A stretch of 64,000 nucleotides of DNA, taken from Novosphingobium sp. ST904. Lineage in GTDB: Bacteria; Pseudomonadota; Alphaproteobacteria; Sphingomonadales; Sphingomonadaceae. This document shows positions 1 to 64,000 of the stretch, piece by piece (the stretch's first letter is position 1; the number at the start of each line of letters is the position of its first letter). The notes beneath the pieces are model-generated. The model was not told where the DNA came from. It worked only from the letters and a program-made list of their open reading frames with translations, and did not search any database. The stretch is taken from the NCBI RefSeq assembly GCF_001298105.1, contig NZ_LGJH01000166.1:186001-250000 (forward strand). The letters run 5' to 3'. The position numbers and the translations under genes were made by a program.

Positions 1-224
1 TCGACTCGCGGGTCGCTGATCGCATTCAGGTGCTCTTCCAGCATGTCGGTCATGAAGCCGGTGACAACGTCGATCCGCTTCACGCCGCCGCGCGCCAGCA
101 TCTCGATCTGCCATTCGATCAGCGACTTGCCCGAGAAGTCGATCATGCATTTCGGCCGTTCGGCGGTAAGCGGAAGCAGCCGCGAGCCCTGGCCGGCGCT
201 GAGAAGAATGGCGTGTTCGATCAT
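1..224 (-). CDS. Sugar-phosphate nucleotidyltransferase, 3' part off the window
   Basis: Read on the minus strand from the ATG at 224, the first 74 codons start MIEHAILLSAGQGSRLLPLT and continue with RPKCMIDFSGKSLIEWQI. This is the N-terminal nucleotide-binding signature (GxGxRLxPLT...PK) of the NTP-transferase family that makes NDP-sugars or CDP-choline-type head groups. The C-terminal part lies beyond base 1, so the substrate cannot be told. It is divergent from the polysaccharide flippase at 403, which suggests the left flank is an envelope or exopolysaccharide locus. Glucose-1-phosphate, mannose-1-phosphate and phosphocholine cytidylyltransferases all fit. The family call is secure; the specificity is unknown. 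Confidence 0.8.
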   Translation of the reverse strand, partial: MIEHAILLSAGQGSRLLPLTAERPKCMIDFSGKSLIEWQIEMLARGGVKRIDVVTGFMTDMLEEHLNAISDPRV

Positions 225-402
225 AGGTTCTACGTTTCGTGCTGGGGGAGGAACCCGGCATCTAGGCATTGCAAGGCAAAAGGAAAAGGTGCGGCGCGAA
301 CGGGCCGGGACGATCCCCGTGCGGGCCTATTCGTTCAGGCTGGTGACATCCCGGGTCGCGATAGCTTGCAAGTCTCTTCCCCCTCGTTCACATGCTGGCC
401 CA

Positions 403-1782
403 ATGTCCGCCAAATTTCACCGCCGCGAGAGCAAATCTCCGCTAGGGCGGATACTCCAGAACACGGCCTGGCTGCTGGGCGGCAAGGGTTTCGGTGCCGT
501 TTGCGGCATCGCCTATCTGGCCATCCAGACACGGTCGCTCGGCCTCAAGGATTTCGGCCACTTTTCGCTGATCTTCGGGACCGCGCAGGCTCTCATCGCG
601 CTTGCCAGTTTCCAGACCTGGCGCGTGGTCGTCCGTTACGGCAGCGAGCATGTCCACCAGAAGGACTGGGGCAAGCTTGGCCGCCTCGGGATGCTTTGCG
701 GCATACTCGATGCGGTCGGCGCGATCATCGGCTGCGGGCTCGCGGCGATCCTGATCTACGGCTTCGCCCATATGCTGGACCTCAACCCGCATTTCATCGA
801 CGTGGCTTTCTGGTTCTGCGTGGGGTCGCTCTGGGCGCTGGTTTCGGCGCCCACCGGCATCGTGCGCGCGCTCAACCGGTTCGACATGGCCGTCTATGTG
901 GAGGCCGTGGTTCCCAGCGGACGACTGGCCGCTTCGCTGGTCATCTGGCTGACCGGGCCGAGTGTCGGGCGTTTCCTGTTCGCATGGGCTGCGATCGATA
1001 TCCTGGAGGCCGCGCTCTACTGGGTCATGGCGCGTCGGCTTTGCCCGGAAGCGGTGAACCTGCGGAACCTTCGCAATTGGCGCCAGTCGATTGACGAGAA
1101 TCCCGGCGTCACGCGGTTCTTCATGCAGACTTACGTGGCCTCCACGCTCGATGCGGCGATGAAGAACGGCCCGCTGCTGATCGTCGGGGCCTGGGTGGGC
1201 ACCAAGGCGGCAGGCCTTTACCGCCTCGCCTCCCAGCTTTCGCAGGCGCTCAGCAAGCTTTCCTCGCTGCTCACACGGTCGGTCTATGCCGAAGTGGCGC
1301 GTGCCCGCGTTTCCTCCGAGGCGGCGGAATTCCGCAAGCTGGCGCTCCAGACCAGCAAGATCGCCGGTCTTGCCGGCATCGTCGTCGTCACTGTGGCGGT
1401 GCTGCTGGGCAAGCAGATGCTGGAAGTGATCGGCGGCAACGATTTCGAACAGGGTGCGGCGATCCTCGTGCCGCTGACCCTTGCGGCGAGCTTCGACCTT
1501 GCCAGCGTGGCCTTCGAGCCCGTGCTTCACGCCACCGGCCGGGCGCGGCATTCGCTGATCGCACGGCTTATCGCCCTGGTGGCGATGGCGATCGGGCTGG
1601 TCATCCTGCTGCCTACCGGTTCCAGCGGCGCGGCATGGGCGGTGGCGCTGGGCGGCGCGGTTTCCTACGTCGCCATGGGGCTTATGGCGTGGCGAACGCT
1701 CCAGCAGATCGAGCGTAACGAAATCCGGATCATGCCCGATCCCGAAGGCGATCTTCCGGTCGCGGATTCCAGCGCAGGCTGA
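403..1782 (+). CDS. Wzx-like polysaccharide flippase (oligosaccharide flippase family)
   Basis: A 459-residue polytopic inner-membrane protein. An Arg/Lys-rich N-terminus leads directly into hydrophobic segments (first TM about residues 22-42), followed by regularly spaced helices to the C-terminus, as in PST/MATE-fold lipopolysaccharide flippases of about 450-500 residues. Such proteins move lipid-linked glycans across the cytoplasmic membrane. The frame stays open upstream to position 43, but the ATG at 403 gives the usual short basic tail before TM1, and the upstream extension has no membrane or family character. The nearest neighbour is a divergent nucleotidyltransferase, which fits a surface-glycan region. 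The glycan is not predictable. Confidence 0.82.
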   Translation: MSAKFHRRESKSPLGRILQNTAWLLGGKGFGAVCGIAYLAIQTRSLGLKDFGHFSLIFGTAQALIALASFQTWRVVVRYGSEHVHQKDWGKLGRLGMLCGILDAVGAIIGCGLAAILIYGFAHMLDLNPHFIDVAFWFCVGSLWALVSAPTGIVRALNRFDMAVYVEAVVPSGRLAASLVIWLTGPSVGRFLFAWAAIDILEAALYWVMARRLCPEAVNLRNLRNWRQSIDENPGVTRFFMQTYVASTLDAAMKNGPLLIVGAWVGTKAAGLYRLASQLSQALSKLSSLLTRSVYAEVARARVSSEAAEFRKLALQTSKIAGLAGIVVVTVAVLLGKQMLEVIGGNDFEQGAAILVPLTLAASFDLASVAFEPVLHATGRARHSLIARLIALVAMAIGLVILLPTGSSGAAWAVALGGAVSYVAMGLMAWRTLQQIERNEIRIMPDPEGDLPVADSSAG

Positions 1783-1806
1783 GTCTCGAGCAGGCTGAGT
1801 CTCGAC
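1775..1806. repeat. 16-nt tandem duplication spanning the flippase stop
   Basis: CAGGCTGAGTCTCGAG (1775-1790) is followed directly by CAGGCTGAGTCTCGAC (1791-1806), so 15 of 16 bases match. The flippase TGA (1780-1782) lies in the first copy. This looks like a slippage duplication that did not alter the protein. Confidence 0.75.
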
Positions 1807-1835
1807 AGGTGAGGGGGGAGAGCTATCATGCCGCC

Positions 1836-3053
1836 ATGCTCTCCCTCTCCCTGACCCAGCAGGCCGAAGGCCTTGCCGATCGCATCGTTGCGCTGCGCCG
1901 CGCCGTTCATGCCGAACCCGAGATCGGCCTTCACAATCCAAAGACCCGGGACAAGATCAGGGCGGCCTTGTCCCACCTGCCGCTGGAATGGCGCGAAGGG
2001 CCATCGACGACCGGCTTGGTCGCAACGCTCAGGGGCGGTGCGGGAGAAGGCGGCTGCGTGTTGCTGCGCGGCGATACCGATGCGCTGCCGATGCCGGAGG
2101 AAACCGGCCTGGACTTCGCGTCCACCATTCCCGGGGTGATGCATGCCTGCGGGCATGACACCCACGTCGCCATGCTGGCCGGAGCGGCCGAACTCCTCGC
2201 CGCCCGCGCGGAACGGCTGAAAGGCGAGGTCCGCTTCATGTTCCAGCCCGGAGAGGAGGGCTATCATGGTGCCCGCTTCATGCTGGAGGACGGGCTACTG
2301 GGCGGCGATGGTTTCGACCGCCCCCTGCCCGATGCCGCCTTTGCGCTGCACATCATGCCCAATGCTCCTCACGGCGTGATCGGCGGCCGCGCGGGGCCGC
2401 TCATGGCTGCGGCGGACGAACTGCGCATTGCGGTGACGGGGCGCGGCGGCCACGCCTCGATGCCGCACGATACGCTCGATCCGGTTCCGGTCGCCTGCGA
2501 GGTGGTCATGGCGATCCAGACCATGGTCGCGCGCCGTTTCAGCGTGTTCGACCCTGTCGTCGTCACCATCGCCAAGGTGGAGGCGGGCAGCGCCCATAAC
2601 GTCATACCCGACACGGCGCGGCTCACCGGCACGATGCGCACGCTTTCCGCCGCCAACCGCGCCCGCCTGAAGGAGGAACTGCCGCTGCTCGTCGCCGGGA
2701 TCGCGGGCGCGCATGGTTTCAAGGGTGAGGTGGCGATCCACGAGGGCTTTCCGGTCACGGTCTGCGATGCCCGCGCGGTGGACTTTGGCGAGCGCGTGGC
2801 CCGCGACCTTCACGGCGAGGCGGCATTCCAGCGCCTCAAGGACCCGATCATGGGCGCGGAGGACTTCGCCTACGTTCTCGAAAAGGTGCCGGGGGCGATG
2901 TTCTTCCTCGGCGTGGCGCAGGAAGGCGCGGATTGGAAGCACTGCTGCGGCATCCATTCCACGAAGATGATGGTCGACGAAAAGGCCTTGCCGCGCGGTG
3001 CCGCGTTCCTCGCCGGGCTGGCCGAGGACTGGCTTTCGCGCGGCTTCGGGTAG
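1836..3053 (+). CDS. M20 family metallo-amidohydrolase (hippurate hydrolase/N-acyl amino acid deacylase type)
   Basis: A 405-residue cytoplasmic peptidase M20D-type amidohydrolase, usually cleaving N-acyl amino acids such as hippurate or indole-acetyl conjugates. Visible motifs are HACGHDTHVAML (metal-binding His/Asp, about residue 105), FQPGEEGYHGA (catalytic Glu and metal-binding Glu, about residue 140), the dimerisation-domain segment with GRGGHASMPH (about residue 205), and a late metal-ligand region with HCCGIHS. Length is typical (about 390-430). I chose the ATG at 1836, in MLSLSLTQQAEG, over upstream in-frame starts because homologues begin just before the helix LADRIVALRR. The substrate is inferred only at family level. 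Confidence 0.88.
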   Translation: MLSLSLTQQAEGLADRIVALRRAVHAEPEIGLHNPKTRDKIRAALSHLPLEWREGPSTTGLVATLRGGAGEGGCVLLRGDTDALPMPEETGLDFASTIPGVMHACGHDTHVAMLAGAAELLAARAERLKGEVRFMFQPGEEGYHGARFMLEDGLLGGDGFDRPLPDAAFALHIMPNAPHGVIGGRAGPLMAAADELRIAVTGRGGHASMPHDTLDPVPVACEVVMAIQTMVARRFSVFDPVVVTIAKVEAGSAHNVIPDTARLTGTMRTLSAANRARLKEELPLLVAGIAGAHGFKGEVAIHEGFPVTVCDARAVDFGERVARDLHGEAAFQRLKDPIMGAEDFAYVLEKVPGAMFFLGVAQEGADWKHCCGIHSTKMMVDEKALPRGAAFLAGLAEDWLSRGFG

Positions 3054-3147
3054 GCGCGCGCGCGGCTTGGGGTAGGCGCGATTGCCGCTGCGGTCATTGC
3101 CTTGAAGTGTCCTCCTTGCTGCCATGGCCGGCAAGGAGAAGGGCTTC

Positions 3148-4089
3148 ATGACCGACCTTGCGTTTGCCGATTTCTTTGCCGCCGAGCGTGACGAAAATCC
3201 CTACTGGAATGAAAGCGCCTGGTTCTCGGTCACGCTTCCCGAGCGGCGGATTCACGGGCTGATCCAGCACTATTTCCGGCCCAACATGGGCATGCTGAAC
3301 GGCGGGCCGGTGTTGTGGGACCCCAGCGGGCGGTATCAGTGGAACTGCCTCCATTACGACTGGGCCCATCTCCAGGCGATGCCCGCCACTGCCGCCAAGT
3401 TCGACATGGAGGCGCGCAATTCGCTGTCGTGCCGGATGATCGAGCCGCTTTCGCGGTACAAACTGGACTATGACCGGGATGGCCTGTTCTTCGATCTGAC
3501 ATGGACCGCGATCGGCCCGGTCCATCAACTCAGGACCGGCGAGGCAGGACAGGCGGCAACAGCGAAGTTCCATCTGGAACAGCCTGGCCGCATGACCGGC
3601 ACCCTGCGCTGCAAGGGAGAGGAATTCGCGGTAGACTGCCTGTCCCTGAGGGATTGTTCCTACGGCGCGCGCGATTATGAATCGCTGGCCTGCGGGGGCT
3701 ATTTCTGGGGCATCGCGCAGGATCGCGCCTACCATGCCATCGTCATGGGTGAGGGCCGCGAGGCGCGTTGCATCGGCGGTTTCATCTGGAAGGACGGGGT
3801 CTTGTCCAGCCTCGTGTCCGGTCGCCGTGAAGCGCTGGAATGGGGAGAGGACGGCCCGTCCCGCATTCGTTTCGAGGCGAGCGACGCGCTCGGGCGGGAA
3901 TTGCTGGCCGTGGCGCAAATCGATCCCGGCCTGATATTTACCGGCTATACGGACCATACGGTGGTCTGGTCGCTCATGCGGTCGGATTGGGACGATGTGG
4001 AGCTTTGGGGCGACAATCAGGAGTTCTGCCCCGCCGACCGGTTCCGGCGCATCGCCCGCGGCGAAATCGCACCGGGGGCGCCGGCATGA
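3148..4089 (+). CDS. Lipocalin-like protein of unknown function (CrtC/AttH or DUF7064/7065-like)
   Basis: A 313-residue soluble protein with no signal peptide or membrane segment. It is rich in Trp, Tyr and beta-forming stretches (WNCLHYDWAHLQAMP, LFFDLTWTAIGPVHQL, GGYFWGIAQDRAYHAIVMG), with a conserved-looking SLRDCSYGARDYE segment near residue 180. This resembles the double-lipocalin AttH/CrtC-like proteins labelled DUF7064/DUF7065. Function is unknown; relatives often bind or modify hydrophobic compounds. I preferred the ATG at 3148 over the one at 3124 because AAGGAG (3133-3138) sits at the right distance from it. Its stop overlaps the start of the next gene (ATGA at 4086-4089), so the two are probably translationally coupled. 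Confidence 0.65.
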   Translation: MTDLAFADFFAAERDENPYWNESAWFSVTLPERRIHGLIQHYFRPNMGMLNGGPVLWDPSGRYQWNCLHYDWAHLQAMPATAAKFDMEARNSLSCRMIEPLSRYKLDYDRDGLFFDLTWTAIGPVHQLRTGEAGQAATAKFHLEQPGRMTGTLRCKGEEFAVDCLSLRDCSYGARDYESLACGGYFWGIAQDRAYHAIVMGEGREARCIGGFIWKDGVLSSLVSGRREALEWGEDGPSRIRFEASDALGRELLAVAQIDPGLIFTGYTDHTVVWSLMRSDWDDVELWGDNQEFCPADRFRRIARGEIAPGAPA

Positions 4090-4772
4090 GCCTGGGACAG
4101 ATCGTCGTGGTCAACGGCACTTCGGGTTCCGGCAAGTCCACGGCCTGCGAGCTTTTCCAGAAGCGGCAGCAGGACTACTGGTTGCTTTACGGCATCGATC
4201 ATTTCCTCGCGCAGACGCTTCCCGCGCGGTTCGGGCACCACGGGCCGCTCGCCGCCGAGGGGATCGAGGCGATCCCGCTGGATCCCGCGCGGCCGGAGGG
4301 GCCGCTGCGCTGGCGCTTTGCGCCGCGTGCCATGGCCGCCTTCGGCGCTTTTCACGAGTGGATGGCGGCGAGTTCCCGGCAAGGACTGAACGTCATTTTC
4401 GACCATTTGCTCATGACCGATCCACCGGTGCTTCAGGATCTCCTGCGGCGGACCGAGGGGCTTCCGGTCCTGCTCGTCACGCTCAAGCCACCGTTCGAAG
4501 TGCTGGAACGGCGGGTGGCGGAGCGGGCCATGACCAAGCGGATGCCTACGGACCTGCTGGGCGAGGATGCGGTTGCAAGGATCGTGGACCGTCTCTCCCG
4601 CCTGCGGCCATGGTTCTTCGAGGAAGTCTACCGCAACAGCGAATCCGATCTGGTGATCGATACTTCGGTCCATTCGCCGGATCAGGTTTGCGCCCTTGTC
4701 GAGGCGCGGCTTGCCGAAGGGCCGGGCACCGCATTCGACCGGTTGCGCAAGGGGCTGGCCGGGGCGGGATAG
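4086..4772 (+). CDS. Chloramphenicol phosphotransferase-like P-loop kinase
   Basis: A 228-residue P-loop protein. It opens with a strong Walker A (IVVVNGTSGSGKSTAC, residues 5-20) and then DYWLLYGIDHFLAQTLP. The pattern GIDHF, a later FDHLLM, and the paired basic segment VLERRVAERAM match the CPT family of small-molecule kinases. Family members include true chloramphenicol 3-O-phosphotransferases and many of unknown substrate, so resistance should not be inferred. It overlaps the preceding lipocalin-like gene by four bases, suggesting a joint role. Length fits a single-domain kinase (about 180-230). Confidence 0.75.
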   Translation: MSLGQIVVVNGTSGSGKSTACELFQKRQQDYWLLYGIDHFLAQTLPARFGHHGPLAAEGIEAIPLDPARPEGPLRWRFAPRAMAAFGAFHEWMAASSRQGLNVIFDHLLMTDPPVLQDLLRRTEGLPVLLVTLKPPFEVLERRVAERAMTKRMPTDLLGEDAVARIVDRLSRLRPWFFEEVYRNSESDLVIDTSVHSPDQVCALVEARLAEGPGTAFDRLRKGLAGAG

Positions 4773-4832
4773 TTTCCACCTTTTCCCTTTCCTCCCCGCG
4801 TCGTCGCCGTCATGAAGCCCGGCATGACGAAC

Positions 4833-7800
4833 ATGTGGCAATTCTGGGTCGATCGCGGCGGCACCTTTACCGACATCGTGGCGCGCGCGCCCGATGGGCG
4901 GTTCGAGCGGCTGAAACTGCTTTCCGAAGACCCCGGCCGTTACGACGATGCCGCCGTAGAGGCGATGCGGCGGCTGACCGGAACCGCCGAAGGTGAATTG
5001 CCCGAAGCCGAACTGCGCCTTGGCACTACCGTTGCCACTAATGCCCTGCTGGAAGGCAAGGGCGAGCCGGTGCTGCTGGCGATCACGCGGGGCTTCGGCG
5101 ATGCATTGAAGATCGGGACCCAGGAAAGGCCCGACATCTTCGCTCGCCATATCGTCCTGCCGCAGCCGCTGAATGCCGCGGTGCTGGAGATTGACGAGCG
5201 TGTCGGCGCCGACGGCACCGTCCACCGCCCGCTCGACCTCGATGCCGCGCGCAAGGGGCTGCAACGCCATTTCGACAAGGGTTTTCGCGCCGTCGCGGTA
5301 GTGCTGATGCACGGCTATCGTCACAGTGCGCATGAAGCGGCGCTGGCCGGGCTGGCGCGCGAGATCGGTTTCAGTCAGGTTTCGGTCAGCCACGAGGTAG
5401 CCCCGCTCATCAAGCTGATCGCGCGCGGTGATACGACGGTGGTGGACGCCAATCTCTCGCCGGTGCTGGCACGTTATGTGGCCGGGCTGGAAGCAGGTCT
5501 CGGCCCGAAGGTCACGGCGCTTTACATGCAGTCGAGCGGCGGGCTCACCACCGGAGACGCCTTTGCGGGCAAGGACGCGATCCTCTCGGGCCCGGCGGGC
5601 GGCATCGTCGGCATGGCTGCCATCGCCAGGGAGGCGGGTTTCGATCATGTCCTGGGCTTCGACATGGGCGGAACCTCCACCGACGTTTCGCACTATGCCG
5701 GTGCCTATGAGCGCGACAGCGAGACGCGCGTCGCGGGCGTGCGTGTGCGCGTGCCGATGATGCGGATTGAAACGGTGGCGGCCGGCGGAGGCTCGATCTG
5801 CCGCTTCGACGGTGCACGCTTCCTGGTCGGGCCGGAGAGTGCGGGCGCTGTGCCCGGCCCCGCCTGCTACCGGCGCGGCGGCCCGCTGGCGGTAACCGAC
5901 TGCAACCTGCTGCTCGGCAAGCTGAGGCCCGGGCATTTCCCGCATGTCTTCGGCCCCGAAGGCAACGAGCCGCTCGATCTGGCTGCGGCGCAAGCGCGCA
6001 TGGACGAAGTGCTGACATCCGTTCGCATCGCGACCGGCCGTGAAATGACGCGCGAACAGGCGGCGGAAGGCTTCCTGGAGATCGCCGTTGCCAACATGGC
6101 CAATGCGATCAAGACCGTCTCGCTGCGGCGCGGCCACGACATGACGCGTGCGGCGCTGGTGACGTTCGGCGGCGCGGGCGGTCAGCACGCCTGCAAGGTG
6201 GCCGATGCGCTGGGCGTGACCAGCGTGTTGTGTCACCCGCTCGCCTCGGTGCTGTCGGCTTACGGCATGGGCCTTGCCGACCGGCGGATGCTGCGCCAGC
6301 GGACCTTGGCGCTCCCGCTGGACGGCAATGCCATGACGTCGCTCGATGCAACCGTTGCCGCCTTGGGGGACGAAGCTCGCGCGGCGCTGGCCGCGCAGGG
6401 CATCGCCGCGGACGACATCGCGATCGAGGCTGCGCTGGCGGTGCGACCAAAGGGCAGCGACAATGCCATCGAAGTGCCGGTTGGACCGCTTGACGCCATG
6501 CGGGAGGCATTCCGGGACGGCTGGCTCCAGCGCTTCGGCTTCGGTGCGGGCGAGCAGCTTATCGGCGAGACGCTGCGGGTGGAGGCTGTCCATGCCGGCC
6601 ATTCCGGCGGCGGTGCGACGCTTGTTCTTCCCGTGAAGTCCTCGCCCGCGGCCGAGCAGGTCGATCTCTGGACGCAGGGCGCGCATCACCGCGTGCCGCT
6701 CTATCTGCGCGAGGGGCTGGCAGAAGGCTTTACGGCCGATGGCCCGCTGCTGGTGGTGGATGACGTTTCCACCACTGTCGTCGAACCCGGCTGGCGTGTG
6801 CGGGTCGATCATGTCGGCAACCTGATCCTCAACCGGGATGCCACGCAGCAGGTTCAGGCAGACAGCTCCACCGAATGCGATCCGGTGCGGCTGGAGATCA
6901 TGGGCGCGCTGTTCATGGCCATTGCCGAGGAAATGGGAGCCGCGCTCCAGCAATCGGCCAGTTCGGTGAATATCCGGGAGCGGCTGGACTTCTCCTGCGC
7001 GCTGTTCGACCGGCAGGGAAACCTTGTCGCCAATGCGCCGCACATGCCGGTCCACCTCGGCTCGATGGGGGAGAGCGTGCGCACGATCCTCCAGCGGCGC
7101 GGTAACGGGCAGGACGGGCGGGGCATGCTGCCCGGCGATGCCTACGTCCTCAATGCGCCCTATGACGGCGGCACGCATTTGCCCGATATCACCGTGGTCA
7201 TGCCGGTGTTCATCGAGGGCGAGACGGTCCCCGCCTGGTTCGTTGCCGCGCGCGGGCACCATGCCGATATTGGCGGGATCAGCCCCGGTTCGATGCCGCC
7301 GGGCTCGCGCTCGCTGGATGAGGAAGGCGTGCTGATCGATAATGTGCTGCTGGTCGATCGCGGCGCGCTTCAGGAAGCGCCGCTGCGCGATCTGCTCGGC
7401 TCCGGCCCACATCCCTCGCGCGCCATCGAGCAGAACATTGGCGATTTGCGCGCCCAGCTTGCCGCCTGCCAGCGCGGTGCTTCGGAGCTGCGCCGGGTGG
7501 CGGACGAACAGGGCCGCGAGGTGGTGGACGCCTATATGGCCCATGCGCAGGCCCATGCCGAGCAGGCCGTTCGCACGCTGATCGACCGGCTTCAGGACGG
7601 TGAGTTCCGCGTGCCGATGGACAATGGCGCCGAGATAGCGGTTTCGATCTCGATCGACCGTGAAGCGCGCGGCGCGGTCATCGATTTCGCCGGTTCCAGT
7701 GCCCAGCTTCCCGATAACTTCAATGCCCCTCTCCCGGTCGTGCGTGCCGCCGTACTCTATGTCGTTCGCACACTGATCGACGATGCCGTGCCGATGAACG

Positions 7801-8420
7801 AGGGGTGCCTGCGGCCGATCACCTTGCGCGTGCCGGAAGGCTCGATGCTATACCCCAAGGCGCCCGCCGCCGTCGTCGCGGGCAATGTGGAGACCAGCCA
7901 GGCGATCACCGACGCCCTGTTCGGCGCGCTTGGCGCGATGGCTGCATCACAGGGGACGATGAACAATTTCACCTTCGGCGATGCGACGAGGCAGTATTAC
8001 GAAACGATCGCCGGGGGCTCGGGGGCCGGGCCTGATTTCGACGGTACGCCGGTGGTCCAGACTCACATGACCAACAGCCGCCTGACCGATCCCGAGGTGC
8101 TGGAAACCAGTTATCCGGTGCTGCTGGAGGAATTCTCGATCCGTCGCGGTTCGGGCGGGAAGGGCGCGCACAAGGGCGGCGACGGCGCTACCCGGCGGGT
8201 GCGCTTCCTCGAACCGATGCAGGCCGGCATCCTTTCGCAGCGGCGCGGCACCGCGCCATTCGGATTGTTCGGAGGAATGGACGGAGAGCCGGGCCGTAAC
8301 CGGATCGAGCGAGCGGACGGTTCGGTGGCGGAACTGGGAGCCACTGCCACGGCCCGGCTGGGGGCGGGGGACGTTTTCGTGATCGAAACGCCCGGCGGTG
8401 GCGGTTTCGGGGAGCAGTAA
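4833..8420 (+). CDS. 5-oxoprolinase/hydantoinase, HyuA-HyuB fused
   Basis: An about 1195-residue fusion of both subunits of an ATP-dependent hydantoinase/5-oxoprolinase, which opens 5-oxoproline or hydantoin-type rings. The HyuA half (residues 1-660) begins WQFWVDRGGTFTDIVARAPD and has the ATPase signatures LGTTVATNALLEG and GFDMGGTSTDVS and a Gly-rich GGAGGQHACKVAD. The HyuB half begins near residue 682 (DPVRLEIMGALFMAIAEEMG) and has APHMPVHLGSMG and GDATRQYYETIAGGSGAGP. A fused form of this size is known in eukaryotic OPLAH and many proteobacteria. In-frame ATGs exist at 4812, 4824 and 4833; I took the last because the first two fall inside an inverted repeat (4808-4829) and homologues begin MWQFW. 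No strong ribosome-binding site precedes any of them. Confidence 0.9.
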   Translation: MWQFWVDRGGTFTDIVARAPDGRFERLKLLSEDPGRYDDAAVEAMRRLTGTAEGELPEAELRLGTTVATNALLEGKGEPVLLAITRGFGDALKIGTQERPDIFARHIVLPQPLNAAVLEIDERVGADGTVHRPLDLDAARKGLQRHFDKGFRAVAVVLMHGYRHSAHEAALAGLAREIGFSQVSVSHEVAPLIKLIARGDTTVVDANLSPVLARYVAGLEAGLGPKVTALYMQSSGGLTTGDAFAGKDAILSGPAGGIVGMAAIAREAGFDHVLGFDMGGTSTDVSHYAGAYERDSETRVAGVRVRVPMMRIETVAAGGGSICRFDGARFLVGPESAGAVPGPACYRRGGPLAVTDCNLLLGKLRPGHFPHVFGPEGNEPLDLAAAQARMDEVLTSVRIATGREMTREQAAEGFLEIAVANMANAIKTVSLRRGHDMTRAALVTFGGAGGQHACKVADALGVTSVLCHPLASVLSAYGMGLADRRMLRQRTLALPLDGNAMTSLDATVAALGDEARAALAAQGIAADDIAIEAALAVRPKGSDNAIEVPVGPLDAMREAFRDGWLQRFGFGAGEQLIGETLRVEAVHAGHSGGGATLVLPVKSSPAAEQVDLWTQGAHHRVPLYLREGLAEGFTADGPLLVVDDVSTTVVEPGWRVRVDHVGNLILNRDATQQVQADSSTECDPVRLEIMGALFMAIAEEMGAALQQSASSVNIRERLDFSCALFDRQGNLVANAPHMPVHLGSMGESVRTILQRRGNGQDGRGMLPGDAYVLNAPYDGGTHLPDITVVMPVFIEGETVPAWFVAARGHHADIGGISPGSMPPGSRSLDEEGVLIDNVLLVDRGALQEAPLRDLLGSGPHPSRAIEQNIGDLRAQLAACQRGASELRRVADEQGREVVDAYMAHAQAHAEQAVRTLIDRLQDGEFRVPMDNGAEIAVSISIDREARGAVIDFAGSSAQLPDNFNAPLPVVRAAVLYVVRTLIDDAVPMNEGCLRPITLRVPEGSMLYPKAPAAVVAGNVETSQAITDALFGALGAMAASQGTMNNFTFGDATRQYYETIAGGSGAGPDFDGTPVVQTHMTNSRLTDPEVLETSYPVLLEEFSIRRGSGGKGAHKGGDGATRRVRFLEPMQAGILSQRRGTAPFGLFGGMDGEPGRNRIERADGSVAELGATATARLGAGDVFVIETPGGGGFGEQ

Positions 8421-8458
8421 GCGCGTTTGCCTGACCCTCTCTCCGCCGGGCCGGCGCA

Positions 8459-8755
8459 TCAGGCTTTTATGTCTTCCCACTCGGGATGGCGCCGAAATGC
8501 CGCCACGACGTAGCTGCACAAGGGCGCGATCTTGAACTGATTCTCCCGCGCGTCCGCCACCATCGCCTCGACGAGCCGCGCCGCCACGCCGCGATTGCCG
8601 ATCTCGGAGGGGACCAGGGTGTGGTCGGCATAATGAATGCCGTCCCGGGTCTGCCATGTCAGGTGCCCGGTGATGTCGCTATCGGCGAGGTGGGCCTTGT
8701 ATTCGCCGCCGGTCGGGGTCTCGTGCTTGGTGATCGTCACGCCTACCACGGGCAT
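8459..8755 (-). CDS. Small GNAT-family N-acetyltransferase (COG2388-like)
   Basis: A 98-residue protein covering only the core acetyl-CoA fold. The signature RGVAARLVEAMVADARENQF is followed by IAPLCSYVVAAFRRHPEWED near the C-terminus. This layout (R-x-x-G-x-A-x-x-L, then the C-Y-V...F..HPE..D tail) is that of the short YjdJ/COG2388 proteins of about 90-110 residues. They are assumed to acetylate or bind small substrates, but none is known here. It is transcribed against both neighbours (oxoprolinase and aldolase) as a stand-alone gene. Confidence 0.82.
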   Translation of the reverse strand: MPVVGVTITKHETPTGGEYKAHLADSDITGHLTWQTRDGIHYADHTLVPSEIGNRGVAARLVEAMVADARENQFKIAPLCSYVVAAFRRHPEWEDIKA

Positions 8756-8805
8756 ATCTCCTGAAGAGGGGTGCTTGACGGCGCTTGCGTCCGCTTACAG
8801 GGCAT

Positions 8806-9807
8806 ATGGCCATGAAGTTCCTTTCCGACAACGCCGCGCGGGTCCACCCGAAGATATGGGATGCCATGAAGGCTGCCGATGCGCCGGATTCTCCTTATGA
8901 CGGCGATGGCTTGAGCCGCGCGCTGGATGAGCGTTTTTCCGCGCTGTTCGGACGCGAATGCGCCGCCCTCTGGGTGGCTACGGGGACGGCGGCGAATTGC
9001 CTCGCGCTTTCGGCGATGGTGGAGCCGCATGGCGCGGTGATCTGCCACCGAGAAGCGCATATCGAGATGGACGAGGGCGGCGCTCCGGGCTTTTTCCTGC
9101 ACGGTGCAAAGCTGCTGCTGGCGGATGGGGAAGGCGCGAAGATCACGCCGGAAGCTGCCGCGAAAGTCATGGATCCGATTCGTGACGGCGTGCATCAGGT
9201 GCAGCCTCATGCGATCTCGATCACGCAGGCGAGCGAATATGGCCGGGTCTACCGGCCTGATGAACTGGCGGCGCTTTCGGATTTCGCGAAAGTCCGGGGG
9301 CTCGGGTTGCATATGGACGGCGCGCGTTTCGGCAATGCCGCCGCGTTTCTGGGCGGGAGCGCGGCGCAGGCGGCCGGCAATGTCGATGCGTTGAGCTTCG
9401 GCATGGTCAAGAACGGCGGGATGAGCGCCGAGGCCATCGTGTTCTTCGACCCGGCTCTGGCGGAAAAGGTGCGCTTCCGCCGCAAGCGTGCGGGGCATCT
9501 GCAATCGAAGGGGCGCTATCTGGCGGCGCAGATTCTCGCGATGCTGGAGGATGATCTCTGGCTGGACAATGCGCGCGCCGCGAACCGGGCGGCAGCCGAG
9601 ATCGCCGCAGCGGCGAAGGACCGCCTGCTGCACGCGGTAGAGGCGAACGAGGTATTCCTGGTTTCCACCCCCGACGAACGGAAAGCCCTACGCGGACAAG
9701 GGTTCGAGTTCTACGATTGGGGCGACGATGCCGCCCGGCTGGTGACGGCGTGGGATTCGCAGGAGGAACACGTTTCCGCCCTTGCCCGCGCGATTGCCGC
9801 GCTGTGA
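8806..9807 (+). CDS. Low-specificity L-threonine aldolase-like PLP enzyme
   Basis: A 333-residue fold-type I PLP enzyme that would cleave L-threonine or allo-threonine to glycine and acetaldehyde. Visible features are FLSDNAARVHPKIWDAM at the start, an ALWVATGTAANCLAL cofactor-binding segment (about residue 60), LHMDGARFGNAAAF (Asp contacting the PLP ring), and SFGMVKNGG whose Lys is the predicted Schiff-base residue near residue 205. Length is typical for the beta-eliminating lyase family (330-350). I chose the ATG at 8806. The stop overlaps a possible GTG of the transporter downstream. Aldolase versus serine-hydroxymethyl specificity cannot be separated from sequence alone. Confidence 0.87.
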   Translation: MAMKFLSDNAARVHPKIWDAMKAADAPDSPYDGDGLSRALDERFSALFGRECAALWVATGTAANCLALSAMVEPHGAVICHREAHIEMDEGGAPGFFLHGAKLLLADGEGAKITPEAAAKVMDPIRDGVHQVQPHAISITQASEYGRVYRPDELAALSDFAKVRGLGLHMDGARFGNAAAFLGGSAAQAAGNVDALSFGMVKNGGMSAEAIVFFDPALAEKVRFRRKRAGHLQSKGRYLAAQILAMLEDDLWLDNARAANRAAAEIAAAAKDRLLHAVEANEVFLVSTPDERKALRGQGFEFYDWGDDAARLVTAWDSQEEHVSALARAIAAL

Positions 9808-9836
9808 GCGAGGGCACCGAGGCGGCACCGGAATTC

Positions 9837-10724
9837 ATGAAGCCCGCGATCGCGCTGCCGTTCCTGCTGGTGGCACTCATATGGGGATCGACGTGGTTCG
9901 TGATCACCGGCCAGATCGGCGAAGTGCCGGCAAGCTGGTCCGTCGCCTGGCGTTTCGTCCTGGCGACACCGGCGATGTTCCTCGTCGCCGTGGTGACGAG
10001 GAAGGGCCTGAAGCTGGGCAAGGCCGGACAGATCCTCGCATTCGCGGTGGGCGCGGCGCAATTCTGCGGCAATTACAATTTTGTTTACCGGGCCGAGATG
10101 CATCTTACGTCCGGGATCGTCGCGGTGATGATCGGACTGCTTCTGGTGCCCAATGCGATTCTCGCAAGGGTGCTGCTGAAGCAGCCCGTCACATGGCGTT
10201 TCGCCATCGGCAGCCTGATCGCCATCGGCGGACTGGCGCTGTTGCTCCTTCATGAGGCGCACGAGGCGCCGCTGGGCGGCAAGGTCCTGCTGGGTACCGT
10301 CTTTGCATCGATCGCGATGATGTGCGCCTCGGTCTCGAACGTGATCCAGGCCAACGAGACCGGCAAGGCATTGCCCATGGCAAGCCTGCTGGCATGGGCA
10401 ATGCTCTATGGCACGATCTGCGATCTCGTGGTGGCATACGTTCTTGCCGGACCGCCGGTGATCCCAACGGAGCCCGCCTACTGGCTGGGCACCGCTTATC
10501 TGGCGATACTGGGCTCGGTGGTGACCTTCCCCCTCTATTACACCCTGATCCGCCAGCTTGGGGCGGGCAAGGCGGCCTATAATGGTGTCGCGGTCATCAT
10601 CATCGCCATGTTCATCTCGACTTTGTTCGAGGGCTATCGCTGGTCGCCGCTGGCGATCTCGGGGGCGGTTCTGGCGACGGTGGGGCTGGTGGTGGCGCTG
10701 AGGGCGCGCAGCCCCTCGCGATAA
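9837..10724 (+). CDS. DMT-superfamily (EamA) transporter
   Basis: A 295-residue membrane protein with about ten hydrophobic helices in two repeated halves, as in EamA/RhaT-type drug/metabolite exporters. The first helix contains FLLVALIWGSTWFVITGQIG, and each half carries the W-G-S-T and P-like kinks expected of the fold. It follows the threonine aldolase closely, which allows a guess of amino-acid or metabolite efflux, but substrates in this family are not predictable. An in-frame GTG at 9804 overlapping the aldolase stop is an alternative start; I chose the ATG at 9837 because the extension is polar and family members start just before TM1. The 3' end overlaps the convergent epimerase gene by 91 bases. 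Confidence 0.85.
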   Translation: MKPAIALPFLLVALIWGSTWFVITGQIGEVPASWSVAWRFVLATPAMFLVAVVTRKGLKLGKAGQILAFAVGAAQFCGNYNFVYRAEMHLTSGIVAVMIGLLLVPNAILARVLLKQPVTWRFAIGSLIAIGGLALLLLHEAHEAPLGGKVLLGTVFASIAMMCASVSNVIQANETGKALPMASLLAWAMLYGTICDLVVAYVLAGPPVIPTEPAYWLGTAYLAILGSVVTFPLYYTLIRQLGAGKAAYNGVAVIIIAMFISTLFEGYRWSPLAISGAVLATVGLVVALRARSPSR

Positions 10725-11494
10725 GTCGGGAAGCGCGGGGTCCAGCCGAGCACGCGCTTTGCCTTGCCGTTCGCCACGCGGCGGTTTTCCGCATAGAAGC
10801 CCCGCGCCATGGCGGAGAGCTGCGCCTCCTCCACCGACTGCAGCGGCGGCAGCGGAAGGCCCAGCAGGCGGCAGGCTTCCTCGACCAGCGTATTCTGGCT
10901 GCAAGGCAGGTCATCCGCGAGATTGTAGGCACCCGGCGACCGCTCCAGCCCGGCGATAACGCCGGAGGCGATGTCCTCGACGTGGACGCGGCTGAACACT
11001 TGCCCCGGCAGGTCGATGCGATGCGCGCGTCCGTTGCGCACACGTTCCAGCACCGAGCGGCCAGGGCCGTATATTCCCGGCAGGCGATAGACACGCGCGC
11101 CGAGGGACAGCCATTCGCCGTCCGCCTCGGCCCGCGCCGTACGCCGACCTGTGCCCACGGGCGCGCTTTCGTCCACCCACGCGCCCCCCGCATCGCCGTA
11201 GACCCCGGTGGACGAGAGATAGGACAGCGCCTTCCCCTTCATTGCATCGCCGTAACGCTCCAGCACCGGATCGAGCGGTTCACCGCGTCCCTCGCTGCCG
11301 GGCGGAACGGAGGAAAGCACATGATCGGCGTCGGCCAGCGCGAGGCGGACATTGCCTGCATCCTCGAACGAAAGCGTTCCTTCGCGGCCGGTGGAGATCA
11401 CTTCCCAACCCTGTGCGGAGAGGCGACTTGCGATCACCCGCGCGGTATAGCCCAGCCCGAAAATGAACAGGCGCTTCGGCATCCGGGGCGTCAT
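10634..11494 (-). CDS. NAD(P)-dependent epimerase/SDR protein (YeeZ-like)
   Basis: A 286-residue Rossmann-fold protein starting RLFIFGLGYTARVIASRLSA, the dinucleotide-binding loop. It is followed by LSYLSSTGVYGD (the Ser/Tyr region of extended SDRs), RVYRLPGIYGPGRSV, and a C-terminal GWTPRFPTYREGLRAL typical of the YeeZ/COG0451 branch. No specific reaction is established for this group; membership suggests an oxidoreductase or epimerase of sugars or cofactors. The last 30 residues, after TYREGLRAL, look low-complexity and lie wholly in the convergent overlap with the DMT transporter. The ATG at 11494 is preceded on the coding strand by GAGGAATGCCTC. Confidence 0.82.
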   Translation of the reverse strand: MTPRMPKRLFIFGLGYTARVIASRLSAQGWEVISTGREGTLSFEDAGNVRLALADADHVLSSVPPGSEGRGEPLDPVLERYGDAMKGKALSYLSSTGVYGDAGGAWVDESAPVGTGRRTARAEADGEWLSLGARVYRLPGIYGPGRSVLERVRNGRAHRIDLPGQVFSRVHVEDIASGVIAGLERSPGAYNLADDLPCSQNTLVEEACRLLGLPLPPLQSVEEAQLSAMARGFYAENRRVANGKAKRVLGWTPRFPTYREGLRALSATTSPTVARTAPEIASGDQR

Positions 11495-11571
11495 GAGGCA
11501 TTCCTCTCGTTTCGGCGGTGAATTCGTGCGCCATGGCTGGCATTCGAAGCGCAAGGCTCTAATTTAGCGGC

Positions 11572-14226
11572 ATGGACATTGCCAGCACCCCCTCCTCGCC
11601 CGATGCCAACGTGCAGATCGCCGATGCCGCTCCCGCGCCTCAGGCGCCGCCGGTCATTCATCGCGAGGACTATCTGCCGCCGGCGTGGCTGGTGCCGCAG
11701 ATCGCCCTCGATTTCCAGCTCGGTATCGATGGAACGCGGGTTCTGGCCAGGCTCTCGGTCCGCCGCAACCCGGAAGGGAACGGCACGTCGACCCTGCGCC
11801 TGAACGGCGACCAGATCGCCCCGCTCTCTGTCCACGTCGATGGCGAAGCCGTGAACGACTGGCGCCTCGATGGCCCCGACCTCCTCGTCGAACTGCCCGG
11901 GGAGGCACACGAAGTCGCGGTCGAGACTGCGGTGAACCCGGCGGCGAACAGCCAGCTCATGGGGCTCTACGCCTCCAACGGAATGCTTTGCACCCAGTGC
12001 GAGGCCGAGGGTTTCCGTCGCATCACGTTCTTCCCCGATCGTCCGGACGTGCTCTCCACCTATTCGGTCCGCATGGCGGGCGACAAGGCGCAGTTCCCGA
12101 TCCTGCTCGCCAATGGCAACTGCATCGCCACGGGTGAGGGAGAGGACGGTACGCACTGGGCGGAATGGCACGATCCCTGGCCCAAGCCGAGCTACCTTTT
12201 CGCGCTGGTCGCGGGTGATCTCGTGGCCAATCATGCCGATTTCACGACCCGCTCCGGCCGCAAGGTCGAACTCAACATCTGGGTCCGTCCCGGCGACGAA
12301 CAGCGCACCGATCACGCGATGGATTCGCTGATCCGCTCGATGAAGTGGGATGAGGAGGTCTTCGGGCGGGAATACGATCTGGACCTGTTCAACGTCGTTG
12401 CCGTTTCCGACTTCAACATGGGCGCGATGGAGAACAAGGGCCTCAACGTCTTCAACACGCGCTATGTCCTGGCGGAGCCGGAAACCGCGACCGATGCCGA
12501 CTATGACGGCATCGAGAGCGTGATCGGGCACGAGTATTTCCACAACTGGTCGGGCAACCGCGTGACCTGCCGGGACTGGTTCCAGCTTTCGCTCAAGGAA
12601 GGCTTCACCGTCCTTCGCGATCAGTTGTTCAGCGCCGACATGGGCAGCGAGGCGGTCAAGCGGATCGAGGACGTGCGGGTTCTGCGCGCTGCCCAGTTCC
12701 CCGAGGATTCGGGGCCGCTGGCACACCCTATCCGGCCTGATTCCTATCAGGAAATCAGCAACTTCTACACCGCTACCGTCTACAACAAGGGCGCCGAGGT
12801 GATCCGCATGATGCGAACCATGGCGGGCACCGACAAGTTCCGTGAGGGCACCGATCTCTACTTTGGCCGCCATGACGGCGAGGCGGCAACCTGCGAGGAC
12901 TTCGTCAAGGCAATCGAGGACGGCACCGGGCTGGACCTTGCTCAGTTCCGTCTGTGGTATTCCCAGGCCGGCACGCCGCAGGTCGCCGCCGAACTGTCGC
13001 ACGAGGCGGAAACGGCAACCCTCACGCTGACTCAGACCGTTCCGGCAACGCCGGGCCAGCCCGAGAAGCAGGCCGTGCCGATTCCGCTGCGTATCGCCCT
13101 TTATGACCGTGACAGCGGCACGCACTCGGGCGAGCAATTGATCGTGCTCGACAAGGACAGCGCCAGCTTTTCGTTCGAGGGTTTCACCCGCCCGCCGGTG
13201 GTTTCCATCAATCGCGGCTTCTCGGCCCCCGTTGCCATCGAGATCGAGCGGAGTAACGAGGATCTCGTGTTCCTGGCGGCTCACGATGACGATCCCTTCG
13301 CCCGTTACGAGGCGATGCAGAGCCTCGTGGTCCAGCACCTCGTCGCGGCTGTCGGCGGCGGTCTTTCGGACGCGGAGCGCGCCGAGGGGCGCGAGGCGAT
13401 CGGGCAGGCCTTTGCCTCGATTCTGGTCGACGAGGCGCTCGATGACCTGATGCGCGGCGAGCTGATGGTACTTCCCGGCGTCGCCTATCTCGCCGAACAG
13501 GTGCTGGTGGCAGATCCGGCTGCGATTCACGAGGAACGTGAGGCGCTCAAGTCCTGGCTCGGCGCCGAACTCGCCGACGAATTGCGGATGCTGCATGACC
13601 GCGTTTCCGCCGTACCCTACTCTCGCGAGGCGCAGGCGCGCGGGGCGAGAAAGACCAAGGGACAGGCGTTGGTCCTGATTGCTTCGGGCGATGCGGCCGA
13701 AGGGGCCCGCCGTGCCATCGCGCAGTACCGGGCGGCCGACAACATGACTGACCGCCAGTCGGCGCTGACCGTGCTTTGCAATATCGACGGCCCCGAGCGC
13801 GAGGAAGCGCTGGCGGATTTCCTGCGCCGGTACGAAGGCAATGCGCTCGTGATCGACAAGTGGTTCGCGCTTCAGGCGGGCTCGTTCCACCCACAGGTGC
13901 TCGAGCATGTCGAGGCCCTGTCGCGGCATCCCGACTTCACGATGAACAACCCCAACCGGGTCCGGGCGCTCTTCATGACGGCGGCGGTCAACCCCAAGGC
14001 GTTCCACGATGCGAGCGGCGCCGGATACAGGATGATCGGCGAAGTGATCCGCAAGCTGGACCCGATCAATCCGCAGACGACAGCGCGCTTCGTGCCGCAA
14101 CTCGGCCGCTGGCGGCGGATCGAGCCTGTCCGCGCCGCGATGATGCGCGCCGAACTGGAAAAGATCGCCGCGGAGCCGAACCTTTCGCGCGACGTGCGCG
14201 AGCAGGTGAGCAAGAGCCTTGGCTGA
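11572..14226 (+). CDS. pepN: Aminopeptidase N (M1 zinc metallopeptidase)
   Basis: An 884-residue cytoplasmic aminopeptidase that removes N-terminal residues during peptide turnover. The M1 hallmarks are clear: the exopeptidase motif GAMENKGLNVFNT (about residue 285) and the zinc site HEYFHNW followed 19 residues later by the Glu of LKEGFTV (about residues 320-345). A C-terminal helical domain follows the DUF3458/DUF3458_C layout of bacterial PepN (YSREAQARGARKTKGQAL and further). Length matches the proteobacterial enzyme (about 870-890). The gene is closely followed, with an eight-base overlap, by the pgeF-like gene. Confidence 0.95.
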   Translation: MDIASTPSSPDANVQIADAAPAPQAPPVIHREDYLPPAWLVPQIALDFQLGIDGTRVLARLSVRRNPEGNGTSTLRLNGDQIAPLSVHVDGEAVNDWRLDGPDLLVELPGEAHEVAVETAVNPAANSQLMGLYASNGMLCTQCEAEGFRRITFFPDRPDVLSTYSVRMAGDKAQFPILLANGNCIATGEGEDGTHWAEWHDPWPKPSYLFALVAGDLVANHADFTTRSGRKVELNIWVRPGDEQRTDHAMDSLIRSMKWDEEVFGREYDLDLFNVVAVSDFNMGAMENKGLNVFNTRYVLAEPETATDADYDGIESVIGHEYFHNWSGNRVTCRDWFQLSLKEGFTVLRDQLFSADMGSEAVKRIEDVRVLRAAQFPEDSGPLAHPIRPDSYQEISNFYTATVYNKGAEVIRMMRTMAGTDKFREGTDLYFGRHDGEAATCEDFVKAIEDGTGLDLAQFRLWYSQAGTPQVAAELSHEAETATLTLTQTVPATPGQPEKQAVPIPLRIALYDRDSGTHSGEQLIVLDKDSASFSFEGFTRPPVVSINRGFSAPVAIEIERSNEDLVFLAAHDDDPFARYEAMQSLVVQHLVAAVGGGLSDAERAEGREAIGQAFASILVDEALDDLMRGELMVLPGVAYLAEQVLVADPAAIHEEREALKSWLGAELADELRMLHDRVSAVPYSREAQARGARKTKGQALVLIASGDAAEGARRAIAQYRAADNMTDRQSALTVLCNIDGPEREEALADFLRRYEGNALVIDKWFALQAGSFHPQVLEHVEALSRHPDFTMNNPNRVRALFMTAAVNPKAFHDASGAGYRMIGEVIRKLDPINPQTTARFVPQLGRWRRIEPVRAAMMRAELEKIAAEPNLSRDVREQVSKSLG

Positions 14227-14998
14227 CGCGGGGGAGGCGGTCGAAGTCAACCGGGCGGGCCTGCTCGAAGGATTGCCGCACGGCTTCCTCGGCCGCCGGG
14301 GCGGTGTGAGCACCGGCGAGGTCGAAGGCCTGAACGTCGGCCTGGGTTCGGGCGACGAGCCCGAAGCCGTCGCCGAGAACCGCCGCCGCGCCGCTGCCGC
14401 AGTTCTGCCGGGGGCATCGTTGCTATCGGTGTATCAGGTTCATTCGCCCGACTGCGTAATTCTGGGGGCTGACGGGTGGAGCGACGAGCAACGCCCTCAT
14501 GCCGATGCACTTGTCACCCGTCAGGCGGGCGTGCTGATCGGCGTCGTTACGGCGGATTGCGCGCCGGTCCTGCTTGCAGATCGGGAGGCGGGCGTCATCG
14601 GCGCGGCGCATGCAGGATGGAAAGGCGCGATCGGCGGGGTTACGGACAGCACCATCGCTCAGATGATATCGCTCGGGGCTCAGCGTTCGCGCATCGTCGC
14701 GGCGGTCGGCCCGTGCATTTCCCAGGCATCCTATGAAGTGGACGATGCCTTCCGGAACGGCTTCCTCGGCAAGGGGGTGGACAACTCCCGTTTCTTCTCC
14801 GCGGGGCGGGATGGGCACTGGCAGTTCGATCTCGAACTCTATGTCGCCTCCCGCCTGGAATCGGCGGGAATCGGCGGTGTGGAGCGTCTTGGCCTTGATA
14901 CTTATTCGGCGCCCCGGCGTTTCTATTCCTATCGCCGCGCCACGCACCGCGGCGAGGCGGCCTACGGGCGCCAGATTTCGGTGATAGGGCTGGGCTGA
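14219..14998 (+). CDS. pgeF: Multicopper-like purine nucleoside phosphorylase/peptidoglycan editing factor, TTG start
   Basis: A 259-residue YfiH/PgeF (laccase-domain) protein. Family members have purine nucleoside phosphorylase and adenosine deaminase activity, and in E. coli prevent mis-incorporation in cell-wall precursors. The three conserved metal-site residues are visible: His in SVYQVHSPDC (about residue 79), Cys in VVTADCAPVLLAD (about 116) and His in GAAHAGWKGAIGG (about 133), plus the C-terminal FYSYRRATHRGEAAYGR. No ATG is available near the start of the fold. The TTG at 14219, overlapping the pepN stop and preceded by AGGTGAG, is the best candidate and implies translational coupling to pepN. 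Confidence 0.88.
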   Translation: MADAGEAVEVNRAGLLEGLPHGFLGRRGGVSTGEVEGLNVGLGSGDEPEAVAENRRRAAAAVLPGASLLSVYQVHSPDCVILGADGWSDEQRPHADALVTRQAGVLIGVVTADCAPVLLADREAGVIGAAHAGWKGAIGGVTDSTIAQMISLGAQRSRIVAAVGPCISQASYEVDDAFRNGFLGKGVDNSRFFSAGRDGHWQFDLELYVASRLESAGIGGVERLGLDTYSAPRRFYSYRRATHRGEAAYGRQISVIGLG

Positions 14999-15257
14999 AC
15001 CGACCCATCCGGGATGACCGCCGAACGGTTATGCCTTGAATTTGTTGGCGGTCGCTGGCCCCCTTGCGTCCAAAAAGGCGGTTGGCAGGGCTGGCTTCCG
15101 TGTATATCAGGTCCGCAAAGTCGGTATTCGTTTCGGGTCGCTCCCGGATCATTAAACCGTCACGGGGGATACCAGGCTAAAATAGAATTGGTCAGGATCT
15201 GGGCTTGCTTTCCGGATTTCCGGGGGTGGGTTGTCGAAAAACAAGGCAAGGGCAAAC

Positions 15258-15791
15258 ATGGCAGAAGCAGATGGCGTGCGGCGGCGCGATTTCATCAATA
15301 TCGCCGCGGTAAGCGCGGCGGGTGTCGCCGGCGTGGGTATCGTCGTCCCGCTGGTCAGCCAGATGTCCGCATCGGCGGATGTTCTCGCGGCTTCTTCCAC
15401 CGAGATCGACATTTCCTCGATCCAGCCCGGACAGGCCATCAAGGCGATCTTCCGCAAGCAGCCGGTCTTCGTGCGCAACCTGACGCCGCATGAGATTTCG
15501 GAAGCCAACAAGGTGGACGTCTCCTCCCTGCGCGATCCGCAGACGCTTGAGGAGCGCACCAAGGAAGGCAAGGAAAACTGGCTGATCACCATGGGCGTCT
15601 GCACGCACCTTGGCTGCGTTCCGCTCGGTGCCGGAGAAGGCGAGCCGAAAGGCGAATTCGGCGGATACTTCTGCCCCTGCCACGGCTCTTCCTACGATAC
15701 TGCCGCCCGTATCCGTAAGGGCCCGGCGCCCAAGAACCTCGAGGTTCCGGACTACGCGTTCACCACTGACACGGTCGTAAAGATCGGTTGA
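15258..15791 (+). CDS. petA: Ubiquinol-cytochrome c reductase, Rieske iron-sulfur subunit
   Basis: A 177-residue Rieske protein of the bc1 complex. The N-terminus has a twin-arginine-like VRRRDF before a hydrophobic anchor (residues about 15-38), so the protein is probably Tat-inserted and faces the periplasm. The [2Fe-2S] ligands are in [11 protein letters not shown] (Cys, His) and [10 protein letters not shown] (Cys, His), and the disulfide cysteines are present. I chose the ATG at 15258 over the in-frame TTG at 15231 because an AAGGCAAGGG stretch sits just upstream and the shorter N-terminus is family-typical. It is first of petABC, with 23 bases to petB. Confidence 0.96.
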
Positions 15792-15814
15792 GGCCAAGAG
15801 AGAGGATCAAGAAC

Positions 15815-17118
15815 ATGAGCTTTCCCTGGGCCAAGGAATATACCCCGACCAATCCCTTCATGAAGTGGATGGACGAAAGGCTGCCCCTGCCGCGCCTCGT
15901 CTACAATTCGGTCGGTGGCGGCTATCCGGTTCCGCGCAACCTGAACTATTTCTGGAACTTCGGTTTCCTCGCCGCGCTCTGCCTCGGCCTGCAGATCGTC
16001 ACCGGCATCGTGATGGCCATGCACTATGCAGCCAACACGCAAGTCGCGTTCGATACGGTCGAGCAGACCGTGCGCGACGTGAACTGGGGCTGGATGATGC
16101 GCTATGCGCACGCCAACGGCGCCTCGGCGTTCTTCGTCGTCATCTACATCCACATCTTCCGCGGCTTCTTCTACGGTTCGTACAAGGCCCCGCGCGAAAT
16201 GGTGTGGCTGCTTGGCGTGGTGATCTTCCTGCTGATGATGGCCACCGCCTTCATGGGCTACGTGTTGCCCTGGGGTCAGATGAGCTTCTGGGGGGCCAAG
16301 GTCATTACCGGCCTGTTCGGCGCGATTCCCTTCGTGGGCGAACCGCTCCAGCAGTGGCTGCTCGGCGGTTTCGCACCGGATAACGCCGCGCTCAACCGCT
16401 TCTTCTCGCTGCACTATCTGCTGCCCTTCGTCATCGTGGGCGTGGTGATCCTGCACATCTGGGCGCTGCATATCCCGGGTTCGTCGAACCCCACCGGCGT
16501 CGAAGTGAAGAGCGAGAGCGACACCGTTCCGTTCTATCCCTACTACGTCGCCAAGGACGGCTGGGCGATCGGCGTCTTCGCGATCCTGTTCTGCACCGCG
16601 CTGTTCTTCTTCCCGAACGCGCTCGGTCACCCGGACAACTACATCCCGGCCAACCCGATGAGCACTCCGGCGCACATCGTGCCTGAATGGTACTTCTGGC
16701 CGTTCTACGCGATCCTGCGCGCCTTCACGCAGGACTTCTTCTTCATTCCGGCCAAGCTCATGGGCGTGCTGGCAATGTTCGGCGCGATCCTCGTGTGGTT
16801 CTTCCTGCCCTGGCTGGACCGTTCGCCGGTCCGCTCGGGTTCGTACCGTCCGCTTTACCGCAAGTTCTTCTTCTTCGGCCTGATCCCGGCGATGGCGGTA
16901 CTGTTCTACTGCGGCGGTGCACCGGCGGCAGAGCCCTACGTGATGCTGAGCCAGATCGCGCGCTCTATTACTTCGCGCACTTCCTGATCGTGATCCCGAT
17001 CGTCTCGGCCATCGAGAAGCCGGATCCGCTGCCGTTTTCCATCACCGAGTCCGTTCTCGGCGAGGATGAAGCCGCCAAGCTGACCCCGGCGCAGCCCGCG
17101 CCGACGGCAGCCGCCTGA
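15815..17118 (+). CDS. petB: Cytochrome b of the bc1 complex, frameshifted near 16960
   Basis: The quinol-oxidising, di-haem membrane subunit. From the ATG at 15815 the frame carries MHYAAN, the helix-B and helix-D haem histidines ([40 protein letters not shown]) and the Qo motif VPEWYFWPF. After [10 protein letters not shown] the frame derails and stops at 16985-16987. The missing last helix ([19 protein letters not shown]) and the tail ending APTAAA are intact one frame over, to 17118. Restoring one base near 16958-16962 gives a continuous 434-residue protein. The enzyme is essential to the bc1 complex encoded by its intact neighbours, so a sequence error is likelier than decay. Confidence 0.9.
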
Positions 17119-17145
17119 CCACAGCTGGAACGAAAGACGAAAGAC

Positions 17146-17958
17146 ATGGCACGCATTCTCTCGATCCTCGTCGGGCTGTTCTTCACGGTGGCCCTGGCAT
17201 GGTCCTTCGGCAAGGGCGCCTATCAACAGATAACCGAACCGCCTGCGGCAACCGCCGAGCACGAGTTCCATCTCACGCCCAAGGAAGTCAGCTTCGCCAG
17301 CGACGGCGCCTTCGGCAAGTTCGATCGCCAGCAGCTTCAGCGCGGTTTCCAAGTCTACAAGGAAGTCTGCGCCGCCTGTCACGCGATTCGCCACGTCGCC
17401 TTCCGTGACCTTGCCGCGCTTGGCTATAACGACGCCGAAGTGAAGGCGATCGCCAAGGGCTTCCAGGTTCCGGTCTACAACAACGCGACCGGCGAAGTGG
17501 AAACCCGCGAAGGCATGGCGACCGACTACTTCCCGCCGGTCATGTATGGTGGCCAGGGTACTCCGCCGGACCTGTCGCTGATCACCAAGGCGCGTCACGA
17601 AGGCCCCGCCTACGTCTACTCGCTGCTGACCGGGTATCAGGACCAGCCCGCGGAACTCCTGAAGAAGTTCCCGGATTCCAAGACTCCTGAAGGTCTGCAT
17701 TACAACCCGTACTTCGCGAACCTCAACCTCGCGATGCCGCCGCCGCTGACCGGTGAGGGCCAGGTGACTTACGGAGACGGCACCAAGGCGACCGTGGACC
17801 AGATGTCGAAGGACGTTGCCGCCTTCCTGATCTGGACTGCCGAGCCCAAGCTGGAAAAGCGCAAGCAGACCGGCTGGCCGGTCCTCGGATTCCTGCTTTT
17901 TGCCACGATCCTGGGCTATATGTCCTACCGCAACATCTGGGCCGGCAAGAAGCACTGA
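17146..17958 (+). CDS. petC: Cytochrome c1
   Basis: A 270-residue membrane-anchored c-type cytochrome that passes electrons from the Rieske protein to soluble cytochrome c. It has a cleavable N-terminal signal (LSILVGLFFTVALAWSFG), one haem-attachment motif in EVCAACHAIRHVAFRD (about residue 68), PPDLSLI and MPPPLTGEGQV segments of the cyt c1 fold, and a C-terminal anchor (GWPVLGFLLFATILGYMSYR). Length is standard for alphaproteobacterial cytochrome c1. It lies 27 bases after the corrected petB end, and an intrinsic terminator follows at 17982. Confidence 0.96.
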   Translation: MARILSILVGLFFTVALAWSFGKGAYQQITEPPAATAEHEFHLTPKEVSFASDGAFGKFDRQQLQRGFQVYKEVCAACHAIRHVAFRDLAALGYNDAEVKAIAKGFQVPVYNNATGEVETREGMATDYFPPVMYGGQGTPPDLSLITKARHEGPAYVYSLLTGYQDQPAELLKKFPDSKTPEGLHYNPYFANLNLAMPPPLTGEGQVTYGDGTKATVDQMSKDVAAFLIWTAEPKLEKRKQTGWPVLGFLLFATILGYMSYRNIWAGKKH

Positions 17959-17981
17959 GCTTTCCGATCCTGACCTGACCG

Positions 17982-18015
17982 AAGGGCCTCCGCCATTCCC
18001 ATGGCGGGGGCCCTT
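17982..18015 (+). terminator. Rho-independent-type hairpin after petABC
   Basis: AAGGGCC (17982-17988) pairs with GGCCCTT (18009-18015). CCGCC/GGCGG pairing inside the stem extends it, followed by TCGTTT. It lies 24 bases beyond the petC stop and before apt. Confidence 0.7.
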
Positions 18016-18050
18016 TCGTTTACAGGCTCCAGCCCCTAAGGACGGCGACC

Positions 18051-18587
18051 ATGACCATCGACGAGATCAAGGCGCTGGTGCGCACCGTGCCGGACTTTCC
18101 CAAGCCCGGCATCCTGTTCCGTGACGTCACGACGCTGGTCGGCAACGGGCCCGGCTTCGCGGCAGCGGTCGAACTGATGGCGGCAAAGGCCGAGGCGGCG
18201 GGTGCGCAAGCAATCGCCGGTGTGGAAGCCCGCGGCTTCATTTTCGGTGCGGCCATCGCGGCGCGTCTGGGGCTGGGGTTCATTTCGATCCGCAAGCCGG
18301 GCAAGCTGCCGGTTCCGGTGATCGCCATCGACTATGCCCTGGAATACGGTACGGACACGCTGGAAGTCGATCCGGAAGCGATTGGCGAAGGAAGCCTTGT
18401 CGTCCTGGTTGACGATCTGCTGGCTACCGGCGGCACCGCGCTGGCCGCTGCTGAATTGCTGCGCCGCGTCGGGGCGAGGGTCGATCATGCGCTGTTCGCA
18501 ATCGACCTGCCGGATCTGGGCGGCGGAGATCGCCTGCGTGAAGCGGGAATCGTCCCTTACGCCCTGCTCGACTATCCGGGGCACTGA
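18051..18587 (+). CDS. apt: Adenine phosphoribosyltransferase
   Basis: A 178-residue purine-salvage enzyme converting adenine and PRPP to AMP. The start VRTVPDFPKPGILFRDVTTL is the typical Apt opening. GVEARGFIFGAAIAARLGLGF is the substrate segment, and VVLVDDLLATGGTALAA (about residues 118-134) is the PRPP-binding loop. Length agrees with the family (170-185). It stands alone between the petABC terminator and tRNA-Gly. Confidence 0.95.
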   Translation: MTIDEIKALVRTVPDFPKPGILFRDVTTLVGNGPGFAAAVELMAAKAEAAGAQAIAGVEARGFIFGAAIAARLGLGFISIRKPGKLPVPVIAIDYALEYGTDTLEVDPEAIGEGSLVVLVDDLLATGGTALAAAELLRRVGARVDHALFAIDLPDLGGGDRLREAGIVPYALLDYPGH

Positions 18588-18692
18588 GCCGCCAGTTCAT
18601 CTATTGGGCACAATATGAAAGAGAGCCGTTGACGGCGGCGCCCCTCTCGTGGCAAGCGGCTGCCACGACGGCTGGATACGGTCCCTGAATGG

Positions 18693-18766
<74 letters not shown>

Positions 18767-18791
18767 AGCCGTCTTTTCCCTCTTACCTGTA

Positions 18792-18965
18792 TTATTTCGC
18801 GGGCAGCGCGGTTGCCGAAACCGTCATGCGGCCGAGAAACACCGGATGTTCGGAACCGATCATGGCGGGTCTGTCTGCAGTTGCGTTCGGCGACGGGGCG
18901 CTGACGCCTGTGAGGAAGCAGGAAGAAGCGGCAAGTGCGCCGACGGCGTGAAAGAGGCGAATCAT
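18792..18965 (-). CDS. Possible small secreted protein (57 residues)
   Basis: From the ATG at 18965 the reading frame encodes MIRLFHAVGALAASSCFLTG and ends in MTVSATALPAK. The first 24 residues have a basic-hydrophobic signal-peptide pattern with a plausible SA cleavage site, leaving only about 33 mature residues. The frame extends further upstream without membrane character. No family is recognised and no operon partner exists; it lies just after tRNA-Gly on the opposite strand. It could be spurious, so I give it modest weight. Confidence 0.35.
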   Translation of the reverse strand: MIRLFHAVGALAASSCFLTGVSAPSPNATADRPAMIGSEHPVFLGRMTVSATALPAK

Positions 18966-19297
18966 CGGTGCGGTCCGTGTCCTGACTGTCGATGACGCCT
19001 TCCTGAGCCCCACATGTCGCAGGTTTTTGCCGCATCTGCATCATATTGTCCGAAAGTGTACGGCGCTGTGACGGAGATGAAACCACCTCGCAATCGCATG
19101 ACCCGGCACGGACTTCACTTACGACAATTCCTTCTTCGATAATCCATCAGAATAGATAATGACCGCTTTTGGCGGGCTGACTTGCAGATCCACGCCTGAT
19201 TTTGCCCGTGACGCTTTACGGTAGAAAATAAACATGTAATTGTTTTTCGATGACAATGACATCGGGCGGGGAAATCGTGGAAGGCTGGGACGTTGCA
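18966..19297. other. Intergenic stretch upstream of the peroxiredoxin
   Basis: About 330 bases with no gene I can support. The left half is ordinary GC-rich sequence. The right part (about 19140-19250) is clearly AT-richer (GAAAATAAACATGTAATTG) and probably holds the promoter of the peroxiredoxin-ArsR pair, including a short inverted repeat described separately. Confidence 0.5.
19230..19245. promoter_or_regulatory. Candidate operator AAACA-TGTAAT-TGTTT
   Basis: A 5-bp inverted repeat with a 6-base spacer in the AT-rich patch before the peroxiredoxin gene. TGTAAT in its centre also resembles a -10 box. As the pair's second gene is an ArsR-type repressor, autoregulation here is a reasonable inference, but short palindromes occur by chance. 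Confidence 0.3.
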
Positions 19298-19918
19298 ATG
19301 CAGCCTTTGCGAATCGGCGACGTGGTGCCGCGCTTCGTGGCGCGCAGTACGCAGGGGCCGTTTGATCTCGATAGCTGCCGGGGGGAATGGCTGATCCTGT
19401 TTTCCCATCCGGCTGACTTCACCCCGGTCTGCACCAGCGAAGTCGTGGCCCTCGCCCGCGCCGCTCCGGAGTTCGGGGCGCTTGGTTGCAGGCTGGTGGG
19501 ACTGTCGGTCGACAGCCTTTATTCGCATCTCGCGTGGATTCGCCTGATTCGCGATACTACCGGCGTCACCATCGATTTCCCGATCATCGAGGATCCGACG
19601 ATGGAGATCGCCCGTGGCTACGGTATGGTTTCGAGCAATGCCCATGACAGCGGCACCGTGCGGATGACCTATTTCATAGACCCGGACGGGGTGATTCAGG
19701 CGATGAACAGCTATCCGCTGACAGTGGGCCGCTCGATCCCGGAAATGTTGCGCATTCTGACGGCGCTGCAGCGCGTGCGTGGCGGCTCCGGGCTGGCACC
19801 GGCCGATTGGCAGCCGGGCGCGGATCTCTTGCGAATTCCAGGCGAAACGGCGCAGGCGGCGTTCGCGTCCGAAGATCCGGCCGGCTGGTTTCACGCGCCG
19901 TTGAGCGACGGGGGCTGA
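19298..19918 (+). CDS. Peroxiredoxin, 1-Cys/Prx6 type
   Basis: A 206-residue thiol peroxidase reducing H2O2 or organic peroxides. It begins MQPLRIGDVVPRFVARSTQG, and the peroxidatic cysteine is in LFSHPADFTPVCTSEVVALA (about residue 45). WIRLIRDTTGVTIDFPI and an extended C-terminal domain to WFHAPLSDGG are as in Prx6/AhpC2. No conserved resolving cysteine is seen, consistent with a 1-Cys mechanism. In-frame starts at 19250 and 19256 would add a polar tail; I preferred 19298 because the domain begins there and GGAAGG lies upstream. One base separates its stop from the ArsR gene, so they form an operon. Confidence 0.88.
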   Translation: MQPLRIGDVVPRFVARSTQGPFDLDSCRGEWLILFSHPADFTPVCTSEVVALARAAPEFGALGCRLVGLSVDSLYSHLAWIRLIRDTTGVTIDFPIIEDPTMEIARGYGMVSSNAHDSGTVRMTYFIDPDGVIQAMNSYPLTVGRSIPEMLRILTALQRVRGGSGLAPADWQPGADLLRIPGETAQAAFASEDPAGWFHAPLSDGG

Positions 19919-19919
19919 C

Positions 19920-20291
19920 ATGGCCGATTCCTCCGTTTCCGAAGAACTGGACGCCCTGGCCGAAGTCCTGCGCGCCCTCGCCCACCCGGTGCGCCTCCAG
20001 ATTCTCCACGCAATTTGCGAAAGGGAGCTTTCGGTGGGAGAGATCGAGGATGCTACCGGCATCGGCCAGCCCGGCCTGTCGCAGCAGCTCTCGATCCTGC
20101 GAAAGGCCGATCTGGTGCTGTCGCAGCGTAGCGGCAAGCAGGTATTCTATCAGGTCGATCCTGAACGCATGAGCGGCATAGGGCATGCGCTCGCGGTTAT
20201 GGGGGGCAAGGCCGAGGTCCCCCCGCCGCAAGACGCGCCCGTGCTTGCGCCTGACAGCGGCGCGGCACGGTTCGCCCGCGTCTTTCGCTGA
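19920..20291 (+). CDS. ArsR/SmtB-family winged-helix regulator
   Basis: A 123-residue repressor-like protein. ALAHPVRLQILHAICEREL leads into the HTH (VGEIEDATGIGQPGLSQQLS, with LSILRKADLV as recognition region and wing QRSGKQVFYQVD). Only one Cys (in HAICERE) is visible, so neither the paired metal-binding cysteines of SmtB/CadC nor the dithiol pair of the BigR/SqrR type is complete. The ligand is unknown. Co-transcription with a peroxiredoxin suggests a redox, peroxide or sulfur-species signal. It ends only four bases before the convergent cydC stop. Confidence 0.85.
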   Translation: MADSSVSEELDALAEVLRALAHPVRLQILHAICERELSVGEIEDATGIGQPGLSQQLSILRKADLVLSQRSGKQVFYQVDPERMSGIGHALAVMGGKAEVPPPQDAPVLAPDSGAARFARVFR

Positions 20292-20295
20292 ACCT

Positions 20296-21900
20296 TCAGG
20301 CGAGCGTCTCTACCGCGACATGCACGTCGCACAGGTCCAGCGGGGCGTTGCGGTGCGACACGAGAACGAGGCCGGTTCCGGTGCGGTCCAGCCAGTTGCG
20401 CAGGCTGCCGACGAGTGCCTGTTCGGTCGCCGCGTCCAGTCCTTCGCTGGGTTCGTCCAGCAGAAGCCAGGGGCGGCCAGCCAGGAGGGCACGGGCCAGC
20501 GACAGCCGCTTGCGTTCGCCGCCGGACAGAATGCCGCCGCCTTCCGAAACGGGCGTGTCGAGCCCGCACTCGCTGCGGGAGATACGCTTTTTCAACTGGG
20601 CGGTTTCGAGGGCTTTCCACATCTCCGCTTCGCCAAGGCCCGGTCGGGCAATGCGCAAGTTGTCGGCCACGCTGCCGATCAGCATCGGGGCGTCTTGAGG
20701 CGAAAGGGCAAACGCCGCACGCAGTTGGGGTGACGGGCAGCTTGCAATATCCTGCCCATCAAGCCGCAGCGAAACGGTGGGCATCCCCATGCCGGCAAGG
20801 GCGAGCAGAACGCGGGTCTTGCCCGAGCCGGACGGTCCGGTAATCGCGATTCGCGCGCCGGGCTCGAAAGTGCGGCCACCCAGCGTCAGTGACTGCGGCA
20901 CCGATTCCGCTGTGGGACGCAGCGCGGGGTCGAGCGCGTTCAGTGCCGCTATCCTGCGAAGGCCCGCCGCCAGCGAGGCGCGGCGAAGCAGGCTGCGCGA
21001 AAGGCCGCCCATGGCCTCGACCGAGGACGTCGTCGCCAGCATCGCAAGCGCGACCAGCGGCGCCGAGGCTTTGGCCAGCAACAGCACTCCGGCCACGCCG
21101 AGCGCTCCGTAAATCGAAAGCAGCGCGCCTTGCAGCGCCTCGGCGCGAAACAGTTTCGCGCGCGCCAGATCGAGCCTGCGGGCGAGCGGCGCTAGCTCGG
21201 CGATAGCCTGCCCTGCAAGGCCATAGGCGGCGATCTCTGCCCGCGATGCCGCCAGTTCCACGTAGCGTTCGCGCAAGTCGCCCAGCGCGGCGGCAGCGGC
21301 TTCGGCGGGCAGGTGAGTGAGCCGCCGGGATATACGCGCGAACAGGAAGGGGAGGGCGGCCATCATCGCGGTCAGGAAGATCGTCGCCGCGAGCCCGGTG
21401 AAGGCGACCAGCGCAAGGCTGGTGGCGGCAGCGACAAGGGCAGCGTGGCGAGCGGGCTGGCGGATCACCAGGTCTTCCAGCGCCTCGACATCGTCGATCA
21501 GCCGGGTGCTGGCCTCTCCCGGCGCCGTATCGGGGGCTTTGCGGCTGTCCTGTGCGGCAAGTTTTTCGAACAGCGAGCCGCGCAATTCGGCCATGCCCTC
21601 CAGCGCGACCTTGTGGGAAAGGAGGCGCTCGCCGTAGCGGGACAAGGTGCGCACGATGGCCAGCAGGCGAATCGCGGCGCTGGGGATCAGGTAGTTGAAC
21701 GCCATGGCGGTGGCCACGCCAGCCGACCCTGCGAGCGCTGCGGCAGTCAGGAACCAGCCTGAGACTGCCAGCAATCCGATGGCGGAGATGGCGGCGAGGG
21801 CTGCACAGAAGCTGGCTAGGAACAGCCGCCTGCGGGCCAGTCCGGCCGTGGCGAGGAGGCCGTTGCCGGGACGATCGATGCTTGAATGAGAGGTGCTCAC
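20296..21900 (-). CDS. cydC: Thiol reductant ABC exporter subunit CydC
   Basis: A 534-residue half-transporter with an N-terminal six-helix domain (FLASFCAALAAISAIGLLAV and later helices) and a C-terminal ATPase. The nucleotide-binding motifs are Walker A in AITGPSGSGKTRVLLAL, signature LSGGERKRLSLARAL, and Walker B WLLLDEPSEGLD. CydDC exports cysteine and glutathione to the periplasm and is needed to assemble cytochrome bd, encoded divergently here. Its ATG overlaps the cydD stop by four bases (21897-21900), so the two are coupled. Confidence 0.93.
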   Translation of the reverse strand: MSTSHSSIDRPGNGLLATAGLARRRLFLASFCAALAAISAIGLLAVSGWFLTAAALAGSAGVATAMAFNYLIPSAAIRLLAIVRTLSRYGERLLSHKVALEGMAELRGSLFEKLAAQDSRKAPDTAPGEASTRLIDDVEALEDLVIRQPARHAALVAAATSLALVAFTGLAATIFLTAMMAALPFLFARISRRLTHLPAEAAAAALGDLRERYVELAASRAEIAAYGLAGQAIAELAPLARRLDLARAKLFRAEALQGALLSIYGALGVAGVLLLAKASAPLVALAMLATTSSVEAMGGLSRSLLRRASLAAGLRRIAALNALDPALRPTAESVPQSLTLGGRTFEPGARIAITGPSGSGKTRVLLALAGMGMPTVSLRLDGQDIASCPSPQLRAAFALSPQDAPMLIGSVADNLRIARPGLGEAEMWKALETAQLKKRISRSECGLDTPVSEGGGILSGGERKRLSLARALLAGRPWLLLDEPSEGLDAATEQALVGSLRNWLDRTGTGLVLVSHRNAPLDLCDVHVAVETLA

Positions 21901-23444
21901 AAGGCGATCTCCCGTCGGGCGGTGCTGGTGACGAGAGTGTCATGGGTGGCGACAAGCACGCAGCGGCTCCGTGAAAGTTCGACCAGCAGGGTGACGATCG
22001 CGGCGGCCGAAACGGGATCGAGGTCGGCAGTGGGTTCGTCGCAGAGGATCAGCGGGCGGCCGGAGAGAATGGCGCGGGCAAGGCCGATGCGGCGCCGCTC
22101 TCCGCCGGATAGGCCTGATCCGGCATGATCGACGGGCATGTCCAGTCCTCCCCGTTGCTCCAGAAGCGTGGAAAGGCCGACGCGGTGAGCCACGGCAAGG
22201 ATTTCCTCCGCCCCTGTTCCGGGAGAGGCGAAGGCGAGATTGCGGCCGAGTGTGCCGGTCACCAGCAGGGGGCGCTGGGCGGCCCAGGCGATATTGTCGG
22301 CGTTCAGCGGGTTGCCGTTCGCCCCCGCGACGCGGCCGGCGGCCGGAGCCAGTTGGCCGGCGATGGCGGCAAGCGTGCTGGTCTTGCCGCTGCCGGTCGG
22401 GCCGGTCAGGGCGACCAGATCGTTTTCGGCCATCGCGAAATCGAGCGGCCCCACGGCGATGCCTGGAAAGGCGAGCGCGAGTCCTTCCACGCTGAGGCCC
22501 GCGAAGGGGGCGGGGGGCGATGCGGGCGCTTCGATCGGCTCGGCAGCGAGGGCGTCCAGCGCCTTTTCCGCGGCTTCGCCAAGCTGCTTCTCGTGATAGG
22601 CGGCGGCGAGGCGGCGCATCGGAAGGTAGAATTCCGGCGCCATGGCCAGCACGAAGAAGGCTGGCACCAGCGTGAGCTTTTCGGGGGCGGGGAAGGGCAG
22701 CAGTCCCAGCAGCGAGAATCCGCAGTATACCGCGACGAGCGCTATGGAGAGGGCCGAGAAGAATTCCAGCACGGCGTTCGAAAGGAAGGCGGTGCGCAGG
22801 ACGGTGACGGTGCGCCGGGCGACGTCACCCGTGGCGGCGCGCACCTGCTTTCCGATGCGGGCCTCGGCGCCGAAGTGGCGGATCAGCGGAAGGTGCGCGA
22901 CGCGATCGACGAACAGACCGGAGAGAGCGCCCAGTGCGGCAAGCTGGCGTTCGGCGGCGCGGCGCGAGGCGGTGCCGGCAAGGATCATGCCCAGCGTGAA
23001 CGGCAACAGCGTGGCCAGCATGATCGCGCCGGCCACCCAACTGAACGGCGCAACGACGGCGGCCACCACCATGGGTCCGATTACGGCGTTGAATCGTATG
23101 GGCGTGAACCGGATATCGCGATTCTCGATCGCCGTGTTATGGTCCAGCGCAAGCGTGGCGCTTTCGCCGGTGGACAAAGGGCTGGCCAGCCTTCCGCCGA
23201 GGAGCTTTCGCCACAGTCCGGCACGCCGTTCCTCGCCCGAAGTCTGGGCGGCGGACACGGCCTGGCGGTCAACCGCGCAAGTGGCCAGCGCGCGCAGAAG
23301 TACCCCGCACAGGATAAGTGCGGCGGGAAGCAGCACGGGGCTACCTTCGGCGATACGGCCTACCCCACTCGCAATGCCCCACGAAAAGAGCGCTGCCCCG
23401 GCAATATCGAGAAGCCAGAAACTGGCAAATTTGACATAGATCAA
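21897..23444 (-). CDS. cydD: Thiol reductant ABC exporter subunit CydD, start uncertain
   Basis: A half-transporter paired with CydC. Helices begin at FWLLDIAGAALFSWGIASGV. The ATPase domain has LTGPTGSGKTSTL (Walker A), LSGGERRRIGLARA (signature) and LILCDEPTADLD (Walker B). The frame stays open to an ATG at 23573 (558 residues), but codons from 23573 to 23445 use TTA, AAA and other A/T-ending codons far more than the rest of the gene. A perfect FixK-type box (23431-23444) would also lie inside the gene. I therefore favour a short protein beginning at the TTG at 23444 (515 residues). The product is certain; the start is not. Confidence 0.88.
   Translation of the reverse strand: MIYVKFASFWLLDIAGAALFSWGIASGVGRIAEGSPVLLPAALILCGVLLRALATCAVDRQAVSAAQTSGEERRAGLWRKLLGGRLASPLSTGESATLALDHNTAIENRDIRFTPIRFNAVIGPMVVAAVVAPFSWVAGAIMLATLLPFTLGMILAGTASRRAAERQLAALGALSGLFVDRVAHLPLIRHFGAEARIGKQVRAATGDVARRTVTVLRTAFLSNAVLEFFSALSIALVAVYCGFSLLGLLPFPAPEKLTLVPAFFVLAMAPEFYLPMRRLAAAYHEKQLGEAAEKALDALAAEPIEAPASPPAPFAGLSVEGLALAFPGIAVGPLDFAMAENDLVALTGPTGSGKTSTLAAIAGQLAPAAGRVAGANGNPLNADNIAWAAQRPLLVTGTLGRNLAFASPGTGAEEILAVAHRVGLSTLLEQRGGLDMPVDHAGSGLSGGERRRIGLARAILSGRPLILCDEPTADLDPVSAAAIVTLLVELSRSRCVLVATHDTLVTSTARREIAL
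23431..23444. promoter_or_regulatory. FixK/FNR-type box TTGACATAGATCAA
   Basis: A perfect TTGA-N6-TCAA palindrome in the cydD-cydA divergent region, 128 bases before the cydA ATG. Crp/FNR-family oxygen regulators (FixK, FnrL) bind this pattern in alphaproteobacteria and commonly activate cytochrome bd genes under low oxygen. Control of cydAB is inferred. Confidence 0.72.
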
Positions 23445-23518
23445 ATTAAAGAAACCATGTAAGTAAAGTTTGACAGCTTTCACATGCAAGCCTAACGCGA
23501 CCCTACGAAACCAACCTG

Positions 23519-23548
23519 CCCAAGGCAACCATTTCTCAATGCCTTGGG
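23519..23548 (+). promoter_or_regulatory. Perfect 9-bp hairpin in the cydA leader
   Basis: CCCAAGGCA (23519-23527) pairs with TGCCTTGGG (23540-23548) around a 12-nt loop. The stem ends 23 bases before the cydA ATG, between the FixK box and the gene. No U-run follows, so it is not a standard terminator. It may be an mRNA structure or a protein-binding palindrome. Confidence 0.5.
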
Positions 23549-23571
23549 CCGCTAAAACGGCGGGATTCGAC

Positions 23572-25158
23572 ATGATCGACATGGCAGTGGTTGAACTATC
23601 CCGGCTGCAGTTCGCCTTGACGGCGCTGTACCACTTTCTCTTCGTTCCCTTGACATTGGGCCTTTCCTTCATTCTCGTAATTACGGAAAGTGTATATGTC
23701 ATAACCGATCGTCCCATCTGGCGGGACGTCACCCGGTTCTGGGGCAAGCTTTTCGGCATCAATTTCGTGCTCGGCGTGGCTACCGGCCTCACCATGGAAT
23801 TCGAGTTCGGCACCAACTGGGCCTACTACTCGCATTACGTGGGAGACATCTTCGGTGCGCCGCTGGCGATCGAGGGCCTCATGGCCTTCTTCCTGGAAGC
23901 GACCTTCGTAGGCCTGATGTTCTTCGGCTGGGACCGGCTTTCCAAGCGCGGCCACCTGCTGACGACGATCATGGTCGCCGTCGGCTCTAACCTCTCGGCG
24001 CTGTGGATCCTCATCGCCAACGGCTGGATGCAGCACCCGACGGGCGCCGTGTTCAATCCCGAGACGATGCGCATGGAAGTGTCCAACTTCAAGGACGTCC
24101 TCTTCAACCCGGTTGCGCAGGCCAAGTTCGTCCACACCGTCAGCGCGGGCTACGTCTGCGCCAGCGTCTTCGTGCTGGGCGTGTCCTGCTACTACCTCCT
24201 GCGCGGGCGCCATATCGAGCTGGCCAAGCGCAGCTTCACCGTGGCTGCGGCGTTCGGCCTTGCCTCCTCGCTCTCGGTCGTCGTGCTGGGTGACGAGAGC
24301 GGCTATGCCCTGACCGACAACCAGCAGATGAAGCTGGCGGCCATGGAAGCCATGTGGGAGACCGACAAGGCCCCCGCCGGCCTGGCCCTGTTCGGCATTC
24401 CGTCCAACTCGGCCCACGAGACACGCTACGAGATCAAGATTCCCTATGTTCTGGGCCTGATCGCAACGCGCAGTCTTTCGGGTGAAGTCACCGGTATCAT
24501 CCCGCTGGTGGAACGCGCCGACCAGCGTATCCGCAGCGGTATCCTGGCTTACGACGCGGTGGAGAAGCTCAAGGTCGATCGCAACGACATGGCCGCGCGC
24601 GAAGCCTGGGAGCGTAACAAGAACGACCTCGGCTATGCCCTGCTGCTCAAGCGCTTCGTCGCCGACCCGCGCAAGGCCGATGCCGCGACGATCGAAAAGG
24701 CCGCATGGAGCACCGTGCCCAACGTACCGGCGCTGTTCTTCATGTTCCGCATCATGGCGGGGCTGGGCTTCTTCTTCATCGTCTTCTTCGCCACCGCATT
24801 CGCGTTCTCCGTGCGCCGCCGGTTCGACCGCAAGTGGTTCCTGCGCACGGCCCTGATCGCGATGCCGCTGCCGTGGATCGCGATCGAAGTGGGCTGGCTC
24901 GTTGCCGAACTGGGCCGTCAGCCCTGGGCGGTGGACGGTGTGCTGCCGACCTTCCTCGGCGCATCGAGCCTGACGACGACCCAGATCTGGGCGACGATCT
25001 TCGGCTTCACCGCGCTCTACGGAATCATGGCGGTGATCGAGGTCAGGCTGATGCTGTCGACGATCCGCCACGGTCCCGAACCTTACGAGCCCTACGAGGG
25101 TGAGCCTGTTCGCGAGCGTGCCCCCGCCAGCACTTTCACTGCCATTCCGGCCGAGTAA
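23572..25158 (+). CDS. cydA: Cytochrome bd ubiquinol oxidase subunit I
   Basis: A 528-residue haem-bearing subunit of the high-affinity terminal oxidase. It starts VELSRLQFALTALYHFLFVP, whose His is a haem ligand in the family. The conserved NGWMQHPTGAVFNPETMRME, the Met/His region near residue 180 and GRQPWAVDGVLPT near the C-terminus are all present. The loop between helices VI and VII is family-typical. The ATG at 23572 was chosen because homologues begin at this point; the upstream frame is leader. It is followed by cydB at 13 bases. Likely induced at low oxygen through the upstream FixK-type box. Confidence 0.96.
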   Translation: MIDMAVVELSRLQFALTALYHFLFVPLTLGLSFILVITESVYVITDRPIWRDVTRFWGKLFGINFVLGVATGLTMEFEFGTNWAYYSHYVGDIFGAPLAIEGLMAFFLEATFVGLMFFGWDRLSKRGHLLTTIMVAVGSNLSALWILIANGWMQHPTGAVFNPETMRMEVSNFKDVLFNPVAQAKFVHTVSAGYVCASVFVLGVSCYYLLRGRHIELAKRSFTVAAAFGLASSLSVVVLGDESGYALTDNQQMKLAAMEAMWETDKAPAGLALFGIPSNSAHETRYEIKIPYVLGLIATRSLSGEVTGIIPLVERADQRIRSGILAYDAVEKLKVDRNDMAAREAWERNKNDLGYALLLKRFVADPRKADAATIEKAAWSTVPNVPALFFMFRIMAGLGFFFIVFFATAFAFSVRRRFDRKWFLRTALIAMPLPWIAIEVGWLVAELGRQPWAVDGVLPTFLGASSLTTTQIWATIFGFTALYGIMAVIEVRLMLSTIRHGPEPYEPYEGEPVRERAPASTFTAIPAE

Positions 25159-25171
25159 GACGGAGGCGAGA

Positions 25172-26320
25172 ATGTCCATACCTTTCGACTATGAAACGAT
25201 GCGGCTGATCTGGTGGGCGCTGATGGGCATCCTGCTCATCGGTTTCGCCCTGACCGATGGCTTCGACCTGGGCTCGGCTTCGCTCCTGCCCTTCGTGGGC
25301 CGCACCGACGCAGAGCGCCGCATGGTGATCAACGCCATCGGCCCCACCTGGGAAGGCAACCAGGTGTGGTTCATCCTCGGCGGCGGCGCGATCTTTGCGG
25401 CCTGGCCTTACGTGTATGCCGTAAGTTTCTCGGGCTTCTACATTGCGATGTTCCTCGTGCTTTCGGCCTTCATCCTGCGTCCGGTGGGCTTCAAGTACCG
25501 TTCGAAGAAGGCCGATCCGGCCTGGCGCTCGCGCTGGGACTGGGCGCTCTTCGTCGGCGGCTTCGTTCCCGCGCTGGTGTTCGGCGTGGCGGTCGGCAAT
25601 GTCCTGCAGGGCGTGCCCTTCCGGCTCGATAGCGACATGCGCAGTTTCTACGAAGGCAGCCTGCTCGGCCTGTTCAGCCCCTTCGCCCTGCTGGGCGGCC
25701 TTGTCTCCGTGGCGATGCTGGTCCTGCATGGTGCGGGCTGGTTGACGCTCAAGCTGGAGGACGGTCCGGTCCGCGACCGGGCGCAGCGTTACGGCCAGGT
25801 CGCCGCGCTCGTGGCCTTCGTGCTTTATGCAGCGGGCGGCGTGTGGCTGGCGATGGGCGACATCGGCTACCGGATCGTCGGTACCGTCGATCCGCTCGGC
25901 CCCTCGAACCCGCGCATGGCGCAGGCGGCTCATGCGGCCGGGGCATGGCTCGCCAACTACGGCGCGCATCCGTGGATGGTGCTGGCCCCGCTTCTTGGTC
26001 TGGCCGGGCCGCTGGTCGCCCTGATCGGCATTCGTGGGCGCAAGGACACGGTGGTCTTCGCGGGCTCATCGATGGCGAACCTAGGCATCATCGCCTCTGT
26101 CGGCCTCTCGATGTTCCCCTTCATCCTGCCCAGTTCGATCGATCCGCGCTCCAGCCTGCTGGTGTGGAACGCATCGTCCAGCCATACGACGCTGTTCATC
26201 ATGCTGCTGGTGACGCTGATCCTCCTGCCGATCGTGCTGGCCTACACGGCCTGGGCCTACAAGGTCATGTTCGGCCGGGTGACCGAGCGCGAAGTCGGCC
26301 TCAATCCCGATTTCTACTGA
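25172..26320 (+). CDS. cydB: Cytochrome bd ubiquinol oxidase subunit II
   Basis: A 382-residue polytopic subunit that forms a heterodimer with CydA. The opening IWWALMGILLIGFALTDGFDLG and the following NAIGPTWEGNQVWFILGGGA are diagnostic of CydB. Eight or nine hydrophobic segments follow, to WAYKVMFGRVTEREV near the C-terminus. The ATG at 25172 follows GGAGGCGAG; an in-frame start at 25100 inside cydA is less likely. Ten bases separate it from cydX. Confidence 0.96.
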   Translation: MSIPFDYETMRLIWWALMGILLIGFALTDGFDLGSASLLPFVGRTDAERRMVINAIGPTWEGNQVWFILGGGAIFAAWPYVYAVSFSGFYIAMFLVLSAFILRPVGFKYRSKKADPAWRSRWDWALFVGGFVPALVFGVAVGNVLQGVPFRLDSDMRSFYEGSLLGLFSPFALLGGLVSVAMLVLHGAGWLTLKLEDGPVRDRAQRYGQVAALVAFVLYAAGGVWLAMGDIGYRIVGTVDPLGPSNPRMAQAAHAAGAWLANYGAHPWMVLAPLLGLAGPLVALIGIRGRKDTVVFAGSSMANLGIIASVGLSMFPFILPSSIDPRSSLLVWNASSSHTTLFIMLLVTLILLPIVLAYTAWAYKVMFGRVTEREVGLNPDFY

Positions 26321-26330
26321 GGAAACGACG

Positions 26331-26447
26331 ATGTGGTACTTCTCATGGATTCTCGGCGTCGGCCTCGCTGTCGGCTTCGGCATCATCAACGGCGTGTGGC
26401 ACGAATTCCATACCGACCCCGCCGATGAGCAGACGGTTCTCGACTGA
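26331..26447 (+). CDS. cydX: Cytochrome bd accessory small subunit CydX (38 residues)
   Basis: A 38-residue single-helix protein starting MWYFSWILGVGLAVGFGIIN and ending in a short acidic tail (DPADEQTVLD). CydX/CbdX proteins (30-40 residues) share the M-W-Y-F-x-W-x-L-G start and stabilise the haems of the bd oxidase. It lies ten bases after cydB with GAGGAAAC just upstream. Its size puts it below ordinary ORF cut-offs, so it is easily missed. Confidence 0.93.
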   Translation: MWYFSWILGVGLAVGFGIINGVWHEFHTDPADEQTVLD

Positions 26448-26494
26448 CCGGAGGCATGACGGCGGCGTTCGGATGAACGCGCCGTTTCCTCGTT

Positions 26495-27883
26495 TCAGGC
26501 CTTCCGCCAGCCCATCCACGAGGCAAGGGGCGGAAGAAGCCGCTTGAAACTCCCTTCCACCACAACCGCCAGCGCCAGCGAGAGCCCGAACAGCGGCATC
26601 ACCAGCGCCAGCACCACCACCAGCAAGACCAGCGCCCAACTGTGCCGCAGAGGCGCGAAGCTTGCCGGGGCGCCCAGCATCCTGCCGGGACGGCGACGCC
26701 ACCACAGCACGATGCTAGAAATGCAGAGCATCATGAGGCCGAGCAGCACCGCGAGGTTGGCAAGCTGATTGGCGAGCCCCCACCAGGCGCCCTCGTGAAT
26801 CGCGACCCCGTATCCCACCGTGCGGTCGATCCAGTGGCGGTCCGCAAAGCGCTGAATGCCGATCAGCCTGCCGCTTTCGGCCACTTCCGCGCTGTCGCGC
26901 CGGGGACGGTTCTCGGCCTGGCTGCGCACTTGCCAGGGCATGCCGGGAGCGGTGGGCGGGCTGACCTCCACCGGTGCCGCGAAGCGGAGCGTCTCCGCGC
27001 GCCAGACCACCGCATCGAGCGCTGCGGGGGCGGGGGCCATGTGCATCATCGACATGCCCCCGTGTTCGGCATGTTCGGACATCATCGCCCGCATCCCGGC
27101 ATCCGCCCGAACGCGCTCGCGGGTTTCCGCGCCGGAACCGGCCGACCAGTCCTGCTTCCCGTCAAGCGTACCGGTAATCGCCCGGACCTGCCGGAAGTAA
27201 TCTCCCCAGGCGTTGGCCCAGGGCAGGCCGGAGGCGATGAGGAACAGCGCGCCAATGGTGATCCACAGGCCGGTGACGGCGTGGATATCCCGCCAGAACA
27301 GCGCGCGGCCGCGGCGCAGGCGAGGATAGAGCACACCGGCCAGCCGTCCCCCGCTCTGGCGCGGCCACCACAGGAACAGGCCGGTCAGCAGCATGACGAT
27401 CGTCCAGCAGGCTGCGGTCTCGACAAGGGCCGATCCCCGGTCGCCCGCCAGAAGCTCGCCGTGGAGGCGGAACACCACGCGCATGAAGCGGCTTTCTTCG
27501 GCGGCCCGGTGCAGCACCTCGCCGGTCCGGGGATGGACCCAGACCCGCACGTCCTCCCCGTTCCGGCCGACCAGCACTTCCACCGCATCTCCGGGCGCTT
27601 TCGGCAGGACGTACTTGTGCAGGATCGAACCGGGCACCGCCGAGACGGCGCTGGCGGCAATGGCTTCGGGGACGAGGCGCGGTCCGGCCGGGTTGGCGAG
27701 ATTGCGATAGGGGGCGTAGAGCAGCCCTTCGATCTGCGGCTTGAACAAATAGATCCCGCCCGTCACCGATAGCCACAGCACCAGCGGCACGCAGAGCAGC
27801 CCCGCGTAGAAATGCCAGCGCCAGACCGCGCGATACCACCGCTCCCTGCGCGGCGTCGGGAGAACCTCGGTCACAGCTTCCAC
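26495..27883 (-). CDS. PepSY-associated TM protein with His/Met-rich loop
   Basis: A 462-residue inner-membrane protein of the PepSY_TM family. It has an N-terminal helix with WRWHFYAGLLCVPLVLWLSV, a periplasmic PepSY stretch, VVFRLHGELLAGDRGS, a second pair of helices with HAVTGLWITIGALFLIASGL, and C-terminal helices with a cytoplasmic WWRRRPGR. A periplasmic segment near residue 275 reads SEHAEHGGMSMMHM, a His/Met cluster of the kind that binds copper. Relatives sit beside siderophore or metal TonB receptors, some acting as ferric-siderophore reductases. It overlaps the 3' end of the receptor gene by 13 bases, so the two are probably co-translated. Metal identity is inference. Confidence 0.82.
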   Translation of the reverse strand: MEAVTEVLPTPRRERWYRAVWRWHFYAGLLCVPLVLWLSVTGGIYLFKPQIEGLLYAPYRNLANPAGPRLVPEAIAASAVSAVPGSILHKYVLPKAPGDAVEVLVGRNGEDVRVWVHPRTGEVLHRAAEESRFMRVVFRLHGELLAGDRGSALVETAACWTIVMLLTGLFLWWPRQSGGRLAGVLYPRLRRGRALFWRDIHAVTGLWITIGALFLIASGLPWANAWGDYFRQVRAITGTLDGKQDWSAGSGAETRERVRADAGMRAMMSEHAEHGGMSMMHMAPAPAALDAVVWRAETLRFAAPVEVSPPTAPGMPWQVRSQAENRPRRDSAEVAESGRLIGIQRFADRHWIDRTVGYGVAIHEGAWWGLANQLANLAVLLGLMMLCISSIVLWWRRRPGRMLGAPASFAPLRHSWALVLLVVVLALVMPLFGLSLALAVVVEGSFKRLLPPLASWMGWRKA

Positions 27884-30162
27884 CCCGCTTCGACGAGGAA
27901 GCTGCGCTGGGGATAGGGATGGTAGACCCAGGCCCGGTCATTGGTGATGTTGTCCACGCCCGCGCTCAGCCGAAGCTGCTCGGTCACGTCCCAGTTCACT
28001 TTCGCATCGAGGGCGAAGAGTTCGGAGGTGTAGCCGTAAGTGTCCCCTCGCTGGAGGCCGAACAGGTCGGTGTTGGGGCGGCTGGCATAGCGCACGCCGA
28101 TCGCGATCATAACCGGCGGGATCACCCGGTACCGCACGTTGCCGTTGAGCCGCCAGCGAGGGATGCGCGGGAACTGCACGCCTTCGGCGGCGGGGGCGCT
28201 GTCGTTCCGCAGGGTGACGGAATCGATCCATGCCGCGTTCGCATCGAGGTCCAGCCCCGGCAGCAGCACATCGCGGGCTTCGGCGATCAGTTCGAAGCCA
28301 TACTGGCGCGTCAGGTCGATGTTCTTGAAGCTGGAGGTCGTCACCCCGTTCTGGTTGAATCCGGTGAACGAGAAGATCGTGTTCCTGACCTTTTGCCAGA
28401 ACGCCGATCCGGTGAGCTTCACTTTGCCGAAATCGTGGGCAAGCAGGAGGTTGGCATCGGTCGAGCGTTCGGGCTTCAGATTCGGGTCGAAGCTGTTGCC
28501 GTCGAAATTGCCGTTACCATCGAGGCTGCCCTGGAACAGTTCGCCCACGGTGGGAAAACGCGTGGCCCTGGCGAGGCTCAGTTGCAGGCGGGTAGCGGCG
28601 TCGATGGCCCATTCGGCCGAGGCCTTGGGCTGAAAGCCCCGGGCATGGCGGCTGGCATAGCGGTTGGTGACCGGCTGGCCGCTGGTGCCGATCCGGCCAA
28701 GCCCGCCATCGAAAGCGCGCCAGTCCTCGAAGCGGGCTCCCAAGGTCAGCGTCACCGCGTCAACCGGCATGCGCAATTCGGCCCATGCGGCGAGGTTGCG
28801 GGTCTTGCCGAAGGTCCGGCTGGCGAAAGTGCCCCCGGCATCGCTGCGCCAGTTGGTCAGCGTGTAAGTCGCAAGGTCGGTGCGGTAGAGGTTGGCGCTG
28901 CCGCCGCCAGCCAGTTCCAGTTCGCCGAGCCTTGCCGTCAGCGCGGCCTCGCCGGTGTACCAGTCGGTTGGCCCCTGACGCGCCAGCGTGCCGGCACCGT
29001 TGGCCTCGCCCGCCGCATAGCCCTTGGATGTAAATGCGTCGGACCGCAGGATCTGGTAGGTAGAGGCGCTCGCCTGCACCGTCACCGCATCGGACAGCGG
29101 GATGGAGAACCTGAGCCCCGCCAACAGTTCGTCGCGGATGGTGCGGGACCGGTTGGCGCCGCTGGCGGTGTAGGTCTTCCCGTCGATGGAGACGAGACCG
29201 TCGCAGACGGCATGGCCTGAACTGTCTTGCAGATAGCAGTCCGGCGCGGTCTGGCTGTCCAGATTGTGCCAGTAGGCGAGCAGCAGTTCGCCGGTGGCGC
29301 CGGACGTGCCGTCATAGCCCAGCCGCAGTTTGGCCTGGTCCTGCGTGATCGCCGCCGGGCTTTGCGCCGCGAAAATGGGGTTGCTGGCGGTGCCGGGTGC
29401 GTTCGCCATGTGCTGGCCGGGGTCGACGATCGCGCCGGTGACGGGCGTGCCGCCGGTCGCCACCGATGGCGTGAGCCCGTAGAACATCTGCGGGTGGCCG
29501 TCGTTGCGGAAGTGGCGGCCCGAGAGCCGCACGGACCACGGCCCGTTTTCCTGCCGGAACCCCATGCCGGCTTCGGCGGAATAGCCTCGGTAGGTCTCGT
29601 GGGTGCCATATTGGTCATAAGCCTGGCTAAGGCCCTGAACCGTTGCGAAAGCCTCGGTTTTTTCAGGCGAGCGGGTGGTGATGTTCACCACGCCGCCCAT
29701 CGAATTGCCGGCATAGCGGGCGGAATAGGGGCCGTAGACGACGTCGAACTGGCTCACTTCGCCCGGGCCGACAACACCCCACTTGGGCGAATAGGCGAAC
29801 GAATTGCCGAGGAAGTTGGACACCGTGAAACCGTCCACCATCACCAATGTGCGGGCGCTTTGGGTCGAATGGGTGCCGCGAAAGCCGGGAACGCCGTTGG
29901 AATCGCCCGCGTAGCGTTTGCGAACGAAAAAGTCGGGGGCATATTTCATCAGGTCTTCGACGTTCTGGGCGTTGACGCCCGCGAACTGTTCGTCGCCAAG
30001 GCTGACCGAGAGGCCGCGCGCGTCGAGGCTGATCGGTACATTGCGCTGGCCGACGACGAGGATGGAATCTCCGGGGGCTTCCCCGGCGGCTTCTCCCGCC
30101 AATGCGGGGACAGAACAGAAGGCAAGCGGAGCCGCGCCGAGCGCGAGCAGGAATCGGGACAT
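27871..30162 (-). CDS. TonB-dependent outer-membrane receptor
   Basis: A 763-residue receptor. A signal peptide ends near ALAGEA, followed by a TonB-box-like ILVVGQRN, a plug domain (VPGFRGTHSTQSARTLVMVD; YSARYAGNSMGGVVNITTRS) and a long beta-barrel ending RSFLVEAGWKL with a terminal aromatic-like beta strand. Such receptors import siderophores, cobalamin, haem, metals or glycans using the TonB-ExbBD complex, encoded here at 42008-44635. Neighbours are a PepSY protein (overlapping) and a DUF2946 protein, a pairing seen with copper or siderophore receptors. The plug does not clearly match the OprC/NosA copper type, so the ligand is left open. Confidence 0.93.
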   Translation of the reverse strand: MSRFLLALGAAPLAFCSVPALAGEAAGEAPGDSILVVGQRNVPISLDARGLSVSLGDEQFAGVNAQNVEDLMKYAPDFFVRKRYAGDSNGVPGFRGTHSTQSARTLVMVDGFTVSNFLGNSFAYSPKWGVVGPGEVSQFDVVYGPYSARYAGNSMGGVVNITTRSPEKTEAFATVQGLSQAYDQYGTHETYRGYSAEAGMGFRQENGPWSVRLSGRHFRNDGHPQMFYGLTPSVATGGTPVTGAIVDPGQHMANAPGTASNPIFAAQSPAAITQDQAKLRLGYDGTSGATGELLLAYWHNLDSQTAPDCYLQDSSGHAVCDGLVSIDGKTYTASGANRSRTIRDELLAGLRFSIPLSDAVTVQASASTYQILRSDAFTSKGYAAGEANGAGTLARQGPTDWYTGEAALTARLGELELAGGGSANLYRTDLATYTLTNWRSDAGGTFASRTFGKTRNLAAWAELRMPVDAVTLTLGARFEDWRAFDGGLGRIGTSGQPVTNRYASRHARGFQPKASAEWAIDAATRLQLSLARATRFPTVGELFQGSLDGNGNFDGNSFDPNLKPERSTDANLLLAHDFGKVKLTGSAFWQKVRNTIFSFTGFNQNGVTTSSFKNIDLTRQYGFELIAEARDVLLPGLDLDANAAWIDSVTLRNDSAPAAEGVQFPRIPRWRLNGNVRYRVIPPVMIAIGVRYASRPNTDLFGLQRGDTYGYTSELFALDAKVNWDVTEQLRLSAGVDNITNDRAWVYHPYPQRSFLVEAGWKL

Positions 30163-30295
30163 CGTGGATATTCACCTGATCGGGAAGCGCTGCCTTGCGG
30201 CGGCAAGCGCGTCCATGTGCGAGGTGTCCCCGGGAAAGCGGGCGGCACCTGCATGAAATGCCGCGGGCACAAGGGCTTGCGGCATGGCAACGGGA

Positions 30296-30742
30296 TCAGG
30301 CGAGCGCGGGCGGTCCTCGCAAGGGTGGGCGAATTCGGGGGGCGGCAGCGCGCAGCACCAGCGGATCGCGCAGGATGGCGGCCACGAAAACGTGGAGCAG
30401 CGCCGCGACCAGCAGCAAGGCTATCGGCCCGCCGAGCGCGGCGGCCGAATGCGACGAGAAGGCGCAGGGATGGTCCATCGTCTTGCCGGCGGCGTCGTGT
30501 CCGCCGCTTCCGGCCTTGAGCTCGATCTGGATGACCACCTTCGAGCCTGCCGGAGCGGAGCCGGAGCACAATTCCACCACCAGCGCGCCGCCCTGGGAGG
30601 AGGGCATGTAGCCGGCCGGCACGAAGACCTTCAGGCACAGCGCGGCCGCCAGCAGCAGCGCTGCCAAGCCGGGACGAGCCCGGAAGAAATGCCGAAGAGT
30701 GCCCACGAACAGCCGTCTAACCCCAATCCTGCCGCTCGTCAT
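30296..30742 (-). CDS. DUF2946-like membrane protein
   Basis: A 148-residue protein with two hydrophobic helices (ARPGLAALLLAAALCLKVFV at about residues 27-46 and GPIALLLVAALLHVFVAAIL near the C-terminus). Between them lies a loop with two cysteines and several histidines, including GGHDAAGKTMDHPCAFSSHS. This layout (helix, VPAGYMP, Cys/His loop, helix) fits DUF2946, whose genes commonly neighbour TonB-dependent receptors thought to handle copper. Function is unproven. The frame opens at a GTG at 30760, but the ATG at 30742 gives the better N-terminus. It precedes the receptor gene on the same strand. Confidence 0.7.
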   Translation of the reverse strand: MTSGRIGVRRLFVGTLRHFFRARPGLAALLLAAALCLKVFVPAGYMPSSQGGALVVELCSGSAPAGSKVVIQIELKAGSGGHDAAGKTMDHPCAFSSHSAAALGGPIALLLVAALLHVFVAAILRDPLVLRAAAPRIRPPLRGPPALA

Positions 30743-30755
30743 CAGGCGAAAATGT

Positions 30756-30772
30756 CCCACCCTGCAGGTGGG
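30756..30772 (-). terminator. Small hairpin, possible weak terminator
   Basis: CCCACC (30756-30761) and GGTGGG (30767-30772) flank a 5-base loop. On the minus strand the stem is followed by ACATTTTCG. It lies between the secreted-protein gene and the DUF2946 gene and could attenuate read-through; the stem is short. Confidence 0.3.
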
Positions 30773-30794
30773 CGGGGCATTGCCGCCGGGACGA

Positions 30795-31388
30795 TCAGTC
30801 CACGACGAGGAAGTAGCTGGCCTGGCTTTCGCCGCTGTTGCGCACTTCGATCACATATCGCTGCGTGAAGATCGGAACCCACCGGCAGGCCTGCCTTGCG
30901 GTTTCGGACACGCAGACCTGCTTGCGATCGGCATCGACGACCCGCAGGCTCAGCGGTGCGCCGCCCGGAGAGGAAAGGGCGATGCTGGCCTTGCGGCCGG
31001 AAAGGAAGACCTGCTGGAAGCTTTCGCTCTTGCCGGGCCGAACCTGGCCGGAGCGATAGCCCGGACCGAGCGGGCTGCCGCGCAGTGGAACCACCGCCCG
31101 ATCGGGAAGGAGCGCGCGCCATGCCGGAACGGGGTCCGGCCCGTTCCAGTCTTCGAGCGGGCGGGCACCGGACCTGTCGATGATGCGCAGGGCATCGGAA
31201 AGCGCATTTTGGTCCGCCCAGCCCTGGGCGTCCTGCGCAGCGGCGAGGGCGGTGGCCACGCGCTCTCCCCGTCCTTCTGCGGGCGCTGCCATGCTTGCCT
31301 GCGCGGAAGCCGGTCCGGGAAGGAGCACGGCAAGGAGGAACGCGATGAGCGCGGCGCCCTTCGGGGCTTTATGGGTGAGGGCGATCAT
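30795..31388 (-). CDS. Secreted protein of unknown function downstream of a sensor kinase
   Basis: A 197-residue protein with a signal peptide (KGAALIAFLLAVLLPGPASA, cleavage near residue 28). The mature part has an alpha-helical N-terminal half and a beta-rich C-terminal half (SFQQVFLSGRKASIALSSPG, QRYVIEVRNSGESQASYFLV). The latter resembles a small jelly-roll or pre-peptidase-like beta domain, with two cysteines (KQVCVSET, QACRWVP) that could form a disulfide. No known family is recognised. The ATG at 31388 is ten bases after the kinase stop, so it is part of the regulator-kinase operon and may be a periplasmic partner of the sensor. Confidence 0.72.
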   Translation of the reverse strand: MIALTHKAPKGAALIAFLLAVLLPGPASAQASMAAPAEGRGERVATALAAAQDAQGWADQNALSDALRIIDRSGARPLEDWNGPDPVPAWRALLPDRAVVPLRGSPLGPGYRSGQVRPGKSESFQQVFLSGRKASIALSSPGGAPLSLRVVDADRKQVCVSETARQACRWVPIFTQRYVIEVRNSGESQASYFLVVD

Positions 31389-31398
31389 CGTCTCTGTT

Positions 31399-32765
31399 CT
31401 ATTTCTTCGACTCGGGGGCAATCAGGAAGCAGGCACCCTTTTCCGAAGGTATGAGCGCGATTTCAAGATGATGCCGCTCGGCGATGGCACGGCACAGGGC
31501 AAGGCCCAGGCCGGCTCCTTCCGCACCGCCCCCGGCAGCCCCATGGTTGCCGGCCCGGCTGAACTTGTCGAAGATCCGCTCCCGGTCGCCTTCGGGCACG
31601 CCGGGGCCATCGTCGCAGACGGTCAGTCTTGGCCCCATTGCCAGTTCGAGGCGCACGGTTCCCCCCAGCGGCACGAACTTGAACGCGTTGTCGAGCAAAT
31701 TGGTGATGAGGCGGGTGAGCTGCATCTCCTCCCCCTCGATGATGACCCCGGGCGTGATCGCCAGCTCCAGCCGATGGCCGGAATCTTCGGCACTGTCGGC
31801 ATAGAGTTCGCCCAGCCGCTCGGCGAGCAGACTCAGGTCGACGGGAGCAAGACCGTGGCGGTCGCCGCGCCGGGCCTGGCTGGCGGCGATGTCCAGCAGC
31901 GACTCCAGCATGCGGATGATGCCTCGGATTTCCAGCCGGGCATCGACGATGCGCGAGGCGATCTCCCCATCGGGCGTGGCGGCCAGCGCCTTCACCAGCC
32001 GGTTGTCGAGATGCATCAGCGGAGTGCGCATCTCGTGTGCCACCTGATCCGTGGTTTCGCGCTGGGCGCTGGCAAGGCGGCGCAGGCGGGCAAGGGCTTC
32101 GCCGGAATGGCGGGTAAGCTCGTCGATCTCGTCGCGATCCTTGGAATCCCTGGCAAGCTGGGTCAGCGCATCGTCGTCGGGATGGCGGAAGGCGGCGTTG
32201 ATGCGCCCGATCCGTCCCGCCAGCCGCTGTGCCGCGAGCCAGCCGACGAGCGCTACGGCGCCGACCGCCAGCAGGCCCCCGGTCAGGAAGGCAAAGGCCA
32301 CCTGCCGGAGCAGCAGCCCAAGATCGCGGTATTCATGCGCGACCAACAGGCGCAGGTCGGGGCCGAGCTGGGTCGCGCGGGCAAAGGCGCGCACGCCATC
32401 GGGCAGCTCGACGTCGCCGGTTTCCGAAAGGCTGGCGTGAAGACCGGGCCAGCTTCTCAGATCCCCCGCCAGTGGGCGGCCCTTGGCATCGGCAAGCAGA
32501 TAGTGGGCCGGATTGGCATCGCGCGGCTGAAGCGCGAGGCGATCGTTGATGCGGTCGGATAGCTCGACCGTGCCGCCGCTGCGTAGATGTCCACCATGCC
32601 GGCCAGATCGACATCGACCGCGCGTTCGAGAGCCAGCGCATTGGTCCGCTGGATCGTGGCGTTCGTCAGCAGCCAGAGCCCGAAGGTAATGAGCGCGGCA
32701 ATCAGGATCGCCCAGGCCACGATCTGCGCGAAGATGGACCTGCGGATATCGACGACGGCGGCCAT
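31399..32765 (-). CDS. Sensor histidine kinase, frameshifted near 32580
   Basis: A membrane sensor kinase partnered with the upstream OmpR-type regulator. From the ATG at 32765 one frame gives a first TM (IVAWAILIAALITFGLWLLT) and a periplasmic start to MVDIYA. The next frame then resumes with SGGTVELSDRINDRLALQP and carries the second TM (AFLTGGLLAVGAVALVGWLA), HAMP, the phospho-acceptor region VAHEMRTPLMHLDNRL, N-box ITNLLDNAFKFV and G-boxes DDGPGVPEG and GAGLGLALC. Restoring one base near 32579-32581 gives about 455 residues, a normal size. Start and stop are seven and ten bases from the neighbouring genes, so this is an intact-looking operon. Confidence 0.87.
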
Positions 32766-32772
32766 GCCCGCC

Positions 32773-33459
32773 CTACCGGCCGTCCAGCAGGCGGTAGCCG
32801 GAGCCCCAGATCGTTTCCAGCGCAGGGAGATCGAAGCCGTCCTCCAGCTTGCGGCGAAGGCGGCCGATGTTGACGTCCACCACATTGGTCTGCGGATCGA
32901 AATTCATTTTCCACACGTCTCGCAGCAGCATTTCGCGGGTGAGGATTTCGCCGGCGTTTTCCATGAAGTAGCGGAAAAGCTCGAACTCCTTGGGGCTGAG
33001 CGCGAGGTGGCGGTTGTAGCGAAAGGCGGTGCGGGCCTTCACATGGCACTCGAACGCGCCGTAGAGGATGACCGCGCTGTGTTCGCGTCCGGAAGCGCGG
33101 CGATGGAGGGCGCGCAGCCGGGCGAGCAGTTCCTCTGCCTCGAACGGCTTGGCCAGATAGTCGTCAGCGCCGCCGTCCAGTCCTTCCGCGCGGTCCGTGG
33201 TGCGCCCCAGCGCCGAAAGCATGAGCACCGGCGTGCCGATCCCGCTTTCACGCAGGCGCGACAGGATGGTCAGCCCGTCGAGATCGGGCAACATGCGATC
33301 AAGGATGATGACGTCGAAACGCTCGACACCGGCCAGCTTGAGCCCTTCCTGGCCGCTGGCCGCCCAGACCAGCGCGATGCCCGACTGGTCGGCCAGTTCG
33401 CGCACTTGCTGGGCGGCGCGGGCGTCGTCTTCGATGTAGAGGGTTTTCAGGCCGCTCAT
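32773..33459 (-). CDS. OmpR/PhoB-family response regulator
   Basis: A 228-residue two-domain regulator. The receiver has the acidic pair in TLYIEDDARA, phospho-acceptor Asp in DVIILDRMLPDLDG (about residue 50), LMLSALG and the conserved Lys of DYLAKPFE. The C-terminal winged helix includes LSPKEFELFRYFMENAGEIL and NVVDVNIGRLRRKLE, ending GSGYRLL. I chose the ATG at 33459, as family members begin just before the first receiver strand. It leads an apparent operon with the kinase and the secreted protein. The signal is unknown; location next to a metal-type uptake locus is suggestive. Confidence 0.93.
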   Translation of the reverse strand: MSGLKTLYIEDDARAAQQVRELADQSGIALVWAASGQEGLKLAGVERFDVIILDRMLPDLDGLTILSRLRESGIGTPVLMLSALGRTTDRAEGLDGGADDYLAKPFEAEELLARLRALHRRASGREHSAVILYGAFECHVKARTAFRYNRHLALSPKEFELFRYFMENAGEILTREMLLRDVWKMNFDPQTNVVDVNIGRLRRKLEDGFDLPALETIWGSGYRLLDGR

Positions 33460-33539
33460 GGGCAATGGTTCGCCTTCGCGCATGCCAATCGGGAGGTTTC
33501 CCGGCCGGCATGGTTTTCGATCTTGCGACGGATAGAGGA

Positions 33540-34310
33540 TCAGCGCGCCGGCGGGGCTGCGGCCGAGGCATTCTCGGGCAGGCCGCCAAGCTGCGTGACC
33601 AGCTTGGTATAGGCATCGAGATAGGCCAGCACGATGATCTGGCCGATCTGGGTGTTCTGGTAGCCGCCGCCGCCGGCTGCGCCGAACGTGCCGCCGAAGA
33701 AGCCGCCGCCACCGCCGCCGAAGCTGATGTCGGACTTGCGGGCATAACCCTCGGTCAGCGCTTCCTCGACCGTGGTGCGCGAATTGACGATGGAGAGCGT
33801 GACGTTCGCCTCGCCTTTCTTGACGTTGAGGCCGCCGGCGATCGAGCCGAAGCCGCGCCCGAACAGGCCGCCTACGCCGCCAAGGGCCGCGCCAAGACCG
33901 CCGCCGCCGGAATTGTTGTTGGTGGAGACGATGTCCGGCTGGAGGAAGTAATCCGCTGCCTTGATCTGGCCCTTGCCGATGTTGGAGCCCTTTTGCAGCT
34001 CACCCTGATCGGCAAGCGCGCGTTCCATTGCGCTGCTCTGGAGCGAGCGGCCGCGATTGACCAGCGTGAAGCAGCCGGACCTCTGCACGAATACGCGCAG
34101 GATCGCCTCGGGACTGCCGAGGCTGAATTCGCGCCACCACTGGTTATCCGGCTCGACGATGGAAACGGTGCCGAGATTCTTGCGGCACACCGGGATTTCC
34201 TGAGTGCCCTTGTCCTGAATCTTGCGGGCGGAGGACTTGTCTTCGGCAAATGCCGAGGGTGAGCCCGTCATGACGGCAAGCGCGGCCAGCGCGCAGGCGA
34301 TCTTCTTCAT
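33540..34310 (-). CDS. CsgG/HfaB-like protein with Gly-rich insertions, lacking a lipobox
   Basis: A 256-residue exported protein. After a signal peptide (ALAALAVMTGSPSAFA) it follows the CsgG-like pattern: EFSLGSPEAILRVFVQRSGCFTLVNRGRSLQ, then ADYFLQPDIVS, TLSIVNSRTTVEEAL and GQIIVLAYLDAYTKLV. CsgG proteins form outer-membrane pores for curli or anchor holdfast (HfaB). This copy is odd in two ways. It has two Gly/Phe-rich segments (about residues 134-165 and 200-220), and it has no visible lipobox cysteine at the signal cleavage site. No curlin-like gene is nearby. It may be a periplasmic or outer-membrane relative with another task. Confidence 0.78.
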   Translation of the reverse strand: MKKIACALAALAVMTGSPSAFAEDKSSARKIQDKGTQEIPVCRKNLGTVSIVEPDNQWWREFSLGSPEAILRVFVQRSGCFTLVNRGRSLQSSAMERALADQGELQKGSNIGKGQIKAADYFLQPDIVSTNNNSGGGGLGAALGGVGGLFGRGFGSIAGGLNVKKGEANVTLSIVNSRTTVEEALTEGYARKSDISFGGGGGGFFGGTFGAAGGGGYQNTQIGQIIVLAYLDAYTKLVTQLGGLPENASAAAPPAR

Positions 34311-34455
34311 GGTGACGTCCCTCTGTTGCGCCGCGCAGCGACCGTCGCGGCTTTCACAACCCCCGCAGACTTTAGGCCCGAAATCCCTCGGGGCAAATGA
34401 CTATTCCTGTGAGAATTGCCGCTGGGGAACCCGCGTTCTCCCTGGAATTGCAGGG

Positions 34456-35337
34456 TTATCGGGGGGAGACGGCCATATTGTCGATCAGGCGGGTGGAACC
34501 GATCCGCGCCGCGACGAGCAGGCGCATCGGGGCATCGGAACGGCTGTCCAGAAGGGCAAGACCATCGGCGTCGCGCAGTTCAGCGTAGTCGACCGAGGAG
34601 AACCCGCCCGCGAGCAGCGCATCCTTCAGCCGGGCCGTGGCGGCGGCAACATCTTCCCCCGCCTCGATACCCGCGATCGCGACTTTCATCGCCATGGGCA
34701 GTGTTACCGCCTGCTCGCGCTGTTCGGGCGTGAGGTAGGCATTGCGCGAGGACATGGCGAGCCCGTCCACTTCGCGCACGGTCGGCACGCCCAGCACGGC
34801 GTCGGCATGGGGCCGCGTAAGGTCGAGGTCGCGCGCCATGCGGCGGATCACGGCGAGCTGCTGCCAGTCCTTTTCACCGAACAGGGCGACGTCCGGCAGG
34901 ACCTGGTGGAACAGCTTGCACACGACCGTGGCGACGCCGTCGAAATGGCCGGGGCGCGAGGCGCCGCACAGGCCGTCGCTGACGCCCGAGACCGAGATGT
35001 TGGAGGCAAACCCTTGCGGATACATCGCCTCGACCGTGGGGGCCCAGACCGCGGCCACGCCCTCGGCCTCCAGCAATGCGCAGTCGCGTTCGAGCTGGCG
35101 CGGATACTTGTCGAGATCCTCGCCCGCGCCGAACTGGAGCGGGTTCACGAAGATCGAGACGACGACGTGATCCGCCTTTTCCCGCGCCGCGCGCACGAGT
35201 GTCAGATGGCCTTCATGCAAGGCCCCCATGGTGGGCACGAGGGCTATGGTTGCTTGCGGAGTTCCGGAAGCCGTTCCCGCCTGGCGCAGCTCGGTAACGG
35301 CACGGCGCAGTGGATCAAGGCTGTGAAGGATTTGCAT
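34456..35337 (-). CDS. panC: Pantothenate synthetase
   Basis: A 293-residue cytoplasmic enzyme that joins pantoate and beta-alanine with ATP in vitamin B5/CoA synthesis. Motifs include VPTMGALHEGHLTLVRAA (nucleotide site), VVVSIFVNPLQFGAGEDLDK, FGEKDWQQLAVIRRM and SSRNAYLTPEQR, all characteristic of PanC. Length is typical (280-300). It is transcribed alone, divergent from mipZ. Confidence 0.96.
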   Translation of the reverse strand: MQILHSLDPLRRAVTELRQAGTASGTPQATIALVPTMGALHEGHLTLVRAAREKADHVVVSIFVNPLQFGAGEDLDKYPRQLERDCALLEAEGVAAVWAPTVEAMYPQGFASNISVSGVSDGLCGASRPGHFDGVATVVCKLFHQVLPDVALFGEKDWQQLAVIRRMARDLDLTRPHADAVLGVPTVREVDGLAMSSRNAYLTPEQREQAVTLPMAMKVAIAGIEAGEDVAAATARLKDALLAGGFSSVDYAELRDADGLALLDSRSDAPMRLLVAARIGSTRLIDNMAVSPR

Positions 35338-35465
35338 TGGGTGTCACTGCTCCGATAGGATGCACTTGACCGGGGGTCGCGCCTGCCTTTAGCCGCACCG
35401 CGCCTCGGGCGGCAATGGGTTTGACCCGCTTCGGCGGTTAAGGATTTGATTTCGCTTGCCGGGCT

Positions 35466-36314
35466 ATGGCTCGGGGGCAACAGGGAAAGCGAACAGGGTC
35501 CGTGACAGCGCATCGCATCGTCTTCGCCAACGAAAAGGGCGGCACCGGCAAGTCAACGACGGCCGTTCACGTGGCCATCGCGCTGGCCTATCAGGGCGCC
35601 AGGGTCGCCGCGATCGACCTCGATCCGCGCCAGCGCACGCTCTATCGCTACCTTGAAAATCGCGTGGAAACCGAGCGCCGCCGCGAGATCGCGCTGCCGG
35701 GCGCCCGCTTCTCCGTCTACGATGGCGACGATATCGACGAGCTGGACGAGCTCTCCGAAGCCATTGCCGAAGGTTACGACTTCCTGATCTTCGACACGCC
35801 GGGCCGTGACGACCAGTTCGCCCGCCATGTCGCGGCGACGGCGGACACGCTCGTCACGCCGCTGAACGACAGTTTCATCGACTTCGACCTGATCGGCCAG
35901 GTGGAGAGCGAATCCTTCAAGGTGAAGAAGCTCTCCTTCTATGCGGAGCTCATGTGGGAAACCCGCAAGAAGCGCGGCCTGAAGACCATCAACGAGGGCC
36001 GCCGGGAGCTGGACTGGGTGGTGGTGCGCAACCGTGTCCAGCACGTCGAGGCGAAGAACATGCGCCGTCTCGAAGGCGCGCTGCTGGAACTGTCCAAGCG
36101 CGTGGGCTTCCGTATTTCCAACGGGCTGTCCGAGCGCGTCATCTTCCGCGAGCTGTTCCCTTCGGGCCTGACCCTGCTCGACAAGGGGCACCTTGGCGAA
36201 CTCGGCACCAGTCATCTGGTCGCCCGGCAGGAACTGCGCCAGCTCGTGGCCGGCCTGAACCTGCCGATGCCGGCGAACCGCGAGCCGGACCTCGAACTCG
36301 CCGCCGACGAATGA
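35466..36314 (+). CDS. mipZ: Division-plane positioning ATPase MipZ
   Basis: A 282-residue ParA/MinD-superfamily ATPase. The deviant Walker A FANEKGGTGKSTTAVHVAIA is near residue 20, followed by AIDLDPRQRTLYRYLENR, FLIFDTPGRDDQFARH (Walker B region) and VVVRNRVQHVEAKNM. These features and the absence of a MinD-type amphipathic tail point to MipZ, which in alphaproteobacteria forms gradients from the poles and blocks FtsZ assembly away from midcell. I kept the ATG at 35466; a GTG at 35502 directly before AHRIVFANEKGG is equally plausible. Its stop overlaps the next start (ATGA at 36311). Confidence 0.93.
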   Translation: MARGQQGKRTGSVTAHRIVFANEKGGTGKSTTAVHVAIALAYQGARVAAIDLDPRQRTLYRYLENRVETERRREIALPGARFSVYDGDDIDELDELSEAIAEGYDFLIFDTPGRDDQFARHVAATADTLVTPLNDSFIDFDLIGQVESESFKVKKLSFYAELMWETRKKRGLKTINEGRRELDWVVVRNRVQHVEAKNMRRLEGALLELSKRVGFRISNGLSERVIFRELFPSGLTLLDKGHLGELGTSHLVARQELRQLVAGLNLPMPANREPDLELAADE

Positions 36315-36607
36315 AACTTCTCTGGCTCATCGCGCTTGGCTGCATCGCCTGGCGGCTCATCAAGGGGCGCTGGCCCTGGCAGGGCAAGTCGCTGCCCGGC
36401 CCGTCTTTCGCCGATGTCCACGCCAATGCACAGGCACGCGCCCTGCTGGGCGTGGCAGAAGGGGCGGGGCGCCGCGAGATTCTCGATGCGCATCGCCGCG
36501 TCGTCACCCAGGTCCATCCCGACAAGGGCGGATCGAACGAGAAGGTCCATGAGGCGAACGCGGCCCGCGATCTCCTTCTGGCAAGGCTGGGCGACGCGCA
36601 GGGCTGA
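36311..36607 (+). CDS. Membrane-anchored DnaJ-domain protein
   Basis: A 98-residue protein with an N-terminal hydrophobic helix (LLWLIALGCIAWRLI) and then a short J-domain. ARALLGVAEGAGRREILDAH is followed by the HPD tripeptide in VVTQVHPDKGGSNEKVHEAN, which stimulates Hsp70/DnaK ATPase activity. Alphaproteobacterial proteins of this compact form resemble the Tim14/Pam18-like DnaJ family. It overlaps mipZ by four bases and is three bases from the phosphomutase gene, so the three are probably co-transcribed. Its DnaK-related role is not shown by sequence. Confidence 0.85.
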   Translation: MKLLWLIALGCIAWRLIKGRWPWQGKSLPGPSFADVHANAQARALLGVAEGAGRREILDAHRRVVTQVHPDKGGSNEKVHEANAARDLLLARLGDAQG

Positions 36608-36609
36608 GC

Positions 36610-38007
36610 ATGAGCCACAGGTTCGATCCCACGATCCTGCGTGAATACGACATTCGCGGTGTGGTCGGCCGTTACCTTGGACCGGCGGACGCCCGCGCGA
36701 TCGGGCGCGGCTTTGCAACGATCCTGCGCCGCGGCGGAGGCCGAAAGGTTGCCGTAGGTTATGACGGGCGGCTCAGTTCGCCGATGCTGGAAGCGGCTCT
36801 TGTCGAAGGGTTGACGGCCAGCGGCGTGGACGTGGTGCGCATCGGCCTGGGGCCGACGCCGATGCTCTATTACGCGGAGGCCTCAGCCGAAGATGTACAG
36901 GGCGGCATTCAGATAACTGGCAGCCACAATCCCGCCGATCACAATGGCTTCAAGATGGTAATGGGAGGAAGCCCGTTCTTCGGCGCGGATATCCTCCGCC
37001 TTGGGGCCATGGCGGCGGCCGGTGAGTGGGACGAAGGCGCCGGGCGCGTTGAAGTCCGCGATGTGTTCGAACCCTATGTCAGCCGGATCGTCGAGGGGAT
37101 CGCCGGAATCGCGACCACCGACTTGCGGGGTTTGCGGATCGGCTGGGATGCCGGAAACGGGGCCGCCGGGCCCGCGCTGGAAATGCTGACTTCGCGTTTG
37201 CCTGGCGAGCACCATCTGCTTTTCACCCAAGTCGATGGGAATTTTCCCAACCATCACCCGGATCCGACCGAGGAAAGCAACCTCGCAGATCTGAAGGCGC
37301 TCGTCGCTGCCAAGAACCTCGATTTCGGAGTGGCTTTTGATGGCGACGCGGACCGGATCGGCGTTGTCGACGGGCTGGGCCGGGTGATCTGGGGAGACCA
37401 GTTGCTTGGCATATTTGCCGAGGATCTGCTTCAGCGGATGCCGGGTGCCACCGTGATCGCCGACGTCAAGGCCTCGGGCGCGCTGTTCGGCGCCATTGCG
37501 CGCCACGGAGGAAAGCCGCTCATGTGGAAGAGCGGGCATTCCCACATGAAGTCCAAAATGAAGGAAATCGGCGCGCCGCTCGCGGGGGAGACGAGTGCCC
37601 ATGTCTTCTTCGCCGACGACTTCTACGGCTTCGACGATGCGCTTTATGCCGCCGTGCGGCTGATGGCGGCCACGGTTCGTCTGGGGCGGTCTGTCACCGC
37701 GCTCAGGGGCGCAATGCCGGAAATGCTCAACACGCCTGAACTGCGGTTCCAGGTGGACGAGAGCCGCAAGTTCGCCGCGATCGCGGAAGTGCGCGAGCGT
37801 CTGGCCGGGGCCGGTGCGCAGTTCGTGGATATCGACGGTGTGCGCGTTACCACGCCGGACGGCTGGTGGCTGCTCAGGGCATCCAATACGCAGGACGTGC
37901 TGGTCGCCCGGGCCGAGAGCGATACGGCGGCCGGACTGACCCGCCTGATCGCCGAAGTGGATGCCCAGCTTGCGGCTTCGGGGCTGCGGCGCGGGTTTAC
38001 AGGCTAG
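36610..38007 (+). CDS. Phosphomannomutase/phosphoglucomutase
   Basis: A 465-residue alpha-D-phosphohexomutase that interconverts hexose 6- and 1-phosphates, feeding GDP-mannose or UDP-glucose and envelope polysaccharides. Seen motifs are REYDIRGVVGRYL, GYDGRLSSPMLE, the phosphoserine loop ITGSHNPADHNGFKM (about residue 100), the metal loop FDGDADRIGVVDG (about residue 240), the sugar-binding GETSAHVFFAD and the C-terminal phosphate-binding LRASNTQDVLVAR. The AlgC/ManB-type dual-specificity class is likely. It lies three bases after the DnaJ-domain gene and overlaps the convergent MgtC/DUF4010 gene by four bases. Confidence 0.93.
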   Translation: MSHRFDPTILREYDIRGVVGRYLGPADARAIGRGFATILRRGGGRKVAVGYDGRLSSPMLEAALVEGLTASGVDVVRIGLGPTPMLYYAEASAEDVQGGIQITGSHNPADHNGFKMVMGGSPFFGADILRLGAMAAAGEWDEGAGRVEVRDVFEPYVSRIVEGIAGIATTDLRGLRIGWDAGNGAAGPALEMLTSRLPGEHHLLFTQVDGNFPNHHPDPTEESNLADLKALVAAKNLDFGVAFDGDADRIGVVDGLGRVIWGDQLLGIFAEDLLQRMPGATVIADVKASGALFGAIARHGGKPLMWKSGHSHMKSKMKEIGAPLAGETSAHVFFADDFYGFDDALYAAVRLMAATVRLGRSVTALRGAMPEMLNTPELRFQVDESRKFAAIAEVRERLAGAGAQFVDIDGVRVTTPDGWWLLRASNTQDVLVARAESDTAAGLTRLIAEVDAQLAASGLRRGFTG

Positions 38008-39274
38008 CGCAGGAGCAGCCAGGCCAGGCCGACCGCGATGGCGCTGGCGATCAGGGGAATGATGCCTTGCCGGCCTTTCTCCCAACCCGCGACGCTGGCG
38101 ACCACGCCGCCCTTGAACAGCGTGTTCAGCGCCACCGGCACGGCCAGGACGAGACCGGCGGTTCGCGCATCCAGCGTCCTTCCGGCGAGGCCGCCCATGG
38201 TGATGATCGCGGAATCGACGTCCACCGTGCCGGAGATCGCAAGGACCAGCGCAAGGCCCCGGTCTCCGAAGTTCTGGAGCACCCAGAGCGAGGCCACGGT
38301 CAGCACCATGACAAGTCCCGTCAGCATGAGTGCGGGACCGATGTCAAACGGATTGCGGATCTCATTTCATGACTGGTGTCGCCTGCTTCCACGAAGCGGG
38401 TGCGATGCAGGTGGAATGCCGCGCAGCCGAGGCTGACGACGAGGCCCGGGGCTATGAGTTTGGCGAGCATCGGCAGGGCGGCCGGTGCCAGCAATCCCGC
38501 CAGCACCATGACGCGCAGGAACATCACGACCGAGGAAACCGAAATCGCGGCGGCCAGGACCGGCGCCGGGATCGTGTCTTCCTTCAGGCGATTGGCGATC
38601 GAGGCGGTGACGGCCGTGGAGGAAACCAGTGCGCCTGCCGCCGCGGTGGCGATGATGCCGCGCGCCGCGCCGACGATCCGCGTGGCGAAGTAGCCCGCGA
38701 AGGAGAAGCCGGACACGAACACGACGATCAGCCAGAGCTTGCGGGGGTTCCAGGCATCGAACGGCCCGAAGTTCCGGTCCGGCAGCAACGGCAGGATGAC
38801 GAGCGCGATGAGCGCGAAGCGGGCGATCGAGAGCACCTCGCGCTGGCTCAGGCGATCGATCCAGCCATGGAGCTGTTCCCGCATGGCGAGCAGCAGGACC
38901 ATGACGACCGCGATCGCGGTGCCGATCAGGCGCTCTCCCATGCCCACGAGCAGCCCGCTCACCAGGGTGAGCAGGGCCACCACGCCCGAGGTTCCGCTCA
39001 CGCGGTCGTTGACGCGGGCATCGCGGACGTAGCCGGCGATCACCAGCGCGGCGGCGGCAGCGATGAGCACGGTGGCAGGGCCGGGGGCATCGGCGAACAT
39101 CACGCCCGCCACGCCTCCCGCCAGGGCAAGCAGGGCAAAAGTGCGAATGCCGGCGAAGCGCGTGCCGTCCGCCTGTTCGCGGGTCGCCCAGCCGCGCTGC
39201 AGGCCCACCAGCAGGCCGAGGGCAAGGCTGACGGCAAGGGCGATCAGGTGGCTGAAGTCCTGTCCGGTCGGCAT
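38004..39274 (-). CDS. MgtC/DUF4010-family membrane protein, frameshifted near 38365
   Basis: A polytopic protein with an N-terminal MgtC-like half (HLIALAVSLALGLLVGLQRG, TFALLALAGGVAGVMF) and a C-terminal DUF4010 half. From the ATG at 39274, preceded on its strand by AAGGAG, the frame is good to AGDTSHE but then reads SAIRLTSVPHSC and stops. The expected continuation (IRNPFDIGPALMLTGLVMVL to AVGLAWLLLR) sits in the next frame down to 38004. Adding one base near 38363-38367 gives about 423 residues, the usual family length. Function of DUF4010 proteins is unknown; MgtC homologues relate to magnesium stress. Confidence 0.83.
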
Positions 39275-39441
39275 CGGCGCGCGATCTCCTTGCGAGGGAT
39301 GGGAATTCATCGGCCAAGCCCGCCCGGCGCGCAAGAAGATTGGACCTGCAACCTCGATGCGGGCTCGGGCTTTCCTCTTGGGCGCCGATATGCTCCACCT
39401 CGGATGATGTTCCAGACCGTGTTCTCCTCGAGACCGAAATC

Positions 39442-41916
39442 GTGACCGGCGGACCGCCGGTGCCTGTGGAGATAGCGGAGTGGTTCTCTGCGCGCGGCTG
39501 GCGGGTGCGTCGCCACCAGATGGAGATGCTGGGAGCCTCGGACCGGGGGAATCATGCATTGCTCGTCGCCGATACCGGCGCGGGCAAGACGCTGGCGGGC
39601 TTCTTGCCGACCCTCTCGGCGTTCTGCCCCTCGCGGCTGGGCGGTGCCAGGGCGCCGGATGGGCTGCACACGCTCTACGTCTCGCCGCTGAAGGCCCTTG
39701 CCCATGACGTGCAGCGCAACCTGCTCACGCCGGTGGAGGAGATGGGCCTGCCTATCCGCATCGAGACGCGCAGCGGCGATACGCCCTCGGACCGCAAGGC
39801 CCGCCAGCGGGCGCGGCCGCCGCATGTTCTGCTCACCACCCCGGAGTCGCTCTCGCTCCTGCTGAGCTATCCGGAGGCGCCGGAGCTGTTCGCCGGGCTC
39901 AAGCGCGTCGTCATTGATGAAATCCATGCCTTTGCCACGGGCAAACGGGGAGACCTGCTGGCATTGGCATTGTCCCGGCTTCAGGCGCTGTCGCCGGAAC
40001 TGCAACGGGCCGGGCTGTCGGCGACGCTCGCCGATCCCGATGCCTTTCGCGGTTGGCTGGCACCATGGGGCGATATCGACGGGGTCGAACTCGTGGAGGG
40101 GGAGGAAGGGGCCGATCCCGACGTCTCGATCCTGCTGCCGCAGGAGGAGCGCATCCCATGGAGCGGTCACGCGGCAACCTGGGCGGTGCCGCAACTCATC
40201 GAACAGATCAAGGCGCATCGCACCACGCTGATCTTCACCAACACCCGCTTTCTCGCGGAGTACATATTCCAGGAAATCTGGAACGCGAACGAGGACAATC
40301 TGCCGATCGGAATCCACCACGGCTCGCTCTCGAAGGAGGCACGTCGCAAGGTGGAAGGCGCGATGGCGGAAGGGCGCCTCAGGGCCCTTGTCTGTACCGC
40401 CAGCCTCGATCTAGGTGTCGATTGGGGTGATATAGATCTCGTGGTGCAGATGGGTGCGCCAAAGGGCTCCTCGCGCCTGCTGCAACGCATCGGACGCGCC
40501 AATCACCGGCTGGACCAACCGAGCAAGGCGTTGCTGGTGCCGGGCAACCGCTTCGAATTCCTGGAGGCTTTCGCGGCCCGGGAGGCGGTTCAGGAGGGCC
40601 AGCGCGACGGTGAGGGCTTCCGCCCCGGTGGGCTCGACGTGCTCGCGCAGCACGTCATGGCCATCGCATGTTCCGGCCCTTTCCGGGAGGAAGACCTGCT
40701 GCGGGAAGTGCGCTCCTCGCTCGCTTACGCATGGGTGGACGAGGCCATCTTCGCAAGGGTGCTCGATTTCGTGGCGACCGGTGGATATGCCTTGCGATCC
40801 TACGACCGGTTCCGCCGTATCGTGCGGGAGAAGGATGGCACTTCAGGCTGGCGCTGGAGGCTCACCCATCCCGAACATGCCGCGCGGCATCGGCTCAATG
40901 CCGGGATTATCGTCGATGCGGAGATGCTGGATGTTCGGTTCCGCAACGGCCGTTCGCTGGGACGGGTGGAGGAAGGATTCGGTGCCAGCCTGAAGCCCGG
41001 CGATACCTTCCGTTTTGCGGGAATGGACCTCGAGGTGGAAGCCCTCCGCGATCTGGAACTGATCGTACGGGCCGCCCGGCGTTCGGCGACCATTCCCAGC
41101 TACATGGGGCAGCGGATGCCGATCTCCACGCATCTCGCTGATCGGGTACGCGCCATGCTTTCCGACCAGGCAGGATGGGCACGGTTCCCGGATGATGTCC
41201 GCGAATGGCTGGAGGTGCAGGGCTGGCGTTCCCACCTGCCGGCGCCGGGCCGGCTGCTGGTGGAGAGCTTTCCGCATCGGGGCCACGCCTACACGACCTA
41301 TTACACGTTCGAAGGCTGGCCGGCGAACCAGTCGCTGGGAATGCTCATAACCCGGCGCATGGAAGACCGGGGGCTGGGCCCGCTCGGCTTCGTCGCCACG
41401 GACTATGCGCTGGTCGTCTGGGGGCTCAAGGCCGTGGACGACCCGGCGGCGCTGCTGTCGCCCGACATCCTCACGCATGAATTCGTCGACTGGGTACAGC
41501 AATCCTACCTGTTGCGCCGCGCCTTTCGCGAAGTGGCCGTCATATCGGGCCTCGTCGAACGGCAGCAGCCCGGGAAGCGCAAGTCCGGCCGGCAGGTCAC
41601 GTTCTCGACCGATCTCATTTACGACGTACTTCGCAAGTACGAGCCGGATCACCTGCTGATCGAGGCTGCCTGGGCCGATGCGCGCGCCCGCATGACGGAC
41701 GAGGCCCGCGTGGTGGATGTTCTGGACCGGGCCGCGCGTGAAATCGATCACGTCCACCTCGATCGGATCAGCCCGCTTTCGGTGCCGGCGCTGTCCATGA
41801 TCGGGCGCGAATCGCTCCCCTCGGGCTCGGCTGACGAAGACCTGCTGGTGGAGGCGGAAAGCCTTGCTTCGCTGGCCATGAGAATGGATCCCGTGGCCCT
41901 GCCGGAGGAAGAGTAG
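39442..41916 (+). CDS. Lhr-like, ligase-associated DEAD/DEAH-box helicase
   Basis: An 824-residue superfamily 2 helicase. Helicase motifs in order are ADTGAGKTLAGFLPTL (I), YVSPLKALAHD (Ia), TTPESLSLLLS (Ib), VIDEIHAF (II, DEIH), LSATLADP (III), FTNTRFLAEYIFQ (IV), ASLDLGVDWGDIDL (V) and LLQRIGRANHRLD (VI). A winged-helix and Lhr-type C-terminal domain follows. This is the 'ligase-associated DNA damage response' class, usually neighbouring an ATP-dependent DNA ligase and a beta-CASP exonuclease, neither of which is visible here. The GTG at 39442 matches where the family starts; an ATG at 39340 is in frame but adds unrelated residues. Confidence 0.9.
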   Translation: MTGGPPVPVEIAEWFSARGWRVRRHQMEMLGASDRGNHALLVADTGAGKTLAGFLPTLSAFCPSRLGGARAPDGLHTLYVSPLKALAHDVQRNLLTPVEEMGLPIRIETRSGDTPSDRKARQRARPPHVLLTTPESLSLLLSYPEAPELFAGLKRVVIDEIHAFATGKRGDLLALALSRLQALSPELQRAGLSATLADPDAFRGWLAPWGDIDGVELVEGEEGADPDVSILLPQEERIPWSGHAATWAVPQLIEQIKAHRTTLIFTNTRFLAEYIFQEIWNANEDNLPIGIHHGSLSKEARRKVEGAMAEGRLRALVCTASLDLGVDWGDIDLVVQMGAPKGSSRLLQRIGRANHRLDQPSKALLVPGNRFEFLEAFAAREAVQEGQRDGEGFRPGGLDVLAQHVMAIACSGPFREEDLLREVRSSLAYAWVDEAIFARVLDFVATGGYALRSYDRFRRIVREKDGTSGWRWRLTHPEHAARHRLNAGIIVDAEMLDVRFRNGRSLGRVEEGFGASLKPGDTFRFAGMDLEVEALRDLELIVRAARRSATIPSYMGQRMPISTHLADRVRAMLSDQAGWARFPDDVREWLEVQGWRSHLPAPGRLLVESFPHRGHAYTTYYTFEGWPANQSLGMLITRRMEDRGLGPLGFVATDYALVVWGLKAVDDPAALLSPDILTHEFVDWVQQSYLLRRAFREVAVISGLVERQQPGKRKSGRQVTFSTDLIYDVLRKYEPDHLLIEAAWADARARMTDEARVVDVLDRAAREIDHVHLDRISPLSVPALSMIGRESLPSGSADEDLLVEAESLASLAMRMDPVALPEEE

Positions 41917-41948
41917 AGCCCAACCCTGGAAGCTTTCGGGCAGCAAAA

Positions 41949-41972
41949 AAGGGGCGGATTGCTCCGCCCCTT
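41949..41972 (-). terminator. Intrinsic terminator of the tonB-exbBDD operon
   Basis: AAGGGGCGGA (41949-41958) and TCCGCCCCTT (41963-41972) form a perfect 10-bp stem with a TTGC loop. On the minus strand it is followed by TTTTTT, 35 bases past the last exbD stop. It may also act on the helicase transcript, though no U-run follows in that direction. Confidence 0.9.
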
Positions 41973-42007
41973 CATTGGTCCTTGAGAGACCGGTTCCGCT
42001 AGTCGGC

Positions 42008-42442
42008 TTACTTGCCGAAGTCGCGGAACTGTTCGTTGCCCACGAAGCCGAACTTCGTGACTTCCGCAGCCTTGATGACCTGCAGCACGGAGGCCGAGAG
42101 TTCATAGCTGGCTTGCGGCTCCGGCTGGTACTGCAGCTCGGGTTCGACCGGGTAGCTGAGCGACTGCTTGAGCAGCTTGGCCAGACCCGGACCGTCAACC
42201 TGTGTGCCGTTCCAGAGGATCTTGTCATCCGCGGTGAGCACGACCTTGTTACGGATCGGGTCGACCGGCGGAGGATTGTTGTCCGGAGGAGTCGCGACCG
42301 GGAGATCGATATCGATCGAGTGGGTCGCAACCGGGATGGTGATGATGAACATGATGAGGAGCACGAGCATGACGTCGATAAGCGGCGTCGTGTTCATGTC
42401 CATCATCGGCGAGCCATCATCGCTACCGCCTGACATTGCCAT
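42008..42442 (-). CDS. exbD: ExbD/TolR-family biopolymer transport protein (second copy)
   Basis: A 144-residue inner-membrane protein with one N-terminal helix. The start PMMDMNTTPLIDVMLVLLIM holds the proton-translocating Asp in the helix (LIDVMLVLL), and a periplasmic domain follows (RNKVVLTADDKILWNGTQVD). ExbD works with ExbB to energise TonB using the proton motive force. This copy is the last gene of tonB-exbB-exbD-exbD and is shorter than its neighbour. The Pro-rich PPDNNPPPVDP linker and the ending GNEQFRDFGK are distinctive. Confidence 0.93.
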   Translation of the reverse strand: MAMSGGSDDGSPMMDMNTTPLIDVMLVLLIMFIITIPVATHSIDIDLPVATPPDNNPPPVDPIRNKVVLTADDKILWNGTQVDGPGLAKLLKQSLSYPVEPELQYQPEPQASYELSASVLQVIKAAEVTKFGFVGNEQFRDFGK

Positions 42443-42471
42443 GGAAAGTTACTCCTGTTCCTGCCTGAACG

Positions 42472-43005
42472 TCAGCCGTTCGGATCAACCGGGTTGGTGA
42501 TGAAACCAACCGTCGGATAACCCGAGATCTGGACGTTGTAGATCGCACCGGCAACGCAGCGCCACGGGGCGTTGACGTCACCGCGAATGTGGACCTGCGG
42601 CACGAGATCGGGGTTGGCCTGAAGGGCCTGCGGGCCACCTTCGCGCTTCACGATCGCATCGAGACGCTTGAAGGCCTGGTCGCGCAGTTCCTGCGAGGTC
42701 ACCGGCGTGATGTTGTTGAAGTAGACGCGGCATTCGCCGTTGCGCGAAGCACCGGCATAACCGGGTTCACCCGCAGCCTTGCCGGCATCGTCGGTGGTCG
42801 AAACGGTGAGGAGAAGGTTTTCGACCTTGTCCTTCGATTCGACAGCCTCGATGATCGGAATGCGCAGCTTTTCGATCGTCTGGATCGCAACCGGAACCGC
42901 GATCAGGAAGATGATCAAGAGCACCAACATGACGTCGACGAGCGGCGTAGTGTTGATTTCGGACATCGGTTTTTCGGCACCGCCTCCGCCCGTGGATATC
43001 GCCAT
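42472..43005 (-). CDS. exbD: ExbD/TolR-family biopolymer transport protein (first copy)
   Basis: A 177-residue ExbD-like protein with the same start logic (KPMSEINTTPLVDVMLVLLI, membrane Asp in LVDVMLVLL) but a larger periplasmic domain. That domain includes an insert with one Cys (NGECRVYFNNITPVTS) and a second Cys near APWRCVAGA, possibly disulfide-linked. Two non-identical ExbD subunits in one operon are common in sphingomonads and xanthomonads, where they may support different receptors. It follows exbB after a 113-base gap that holds two hairpins. Confidence 0.93.
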   Translation of the reverse strand: MAISTGGGGAEKPMSEINTTPLVDVMLVLLIIFLIAVPVAIQTIEKLRIPIIEAVESKDKVENLLLTVSTTDDAGKAAGEPGYAGASRNGECRVYFNNITPVTSQELRDQAFKRLDAIVKREGGPQALQANPDLVPQVHIRGDVNAPWRCVAGAIYNVQISGYPTVGFITNPVDPNG

Positions 43006-43037
43006 AGTCTTATCCTAATCCTTGCGTTGCCTTGGGG

Positions 43038-43110
43038 AGGCGACGGACGCGCATGCAACGCACCGTCGCCTGGCCCCTTGGACGCGCGGCCGCTTGTGCG
43101 GCGCGCGTCC
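43038..43110 (-). promoter_or_regulatory. Two consecutive hairpins between exbB and exbD
   Basis: AGGCGACGG (43038-43046) pairs perfectly with CCGTCGCCT (43063-43071). Next to it GGACGCGCGGCCGC (43080-43093) pairs with GCGGCGCGCGTCC (43098-43110) with one bulged base. No U-run follows either on the minus strand. They may stabilise the exbB message or set the ExbB:ExbD ratio. Confidence 0.55.
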
Positions 43111-43118
43111 CGTGCTGC

Positions 43119-43892
43119 TTACGGCTTGGCCGGGGCAGCGGCGGGCTTGGCCGGAGCGGCGGCGGGCTTCGCCGGAGCAGCAGCAACGAGGGGCTTCACG
43201 GCGCCACGCGAGTTGATGTTCGCGAGAACGTCGCTCGAGAAGCCGGTCAGCAGTTCTGCAATGCGCTTGTTGCGGCTCTGCAGGTAGTTGTAGGCCAGAA
43301 CGGCGGGAACGGCGACGATCAGGCCGAGTGCGGTCATGATCAGCGATTCACCGACGGGGCCGGCAACCTTGTCGATCGAAGCCGAACCGGCGATGCCGAT
43401 GGCGATCAGGGCGCGGTAGATGCCGACGACGGTACCGAACAGACCGATGAACGGTGCGGTTGCGCCGACGGTGGCGAGGAACGGCAGGCCCTGTGCAAGG
43501 CGAGCGTTGATCGAAGCTTCCGAACGCGCGAGCGAAGCTTGCATCCAGTCATGGGCTTCGAGCGAATCGGTCATCTTGGCGTGCTGGTCTTCAGCGGCGA
43601 TGCCGTCGTCGACGAGCTGGCGCCATGCGCTGTTCTTCTCGAGCTTGGCTGCGCCTTCGCGAAGGGTCGGGGCCTTCCAGAAGGTGGTGCGCACTGCGTT
43701 GAACTGGCGCATGATCTTGGCCTGCTCGAACCACTTGGTGAACAGGATGTAGAACGAACCGAACGACATGATGCCCATGATGATGACGGTGGCATACGAG
43801 ATGAAACCACCGGCCTGAAGGGCTTCCATGAAACCGAACTTGTTCTGCGGCGCGGCATCGCCCGCGGCGGCAAGGATATCAACGATAAGCAT
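43119..43892 (-). CDS. exbB: TonB-system proton channel ExbB with APAKP-repeat tail
   Basis: A 257-residue MotA/TolQ/ExbB-family protein. Three helices are visible: ISYATVIIMGIMSFGSFYIL, then LPFLATVGATAPFIGLFGTVVGIY and LIMTALGLIVAVPAVLAYNYL, the last two lining the proton path. Between helices 1 and 2 there is a long cytoplasmic loop. The C-terminus is unusual: three direct copies of an AAAPAKP-like heptapeptide end the protein. It is the second gene of tonB-exbB-exbD-exbD and would assemble with the two ExbD proteins in the inner membrane. Confidence 0.95.
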   Translation of the reverse strand: MLIVDILAAAGDAAPQNKFGFMEALQAGGFISYATVIIMGIMSFGSFYILFTKWFEQAKIMRQFNAVRTTFWKAPTLREGAAKLEKNSAWRQLVDDGIAAEDQHAKMTDSLEAHDWMQASLARSEASINARLAQGLPFLATVGATAPFIGLFGTVVGIYRALIAIGIAGSASIDKVAGPVGESLIMTALGLIVAVPAVLAYNYLQSRNKRIAELLTGFSSDVLANINSRGAVKPLVAAAPAKPAAAPAKPAAAPAKP

Positions 43893-43960
43893 GCGATTTA
43901 CCTCTCAAGAAGAATGCAGGGACCGATCCGGGCGCGGGTGTGGGCCCGACCAGTCAGAAG

Positions 43961-44635
43961 TTAGTTGAGCTTGTAGACGATCGCCGTCGAAGTGCTGCCC
44001 GCGATCGGGTTGCCGGCATCGTCAAGCGCGGGGTTGTAGCGCGCATAACGGGTCATGCCGTCGCAAGCCGCTTCGTCGAGATCGGGGCTACCGCTCGAAG
44101 AAGTGACGGAGCAACTCGTGACCTTGCCGTCGGGACCGATCGCAACGCGTACACCGACGCGGCCTTCACGCTCTTCACGAGCAGCCTTGGTCGGGTAGTT
44201 GTTCTGAATGCGGGCAGCCCAGCCAGCCTGACCCTTCGGCGAAACGCCGCGAGCCTTTGACGGTCCGGGAGGCGCAGCCGGCGGTGCCGGCGGTGCCGGG
44301 GGCGCCGCGGTCGTGATCACCACCGGCGGTGCCGGCGGAGGTGTGATCACCGTCTGCACCGGCGGCGGTGCCGGGGCGATGTTGATCGGCGGCGGCGGCG
44401 CTACGATCGGAGGCGGCGGGGTATTTTCCTGCGGCTCCGGCGGCGGCGGCGGCGGCTCTTCCTCCTTCGGTTTCTCTTCCTTGATGTCGACTGTGGTCAC
44501 CTTCTTGATGACCTGTTGCGCAGCCTGGTAGGCCAGGCCCGTGACGAGCGCATAGCCTACAAAGACGTGGATCAGCGCAACAATGACAAGCGCGGTAATC
44601 TTGTTACCGCTCATTTGCTGGTCAGCGTAAGCCAT
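43961..44635 (-). CDS. tonB: Energy transducer TonB
   Basis: A 224-residue protein with an N-terminal anchor (TALVIVALIHVFVGYALVTG), a long Pro-rich periplasmic spacer (repeated PPPP, APPAPP and EEPPPPPP segments, residues about 58-130), and a C-terminal TonB domain with VRVAIGPDGKVTSCSV and SGSPDLDEAACDGM. TonB contacts outer-membrane receptors, such as that at 27871-30162, and transmits energy from ExbBD. It is the first gene of the four-gene operon, ending at the terminator at 41949. The promoter should lie in 44636-44992. Confidence 0.95.
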   Translation of the reverse strand: MAYADQQMSGNKITALVIVALIHVFVGYALVTGLAYQAAQQVIKKVTTVDIKEEKPKEEEPPPPPPEPQENTPPPPIVAPPPPINIAPAPPPVQTVITPPPAPPVVITTAAPPAPPAPPAAPPGPSKARGVSPKGQAGWAARIQNNYPTKAAREEREGRVGVRVAIGPDGKVTSCSVTSSSGSPDLDEAACDGMTRYARYNPALDDAGNPIAGSTSTAIVYKLN

Positions 44636-44992
44636 TCAAACGCATCACTCCATTACCAAGCCCCGGAAAAGCCCGAGCCGGACGTGTCCAAGGGCGCCCA
44701 TGGCCCTCACCCAGAGGCAAGGTCCATGACGAAACTCCAAATTACCCACCCTGACGGCTGACAGTCAGCCTTTCCGTTGACATTTTACGGGAGGCGAACC
44801 GTGGGACTTTTTAGTTTTTTGGCCCCATTTTGCGAGTTTCTTAGCCGGGCAGTTGCACATGTGCAACGCCTTATCGGCACGTCAATCGTTAACGGTCAAT
44901 TCAGCGCGGATAAGTTCCAATCGAAAAAGGGGGATTTTGTGGCCGAGCCCCAAGCCGCTATAGGCTGGCCTTTTCCACGGAGTTTGCCTCGC
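44636..44992. promoter_or_regulatory. Divergent control region between tonB and the 44993 gene
   Basis: A 357-base non-coding, AT-richer stretch. It holds a 15-bp inverted repeat GGCTGAC-A-GTCAGCC (44756-44770), a TTGACA hexamer (44777-44782), T-rich runs (44807-44820) and a perfect 16-bp palindrome (44852-44867). No clear paired -35/-10 could be fixed by eye, and no iron-box (Fur) pattern stands out. Confidence 0.5.
44852..44867. promoter_or_regulatory. Perfect palindrome GTTGCACATGTGCAAC
   Basis: All eight base pairs of this 16-base palindrome match, with no spacer, as expected for a dimeric HTH regulator. It lies 216 bases upstream of the tonB start and 125 bases before the 44993 gene. 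The cognate protein is unknown. Confidence 0.6.
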
Positions 44993-45855
44993 ATGTCATC
45001 GAAGTTGCACCGACTTGTCGCGAATCTCGGGGGAGTTGCGCTGGCCGTGCAGGCAGTTCCGGCCCTGGCGCAGTTAACCGCATCCGCGCCCGCAATGGAT
45101 GCATCCGGCCCCACTTTCGCCGACATAGCCGATCTCGCCGAATCGGCTGGACTCGTGGTTAAGGCGCAGGTCCGCAAAATGGTCCGTGTCGAGGATGAAC
45201 GCGCGCCGGGACGGGCGCCGGGAATGGGGCGATTCTATGTCACGGCCCAGACCCGTGCGCTGATCGCCGGCAAGGCCCCGATCGGCGAATCGCTCGTCTA
45301 TCTGGTCGACCTGCCGCTCGATTCGAGGGGCAAGGCACCGAATCTCAAGAAGCAGGACGTTCTGCTGTTCGCACGCGCCGTTCCGGGGCGGCCCGGAGAG
45401 CTTCAACTGGTGACGCCGACCGCCCAGCAGCTCTGGACCGATCAGGCGGAAGCGCGCGTGAGGGGCATTCTCAAGACGCTGCTCTCTCCCGACGCGCCTG
45501 TGCACATCACCGGGGTACGTGAACTGCTCTATGTTCCGGGCAATCTTGCGGGACAGGGGGAGACGCAGATTTTCCTCAACACCCGCGAAGGCGCGGCTGC
45601 TTCGATCACGGTCCATCACGAGCCGGGCTCGCCTCCGGCCTGGGGGGTGTCCTTCTCCGAGCTGGTGGCGGACATCGGCAATCCGCCACAGCCCGAGACC
45701 ATCGAATGGTATCGGCTCGCCTGCTTCCTGCCGAACAATCCGCCGCCTCGCGCCAATGTTTCCGAGGGGATCGAGGACGCCGTCAGGCCGATGCCGACTA
45801 TCGCACGGTTCTGGGCGAACTCGGCCCATGCCGCAGGACGCTCGGGCAGGGTTGA
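44993..45855 (+). CDS. Secreted protein of unknown function, frameshifted near 45786
   Basis: An exported protein of about 287 residues once one base is restored. A signal peptide (LVANLGGVALAVQAVPALAQ) precedes a conserved-looking body: PTFADIADLAESAGLVVKAQ, RFYVTAQTRALIAGKAPIGE, GVRELLYVPGNLAGQGETQI, WGVSFSELVADIG and WYRLACFLPNNPP. After GIEDAV the main frame runs into an unlikely tail to 45925. The next frame gives ADADYRTVLGELGPCRRTLG and stops at 45853-45855, a more natural end with a Cys to pair with CFLPNN. The base is missing near 45786. No function is known. An ATG further upstream at 44777 is unlikely. Confidence 0.72.
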
Positions 45856-45949
45856 GCCGGGCCGGCGAGAGGTTTCGCCGATGGGGAGCGCGAAGGTACT
45901 GGAATTTCGCCGTGGGCTCCCCTAGGTGCCGCTCCCGAAAGGGAACTCC

Positions 45950-47257
45950 ATGGTTGAACCGCTGAATATTGCGCTGGCCGGTCTGGGGACCGTCGGCACG
46001 GGTGTCGTCCGTCTCATCGAGACCAATGCCGAACTGATTGCCCGCCGTGCGCGGAGGCCGATTCGCATTGCCGCCGTCAGCGCGCGTGACCGTACGAAGG
46101 ATCGCGGTGTCGACCTTTCGCGCTATGACTGGGTAGACGACCCCGCTGCGCTTGCCGCTCGCCCCGATGTCGATGTGGTGGTGGAGATGGTCGGCGGCTC
46201 GGACGGTCCTGCACTGGCGCTGGCGCGCAATGCCATCGGCCAGGGCAAGGGCCTTGTCACCGCCAACAAGGCGATGATCGCGCACCATGGCCTGGAACTG
46301 GCTTCCGCTGCCGAAAAGGCCGGGGTTGCGCTCAAGTTCGAGGCGGCGGTGGCGGGCGGAATCCCGGTGATCAAGGGCCTTAGCGAAGGCGCTGCAGCCA
46401 ATGCCATAGAACGGGTCTACGGCATACTGAACGGCACCTGCAACTACATCCTGTCCACCATGGAGGATACCGGGCGCGACTTTGGTGATGTTCTCGCCGA
46501 GGCCCAGCGCATGGGTTATGCAGAGGCCGATCCGACCTTCGACGTCGAGGGCATCGACGCCGCGCACAAGCTCTCTATCCTGGCTGCGATCGCCTTCGGA
46601 TCGCGTCTGCGCTTCGATGCGGTGGAGACGACCGGCATTTCCCGCGTGAAGGCTGCCGACATCGAGCAGGCGCGTTCGCTGGGCTATGTGATCCGCCTGA
46701 TCGGCATGAGCGAGGTTGACCGGGCAGACGGTTCCAGCCGCCTGTTCCAGCGGGTCCATCCGCATCTGGTGCCGTTCGACCATCCGCTGGCCCATGTCGA
46801 TGGTGCGACTAATGCGGTTGTCGCCGAGGGCAATTTCATGGGGCGCCTGCTGTTCCAGGGTGCCGGTGCCGGTGACGGGCCGACTGCCAGCGCCGTCGTT
46901 GCCGATATCATGGATATCGCGCGCGGTGAGAAGGGGGCGGCGTTCTCGATGCCCGAGGGCGAACTGGAGGCGATGGAGCCGGCGCCGACCGGGCACCGCC
47001 GCGGACGGTGCTACATCCGCTTCACCGTGCCGGACCGTCCGGGCGTGCTGGCCAACATCACGGCGGCCATGCGCGATGCCGGCGTCTCGATCGCCAGCAT
47101 GATCCAGAAGGGCGAGGCCGAGCAGGCTGGCGAGGCGATCCTTGCCATCGTCACGCATGATGGCCCCGAATCGGCCGTGAACGAAGCGCTGCGCATCCTC
47201 GACGGATCGGACAGCCTGACCGCCCGGCCGCTTGTGATGCAGATCATCGAGGGGTGA
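45950..47257 (+). CDS. hom: Homoserine dehydrogenase
   Basis: A 435-residue enzyme reducing aspartate semialdehyde to homoserine for threonine, methionine and isoleucine synthesis. The NAD(P) loop ALAGLGTVGTGVVRLIE is at the N-terminus. VTANKAMIAHHG, GGIPVIKGLSEGAAANAIER, GILNGTCNYILSTM and AEADPTFDVEGIDAAHKLSI mark the catalytic domain, and a C-terminal ACT domain (CYIRFTVPDRPGVLANITAA) provides likely feedback control by threonine. The ATG at 45950 follows AAAGGGAA. It is separated from glpX by a small opposing gene. Confidence 0.95.
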   Translation: MVEPLNIALAGLGTVGTGVVRLIETNAELIARRARRPIRIAAVSARDRTKDRGVDLSRYDWVDDPAALAARPDVDVVVEMVGGSDGPALALARNAIGQGKGLVTANKAMIAHHGLELASAAEKAGVALKFEAAVAGGIPVIKGLSEGAAANAIERVYGILNGTCNYILSTMEDTGRDFGDVLAEAQRMGYAEADPTFDVEGIDAAHKLSILAAIAFGSRLRFDAVETTGISRVKAADIEQARSLGYVIRLIGMSEVDRADGSSRLFQRVHPHLVPFDHPLAHVDGATNAVVAEGNFMGRLLFQGAGAGDGPTASAVVADIMDIARGEKGAAFSMPEGELEAMEPAPTGHRRGRCYIRFTVPDRPGVLANITAAMRDAGVSIASMIQKGEAEQAGEAILAIVTHDGPESAVNEALRILDGSDSLTARPLVMQIIEG

Positions 47258-47263
47258 GAGAAT

Positions 47264-47289
47264 GAACGGGCGCCATGATGCGCCCGTTC
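47264..47289. terminator. Perfect 10-bp hairpin between convergent hom and the 47314 gene
   Basis: GAACGGGCGC (47264-47273) pairs exactly with GCGCCCGTTC (47280-47289) over a 6-base loop. There is no U-run on either side, so it is terminator-like by position (seven bases after the hom stop) rather than by full signature. Confidence 0.5.
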
Positions 47290-47313
47290 GCTCCCGCCAG
47301 TCTTTCGCGCCCT

Positions 47314-47814
47314 TCAGTGCGCGCGCATCTCGCCTTTGGCGATCTTGTCCGCGTCCGAGCCTGCCGGCGCCTCCGGGATGGAGGACAGATCGATCAGGTA
47401 GGGCGTTTTCGGACAGGGCGGCACGAGGCACATCCCGCCCATCGTGGCCTTGCCCCTGAAGATGCCGTTGCCGGCAACGTCGGGCGGATGGAGCCTGCCG
47501 TCGTTCAGCGCTTGCGGCGATTCCGGATCTTCCTGCGAAGTGGACGGGATCCGGTACTTTTCCTCGTCCGGGGCGCAGACCACGATTTCACCCGGACGGC
47601 CTTCGCGCAGGCAGCGCTTGCGGGCCGATTCCGGCGTTATCCGGCCTCCCTGGGACATCATCTTCTGCGCCACGGCGCGATCTTCATCGGATATGGAGGG
47701 GGTGTTGGAACCGGCGCCTGAAGTCGTCGTGGCGCCGCCGGTATTCACCTGTGCGATCGCCGGAGCGGGGGCTGACAATGCGATTGCGAATAGTATCCGC
47801 CATCTTCTCGACAA
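47314..47814 (-). CDS. Small exported protein of unknown function
   Basis: A 166-residue protein with a signal peptide (RRWRILFAIALSAPAPAIAQ). The mature part contains a motif region ARKRCLREGRPGEIVVCAPD followed by KYRIPS, and a later GGMCLVPPCPKTP. The 'C-x(n)-GEIVVC...YRIP' arrangement recurs in small secreted proteins of sphingomonads, but no function is assigned to it. The four cysteines could form disulfides in the periplasm. It stands alone, reversed between hom and glpX. Confidence 0.75.
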   Translation of the reverse strand: MSRRWRILFAIALSAPAPAIAQVNTGGATTTSGAGSNTPSISDEDRAVAQKMMSQGGRITPESARKRCLREGRPGEIVVCAPDEEKYRIPSTSQEDPESPQALNDGRLHPPDVAGNGIFRGKATMGGMCLVPPCPKTPYLIDLSSIPEAPAGSDADKIAKGEMRAH

Positions 47815-47877
47815 TTGAAATTCCTCTGTCTAAGCCGCTCCCCGAACCTTTCCTCCTCGGATTAATCCGGAGTGAAC

Positions 47878-48861
47878 ATGCCTGAAAACAAGACTCCTGC
47901 AAGTAAAGTTCTCGACCGCGTTCTCGTGCTCGAAATGGTCCGTGTAACCGAAGCGGCGGCGATCGCAGCCTCGCATCTCATCGGTCGCGGCGACGAGAAG
48001 GCTGCGGACCATGCCGCAGTCGAGGCAATGCGCAAGGCTTTCGACACGCTTTACATGGACGGCACCGTCGTCATCGGCGAGGGCGAGCGCGACGAGGCGC
48101 CGATGCTGTTCATCGGCGAGAAGGTGGGCGGCGCCCCGGATCGCGGTCCGAAGATCGATATCGCGCTCGATCCGCTGGAAGGCACGACGATCACCGCCAA
48201 GGCAGGCCCGAACGCGCTGGCGGTCCTTGCCGCTGCCGAAGAGGGCGGCCTGCTGAACGCTCCCGACGTCTACATGCAGAAGCTGGCGGTCGGCCCCGGC
48301 TATCCCGATGGCGTGATCGACCTGCGCAAGACCGCGACCGAGAACGTCGCGGCGGTGGCGGCGGCCAAGGGCGTGAAGCCGGAAGAGATCATCGTCTGCG
48401 TGCTCGATCGTCCGCGCCATGCCGATCTGATTGCGGAGCTTCGCGACATCGGCTGCGGCATCCACCTGATTCCCGATGGCGACGTGGCCGGCGTGATCGC
48501 GGTGACGGACGAGAACACCACGATCGACATCTACATGGGCTCCGGCGGTGCTCCGGAAGGCGTGCTGGCGGCAGCCGCCCTGCGCTGCGTCGGCGGCCAG
48601 ATCCAGGGCAAGCTCCTGTTCCGCAACGATGACGAGCGCAGCCGCGCCCGCAAGTGGGGCATCGAGGATCTCGACCGGATCTACACGCTCAAGGATCTCG
48701 CCAAGGGCGACTGCATTTTTGCGGCCACCGGCGTTACCGATGGTTCGCTGCTCTCCGGCGTCAAGCGCCTCAAGGGCGGCAAGATGACGACGGAGAGTGT
48801 CGTCATGCGGGCCAGCTCGGGGACGGTGCGCTGGATCAAGGGCGAACACCGTCACGGCTGA
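47878..48861 (+). CDS. glpX: Class II fructose-1,6-bisphosphatase
   Basis: A 327-residue GlpX-type phosphatase for gluconeogenesis. Motifs include ASHLIGRGDEKAADHAAVEA, GTVVIGEGERDEAPMLFIGE, the metal and substrate site IALDPLEGTTITAKAGPNAL, IYMGSGGAPEGVLAAAALRC and ATGVTDGSLLSGV. The ATG at 47878 follows CCGGAGTGAAC; a GTG at 47872 is in frame. The hom-glpX neighbourhood is common in sphingomonads. A strong terminator follows at 48915. Confidence 0.95.
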   Translation: MPENKTPASKVLDRVLVLEMVRVTEAAAIAASHLIGRGDEKAADHAAVEAMRKAFDTLYMDGTVVIGEGERDEAPMLFIGEKVGGAPDRGPKIDIALDPLEGTTITAKAGPNALAVLAAAEEGGLLNAPDVYMQKLAVGPGYPDGVIDLRKTATENVAAVAAAKGVKPEEIIVCVLDRPRHADLIAELRDIGCGIHLIPDGDVAGVIAVTDENTTIDIYMGSGGAPEGVLAAAALRCVGGQIQGKLLFRNDDERSRARKWGIEDLDRIYTLKDLAKGDCIFAATGVTDGSLLSGVKRLKGGKMTTESVVMRASSGTVRWIKGEHRHG

Positions 48862-48914
48862 CGGCGTGATGGATGGGCGCGGGGCGCTTTTCCAATCAAG
48901 CACTTGTACATTCG

Positions 48915-48949
48915 AAAGGCCGGTTCCGGGATATCCGGGGCCGGCCTTT
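48915..48949 (+). terminator. Intrinsic terminator after glpX
   Basis: AAAGGCCGG (48915-48923) pairs with CCGGCCTTT (48941-48949), with an inner CCGG-ATAT-CCGG palindrome, followed by TTCGCG. It lies 54 bases past the glpX stop. Confidence 0.82.
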
Positions 48950-49059
48950 TCGCGTTGGCTTCACGGTGAAAAGCGCCGCTTTCTATTGCAATCCGATGAC
49001 TCATGGCTAGAGGCGGGCGCGTTCAGCCATAGCCCAATCGGCCGTCTCGGGGATTCGCA

Positions 49060-49995
49060 ATGAAGATCATGTCCGGCAACAGCAACCTTCCGCTCGCTCG
49101 TGCGATCGCGGGGTATCTCGAACTGCCGCTCACCGATGCGGCGGTGCGCCGCTTCGCCGACGAGGAAATCTTCGTCGAAATCCACGAGAACGTGCGCGGC
49201 GAGGATGTCTTCATCGTCCAGCCCACCAGCTATCCCGTGAACGACAATCTCATGGAACTGCTGATCGGCATCGACGCGCTGCGCCGCGCTTCGGCCAAGC
49301 GCATCACGGCGGTCATCCCCTACTTCGGTTACGCCCGCCAGGACCGCAAGCCCGGCCCGCGCACGCCGATTTCGGCCAAGCTGGTCGCCAACCTGATTAC
49401 CGAAGCCGGCGCCGACCGTGTGCTCTCGGTCGATCTGCACGCTGGCCAGATCCAGGGCTTCTTCGACATCCCCACCGACAACCTCTTCGCGGCCCCCGTC
49501 ATGGCGGCGGATATCCAGGCCCGCTACGGCGACCAGTCGCTGATGGTGGTTTCGCCTGACGTCGGCGGCGTGGTGCGCGCCCGTTCGCTGGCCAAGCGCC
49601 TCGACAATGCGCCGCTCGCCATCGTCGACAAGCGTCGTGACCGTCCGGGCCAGTCGGAAGTCATGAACATCATCGGCGACGTGAAGGGCCGCGCCTGCAT
49701 CCTGATCGACGATATCATCGATTCGGGCGGCACGCTCTGCAACGCCGCGCAGGCCCTGATGGACGAAGGCGCCACCAGCGTCACCGCCTACATCACCCAC
49801 GGCGTGCTGTCCGGTGCGGCGGTTTCGCGCGTCACCAACTCGGCGCTGAAGGAACTGGTCATCACCGATTCGATCCAGGCGACCGAAGCCGCGCAGCAGT
49901 CGGACAAGATCCGCATCCTGACCATCGCGCCGCTGATCGGCGAGGCGATCCGCCGCATCGCCGACGAAAGCTCGGTTTCGAGCCTGTTCGACTGA
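49060..49995 (+). CDS. prs: Ribose-phosphate pyrophosphokinase
   Basis: A 311-residue PRPP synthetase (ribose 5-phosphate + ATP), supplying purine, pyrimidine, histidine and tryptophan synthesis. Key segments are [59 protein letters not shown], the metal-binding [19 protein letters not shown] and the PRPP loop [18 protein letters not shown]. Length matches the class I enzyme (310-320). It is transcribed alone; a bidirectional terminator separates it from the AraC gene. Confidence 0.96.
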
Positions 49996-50048
49996 TCGGC
50001 AATCTGCCTCCCTCGGGAGGCGATTGTCACACGTGGAACGTTGCTATC

Positions 50049-50079
50049 AAAAACGCTCCGCACGCGCCGGAGGCGTTTT
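50049..50079. terminator. Bidirectional terminator between prs and the AraC gene
   Basis: AAAAACGCTCCG (50049-50060) pairs with CGGAGGCGTTTT (50068-50079) with one bulge. The A/T ends supply a U-run in both directions, serving the convergent prs and AraC transcripts. Confidence 0.82.
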
Positions 50080-50089
50080 GCGTTCCGCG

Positions 50090-51034
50090 TCACTCCCACG
50101 GCCTGCTCTGTCCGGGCCTGAGCCGCTTCAGCGCTTCCAGCCGCCGGGACTGGCGCGATTCCAGGGCAATCGTCAGGATCGGCTGGGGCGTTATCACGAA
50201 CTGGCGGGGCGATATCCCGAACAGCTCGGTGAATTCGTGGATGAGGTGGCTCTCGTCATAGTAGCGCAGGGCGATCTCGTCCGCTTCCTCCCTGTCGGCC
50301 ACACCGCGAAGGCAGCTTGCCATGTCTAGCGCGCGGGCCCGGCGCAGGACCTGCTTGGGCGCCATGCCGAAATCGCGGCTGATCACGCGCTCCAGCTTGC
50401 GTCGTTCCACGCCGCATTCGATCGCGGCCCTGCCCACCGTCATGGTCGGATCGCGGTAGCAGATTTCTTCGAAGCGGGCGGTGACCGGATCGGGCGCATC
50501 GCAGCCGAGCTCCAGAACCCGCGCACGGATGATGTCCTCGATGGCCTGGAGCCAGTCCTCCGGTTCGCCATCCGGGGGAAGCATCGAGAGTATCTGGTCC
50601 GAGGGCATCGCGATCGCGTCGGTCGGGACGATGCGGTCGACATATTCGGCGATATGCGGACCGCGCAGCGCGGTACAGGCGCCCGGCCGGAAAGCCATCC
50701 CGACGCTGATGAAGCTTCCCGTCATCGCGATCGGCATCCGGCGGGAATGCGGACCGAAGAACATCGCCCCGTTTCCCGCCTCCACGCGGCCGTCGGCGGT
50801 CCGGGCTTCCCACAGGCCGGCAAGCTGGACGCGCAGGAATGCCGCGTCGCACAGCAGGCCGCAGGAAACGGTGTGATCCACCGGCGCCGCAATCCTGGTC
50901 ACGTAGAGCCGTGAGAGTCCAGGGGGCGAGGTCCGGCGCCGAGCCCGGTTGTAACTGATCGGCTGACCCTCTCGGGGCAACCCTTGTTCCGGCGCGATCG
51001 ACCTGTCGATTGCCGGACGCATTCTGTAGTGCAT
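50090..51034 (-). CDS. AraC-family transcriptional regulator
   Basis: A 314-residue protein with a C-terminal two-HTH AraC domain. The first helix-turn-helix is in TMTVGRAAIECGVERRKLER and the second in YYDESHLIHEFTELFGISPR ending in QFV, the standard YYDQSHFxREF-like pattern. The N-terminal 200 residues form the ligand or dimer domain, with no match I recognise to a metabolite class. It is transcribed toward prs. Targets are not evident; no substrate gene is adjacent. Confidence 0.85.
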   Translation of the reverse strand: MHYRMRPAIDRSIAPEQGLPREGQPISYNRARRRTSPPGLSRLYVTRIAAPVDHTVSCGLLCDAAFLRVQLAGLWEARTADGRVEAGNGAMFFGPHSRRMPIAMTGSFISVGMAFRPGACTALRGPHIAEYVDRIVPTDAIAMPSDQILSMLPPDGEPEDWLQAIEDIIRARVLELGCDAPDPVTARFEEICYRDPTMTVGRAAIECGVERRKLERVISRDFGMAPKQVLRRARALDMASCLRGVADREEADEIALRYYDESHLIHEFTELFGISPRQFVITPQPILTIALESRQSRRLEALKRLRPGQSRPWE

Positions 51035-51207
51035 GCCCTGCCCGTCTTGAGTGACGCTCCCCGCTCCGGAAAACTAGGTCCCTCGCGCTTCGGCTGCAAT
51101 GTGGGAAAACCATATAAGAGGCGAAAACGCGTGCTGTTTTCTCCCATTTCCGGGGTTTTTTCGATGGTCCCTTGACCAGTCCGCGCGGCGACGGGCAGAG
51201 CGGGGGC

Positions 51208-51990
51208 ATGAAACTGGATAACGACATTGCCCTCGCCCTGCGTCTCGCCGATGCCGCCGGTGACGCGATTCGCCCGCATTTCCGATCCGGCGTCGGTATC
51301 GAGCGAAAGGGCGATGCCTCGCCCGTAACCGTGGCCGACCGTTCCGCCGAGGAAGTGATGCGGCGCATTCTCAAGGCAGAAGTGCCGCGCGACGGTATCA
51401 TCGGCGAAGAGTTCGGCACGGAGGAAGGCTCGTCCGGCCGGACCTGGGTTCTCGACCCGATCGACGGTACGGTCTCGTTCATTGCCGGAAGGCCTATCTT
51501 CGGCACGCTGATCGCCTTGCTGGTAGATGGCTGGCCCGTGCTCGGGATCATCGACCAGCCGATCCTGCGCGAACGCTGGGTGGGCGCGAGCGGCTTCGCC
51601 ACCACGTTCAATGGGCAGGAAGTGCGGACCCGTTCGTGCCGGGAACTTTCCGAGGCCATGCTGGCGACGACCGGTCCGCATTATTTCGATGACCATCAGG
51701 GCGAGCATTTCATGGCGCTGGCGGCGAAGACCGACCACAAGCGCATGGTCATGGGGGGGGACTGCTACAACTACGGCCTGCTCGCCTCCGGCCATCTCGA
51801 CGTGGTGTGCGAAGCGGGGCTCAAGATTCACGACTGGGCGGCGCTGGTGCCGGTGGTCGAGGGTGCGGGCGGCACCATGTGCGACTGGAACGGCGAACCG
51901 CTCAACGCGCAGTCGGACGGGCACGTCCTGGCGCTGGGCGATCCTGCGCGGCTTGAGGATGTCGTCGAAGCGCTGGACTGCCACCACTGA
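51208..51990 (+). CDS. hisN: Inositol-monophosphatase-family enzyme, likely histidinol-phosphatase
   Basis: A 260-residue Mg-dependent phosphatase. Metal-site motifs are VTVADRSAEEVM, GIIGEEFGTEEG, WVLDPIDGTVSFIAGRPIFG and IHDWAALVPVVEGAGGTMCD, all classical for the IMPase fold. The Y-F-D and RPIFGTLIAL details resemble the HisN-type histidinol-phosphatase of actinobacteria and alphaproteobacteria, which completes histidine synthesis; inositol or other sugar monophosphates remain possible. The ATG at 51208 was preferred to an in-frame TTG at 51172. It is followed within 18 bases by the gamma-glutamylcyclotransferase-like gene. Confidence 0.85.
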   Translation: MKLDNDIALALRLADAAGDAIRPHFRSGVGIERKGDASPVTVADRSAEEVMRRILKAEVPRDGIIGEEFGTEEGSSGRTWVLDPIDGTVSFIAGRPIFGTLIALLVDGWPVLGIIDQPILRERWVGASGFATTFNGQEVRTRSCRELSEAMLATTGPHYFDDHQGEHFMALAAKTDHKRMVMGGDCYNYGLLASGHLDVVCEAGLKIHDWAALVPVVEGAGGTMCDWNGEPLNAQSDGHVLALGDPARLEDVVEALDCHH

Positions 51991-52007
51991 CGCGGGAGGG
52001 GCGCACG

Positions 52008-52433
52008 CTGCGGCTGTTCGTCTACGGCACCCTGCAGCCCCACGCCGGTACGCGGATGGGGCGCTGGGTTGCCGAACGGATGGTGCGCGGGGAACCGGCC
52101 AGCGTGCCGGGGCACATCCATGCCGTCTGCGGCGGCAACGGCTGGTTTCCGGCGCTCGTGCCCGCCAAGTCCGCGGCACGCGTGCGCGGAACGCTTTGCG
52201 AGCTTGCCCTGAGGCCCGGCGACCTGGCGACGCTGGATCGGTACGAGGGGCGGGAATATCGCCGGGCCAGCCTGCCGGTGCGGACGCAGGAAGGGCGCCG
52301 GACCCGCGCGGGGCTTTATCTCTGGCGCATCGAACTTCCCGGCGGATCGCGGCCCATCCTTGGCGGAGACTATCTCGCCTGGCTGGAGCGGACCGGACGG
52401 CAGGCATTCACGACACCGCGAAACGGCGCCTGA
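52008..52433 (+). CDS. Gamma-glutamylcyclotransferase-family protein, probable CTG start
   Basis: A 141-residue GGCT/AIG2-like protein. The glycine-rich substrate motif RLFVYGTLQPHAGTRMG appears at the very start and the catalytic-type Glu in LDRYEGREYRRASL (about residue 80). No ATG, GTG or TTG precedes the VYGTL motif between the hisN stop and 52056, and an ATG at 52056 would cut off the active-site loop. The CTG at 52008, six bases after GGGAGGGG, gives the family-typical start (M-R-L-F). Alternatively a start codon was lost by sequence error. It is probably in one operon with hisN. The substrate is not identifiable. Confidence 0.78.
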   Translation: MRLFVYGTLQPHAGTRMGRWVAERMVRGEPASVPGHIHAVCGGNGWFPALVPAKSAARVRGTLCELALRPGDLATLDRYEGREYRRASLPVRTQEGRRTRAGLYLWRIELPGGSRPILGGDYLAWLERTGRQAFTTPRNGA

Positions 52434-52606
52434 CGGCGGGCGCACGCTGCAGGCGTTGTTGCAGGGGTTGCCATCCGGCCCTTCTCCAACTAAAGGCCCG
52501 CGCTTCAATCGACACGGTTGAGTCTTTACCAAAGAGATTCGCGCGTCCGCCTGGCGAAAAGGGCTGCCATGGCTGACCGGACGTGTCCCTGTGAAAGGAG
52601 ACGAAA

Positions 52607-52810
52607 ATGCCCAAGCTGAAGACCAAGAGCGGTGTGAAGAAGCGCTTCAAGCTCACCGCCACCGGCAAGGTGAAGCACGGCGTTGCCGGCAAGCGCCACC
52701 GCCTGATGAGCCATAACGGCAAGTACATCCGCCAGAATCGCGGCACCGAAGTCATTTCCGACGCCGATGCCAAGACGATCAAAAAGTGGGCGCCCTACGG
52801 GCTCAACTGA
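52607..52810 (+). CDS. rpmI: 50S ribosomal protein L35
   Basis: A 67-residue, Lys/Arg-rich protein starting [20 protein letters not shown] and continuing [11 protein letters not shown], diagnostic of L35. AAAGGAGACG lies directly upstream of the ATG at 52607. It is followed by rplT at 13 bases. In many bacteria infC precedes this pair; it is not here. Confidence 0.97.
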
Positions 52811-52823
52811 GGAGTACTGACCG

Positions 52824-53183
52824 ATGAGCCGTATCAAGAGGGGTGTTACCACCCGCGCCAAGCACAAGCGTCTTCTGGAACAGGCCAAGGGTTACCGCGG
52901 CCGCCGCAAGAACACGATCCGCGTTGCCCGTCAGGCCGTCGAAAAGGCCGGCCAGTACGCGTATCGCGACCGCAAGATCAAGAAGCGGACCTTCCGCGCG
53001 CTCTGGATCCAGCGTATCAACGCTGCCGTCCGCGCCGAAGGCCTGACCTACTCGCAGTTCATGCACGGCATCAAGCTTGCCGGCATCGAACTCGATCGCA
53101 AGTCGATGGCCGACCTCGCCATGAACGAGGGTTCGGTGTTCTCGACTGTGATCGCTCAGGCGAAGGCCGCTCTTCCGGCCTGA
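52824..53183 (+). CDS. rplT: 50S ribosomal protein L20
   Basis: A 119-residue, highly basic protein starting [20 protein letters not shown], with [20 protein letters not shown] and [17 protein letters not shown]. These are signatures of L20, an early 50S assembly protein that can repress its own operon in other bacteria. A strong terminator follows, and an AraC gene separates it from pheS, a departure from the frequent rpmI-rplT-pheS-pheT order. Confidence 0.97.
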
Positions 53184-53234
53184 TCCGATGAAGACCGGCG
53201 CTGGCCGCCGGGCTTCTCGATCGCGAAGAACATG

Positions 53235-53276
53235 ATTCGGGGGCGTGGGTGCGATGGCATCCGCGCCCCGAATTTT
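53235..53276 (+). terminator. Intrinsic terminator after rplT
   Basis: ATTCGGGGGCG (53235-53245) pairs with CGCCCCGAAT (53263-53272) with one bulged G, followed by TTTTTT. It lies 52 bases past the rplT stop. Confidence 0.88.
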
Positions 53277-53361
53277 TTGCCCTTCGAAGTATTTGCGCTC
53301 CTGTCGAAGTGGCTTTACGACCGGGGATGGGGGGTTTTCTGGTGCGAAGAATAGACAGGGA

Positions 53362-54213
53362 ATGACGGCAAGAAGGGTGGTAATACAATATTGTCCAGTG
53401 CCTTCCGGGCTGGATCGCTACGTTTCGGTGCTGTTTTATTGCGAAATCGATCTGGGCGAGGGGGAGCGTCTTCATGACGTATTGTTTCCCGATTGGGCCA
53501 GTTTGCGATTTCACTACGGTGCCAGCATCGAGGGGACGATGCGGAGCGGATCGTCGATTGCCGGCTGCCGATTTACCGTAGCGGGGCCGCGTTCGGAAGA
53601 AGTGCGCTTCTCGATGGGGCCTGCGCGGCAGTGGGGCTTTCGCCTGACGCCATTGGGATGGGCCGCCCTGGTCGGCGTATCCGCCGATCGCTATGCGAAC
53701 GTGCTCGCAGATGGCGATCAGGACGAGGCTTTCGCCCGGTTGCGGCCGCTTTACGATCTCCTCGCACACGAAGAATCTCCCGGTGAGCAACTCGATCTGC
53801 TGATCGCATTCCTGGAGGCGGTTCCCCGCCGCGTCGTGCCCCATGAGGGGCTGATTCTGGCGCTTTGCGATGCGCTGACCGATACGGAAGTGCGCTCGGC
53901 AACCGATCTCGCGGCCCGGGTGCGCGCGCATCCCCGCATGGTGGAGCGTATCTGCAGGGCGGCGTTCGGCTTCACGCCCAAGCTCCTGCTGCGTCGCCAG
54001 CGCTTCCTGCGCAGTATCGAGCAGTTCACTCTGGAACCCAAGCGCAAGTGGATCGGTGCGATCGACGCGGCCTATCACGATCAGGCGCAGTTCGTTCGCG
54101 ATTTCCGCGCATTCATGGGCATGACCCCGCGGCAATATGCGCAGCTTGAAAAGCCGGTTACAGGCCCCCTCATGCGAGAGCGGGCCCGCCATGCGCGGCT
54201 CATGGGAAGATAG
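53362..54213 (+). CDS. AraC-family-like regulator between rplT and pheS
   Basis: A 283-residue protein whose C-terminal 100 residues form an AraC-type DNA-binding domain (RAHPRMVERICRAAFGFTPK, then DAAYHDQAQFVRDFRAFMGM with the closing TPRQYAQ). The N-terminal part (YVSVLFYCEIDLGEG, FPDWASLRFHYGASIEGTM) resembles the DUF6597-like sensing domain found in similar regulators. No adjacent target is evident. It has its own start, an ATG at 53362 with AGGGA close upstream, and is isolated by the rplT terminator. Likely transferred into, or retained in, the ribosomal/tRNA-synthetase cluster. Confidence 0.85.
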   Translation: MTARRVVIQYCPVPSGLDRYVSVLFYCEIDLGEGERLHDVLFPDWASLRFHYGASIEGTMRSGSSIAGCRFTVAGPRSEEVRFSMGPARQWGFRLTPLGWAALVGVSADRYANVLADGDQDEAFARLRPLYDLLAHEESPGEQLDLLIAFLEAVPRRVVPHEGLILALCDALTDTEVRSATDLAARVRAHPRMVERICRAAFGFTPKLLLRRQRFLRSIEQFTLEPKRKWIGAIDAAYHDQAQFVRDFRAFMGMTPRQYAQLEKPVTGPLMRERARHARLMGR

Positions 54214-54324
54214 CGGCCTTTTCGGCTCGATGATGGTCGCGGGACTTACCCTCGGCGTTGCGATTTGCCCGCCGGCCCCCTAAGGACCGCGCTTCCAGAT
54301 TCAGCAACAGTCAGGCAGACACCA

Positions 54325-55421
54325 GTGGACTACGCAGCAACCGGCCAGGAGGCGCTCTCGCGGATTGCGGAAGCATCCGATCTCGAAACGCTGGAGGCCC
54401 TGCGTGTCGAGTTTCTGGGCAAGCAGGGCTCGATTTCCGGCCTGCTCAAGACGCTGGGCAAGCTCGATCCCGAAGAGCGCAAGGTCGAAGGACCGAAGAT
54501 CCACGCCCTGCGCGAAAGCGTGAGCGATGCGCTCGCCGCCCGAAAGGATGCGCTGGAAGGCGCCGCGCTGGAAGCCCGGCTTGCTGCCGAGACCATCGAC
54601 CTTTCGCTGCCCGCACCCGAAGCACCGCGCGGCACCGTCCACCCGATCTCGCAAGTGATGGACGAGATTGCCGAGATCTTCGCCGACCTCGGCTTCTCGG
54701 TCGCCACCGGACCGGAGATCGAGGACGACTGGCACAACTTCACCGCGCTCAACATGCCGGAAAGCCACCCGGCGCGCGCGATGCACGACACTTTCTATTT
54801 CCCGGACCGCGATGCGCAGGAACGCGAGATGCTGCTGCGCACGCATACCTCGCCGGTGCAGATGCGCACGATGCTCAAGCAGGGCGCGCCGCTGCGCATC
54901 ATCGCGCCGGGCCGGGTCTACCGTTCGGACAGCGACGCCACCCACACGCCGATGTTCCACCAGGTCGAAGGTCTGGTGATCGACAAGGACGTGCACCTCG
55001 GCCACCTCAAGTGGACGCTGGAGACGTTCCTGAAGGCGTTCTTCGAGCGTGAGGACATCGTCCTGCGCCTGCGCCCCAGCTACTTCCCCTTCACCGAACC
55101 TTCGGTGGAAGCGGATATCGGCTTCACCCTGATCGACGGCAAGCGCGTGATCGGCGGCGACCCGTCGAAGGGCGAGGGCGGCTGGATGGAAGTGCTCGGC
55201 TCGGGCATGGTCAACCGCCGCGTCATCGAATTCGCCGGGCTCGATCCCGACGAATGGCAAGGGTTCGCCTTCGGCATCGGCATCGATCGCCTGGCCATGC
55301 TGAAGTACGGCATGGACGACCTACGCGCCTTCTTCGACGGCGATGTGCGCTGGCTCTCCCACTACGGTTTCTCCGCCCTCGACGTGCCGACCCTTTCGGG
55401 CGCGTCGGCACTCCGGCCTGA
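54325..55421 (+). CDS. pheS: Phenylalanyl-tRNA synthetase alpha chain, frameshifted near 55400
   Basis: The catalytic subunit of PheRS. It starts at GTG (54325) with [20 protein letters not shown], then [58 protein letters not shown] and [20 protein letters not shown] (class II motifs 1-3). The end should be [17 protein letters not shown] followed by stop. In this sequence one base is missing after TLSG, so the frame runs on to 55479 into pheT. Restoring it, near 55399-55402, ends the gene at 55421 (365 residues), 20 bases before pheT with a normal spacing. Confidence 0.93.
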
Positions 55422-55441
55422 GCGCGGGAAGGATCTAGAAA

Positions 55442-57850
55442 ATGAAGTTCTCGCTTTCCTGGCTCAAGCAGTACCTTGAGACCGACGCCTCGCTTGAGGA
55501 TATCGCCCTGAAGCTCAACGCCATCGGCCTAGAGGTCGAAGGCATCGAAGACCCCGCCGCCAAGCTTTCGGGCTTCCGCGTGGCGAAGGTGCTCACCGTC
55601 GACAAGCATCCGCAGGCGGACAAGCTGCAGGTCCTCACCGTCGATACCGGTGAAGGCGTACTGCAGGTGGTCTGCGGCGCGCCGAACGCGCGGGCTGGCC
55701 TTGTTGGCGTGCTGGGCCTGCCCGGTGCGACCGTGCCCGCCAACGGCATGGTGCTGAAGGTCGCTGCCGTGCGCGGCGTCGAATCGAACGGCATGATGTG
55801 CTCCACGCGCGAACTGGAGCTGGGCGAAGATCACGACGGCATCATCGAACTGCCCGAGGACGCGCCGGTCGGCACGCCTTTCGCGGACTACCACGGCGCC
55901 GATCCGGTGATCGAAGTGGCCATCACCCCGAACCGTCCGGACTGCATGGGCGTCTACGGCATCGCCCGCGATCTGGCTGCTGCCGGCCTCGGCACGCTGA
56001 AGCCGATCGAGGTGCTGGACATCGCCGGCAGCTTCCCCTGCCCGGTGGACGTGCGCACCGACGATGCCGAGGGTTGCCCGGCGTTCCACGGCCGCGTGAT
56101 CAAAGGCGTGAAGAACGGCCCCTCGCCGCAGTGGCTGCAGGATCGCCTGAAGGCGGCCGGTCAGCGTCCGATCTCGGCGCTGGTGGATGCCACCAACTAC
56201 CTGATGCTGGCCTATGGTCGCCCGGCCCACGCCTATGACCTGGCCAAGCTGAACGGCGCCGTCGTCGCGCGCCGGGCGAAGGATGGCGAAACGGTCGTTG
56301 CGCTGAACGAGAAGACCTACACGCTCGACGCCGAGATGACCGTGATCGCCGACGATTCGGGCGTGCACGACATTGCGGGCATCATGGGCGGCGAGCATTC
56401 GGGCTGCGGGGACGAGACCACCGACGTCCTGCTCGAAATCGCTTATTTCGATCCCGAGCGCATCGCCCGGACCGGCCGCAAGCTCAACCTCACCTCGGAC
56501 GCGCGCAGCCGTTTCGAGCGTGGGATCGATCCGAATTTCCTCGATACCGGCCTCGACCACCTGACCCAGCTGATCCAGACGCTGTGCGGCGGTGAGGCTT
56601 CGCAGGCGGTGCGCAGCGGTGCAGCGCCGAGCACGCCGAAGATCGTCCACTTCGATCCGGCGCTGACCGAGAAGCTGGGCGGCGTCCGCATCGAAGCGGC
56701 TGAGCAGCAGCGCATTCTGGGAAGCCTCGGCTTCTCGGTGGTGGCCGAGCAGGCGAACTTCGACACGTCGTGGGCCGTTACCGTCCCCGGCTGGCGCCCG
56801 GACGTGGATGGCGCGCCCGATATCGTCGAGGAAGTCGTCCGCATCCACGGTCTCGACAAGGTGACCAGCGTGGCCCTGCCGCGCGCTGACGGTGTCGCCC
56901 GTCCGACCGCCACGCCGACGCAGGCGCTGGAACGCCGTGTTCGCCGTGCGGCTGCTGCGCGCGGTCTGCACGAGGCGGTAACCTGGTCGTTCCTGCCCTC
57001 AGCCGAGGCCGATGCCTTCGCGGATGGAAACGCCCTGTGGTCGCTCGCCAACCCGATCAGCGAGGACATGAAGGTCATGCGGCCGTCGCTGCTGCCGGGC
57101 CTGCTGATGGCGGCCAAGCGCAACCTCGATCGCGGCGCTTCGTCGCTTCGCCTGTTCGAACTCGGCCGTCGCTATCTGCGCGGAGAGGGCGGCGCGAGCG
57201 ATGAGCGTCTGGCGCTGGGCTTCGTGCTGGCTGGCGAGAAGGTCGCGCGCGGCTGGGCGACGGGCAAGGCGACTGCGTTCGACGCCTACGACGCCAAGGC
57301 CGAAGTCACGGCACTGCTGGCCGAAGCCGGTGCTCCGGTGGAGAAGCTGCAGGTCATGGGTGAGGCCGGTCCGCAGTTCCATCCCGGCCAGTCGGCCACG
57401 CTGCGCCTTGGCCCCAAGAACGTGCTGGCGCGCTTCGGCATGCTGCACCCGACTGTCGCCAGGCAGTTCGACATCGAAGGTCCGGTGGCGATTGCCGAGA
57501 TCTATCTCGACGCGATCCCCGGCAGGAAGGGCGCCGCAACCTTCGCCCGTACCCGCTACGCGCCCCCGGCGCTGCAGGCGGTGACTCGCGACTTCGCGTT
57601 CCTCGTCCCGGTCGAGCAGGCTGCGGGCGATCTCGTCCGCATGGTTGCCGGTGCAGACAAGGCGAATATCGTCTCTGCCCGCCTGTTCGACGACTTCCGT
57701 GGGGCAGGCGTGCCCGAAGGCCAGAAGTCGCTCGCGCTCGAAGTCACTCTCCAGCCGCTCGAAAAGAGCTACAAGGAAGAAGACTTGAAGGCGATCAGCA
57801 GCAAGGTGACTGCCGCCGCCGCCAAGCTTGGCGCCGTGCTGCGCGGTTGA
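55442..57850 (+). CDS. pheT: Phenylalanyl-tRNA synthetase beta chain
   Basis: An 802-residue subunit pairing with PheS. It begins [20 protein letters not shown] and has the tRNA-binding (EMAP-like) domain [20 protein letters not shown] (about residues 45-150), the B3/B4 editing module, the B5 DNA-binding-fold domain near residue 400, and a C-terminal anticodon-binding FDX-ACB domain ([20 protein letters not shown] to residue 802). Length is usual for bacteria (790-830). It follows pheS closely and is the last gene of the pair. Confidence 0.96.
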
Positions 57851-57862
57851 TGCATTACGTCG

Positions 57863-57881
57863 TCCCGGACCGGGTCCGGGA
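57863..57881. repeat. Short interspersed palindrome TCCCGGACC-G-GGTCCGGGA
   Basis: A 9-bp perfect inverted repeat with a one-base centre, preceded by CGTCG and placed between pheT and the epimerase-like gene. It resembles the 'CGTCGTCCCGGA...TCCGGGA' elements scattered in sphingomonad genomes and the copy at 61333-61389. Confidence 0.65.
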
Positions 57882-57901
57882 GACGCTTCTGGAGTGAGCC
57901 G

Positions 57902-58792
57902 GTGACCGACATGGAATTCGTGACCATTTCTTCCGGCGAACTCACCGCGCGGGTCACCCCGTTCGGGGCCGAACTCTGGTCTCTGACCGACCGCTTCGGC
58001 CGGGAATACATGACAGACGCCGATCCGGCGTTCTGGACCGGACATGCGCCGATCCTGTTCCCGATCGTCGGCGCGCTGAACGGTAATCGCTATCGCCTCG
58101 ATGGCCGCGAATACGAACTGCCCAAGCACGGCTTCGCGCGCCATTCGTTGTTCGACGTGGTCGAAACCGCGGCCGATCGCGCCGTCTTCCGCCTCCGCGA
58201 CAGTGCGGCAACCCGCAAGGTCTATCCTTTCGCCTTCGCGCTGGATCTGGAATTCCGCCTCGAAGGCATGTGCCTGCACACCACGGCGACGGTGATCAAC
58301 GCCGGAGACGGGGCCATGCCGTTCAGCTTCGGCTATCACCCCGCTTTCGCCTGGCCGCTGCCGGGCGGCGCCGCCAAGGCCGATCACACGATCGCTTTCG
58401 AGCAAGCGGAGCCCCAGCCGATCCGCCGCATCGACCTGCCGACCGGTCTCGTCCAGCCCGAACCTGTCGCCACTCCGGTCGAGGGGCATCTGCTCATGCC
58501 CGAAGCCGCGCAGTTCGAGACCGATGCCCTGATCTGGGATCGGCTTGCCAGTCGCTCGCTCACGTTCGGCACGCCGGGCGGGACACAGCTTGCCGTCGCT
58601 TTCCCGGATATGCCGATGCTGGGCATCTGGCAGAAGCCGGGCGCGAACTATCTTTGCATCGAGCCCTGGCAGGGCATGGCCGACCCGCTGGGTTATTCCG
58701 GCGATTTCCGCGCCAAGCCCGGCGTGCTTTCGCTCGAACCCGGCATGAGCCGGAGCTTCCGCATGGACGTCAGCGTCCTGACCGCCGACTGA
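57902..58792 (+). CDS. Aldose 1-epimerase-family protein
   Basis: A 296-residue beta-sandwich sugar mutarotase-like protein. Family signs are PFGAELWSLTDRFGREYM, the HAPILFPIVGALNGNRYRLD stretch, the PKHGFARHSLFDV loop with catalytic-type His, FSFGYHPAFAWPLPGG (second conserved His/Pro) and the C-terminal CIEPWQGMADP. It matches the LacX/YihR-like branch rather than classical GalM, and the sugar is unknown. It can start at the GTG at 57902 or the ATG at 57911; GGAG lies six bases before the former. It is followed by the SDR gene at 16 bases. Confidence 0.87.
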   Translation: MTDMEFVTISSGELTARVTPFGAELWSLTDRFGREYMTDADPAFWTGHAPILFPIVGALNGNRYRLDGREYELPKHGFARHSLFDVVETAADRAVFRLRDSAATRKVYPFAFALDLEFRLEGMCLHTTATVINAGDGAMPFSFGYHPAFAWPLPGGAAKADHTIAFEQAEPQPIRRIDLPTGLVQPEPVATPVEGHLLMPEAAQFETDALIWDRLASRSLTFGTPGGTQLAVAFPDMPMLGIWQKPGANYLCIEPWQGMADPLGYSGDFRAKPGVLSLEPGMSRSFRMDVSVLTAD

Positions 58793-58808
58793 AGGAGACC
58801 TATTTCCG

Positions 58809-59558
58809 ATGAAGACCGCACTCGTAACCGGGGCTACCTCCGGCATCGGCGAAGCCTGTGCCCGCGCATTCGTGGTGGCGGGCTGGCGTGTGATCGGCAC
58901 CGGTCGCCGGACCGAGCGTCTGGACGCGCTGAAGGCCGAACTGGGCGCGGACCAGTTCCACGCCGCCATTTTCGACGTGCGCGATGAAGCGGCGCGCGAT
59001 GCTGCTCTGGCCGCCCTGCCTGCCGAGTTCGCCGGGATCGACTGTCTCGTCAACAATGCCGGCCTCGCGCTCGGCACCGAACCGGCACAGAGCGCGTCGC
59101 TCGAAAGCTGGAAGACGATGATCGATACCAACGTAACCGCGCTGGTCTCGCTCACTCACAAGCTTCTGCCCGCGCTGGTCGCGCGCAAGGGCGCGATCGT
59201 CAACTTGTCCTCGGTGGCGGCGACTTACCCTTACACGGGCGGCAACGTCTATGGCGGCACCAAGGCCTTCGTGCACCAGTTCTCGTTGGGCCTGCGTTCC
59301 GACCTCGCGGGAACGGGCGTGCGCGTGACCTCGATCGAGCCGGGCATGGTGGAGACCGAGTTCACCCTCGTGCGGACCGGCGGCAACCAGCAGGCTTCGG
59401 ACAACCTCTATGGCGGCGCGAATCCGATGACGGCCGAGGATATCGCCGGAACCGTGCTCTGGGTGGCGACCCTGCCGCCGCATCTCAACATTAACACGCT
59501 GGAACTGATGCCGGTGAGCCAGTCCTTCGCCGGCTTCCAGGTCGCGCGCGAGGGCTGA
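58809..59558 (+). CDS. Short-chain dehydrogenase/reductase (YdfG-like)
   Basis: A 249-residue NAD(P)-dependent oxidoreductase. It starts with the cofactor motif ALVTGATSGIGEACARAF, followed by CLVNNAGLALG, the catalytic Ser in VNLSSVAATYPYTGG, Tyr and Lys in VYGGTKAFVHQFS, and the C-terminal IEPGMVETEF. These match the YdfG-type serine or 3-hydroxy-acid dehydrogenases. AAGGAGACC precedes the ATG at 58809. The repeat element at 59569 follows. Confidence 0.92.
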   Translation: MKTALVTGATSGIGEACARAFVVAGWRVIGTGRRTERLDALKAELGADQFHAAIFDVRDEAARDAALAALPAEFAGIDCLVNNAGLALGTEPAQSASLESWKTMIDTNVTALVSLTHKLLPALVARKGAIVNLSSVAATYPYTGGNVYGGTKAFVHQFSLGLRSDLAGTGVRVTSIEPGMVETEFTLVRTGGNQQASDNLYGGANPMTAEDIAGTVLWVATLPPHLNINTLELMPVSQSFAGFQVAREG

Positions 59559-59568
59559 CTTCCTCTAC

Positions 59569-59660
59569 TTTCGTCATTGCGAGGAGGCGAAGCCGACGCG
59601 GCAATCCAGAGCGGCGTAACGCGCCCTGGAATGCTTCGCTACGCTCGCAGTGACGAAGGT
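59569..59660. repeat. About 92-bp imperfect inverted repeat (CGTCATTGCGAG family)
   Basis: Left end CTTTCGTCATTGCGAG and right end CTCGCAGTGACGAAGG are near-perfect reverse complements. Inner parts CGAAGC...GGCAATCCAG and CTGGAATGCTTCG also pair. Elements of this type recur in sphingomonad and rhizobial genomes. It sits between the SDR gene and prfC. Confidence 0.8.
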
Positions 59661-59790
59661 TAGGTGCAGGGGGCGAGTACAGGGGCCGAGCGCGGGGCAG
59701 GAAACGGTCCACTCCGCAGGCCGTAGTGAGGGGGGCTCCCCCTTTTTTCCGCCCTTTCCATCTGGCCCCGCGCCCACTAATAGCGCGCCG

Positions 59791-61325
59791 ATGAGCAATG
59801 TTCCCCACCAGTCCCGGCGCACTTTCGCGATCATCTCGCACCCTGACGCCGGTAAGACCACCCTGACCGAGAAGCTGCTGCTGCAAGGCGGTGCCATCCA
59901 TCTGGCAGGACAGGTCAAGGCACGCGGCGCGCGCGGCGCGCGCGGTCTGACTGGATGAAGATCGAGCAGCAGCGCGGCATCTCCGTGACCAGCTCGGTCA
60001 TGACGTTCGAGCGGGACGGGATCACCTTCAACCTGCTCGACACGCCGGGCCACGATGACTTCTCGGAAGACACCTACCGCACGCTCACCGCAGTCGATTC
60101 GGCGATCATGGTGATCGACGCGGCCAAGGGTATCGAACCGCAGACCCGCAAGCTCTTCGAGGTCTGCCGCCTGCGTTCGGTGCCGATCATCACCTTCATC
60201 AACAAGGTCGACCGCGAAGGCCGCGCCTGCTTCGACCTGATGGACGAAGTGGCGGACATGCTGGCGCTGGACGTCTGCCCGATGTCCTGGCCTGTCGGCA
60301 TGGGCGGCCTGTTCGAGGGTATCCTCGACATCGCCAGCGGCAAGATCAGCCGCCCCGAAGGGCCGAGCAAGGAATTCCTCGGCAAGGTCGACGAAGGCGC
60401 GGCGCTTCCCGATGCCGTCGCCGAGGAGCTGGAACTGGCGCAGGCCGGCTATCCCGAATTCGATGTGGAGGCCTATCGGGGCGGCGACCTTACGCCGGTC
60501 TACTTCGGCTCGGCGCTCAAGAACTTCGGCGTTACCGAACTGATCGACGCGATCGAGAAGTTCGCGCCCCCGCCGCGGCCGCAGCCTTCGAACGAAGGCA
60601 CGATCGAGCCGGACAACAAGGAAGTCACCGGCTTCATCTTCAAGGTCCAGGCCAACATGGACCCGATGCACCGTGACCGCATCGCTTTCATGCGTCTGGT
60701 CTCGGGCACCTTCAAGCGCGGCATGAAGCTGACGCCCTCGGGCCTTGGCAAGCCGATCGCGGTCCATTCGCCGATCCTGTTCTTCGCGCAGGACCGCGAG
60801 ATCGCGGACAATGCCGAGCCGGGCGATATCATCGGCATTCCCAATCACGGCACCCTGCGCGTGGGTGATACCCTCTCCGAAAAGAACCAGGTTCGCTTTA
60901 TCGGCCTGCCGAACTTCGCGCCGGAAATCCTGCGCCGCGTCGCGCTGAAGGACCCGACCAAGACCAAGCAGCTCCGCAAGGCGCTCGATGACCTTTCGGA
61001 AGAAGGCGTGATTCAGGTCTTCTACCCGGAAATCGGCTCGCAGTGGATCGTCGGCGTGGTCGGCCAGCTTCAGCTCGATGTGCTGATCAGCCGCCTCGAA
61101 GCCGAGTACAAGGTGGAAGCCGTGCTCGAAGCTTCGCCGTTCGACACGGCCCGCTGGATCAAGGGCGACGAAAAGACGCTGCGCGACTTCGGCGAAATCA
61201 ACAAGATGAACCTCGCGAAGGACCGTGACGGCGATCCCGTGTTCATGGCCCGCTCGGCGTGGGACGTGAACTATCAGCAGGAACGCAACCCGGACATGAC
61301 CTTCAGCGCCACGAAGGAACGCTGA
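59791..61325 (+). CDS. prfC: Peptide chain release factor 3, frameshifted near 59935
   Basis: A GTPase that recycles RF1/RF2 after termination. From the ATG at 59791: [30 protein letters not shown], the G1 motif in SHPDAGKTT, then [12 protein letters not shown] before a premature stop. The next frame resumes at [20 protein letters not shown], with G3 [14 protein letters not shown]4 [10 protein letters not shown] and the EF-G-like C-terminal domain to FSATKER. One base is missing in the GC-alternating tract 59922-59946 (the expected text there is [14 protein letters not shown]). Corrected length is about 511 residues, as for RF3. Confidence 0.9.
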
Positions 61326-61332
61326 AACCTTT

Positions 61333-61389
61333 CGTCGTCCCGTCTCCGCAGCCTGCGCTTTCGCGCGTGCGGGCAAGTCCGGGACGACG
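61333..61389. repeat. Inverted repeat CGTCGTCCCG ... CGGGACGACG
   Basis: 10-bp perfect arms (61333-61342 and 61380-61389) around a 37-base loop, between prfC and the EEP phosphatase gene. It belongs to the same class as the palindrome at 57863 and may serve as a terminator-like structure or an interspersed repeat. Confidence 0.7.
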
Positions 61390-61452
61390 GACAGGGAACC
61401 TCATGCTATTCCGGCGGATTGCTACGCTATCCCATTCGCCGGAAGTCCTTCG

Positions 61453-62156
61453 TTGCAGATCAAGTTCGCCAGCTACAACATCCACAAGGCCGTCGGGCTT
61501 GACCGGCGCGCGATCCCGAGCGCATTCTGACGGTGCTGCGCGAGATCGATGCCGACATCGTGGCGCTGCAGGAAGTGGATCGCCGGTTTGGCCGCCGGAT
61601 GAGCGCGCTGCCGCTGGAGGTGATTCACGGGGCAACCGATTATGTCCCGGTGCCCCTGTCGATGAAGCCGGACAGCCTGGGCTGGCACGGCAATGCCCTG
61701 CTTGTGCGCAAGGGCATCGAACTGCTCGAAGCCAAGCCCGTGGCCCTGCCGGTTCTCGAGCCGCGCGGCGCGATCCGTGCGGATCTTTCGGTTCATGGGC
61801 GGAAGGTTCGGGTGGTCGGCATGCACCTCGACCTGTCCGGTCTGCGCCGACGGTTGCAGGTGCGAAGCGTGCTGTCCCATGTCGGCGCCTGCGATGAACA
61901 TGTGCCGACCGTGATGATGGGCGATTTGAATGAATGGTCCAGCCACGGCGGCTGTTTCCGAGAGTTTCATGCCCCCTGGCAGGTGCTGGTACCGGGTCGG
62001 AGCTTTCCTTCCCGCAGGCCTCTGGCAAGGCTGGATCGCATCATCGTATCCGAACAGTGGCGGATTCTGGGAACAAACGTTCACCACAGCCCCCTTGCGG
62101 CGATAGGATCTGACCACCTGCCGGTCTTTGCGTCGCTTGAGTTGCCTAAAAAATAG
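61453..62156 (+). CDS. Endonuclease/exonuclease/phosphatase-family protein, frameshifted near 61510
   Basis: An EEP-fold (DNase I-like) hydrolase. From the TTG at 61453 (GGAAG seven bases upstream) the frame reads QIKFASYNIHKAVGLDRR and then derails. The next frame continues with ILTVLREIDADIVALQEVDR, followed by the catalytic GDLNEWSSHGG, LARLDRIIVSEQW and the closing SDHLPVFASLEL. The EEP set (N in SYNIH, E in LQEVD, D/N in GDLN, D in LDRI, H in SDHLP) is complete. One base is missing near 61507-61512; corrected length is about 234 residues. The substrate (nucleic acid, phospholipid or sugar phosphate) is unknown. Confidence 0.83.
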
Positions 62157-62241
62157 GCAACTGCTCAGGAATCGAGCGATGCGTCATGCTGCACTTGCGT
62201 TGAACGGAGCGATCAGGCCCTTGAATCCCGTCGTTTGGTAA

Positions 62242-62646
<405 letters not shown>

Positions 62647-62675
62647 CCGGCGCTTCCGACAGGAGGGAAACCACG

Positions 62676-64000
62676 ATGAACCGCAAAATTCTTTGCGGCG
62701 CCGGCGCTCTTGGTGCGTCGCTGTTCGCCGCCATGCCTGCATGGGCGCAGGAAGCCGCTGCCGCGGCCGCGCCCGTCCCCAATCCCGGTAACAATGCCTG
62801 GATGATGACCTCGACCATCCTGGTCCTGCTCATGATCCTGCCCGGCCTCATGCTGTTCTACGGCGGCCTCACCCGCTCGAAGAACATGCTTTCGACGATG
62901 ACGCAGATCGGCGCGGCCGCTGCGCTCGCGATGCTGATCTGGGTCATGTACGGCTACGGCCTCGCTTTCGGTCCGGAAGGCAATGCCTTCATCGCCTGGG
63001 GCAAGTTCTTCCTCGCCGGCGTCACGCCTGACAGCACGGCGGCGACCTTCACCAGCGAAGTCATCAGCGAATACGTCTTCATCAGCTTCCAGATGACCTT
63101 CGCCGCGATCACCGTCGCGCTGGTCCTCGGTTCGACCGTCGAACGCATCAAGTTCTCGGCCGTGATGGTATTTGCGGTCGTCTGGCTGACGATCACCTAC
63201 TTCCCGATCGCGCACATGGTTTGGGCAGCTGGCGGCTTCCTGTTCGAAGGCAAGATGTTCGGCACCGAACTCCCTGCCGCTCTCGACTTCGCCGGCGGTA
63301 CCGTCGTTCACATCAATGCCGGTGTCTCGGCGCTCGTCGCCGCGCTGATCCTCGGCAAGCGCAAGGGCTACCCGAACGAGCCGATGCCCCCACACTCGCT
63401 GACGCTGACGATGGTCGGCACCGGGCTGCTGTGGGTGGGCTGGTTCGGCTTCAACGCCGGTTCGGCTCTCGAAGCCAATGGCTCTGCCGCCCTTGCCATG
63501 ATCAACACTTTCGTCGCCACCGCTTCTGCGGGCCTGTTCTGGATGCTCGCAGAGCGTCTCAGCGGCCACAAGGGTTCGGCTCTCGGTTTCTGCTCGGGCA
63601 TCGTGGCGGGTCTCGTCGCCGTTACCCCGGCAGCGGGCAACTCGGGCCCGTTCGGAGCGATCGTTCTGGGCGCCGTCGCTTCGATCATCTGCTTCTTCGC
63701 GGTCAGCAAGCTCAAGCCCGCTCTCGGCTATGACGACGCCCTCGACGCCTTCGGTGTCCACGGGATCGGCGGCATCGTCGGCGCCATCGGCACCGGCATC
63801 GTCTATGCGCCTTCGCTGGGTGGACCCGGCGGCGCCGACTTCTCGATGGGTTCGCAGGTCGCAACGCAGATCATCGCCGTTCTCGTCGCAATCGTCTGGG
63901 CCACCATCGGCACCGTCATCTCGATCTACGTTGCCAAGGCAGTCACCGGCCTGCGCGTCGCTCCGGAAGTCGAGCAGGAAGGCCTCGACATCGGCGAACA
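62676..64000 (+). CDS. amt: Ammonium transporter, 3' end off the window
   Basis: 441 codons visible of an Amt/MEP/Rh channel. A signal peptide (ALGASLFAAMPAWAQ) precedes the first helix (MTSTILVLLMILPGLMLFYG). LTRSKNMLSTMTQIGAAAAL, the channel His region DFAGGTVVHINAGVSALVAA and GVHGIGGIVGAIGTGIVYA carry the conserved His pair and pore residues. The ATG at 62676 follows AGGAGGGAA. The protein is still in frame at 64000 (VEQEGLDIGE), near the expected end. It forms a pair with the P-II gene, the usual coupling for nitrogen uptake. Confidence 0.96.
   Translation, partial: MNRKILCGAGALGASLFAAMPAWAQEAAAAAAPVPNPGNNAWMMTSTILVLLMILPGLMLFYGGLTRSKNMLSTMTQIGAAAALAMLIWVMYGYGLAFGPEGNAFIAWGKFFLAGVTPDSTAATFTSEVISEYVFISFQMTFAAITVALVLGSTVERIKFSAVMVFAVVWLTITYFPIAHMVWAAGGFLFEGKMFGTELPAALDFAGGTVVHINAGVSALVAALILGKRKGYPNEPMPPHSLTLTMVGTGLLWVGWFGFNAGSALEANGSAALAMINTFVATASAGLFWMLAERLSGHKGSALGFCSGIVAGLVAVTPAAGNSGPFGAIVLGAVASIICFFAVSKLKPALGYDDALDAFGVHGIGGIVGAIGTGIVYAPSLGGPGGADFSMGSQVATQIIAVLVAIVWATIGTVISIYVAKAVTGLRVAPEVEQEGLDIGE

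Follow-up and report, generated by a model that had tools for sequence, protein, structure and literature searches.

The six minus-strand genes studied here lie in a 64,000-nucleotide stretch of Novosphingobium sp. ST904 (contig NZ_LGJH01000166.1, positions 186,001 to 250,000; the window, numbered from its first letter). Judged by their distribution in relatives, they form two separable modules: module A, consisting of a response regulator, a histidine kinase and SEC197, a secreted protein, and module B, consisting of a leader ORF, a TonB-dependent receptor and a PepSY_TM protein. On balance, we regard module B as a self-contained metal-uptake operon under the control of a nascent-chain switch. 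The pairing of the leader's stop region with the receptor's Shine-Dalgarno sequence, with its compensatory changes, appears to be new here.

Layout of the locus and module A

The genes and their neighbours are as follows.

26331-26447, plus strand: CydX-like ORF, with cydAB, converging on the locus
26495-27874, minus strand: PepSY_TM protein, 459 aa from a GTG (PepSY_TM, 218.6 bits)
27871-30162, minus strand: TonB-dependent receptor, 763 aa (plug and barrel, Pfam)
30163-30295, minus strand: intergenic region of 133 nt between leader and receptor
30296-30706, minus strand: DUF2946-like leader ORF, 136 aa from a GTG, proposed arrest peptide
30795-31388, minus strand: SEC197, secreted protein of 197 aa with a signal-peptide-like start
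31399-32394, minus strand: histidine kinase, C-terminal part, in another frame (HATPase_c, 75 bits)
32457-32765, minus strand: histidine kinase, N-terminal part, with an early stop here
32773-33483, minus strand: response regulator of OmpR/CopR type (Pfam Response_reg and Trans_reg_C)
33540-34310, minus strand: CsgG/LpoB-like exported protein (Pfam CsgG, 37.7 bits)

An earlier note on this DNA had described six genes in this order and direction, which the annotation bore out, as did Pfam for the response regulator, HATPase_c, TonB plug and barrel, and PepSY_TM domains. The two-component system that it named is present in its regulator and kinase domains, but the kinase is not intact, being split here over two frames. 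The "small gaps or overlaps" between genes hold for the PepSY gene, which overlaps the receptor by 4 nt (GTGA), but not for the gap of 133 nt between the receptor and the DUF2946-like ORF, nor for the 88 nt between the secreted gene and the likely GTG (30706) of that ORF. Cytochrome bd, which the locus was said to follow directly, is encoded on the plus strand, cydAB being convergent with the locus and not in the same direction.

Within module A, the top NCBIfam model for the response regulator was cztR_silR_copR, with a score under the model cut-off. The kinase is a single frame in a genome of the same species (G205), relative to which the window is one base short, a difference that would be compatible with either a mutation or an assembly error. 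At E<=1, neither Pfam nor NCBIfam yielded a family for SEC197. The structure prediction that the earlier note had proposed for it yielded a model, at low confidence (pLDDT 62), with predicted helices and a C-terminal beta-sandwich; no structure match was found at E<=0.001, and the structural matches were discarded as evidence at this pLDDT. The regulator and kinase adjoin SEC197 in all 20 loci read, the regulator matches in L042 and L046 being partial or broken. We additionally identified a CsgG-like match 5' of the regulator in 13 of the 20 module-A loci (three of the 13 weak, at 27-33% identity), and this gene is perhaps part of module A.

Distribution of the two modules

We investigated the distribution of both modules in 149 genomes of the genus, in which the leader ORF had matches in 127 and SEC197 in 43. 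By coordinates, and among the matches listed, SEC197 adjoins the leader ORF in three of these 43 genomes (G000, G205 and G275). Gene neighbourhoods were read at 60 loci, 20 of them around SEC197, and module B (DUF2946-like ORF, receptor and PepSY) adjoins SEC197 in two of these 20 and is missing in the other 18. Conversely, module B was found without module A in all 13 loci from L052 to L064, within the stretch fetched. Both modules also occur together in an additional lineage (L099/L132). The convergent cydAB faces both modules in the window, but only module A in L041 and L042 and only module B in L052/L093. Thus, neither module needs the other, as each occurs alone in relatives, even at cydAB.

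Relatives identified through the receptor were from Novosphingobium, Sphingomonas, Sphingobium and a few other genera. The order leader, receptor, PepSY was kept in 36 of the 37 loci with a receptor, the receptor of the exception being of 29% identity. Kinase matches at L098, L101-L103, L106 and L121 were weak and at the locus edge. From these neighbourhoods, the two-component system next door appears to be outside the module B operon.

The leader ORF and its promoter

The elements of module B discussed below are as follows.

27062-27073, minus strand: HAEH codons in the PepSY loop
30172-30181, minus strand: hairpin 3' arm, holding the receptor Shine-Dalgarno sequence, paired with the stop arm at a probability of 0.99 in the window
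30294-30303, minus strand: hairpin 5' arm, holding the TGA stop of the leader, in a 10-bp pairing with 30172-30181 that includes one G-U
30308-30319, minus strand: RGPP codons of the proposed arrest motif, the leader ending RGPPALA
30455-30466, minus strand: CAFS codons, at the position matching the CxxC of CruR by spacing to xxPP
30713-30742, minus strand: promoter-like element of module B (TGAC ... TAG), just 5' of the leader

The earlier note had called the short ORF a DUF2946 protein. The ORF is present, but the family call does not stand, as its match to DUF2946 (PF11162) covers profile positions 3-117 of 117 but is sub-threshold (E=0.0025; 19.0 bits against the Pfam cut-off of 23.7 bits). 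A PF11162 search of the whole genome of the organism returned nothing at E<=0.001, and the 89 genomes in which DUF2946 was matched all belong to families other than that of the window organism.

We compared 73 distinct leader loci, with three lacking a readable start dropped (L059, L126 and L138); distinct here means unique by sequence, and the near-identical L129 and L130 are both included in some counts. The likely start codon lies 29 residues ahead of a PxGxM landmark in 71 of the 73. A pattern TGAC-N18-TA[AG] was found 5' of the leader in 52 of the 73, against a mean of 0.3 and a maximum of 3 in 500 mononucleotide shuffles, the pattern having been derived from the same loci on which it was counted. 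The spacer was 18 in 52/52, though 15-19 was permitted, and the element lay 9-13 nt 5' of the start in 51/52. We found no excess of Shine-Dalgarno sequences 5' of the leader (5/73, against 8.1 in shuffled sequences). The element reads as a promoter that would give an almost leaderless mRNA.

At the C-terminus, 69 of 75 distinct leaders carry [RQH][GA]PP, the window leader with RGPP. The individual endings were RGPP (38), QGPP (14), RAPP (9), QAPP (7), HAPP (1) and other xxPP (6), so that the first residue of the motif is other than R in 27 of the 75; R, Q and H at this position are the initial residues of the RQH arrest family. Three residues follow the xxPP in 69 of the 75, and the distance from the CxxX site to xxPP is 45 residues in 69 of the 75. 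CxxC itself was found in 0/73 distinct leader relatives. All 73 leaders contain at least two cysteines, with two conserved, in CAFS and in an upstream LCSG. As CxxC was looked for and is absent, we did not file the leader as a CruR. Among the 30 best DUF2946 loci, CxxC was found in 29, with a motif spacing of 43-47, and the remaining one was unreadable in the frame taken.

In PMC12992588, the most stable arrest is attributed to RGPP, the tetrapeptide that many phyla are also reported to avoid most strongly, and CruR is described as arresting when its first Pro occupies the P-site. Arrest by a QAPP peptide has been seen in the E. coli and B. subtilis translation systems, and most RAPP-like stretches from E. 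coli and B. subtilis proteins gave no arrest in vitro (PMC10987492). Given the motif and its spacing, we interpret the DUF2946-like ORF as most likely encoding an arrest peptide of the leader type, related to the CruR of Bordetella and, in module B, the likely regulator of the receptor. We prefer the leader in this role to the adjoining kinase, which is frameshifted in this assembly.

Pairing of the stop codon with the receptor Shine-Dalgarno sequence

Anchored pairing between the leader stop and the receptor Shine-Dalgarno sequence was identified in 32 of 47 distinct loci, the window included, and the 15 loci without it all have receptors of 50-67% identity. Anchors were chosen after the pairing was seen, which fixes part of the 3' arm in this count and in the arm-pair and partition-function results below, and those of L110 and L114 were added once their pairing was known. 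A less selected test is the longest Watson-Crick helix in 48 distinct loci, which averaged 6.21 against 5.24 with partners swapped (reached in 0/10000), and in the 31 loci with a receptor of at least 70% identity averaged 7.03 against 6.41 (1/10000). For L097 and L145 the receptor start used in this test was incorrect, which lowered the observed mean.

Among 28 unique arm pairs, positions -4 to +2 are paired in 27-28, partly set by the anchor and the stop codon. At position +3, double changes were found, with A-U in 15, U-A in 5 and unpaired bases in 8 of the 28. Double changes were also identified at -3 (U-A, in L110 and L114), at -4 (L114) and at -2 (L110). Partition functions for 33 loci gave a mean probability of 0.90 for pairing of the Shine-Dalgarno sequence with the stop arm. 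When the leader end was blocked, mimicking a stalled ribosome, mean total Shine-Dalgarno pairing fell only from 0.92 to 0.63, and it increased in L097.

We additionally searched loci with other receptors. In 17 non-orthologous leader-receptor loci (nine of 26 having been dropped with no clear receptor start), a helix of at least 8 bp was found in 4, against 0.9 expected, and 61/5000 permutations reached the summed length. A crude search of 30 high-scoring DUF2946 loci found a helix of at least 9 bp in 4 and one of 7 bp or less, or none, in 26. One of the four, L159, has a 10-bp helix at an SD-like AGGAAG, and the other three (L160, L162 and L167) have 9-bp helices, are of one genus and have uncertain receptor starts. 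A general occurrence in DUF2946 leaders is therefore unsupported, and the hairpin would be a trait of the receptor group studied and of some others, not of all leaders.

The receptor, the PepSY_TM protein and the metal

The receptor model (pLDDT 74.8) predicted a TBDT fold. Its structural matches, which included OprC but also FecA, PqqU and PhuR, reflect this general fold and were dropped as evidence, and searches of solved-structure sequences returned no CrtA chain.

In the PepSY_TM protein, H21, H138, H198 and H360 were invariant in 19/19 aligned sequences and aligned to the histidines of 7abw (profile E=4.4e-7), which we take to be FoxB. The four heme-ligand histidines of PepSY_TM reductases (FoxB, CrpH) are thus present. 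The SEHAEHGGMSMMHM stretch that the earlier note had pointed out is also present, and its HxxH corresponds to H268 and H271, invariant in the same 19/19 PepSY proteins; the HAEH of this loop is a possible set of metal ligands.

The receptor and the membrane reductase probably serve copper uptake. Copper is our best guess for the metal, a choice based on CruR, on the PepSY histidines and on the neighbours of one relative (L087), in which the leader heads PCuAC, SCO1, receptor and PepSY genes. The ligand could differ from copper, as the CxxC of CruR, needed for copper control, is absent in 73/73 leaders. Elsewhere in the sub-family, leaders precede a range of different receptors, and some of these are followed by PepSY_TM or TonB genes. 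As a description of the last three genes, the metal-uptake cassette of the earlier note fits well; the two-component system and SEC197, however, are part of another, conserved module, and nothing in our results points to the siderophore uptake that it had also considered.

Proposed mechanism

The leader ORF, the positions and conserved spacing of its motifs, the promoter-like element, the covarying stop/Shine-Dalgarno pairing and the gene order are features of the sequence that support the operon proposed for module B. We infer that the ribosome stalls, that copper releases it and which way the system responds, the direction (stall at low copper, release by copper) being taken by analogy from CruR. 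Transcription from the putative module B promoter would give an mRNA whose 5' end coincides, or nearly so, with the start of the leader ORF. The peptide would then jam its own ribosome at RGPP, with the first Pro in the P-site and the second in the A-site, as in CruR. Under scarcity of the metal, most likely copper, this ribosome would sit on the final codons of the leader, to about the stop. The edge of a usual ribosome footprint falls at about the stop codon when RGPP is three codons upstream. With RGPP three codons before the stop and this footprint, a ribosome at the motif would therefore cover the 5' arm, leaving the Shine-Dalgarno sequence free, and the receptor and the overlapping PepSY_TM reductase would be translated. 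Copper bound by the nascent peptide, via its two conserved cysteines (CAFS and the upstream LCSG), would relieve the stall; the ribosome would depart, the hairpin form and the receptor be switched off.

Alternative explanations

The complementarity of the two arms could simply follow from last codons rich in GC combined with a strong Shine-Dalgarno sequence, an explanation that we judge quite improbable. Most loci have the same TGA and CAGG, which pair on their own, and arms with swapped partners still reach 218.9 of 280 pairs on average. The native arms, however, have 235 of 280 Watson-Crick pairs, above every one of 20000 swaps (0/20000 reach it), a permutation result that is valid for Watson-Crick pairs only and, as swaps keep phylogeny, includes the relatedness of the sequences, as do the other pairing statistics. 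Arms slid by 1-3 bases pair in only 49-96 of 224 cells with G-U counted, against 198 in register with Watson-Crick pairs only, and variant Shine-Dalgarno sequences (AGAAGG, AGGAAAA) are matched by altered last codons. A different use of the same leader peptide, in which Rho-dependent termination within the intergenic region exerts the control and the hairpin is secondary, seems unlikely. It has the precedent of CruR, with bicyclomycin and in-vitro data (PMC9426467), and in the window an intergenic region of 133 nt and a C>G stretch, which begins at about 30500, in the second half of the leader, continues into the receptor start and keeps such termination conceivable. Rho does not require covariation of stop and Shine-Dalgarno, though, and in 8/9 distinct Sphingomonas loci with a receptor of at least 70% identity the leader-receptor gap is 31-34 nt, with a hairpin of 9-12 bp (57 nt in the ninth, L101), which leaves little room for termination ahead of the receptor.

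Rather doubtful, in our view, is that the leader senses another metal, heme or the redox state of its cysteines in export, in which case the receptor cargo would also not be copper. Such a ligand would fit the loss of CxxC with two spaced cysteines kept, the range of receptors (and TonB genes) that sub-family leaders precede, and the general TBDTs that are the nearest solved folds of the receptor, but the leader spacing is that of CruR, PCuAC and SCO1 stand behind one leader, and the PepSY_TM partner is as in cruR-crtA-crpH. Finally, we consider it highly improbable that the six genes are one unit, as the earlier note had proposed, in which the two-component system senses metal and drives the receptor. 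In the window species, Novosphingobium PhB57 and MAG BIN1, three lineages in all, they are contiguous and run in the same direction, but module B is missing beside 18/20 module-A loci and module A in the stretch fetched around 13/13 module-B loci (L052-L064), the kinase is frameshifted in the window, and the leader has its own promoter-like element directly 5' in 52/73 distinct loci. Independent promoters for the parts were what the earlier note itself had named as a refutation of its proposal, and this putative promoter points that way. A single six-gene operon was thus rejected, the modules being separable in relatives. We retain the nascent-chain switch of module B as the preferred reading.

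Significance

TonB receptors are abundant in sphingomonads. Arrest peptides with RAPP or RGPP endings have recently been counted 5' of many receptor genes, with their effect on expression left open (PMC12992588). The locus would offer a concrete and mutable answer in its two ten-base arms, one holding the leader stop codon, would supply a tractable candidate copper-uptake operon and would add a divergent sensor without the cysteine pair of CruR. More tentatively, sphingomonads may possess a family of CxxC-free arrest peptides with two cysteines and their own start-adjacent promoters, forming separate metal- or thiol-gated switches for many different outer-membrane receptors, with a translational on-switch here that would act at metal starvation by the hairpin and the RGPP stall and not by Rho. 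Searches of open-licence PMC papers, supplements aside, returned neither such a hairpin nor a sphingomonad leader of this kind, and lists of CutF-like proteins in supplements may include some of these leaders.

Comparison with known systems

One of the nearest known arrangements is cruR-crtA(bfrG)-crpH of Bordetella pertussis, which, like the window, has a leader ORF, a TonB receptor and a PepSY_TM protein in order. As is expected of a CruR, the window leader appears, from the gene order and the promoter-like element, to be the first gene of an operon with a receptor and a PepSY_TM gene. CruR resembles it further in its C-terminal RxPP, which is followed by three more residues and lies 45 residues from the cysteine site (PMC9426467). 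In contrast, CruR has a CxxC and ends in RAPP, whereas the window leader has no CxxC, ends in RGPP and scores below the DUF2946 cut-off. The transcription start of CruR is reported to lie 45 bp upstream (PMC9426467), whereas the promoter-like element of the window is near the start codon, with no Shine-Dalgarno sequence. CruR is also reported to use Rho termination (PMC9426467), whereas the window has the covarying stop/Shine-Dalgarno hairpin.

CutF-cutO of Rhodobacter capsulatus similarly has an exported, proline-ended leader and a hairpin that masks the Shine-Dalgarno sequence of the next gene (PMC9973294). CutF, however, carries CxxxC, controls a copper oxidase and is switched on by copper (PMC9973294), whereas in the window a receptor is the target and a response of the opposite sign is expected. 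SecM-secA, ApdA, ApdP and the RQH family share arrest at RAGP- or RAPP-like motifs, and SecM and uDF_RQH_Enterobacterales unmask a downstream Shine-Dalgarno sequence (PMC10987492, PMC10951233); the hairpin between leader end and downstream Shine-Dalgarno sequence that characterises the SecM and CutF types is found here too. Peptides of the SecM/RAPP type precede sec or yidC genes, whereas the window leader precedes uptake genes and has two conserved cysteines. Small ORFs with RGPP or RAPP 5' of TonB-related genes have been noted statistically as a class, with the downstream mechanism left open; the main text of PMC12992588 lacks the word "stem-loop", and no stop/Shine-Dalgarno hairpin was found in passages of it. 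By analogy with these systems, module B looks to work like CruR, CutF and SecM combined.

Conservation of module A and its position beside cyd

The response regulator, histidine kinase and 197-aa secreted protein of module A were found together in all 20 of the loci read, indicating that they form a conserved module (window 30795-34310, minus strand, and L034-L051), with a CsgG/LpoB-like gene lying upstream in 13. The response regulator was only partially matched in L042, and was matched as two pieces in L046, which may mean that some lineages are in the course of losing module A. We additionally identified a one-base frameshift in the window histidine kinase (31399-32765, minus strand) compared to the intact gene of G205, a genome of the same species, reflecting either a real loss or an assembly error.

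The cydAB genes adjoin module A alone (L041, L042), module B, consisting of the DUF2946-like leader, TonB receptor and PepSY_TM genes, alone (L052/L093), or both modules (L032), a pattern that would fit a cyd locus serving as a landing site for the two cassettes. Immediately 3' of cydAB lies a short ORF resembling CydX:

26331-26447, plus strand, CydX-like ORF, 38 residues

Stop/Shine-Dalgarno pairing outside the main receptor group

Helices of 8-10 bp between the leader stop-codon region and the receptor Shine-Dalgarno sequence, differing in sequence, were identified at leaders preceding other receptors (L066, L067, L089). In five loci of the more distant receptor clade (L108, L109, L124, L153, L154), the inverted repeat that includes the stop region (GATCTGACAG) has its other half, CTGACAGATC, in the middle of the intergenic region and not at the Shine-Dalgarno sequence. 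Finally, we identified a 10-bp stop/Shine-Dalgarno pairing at a high-scoring DUF2946 leader upstream of a long ORF (L159), in a host from another class of the same phylum, which possibly represents convergence.
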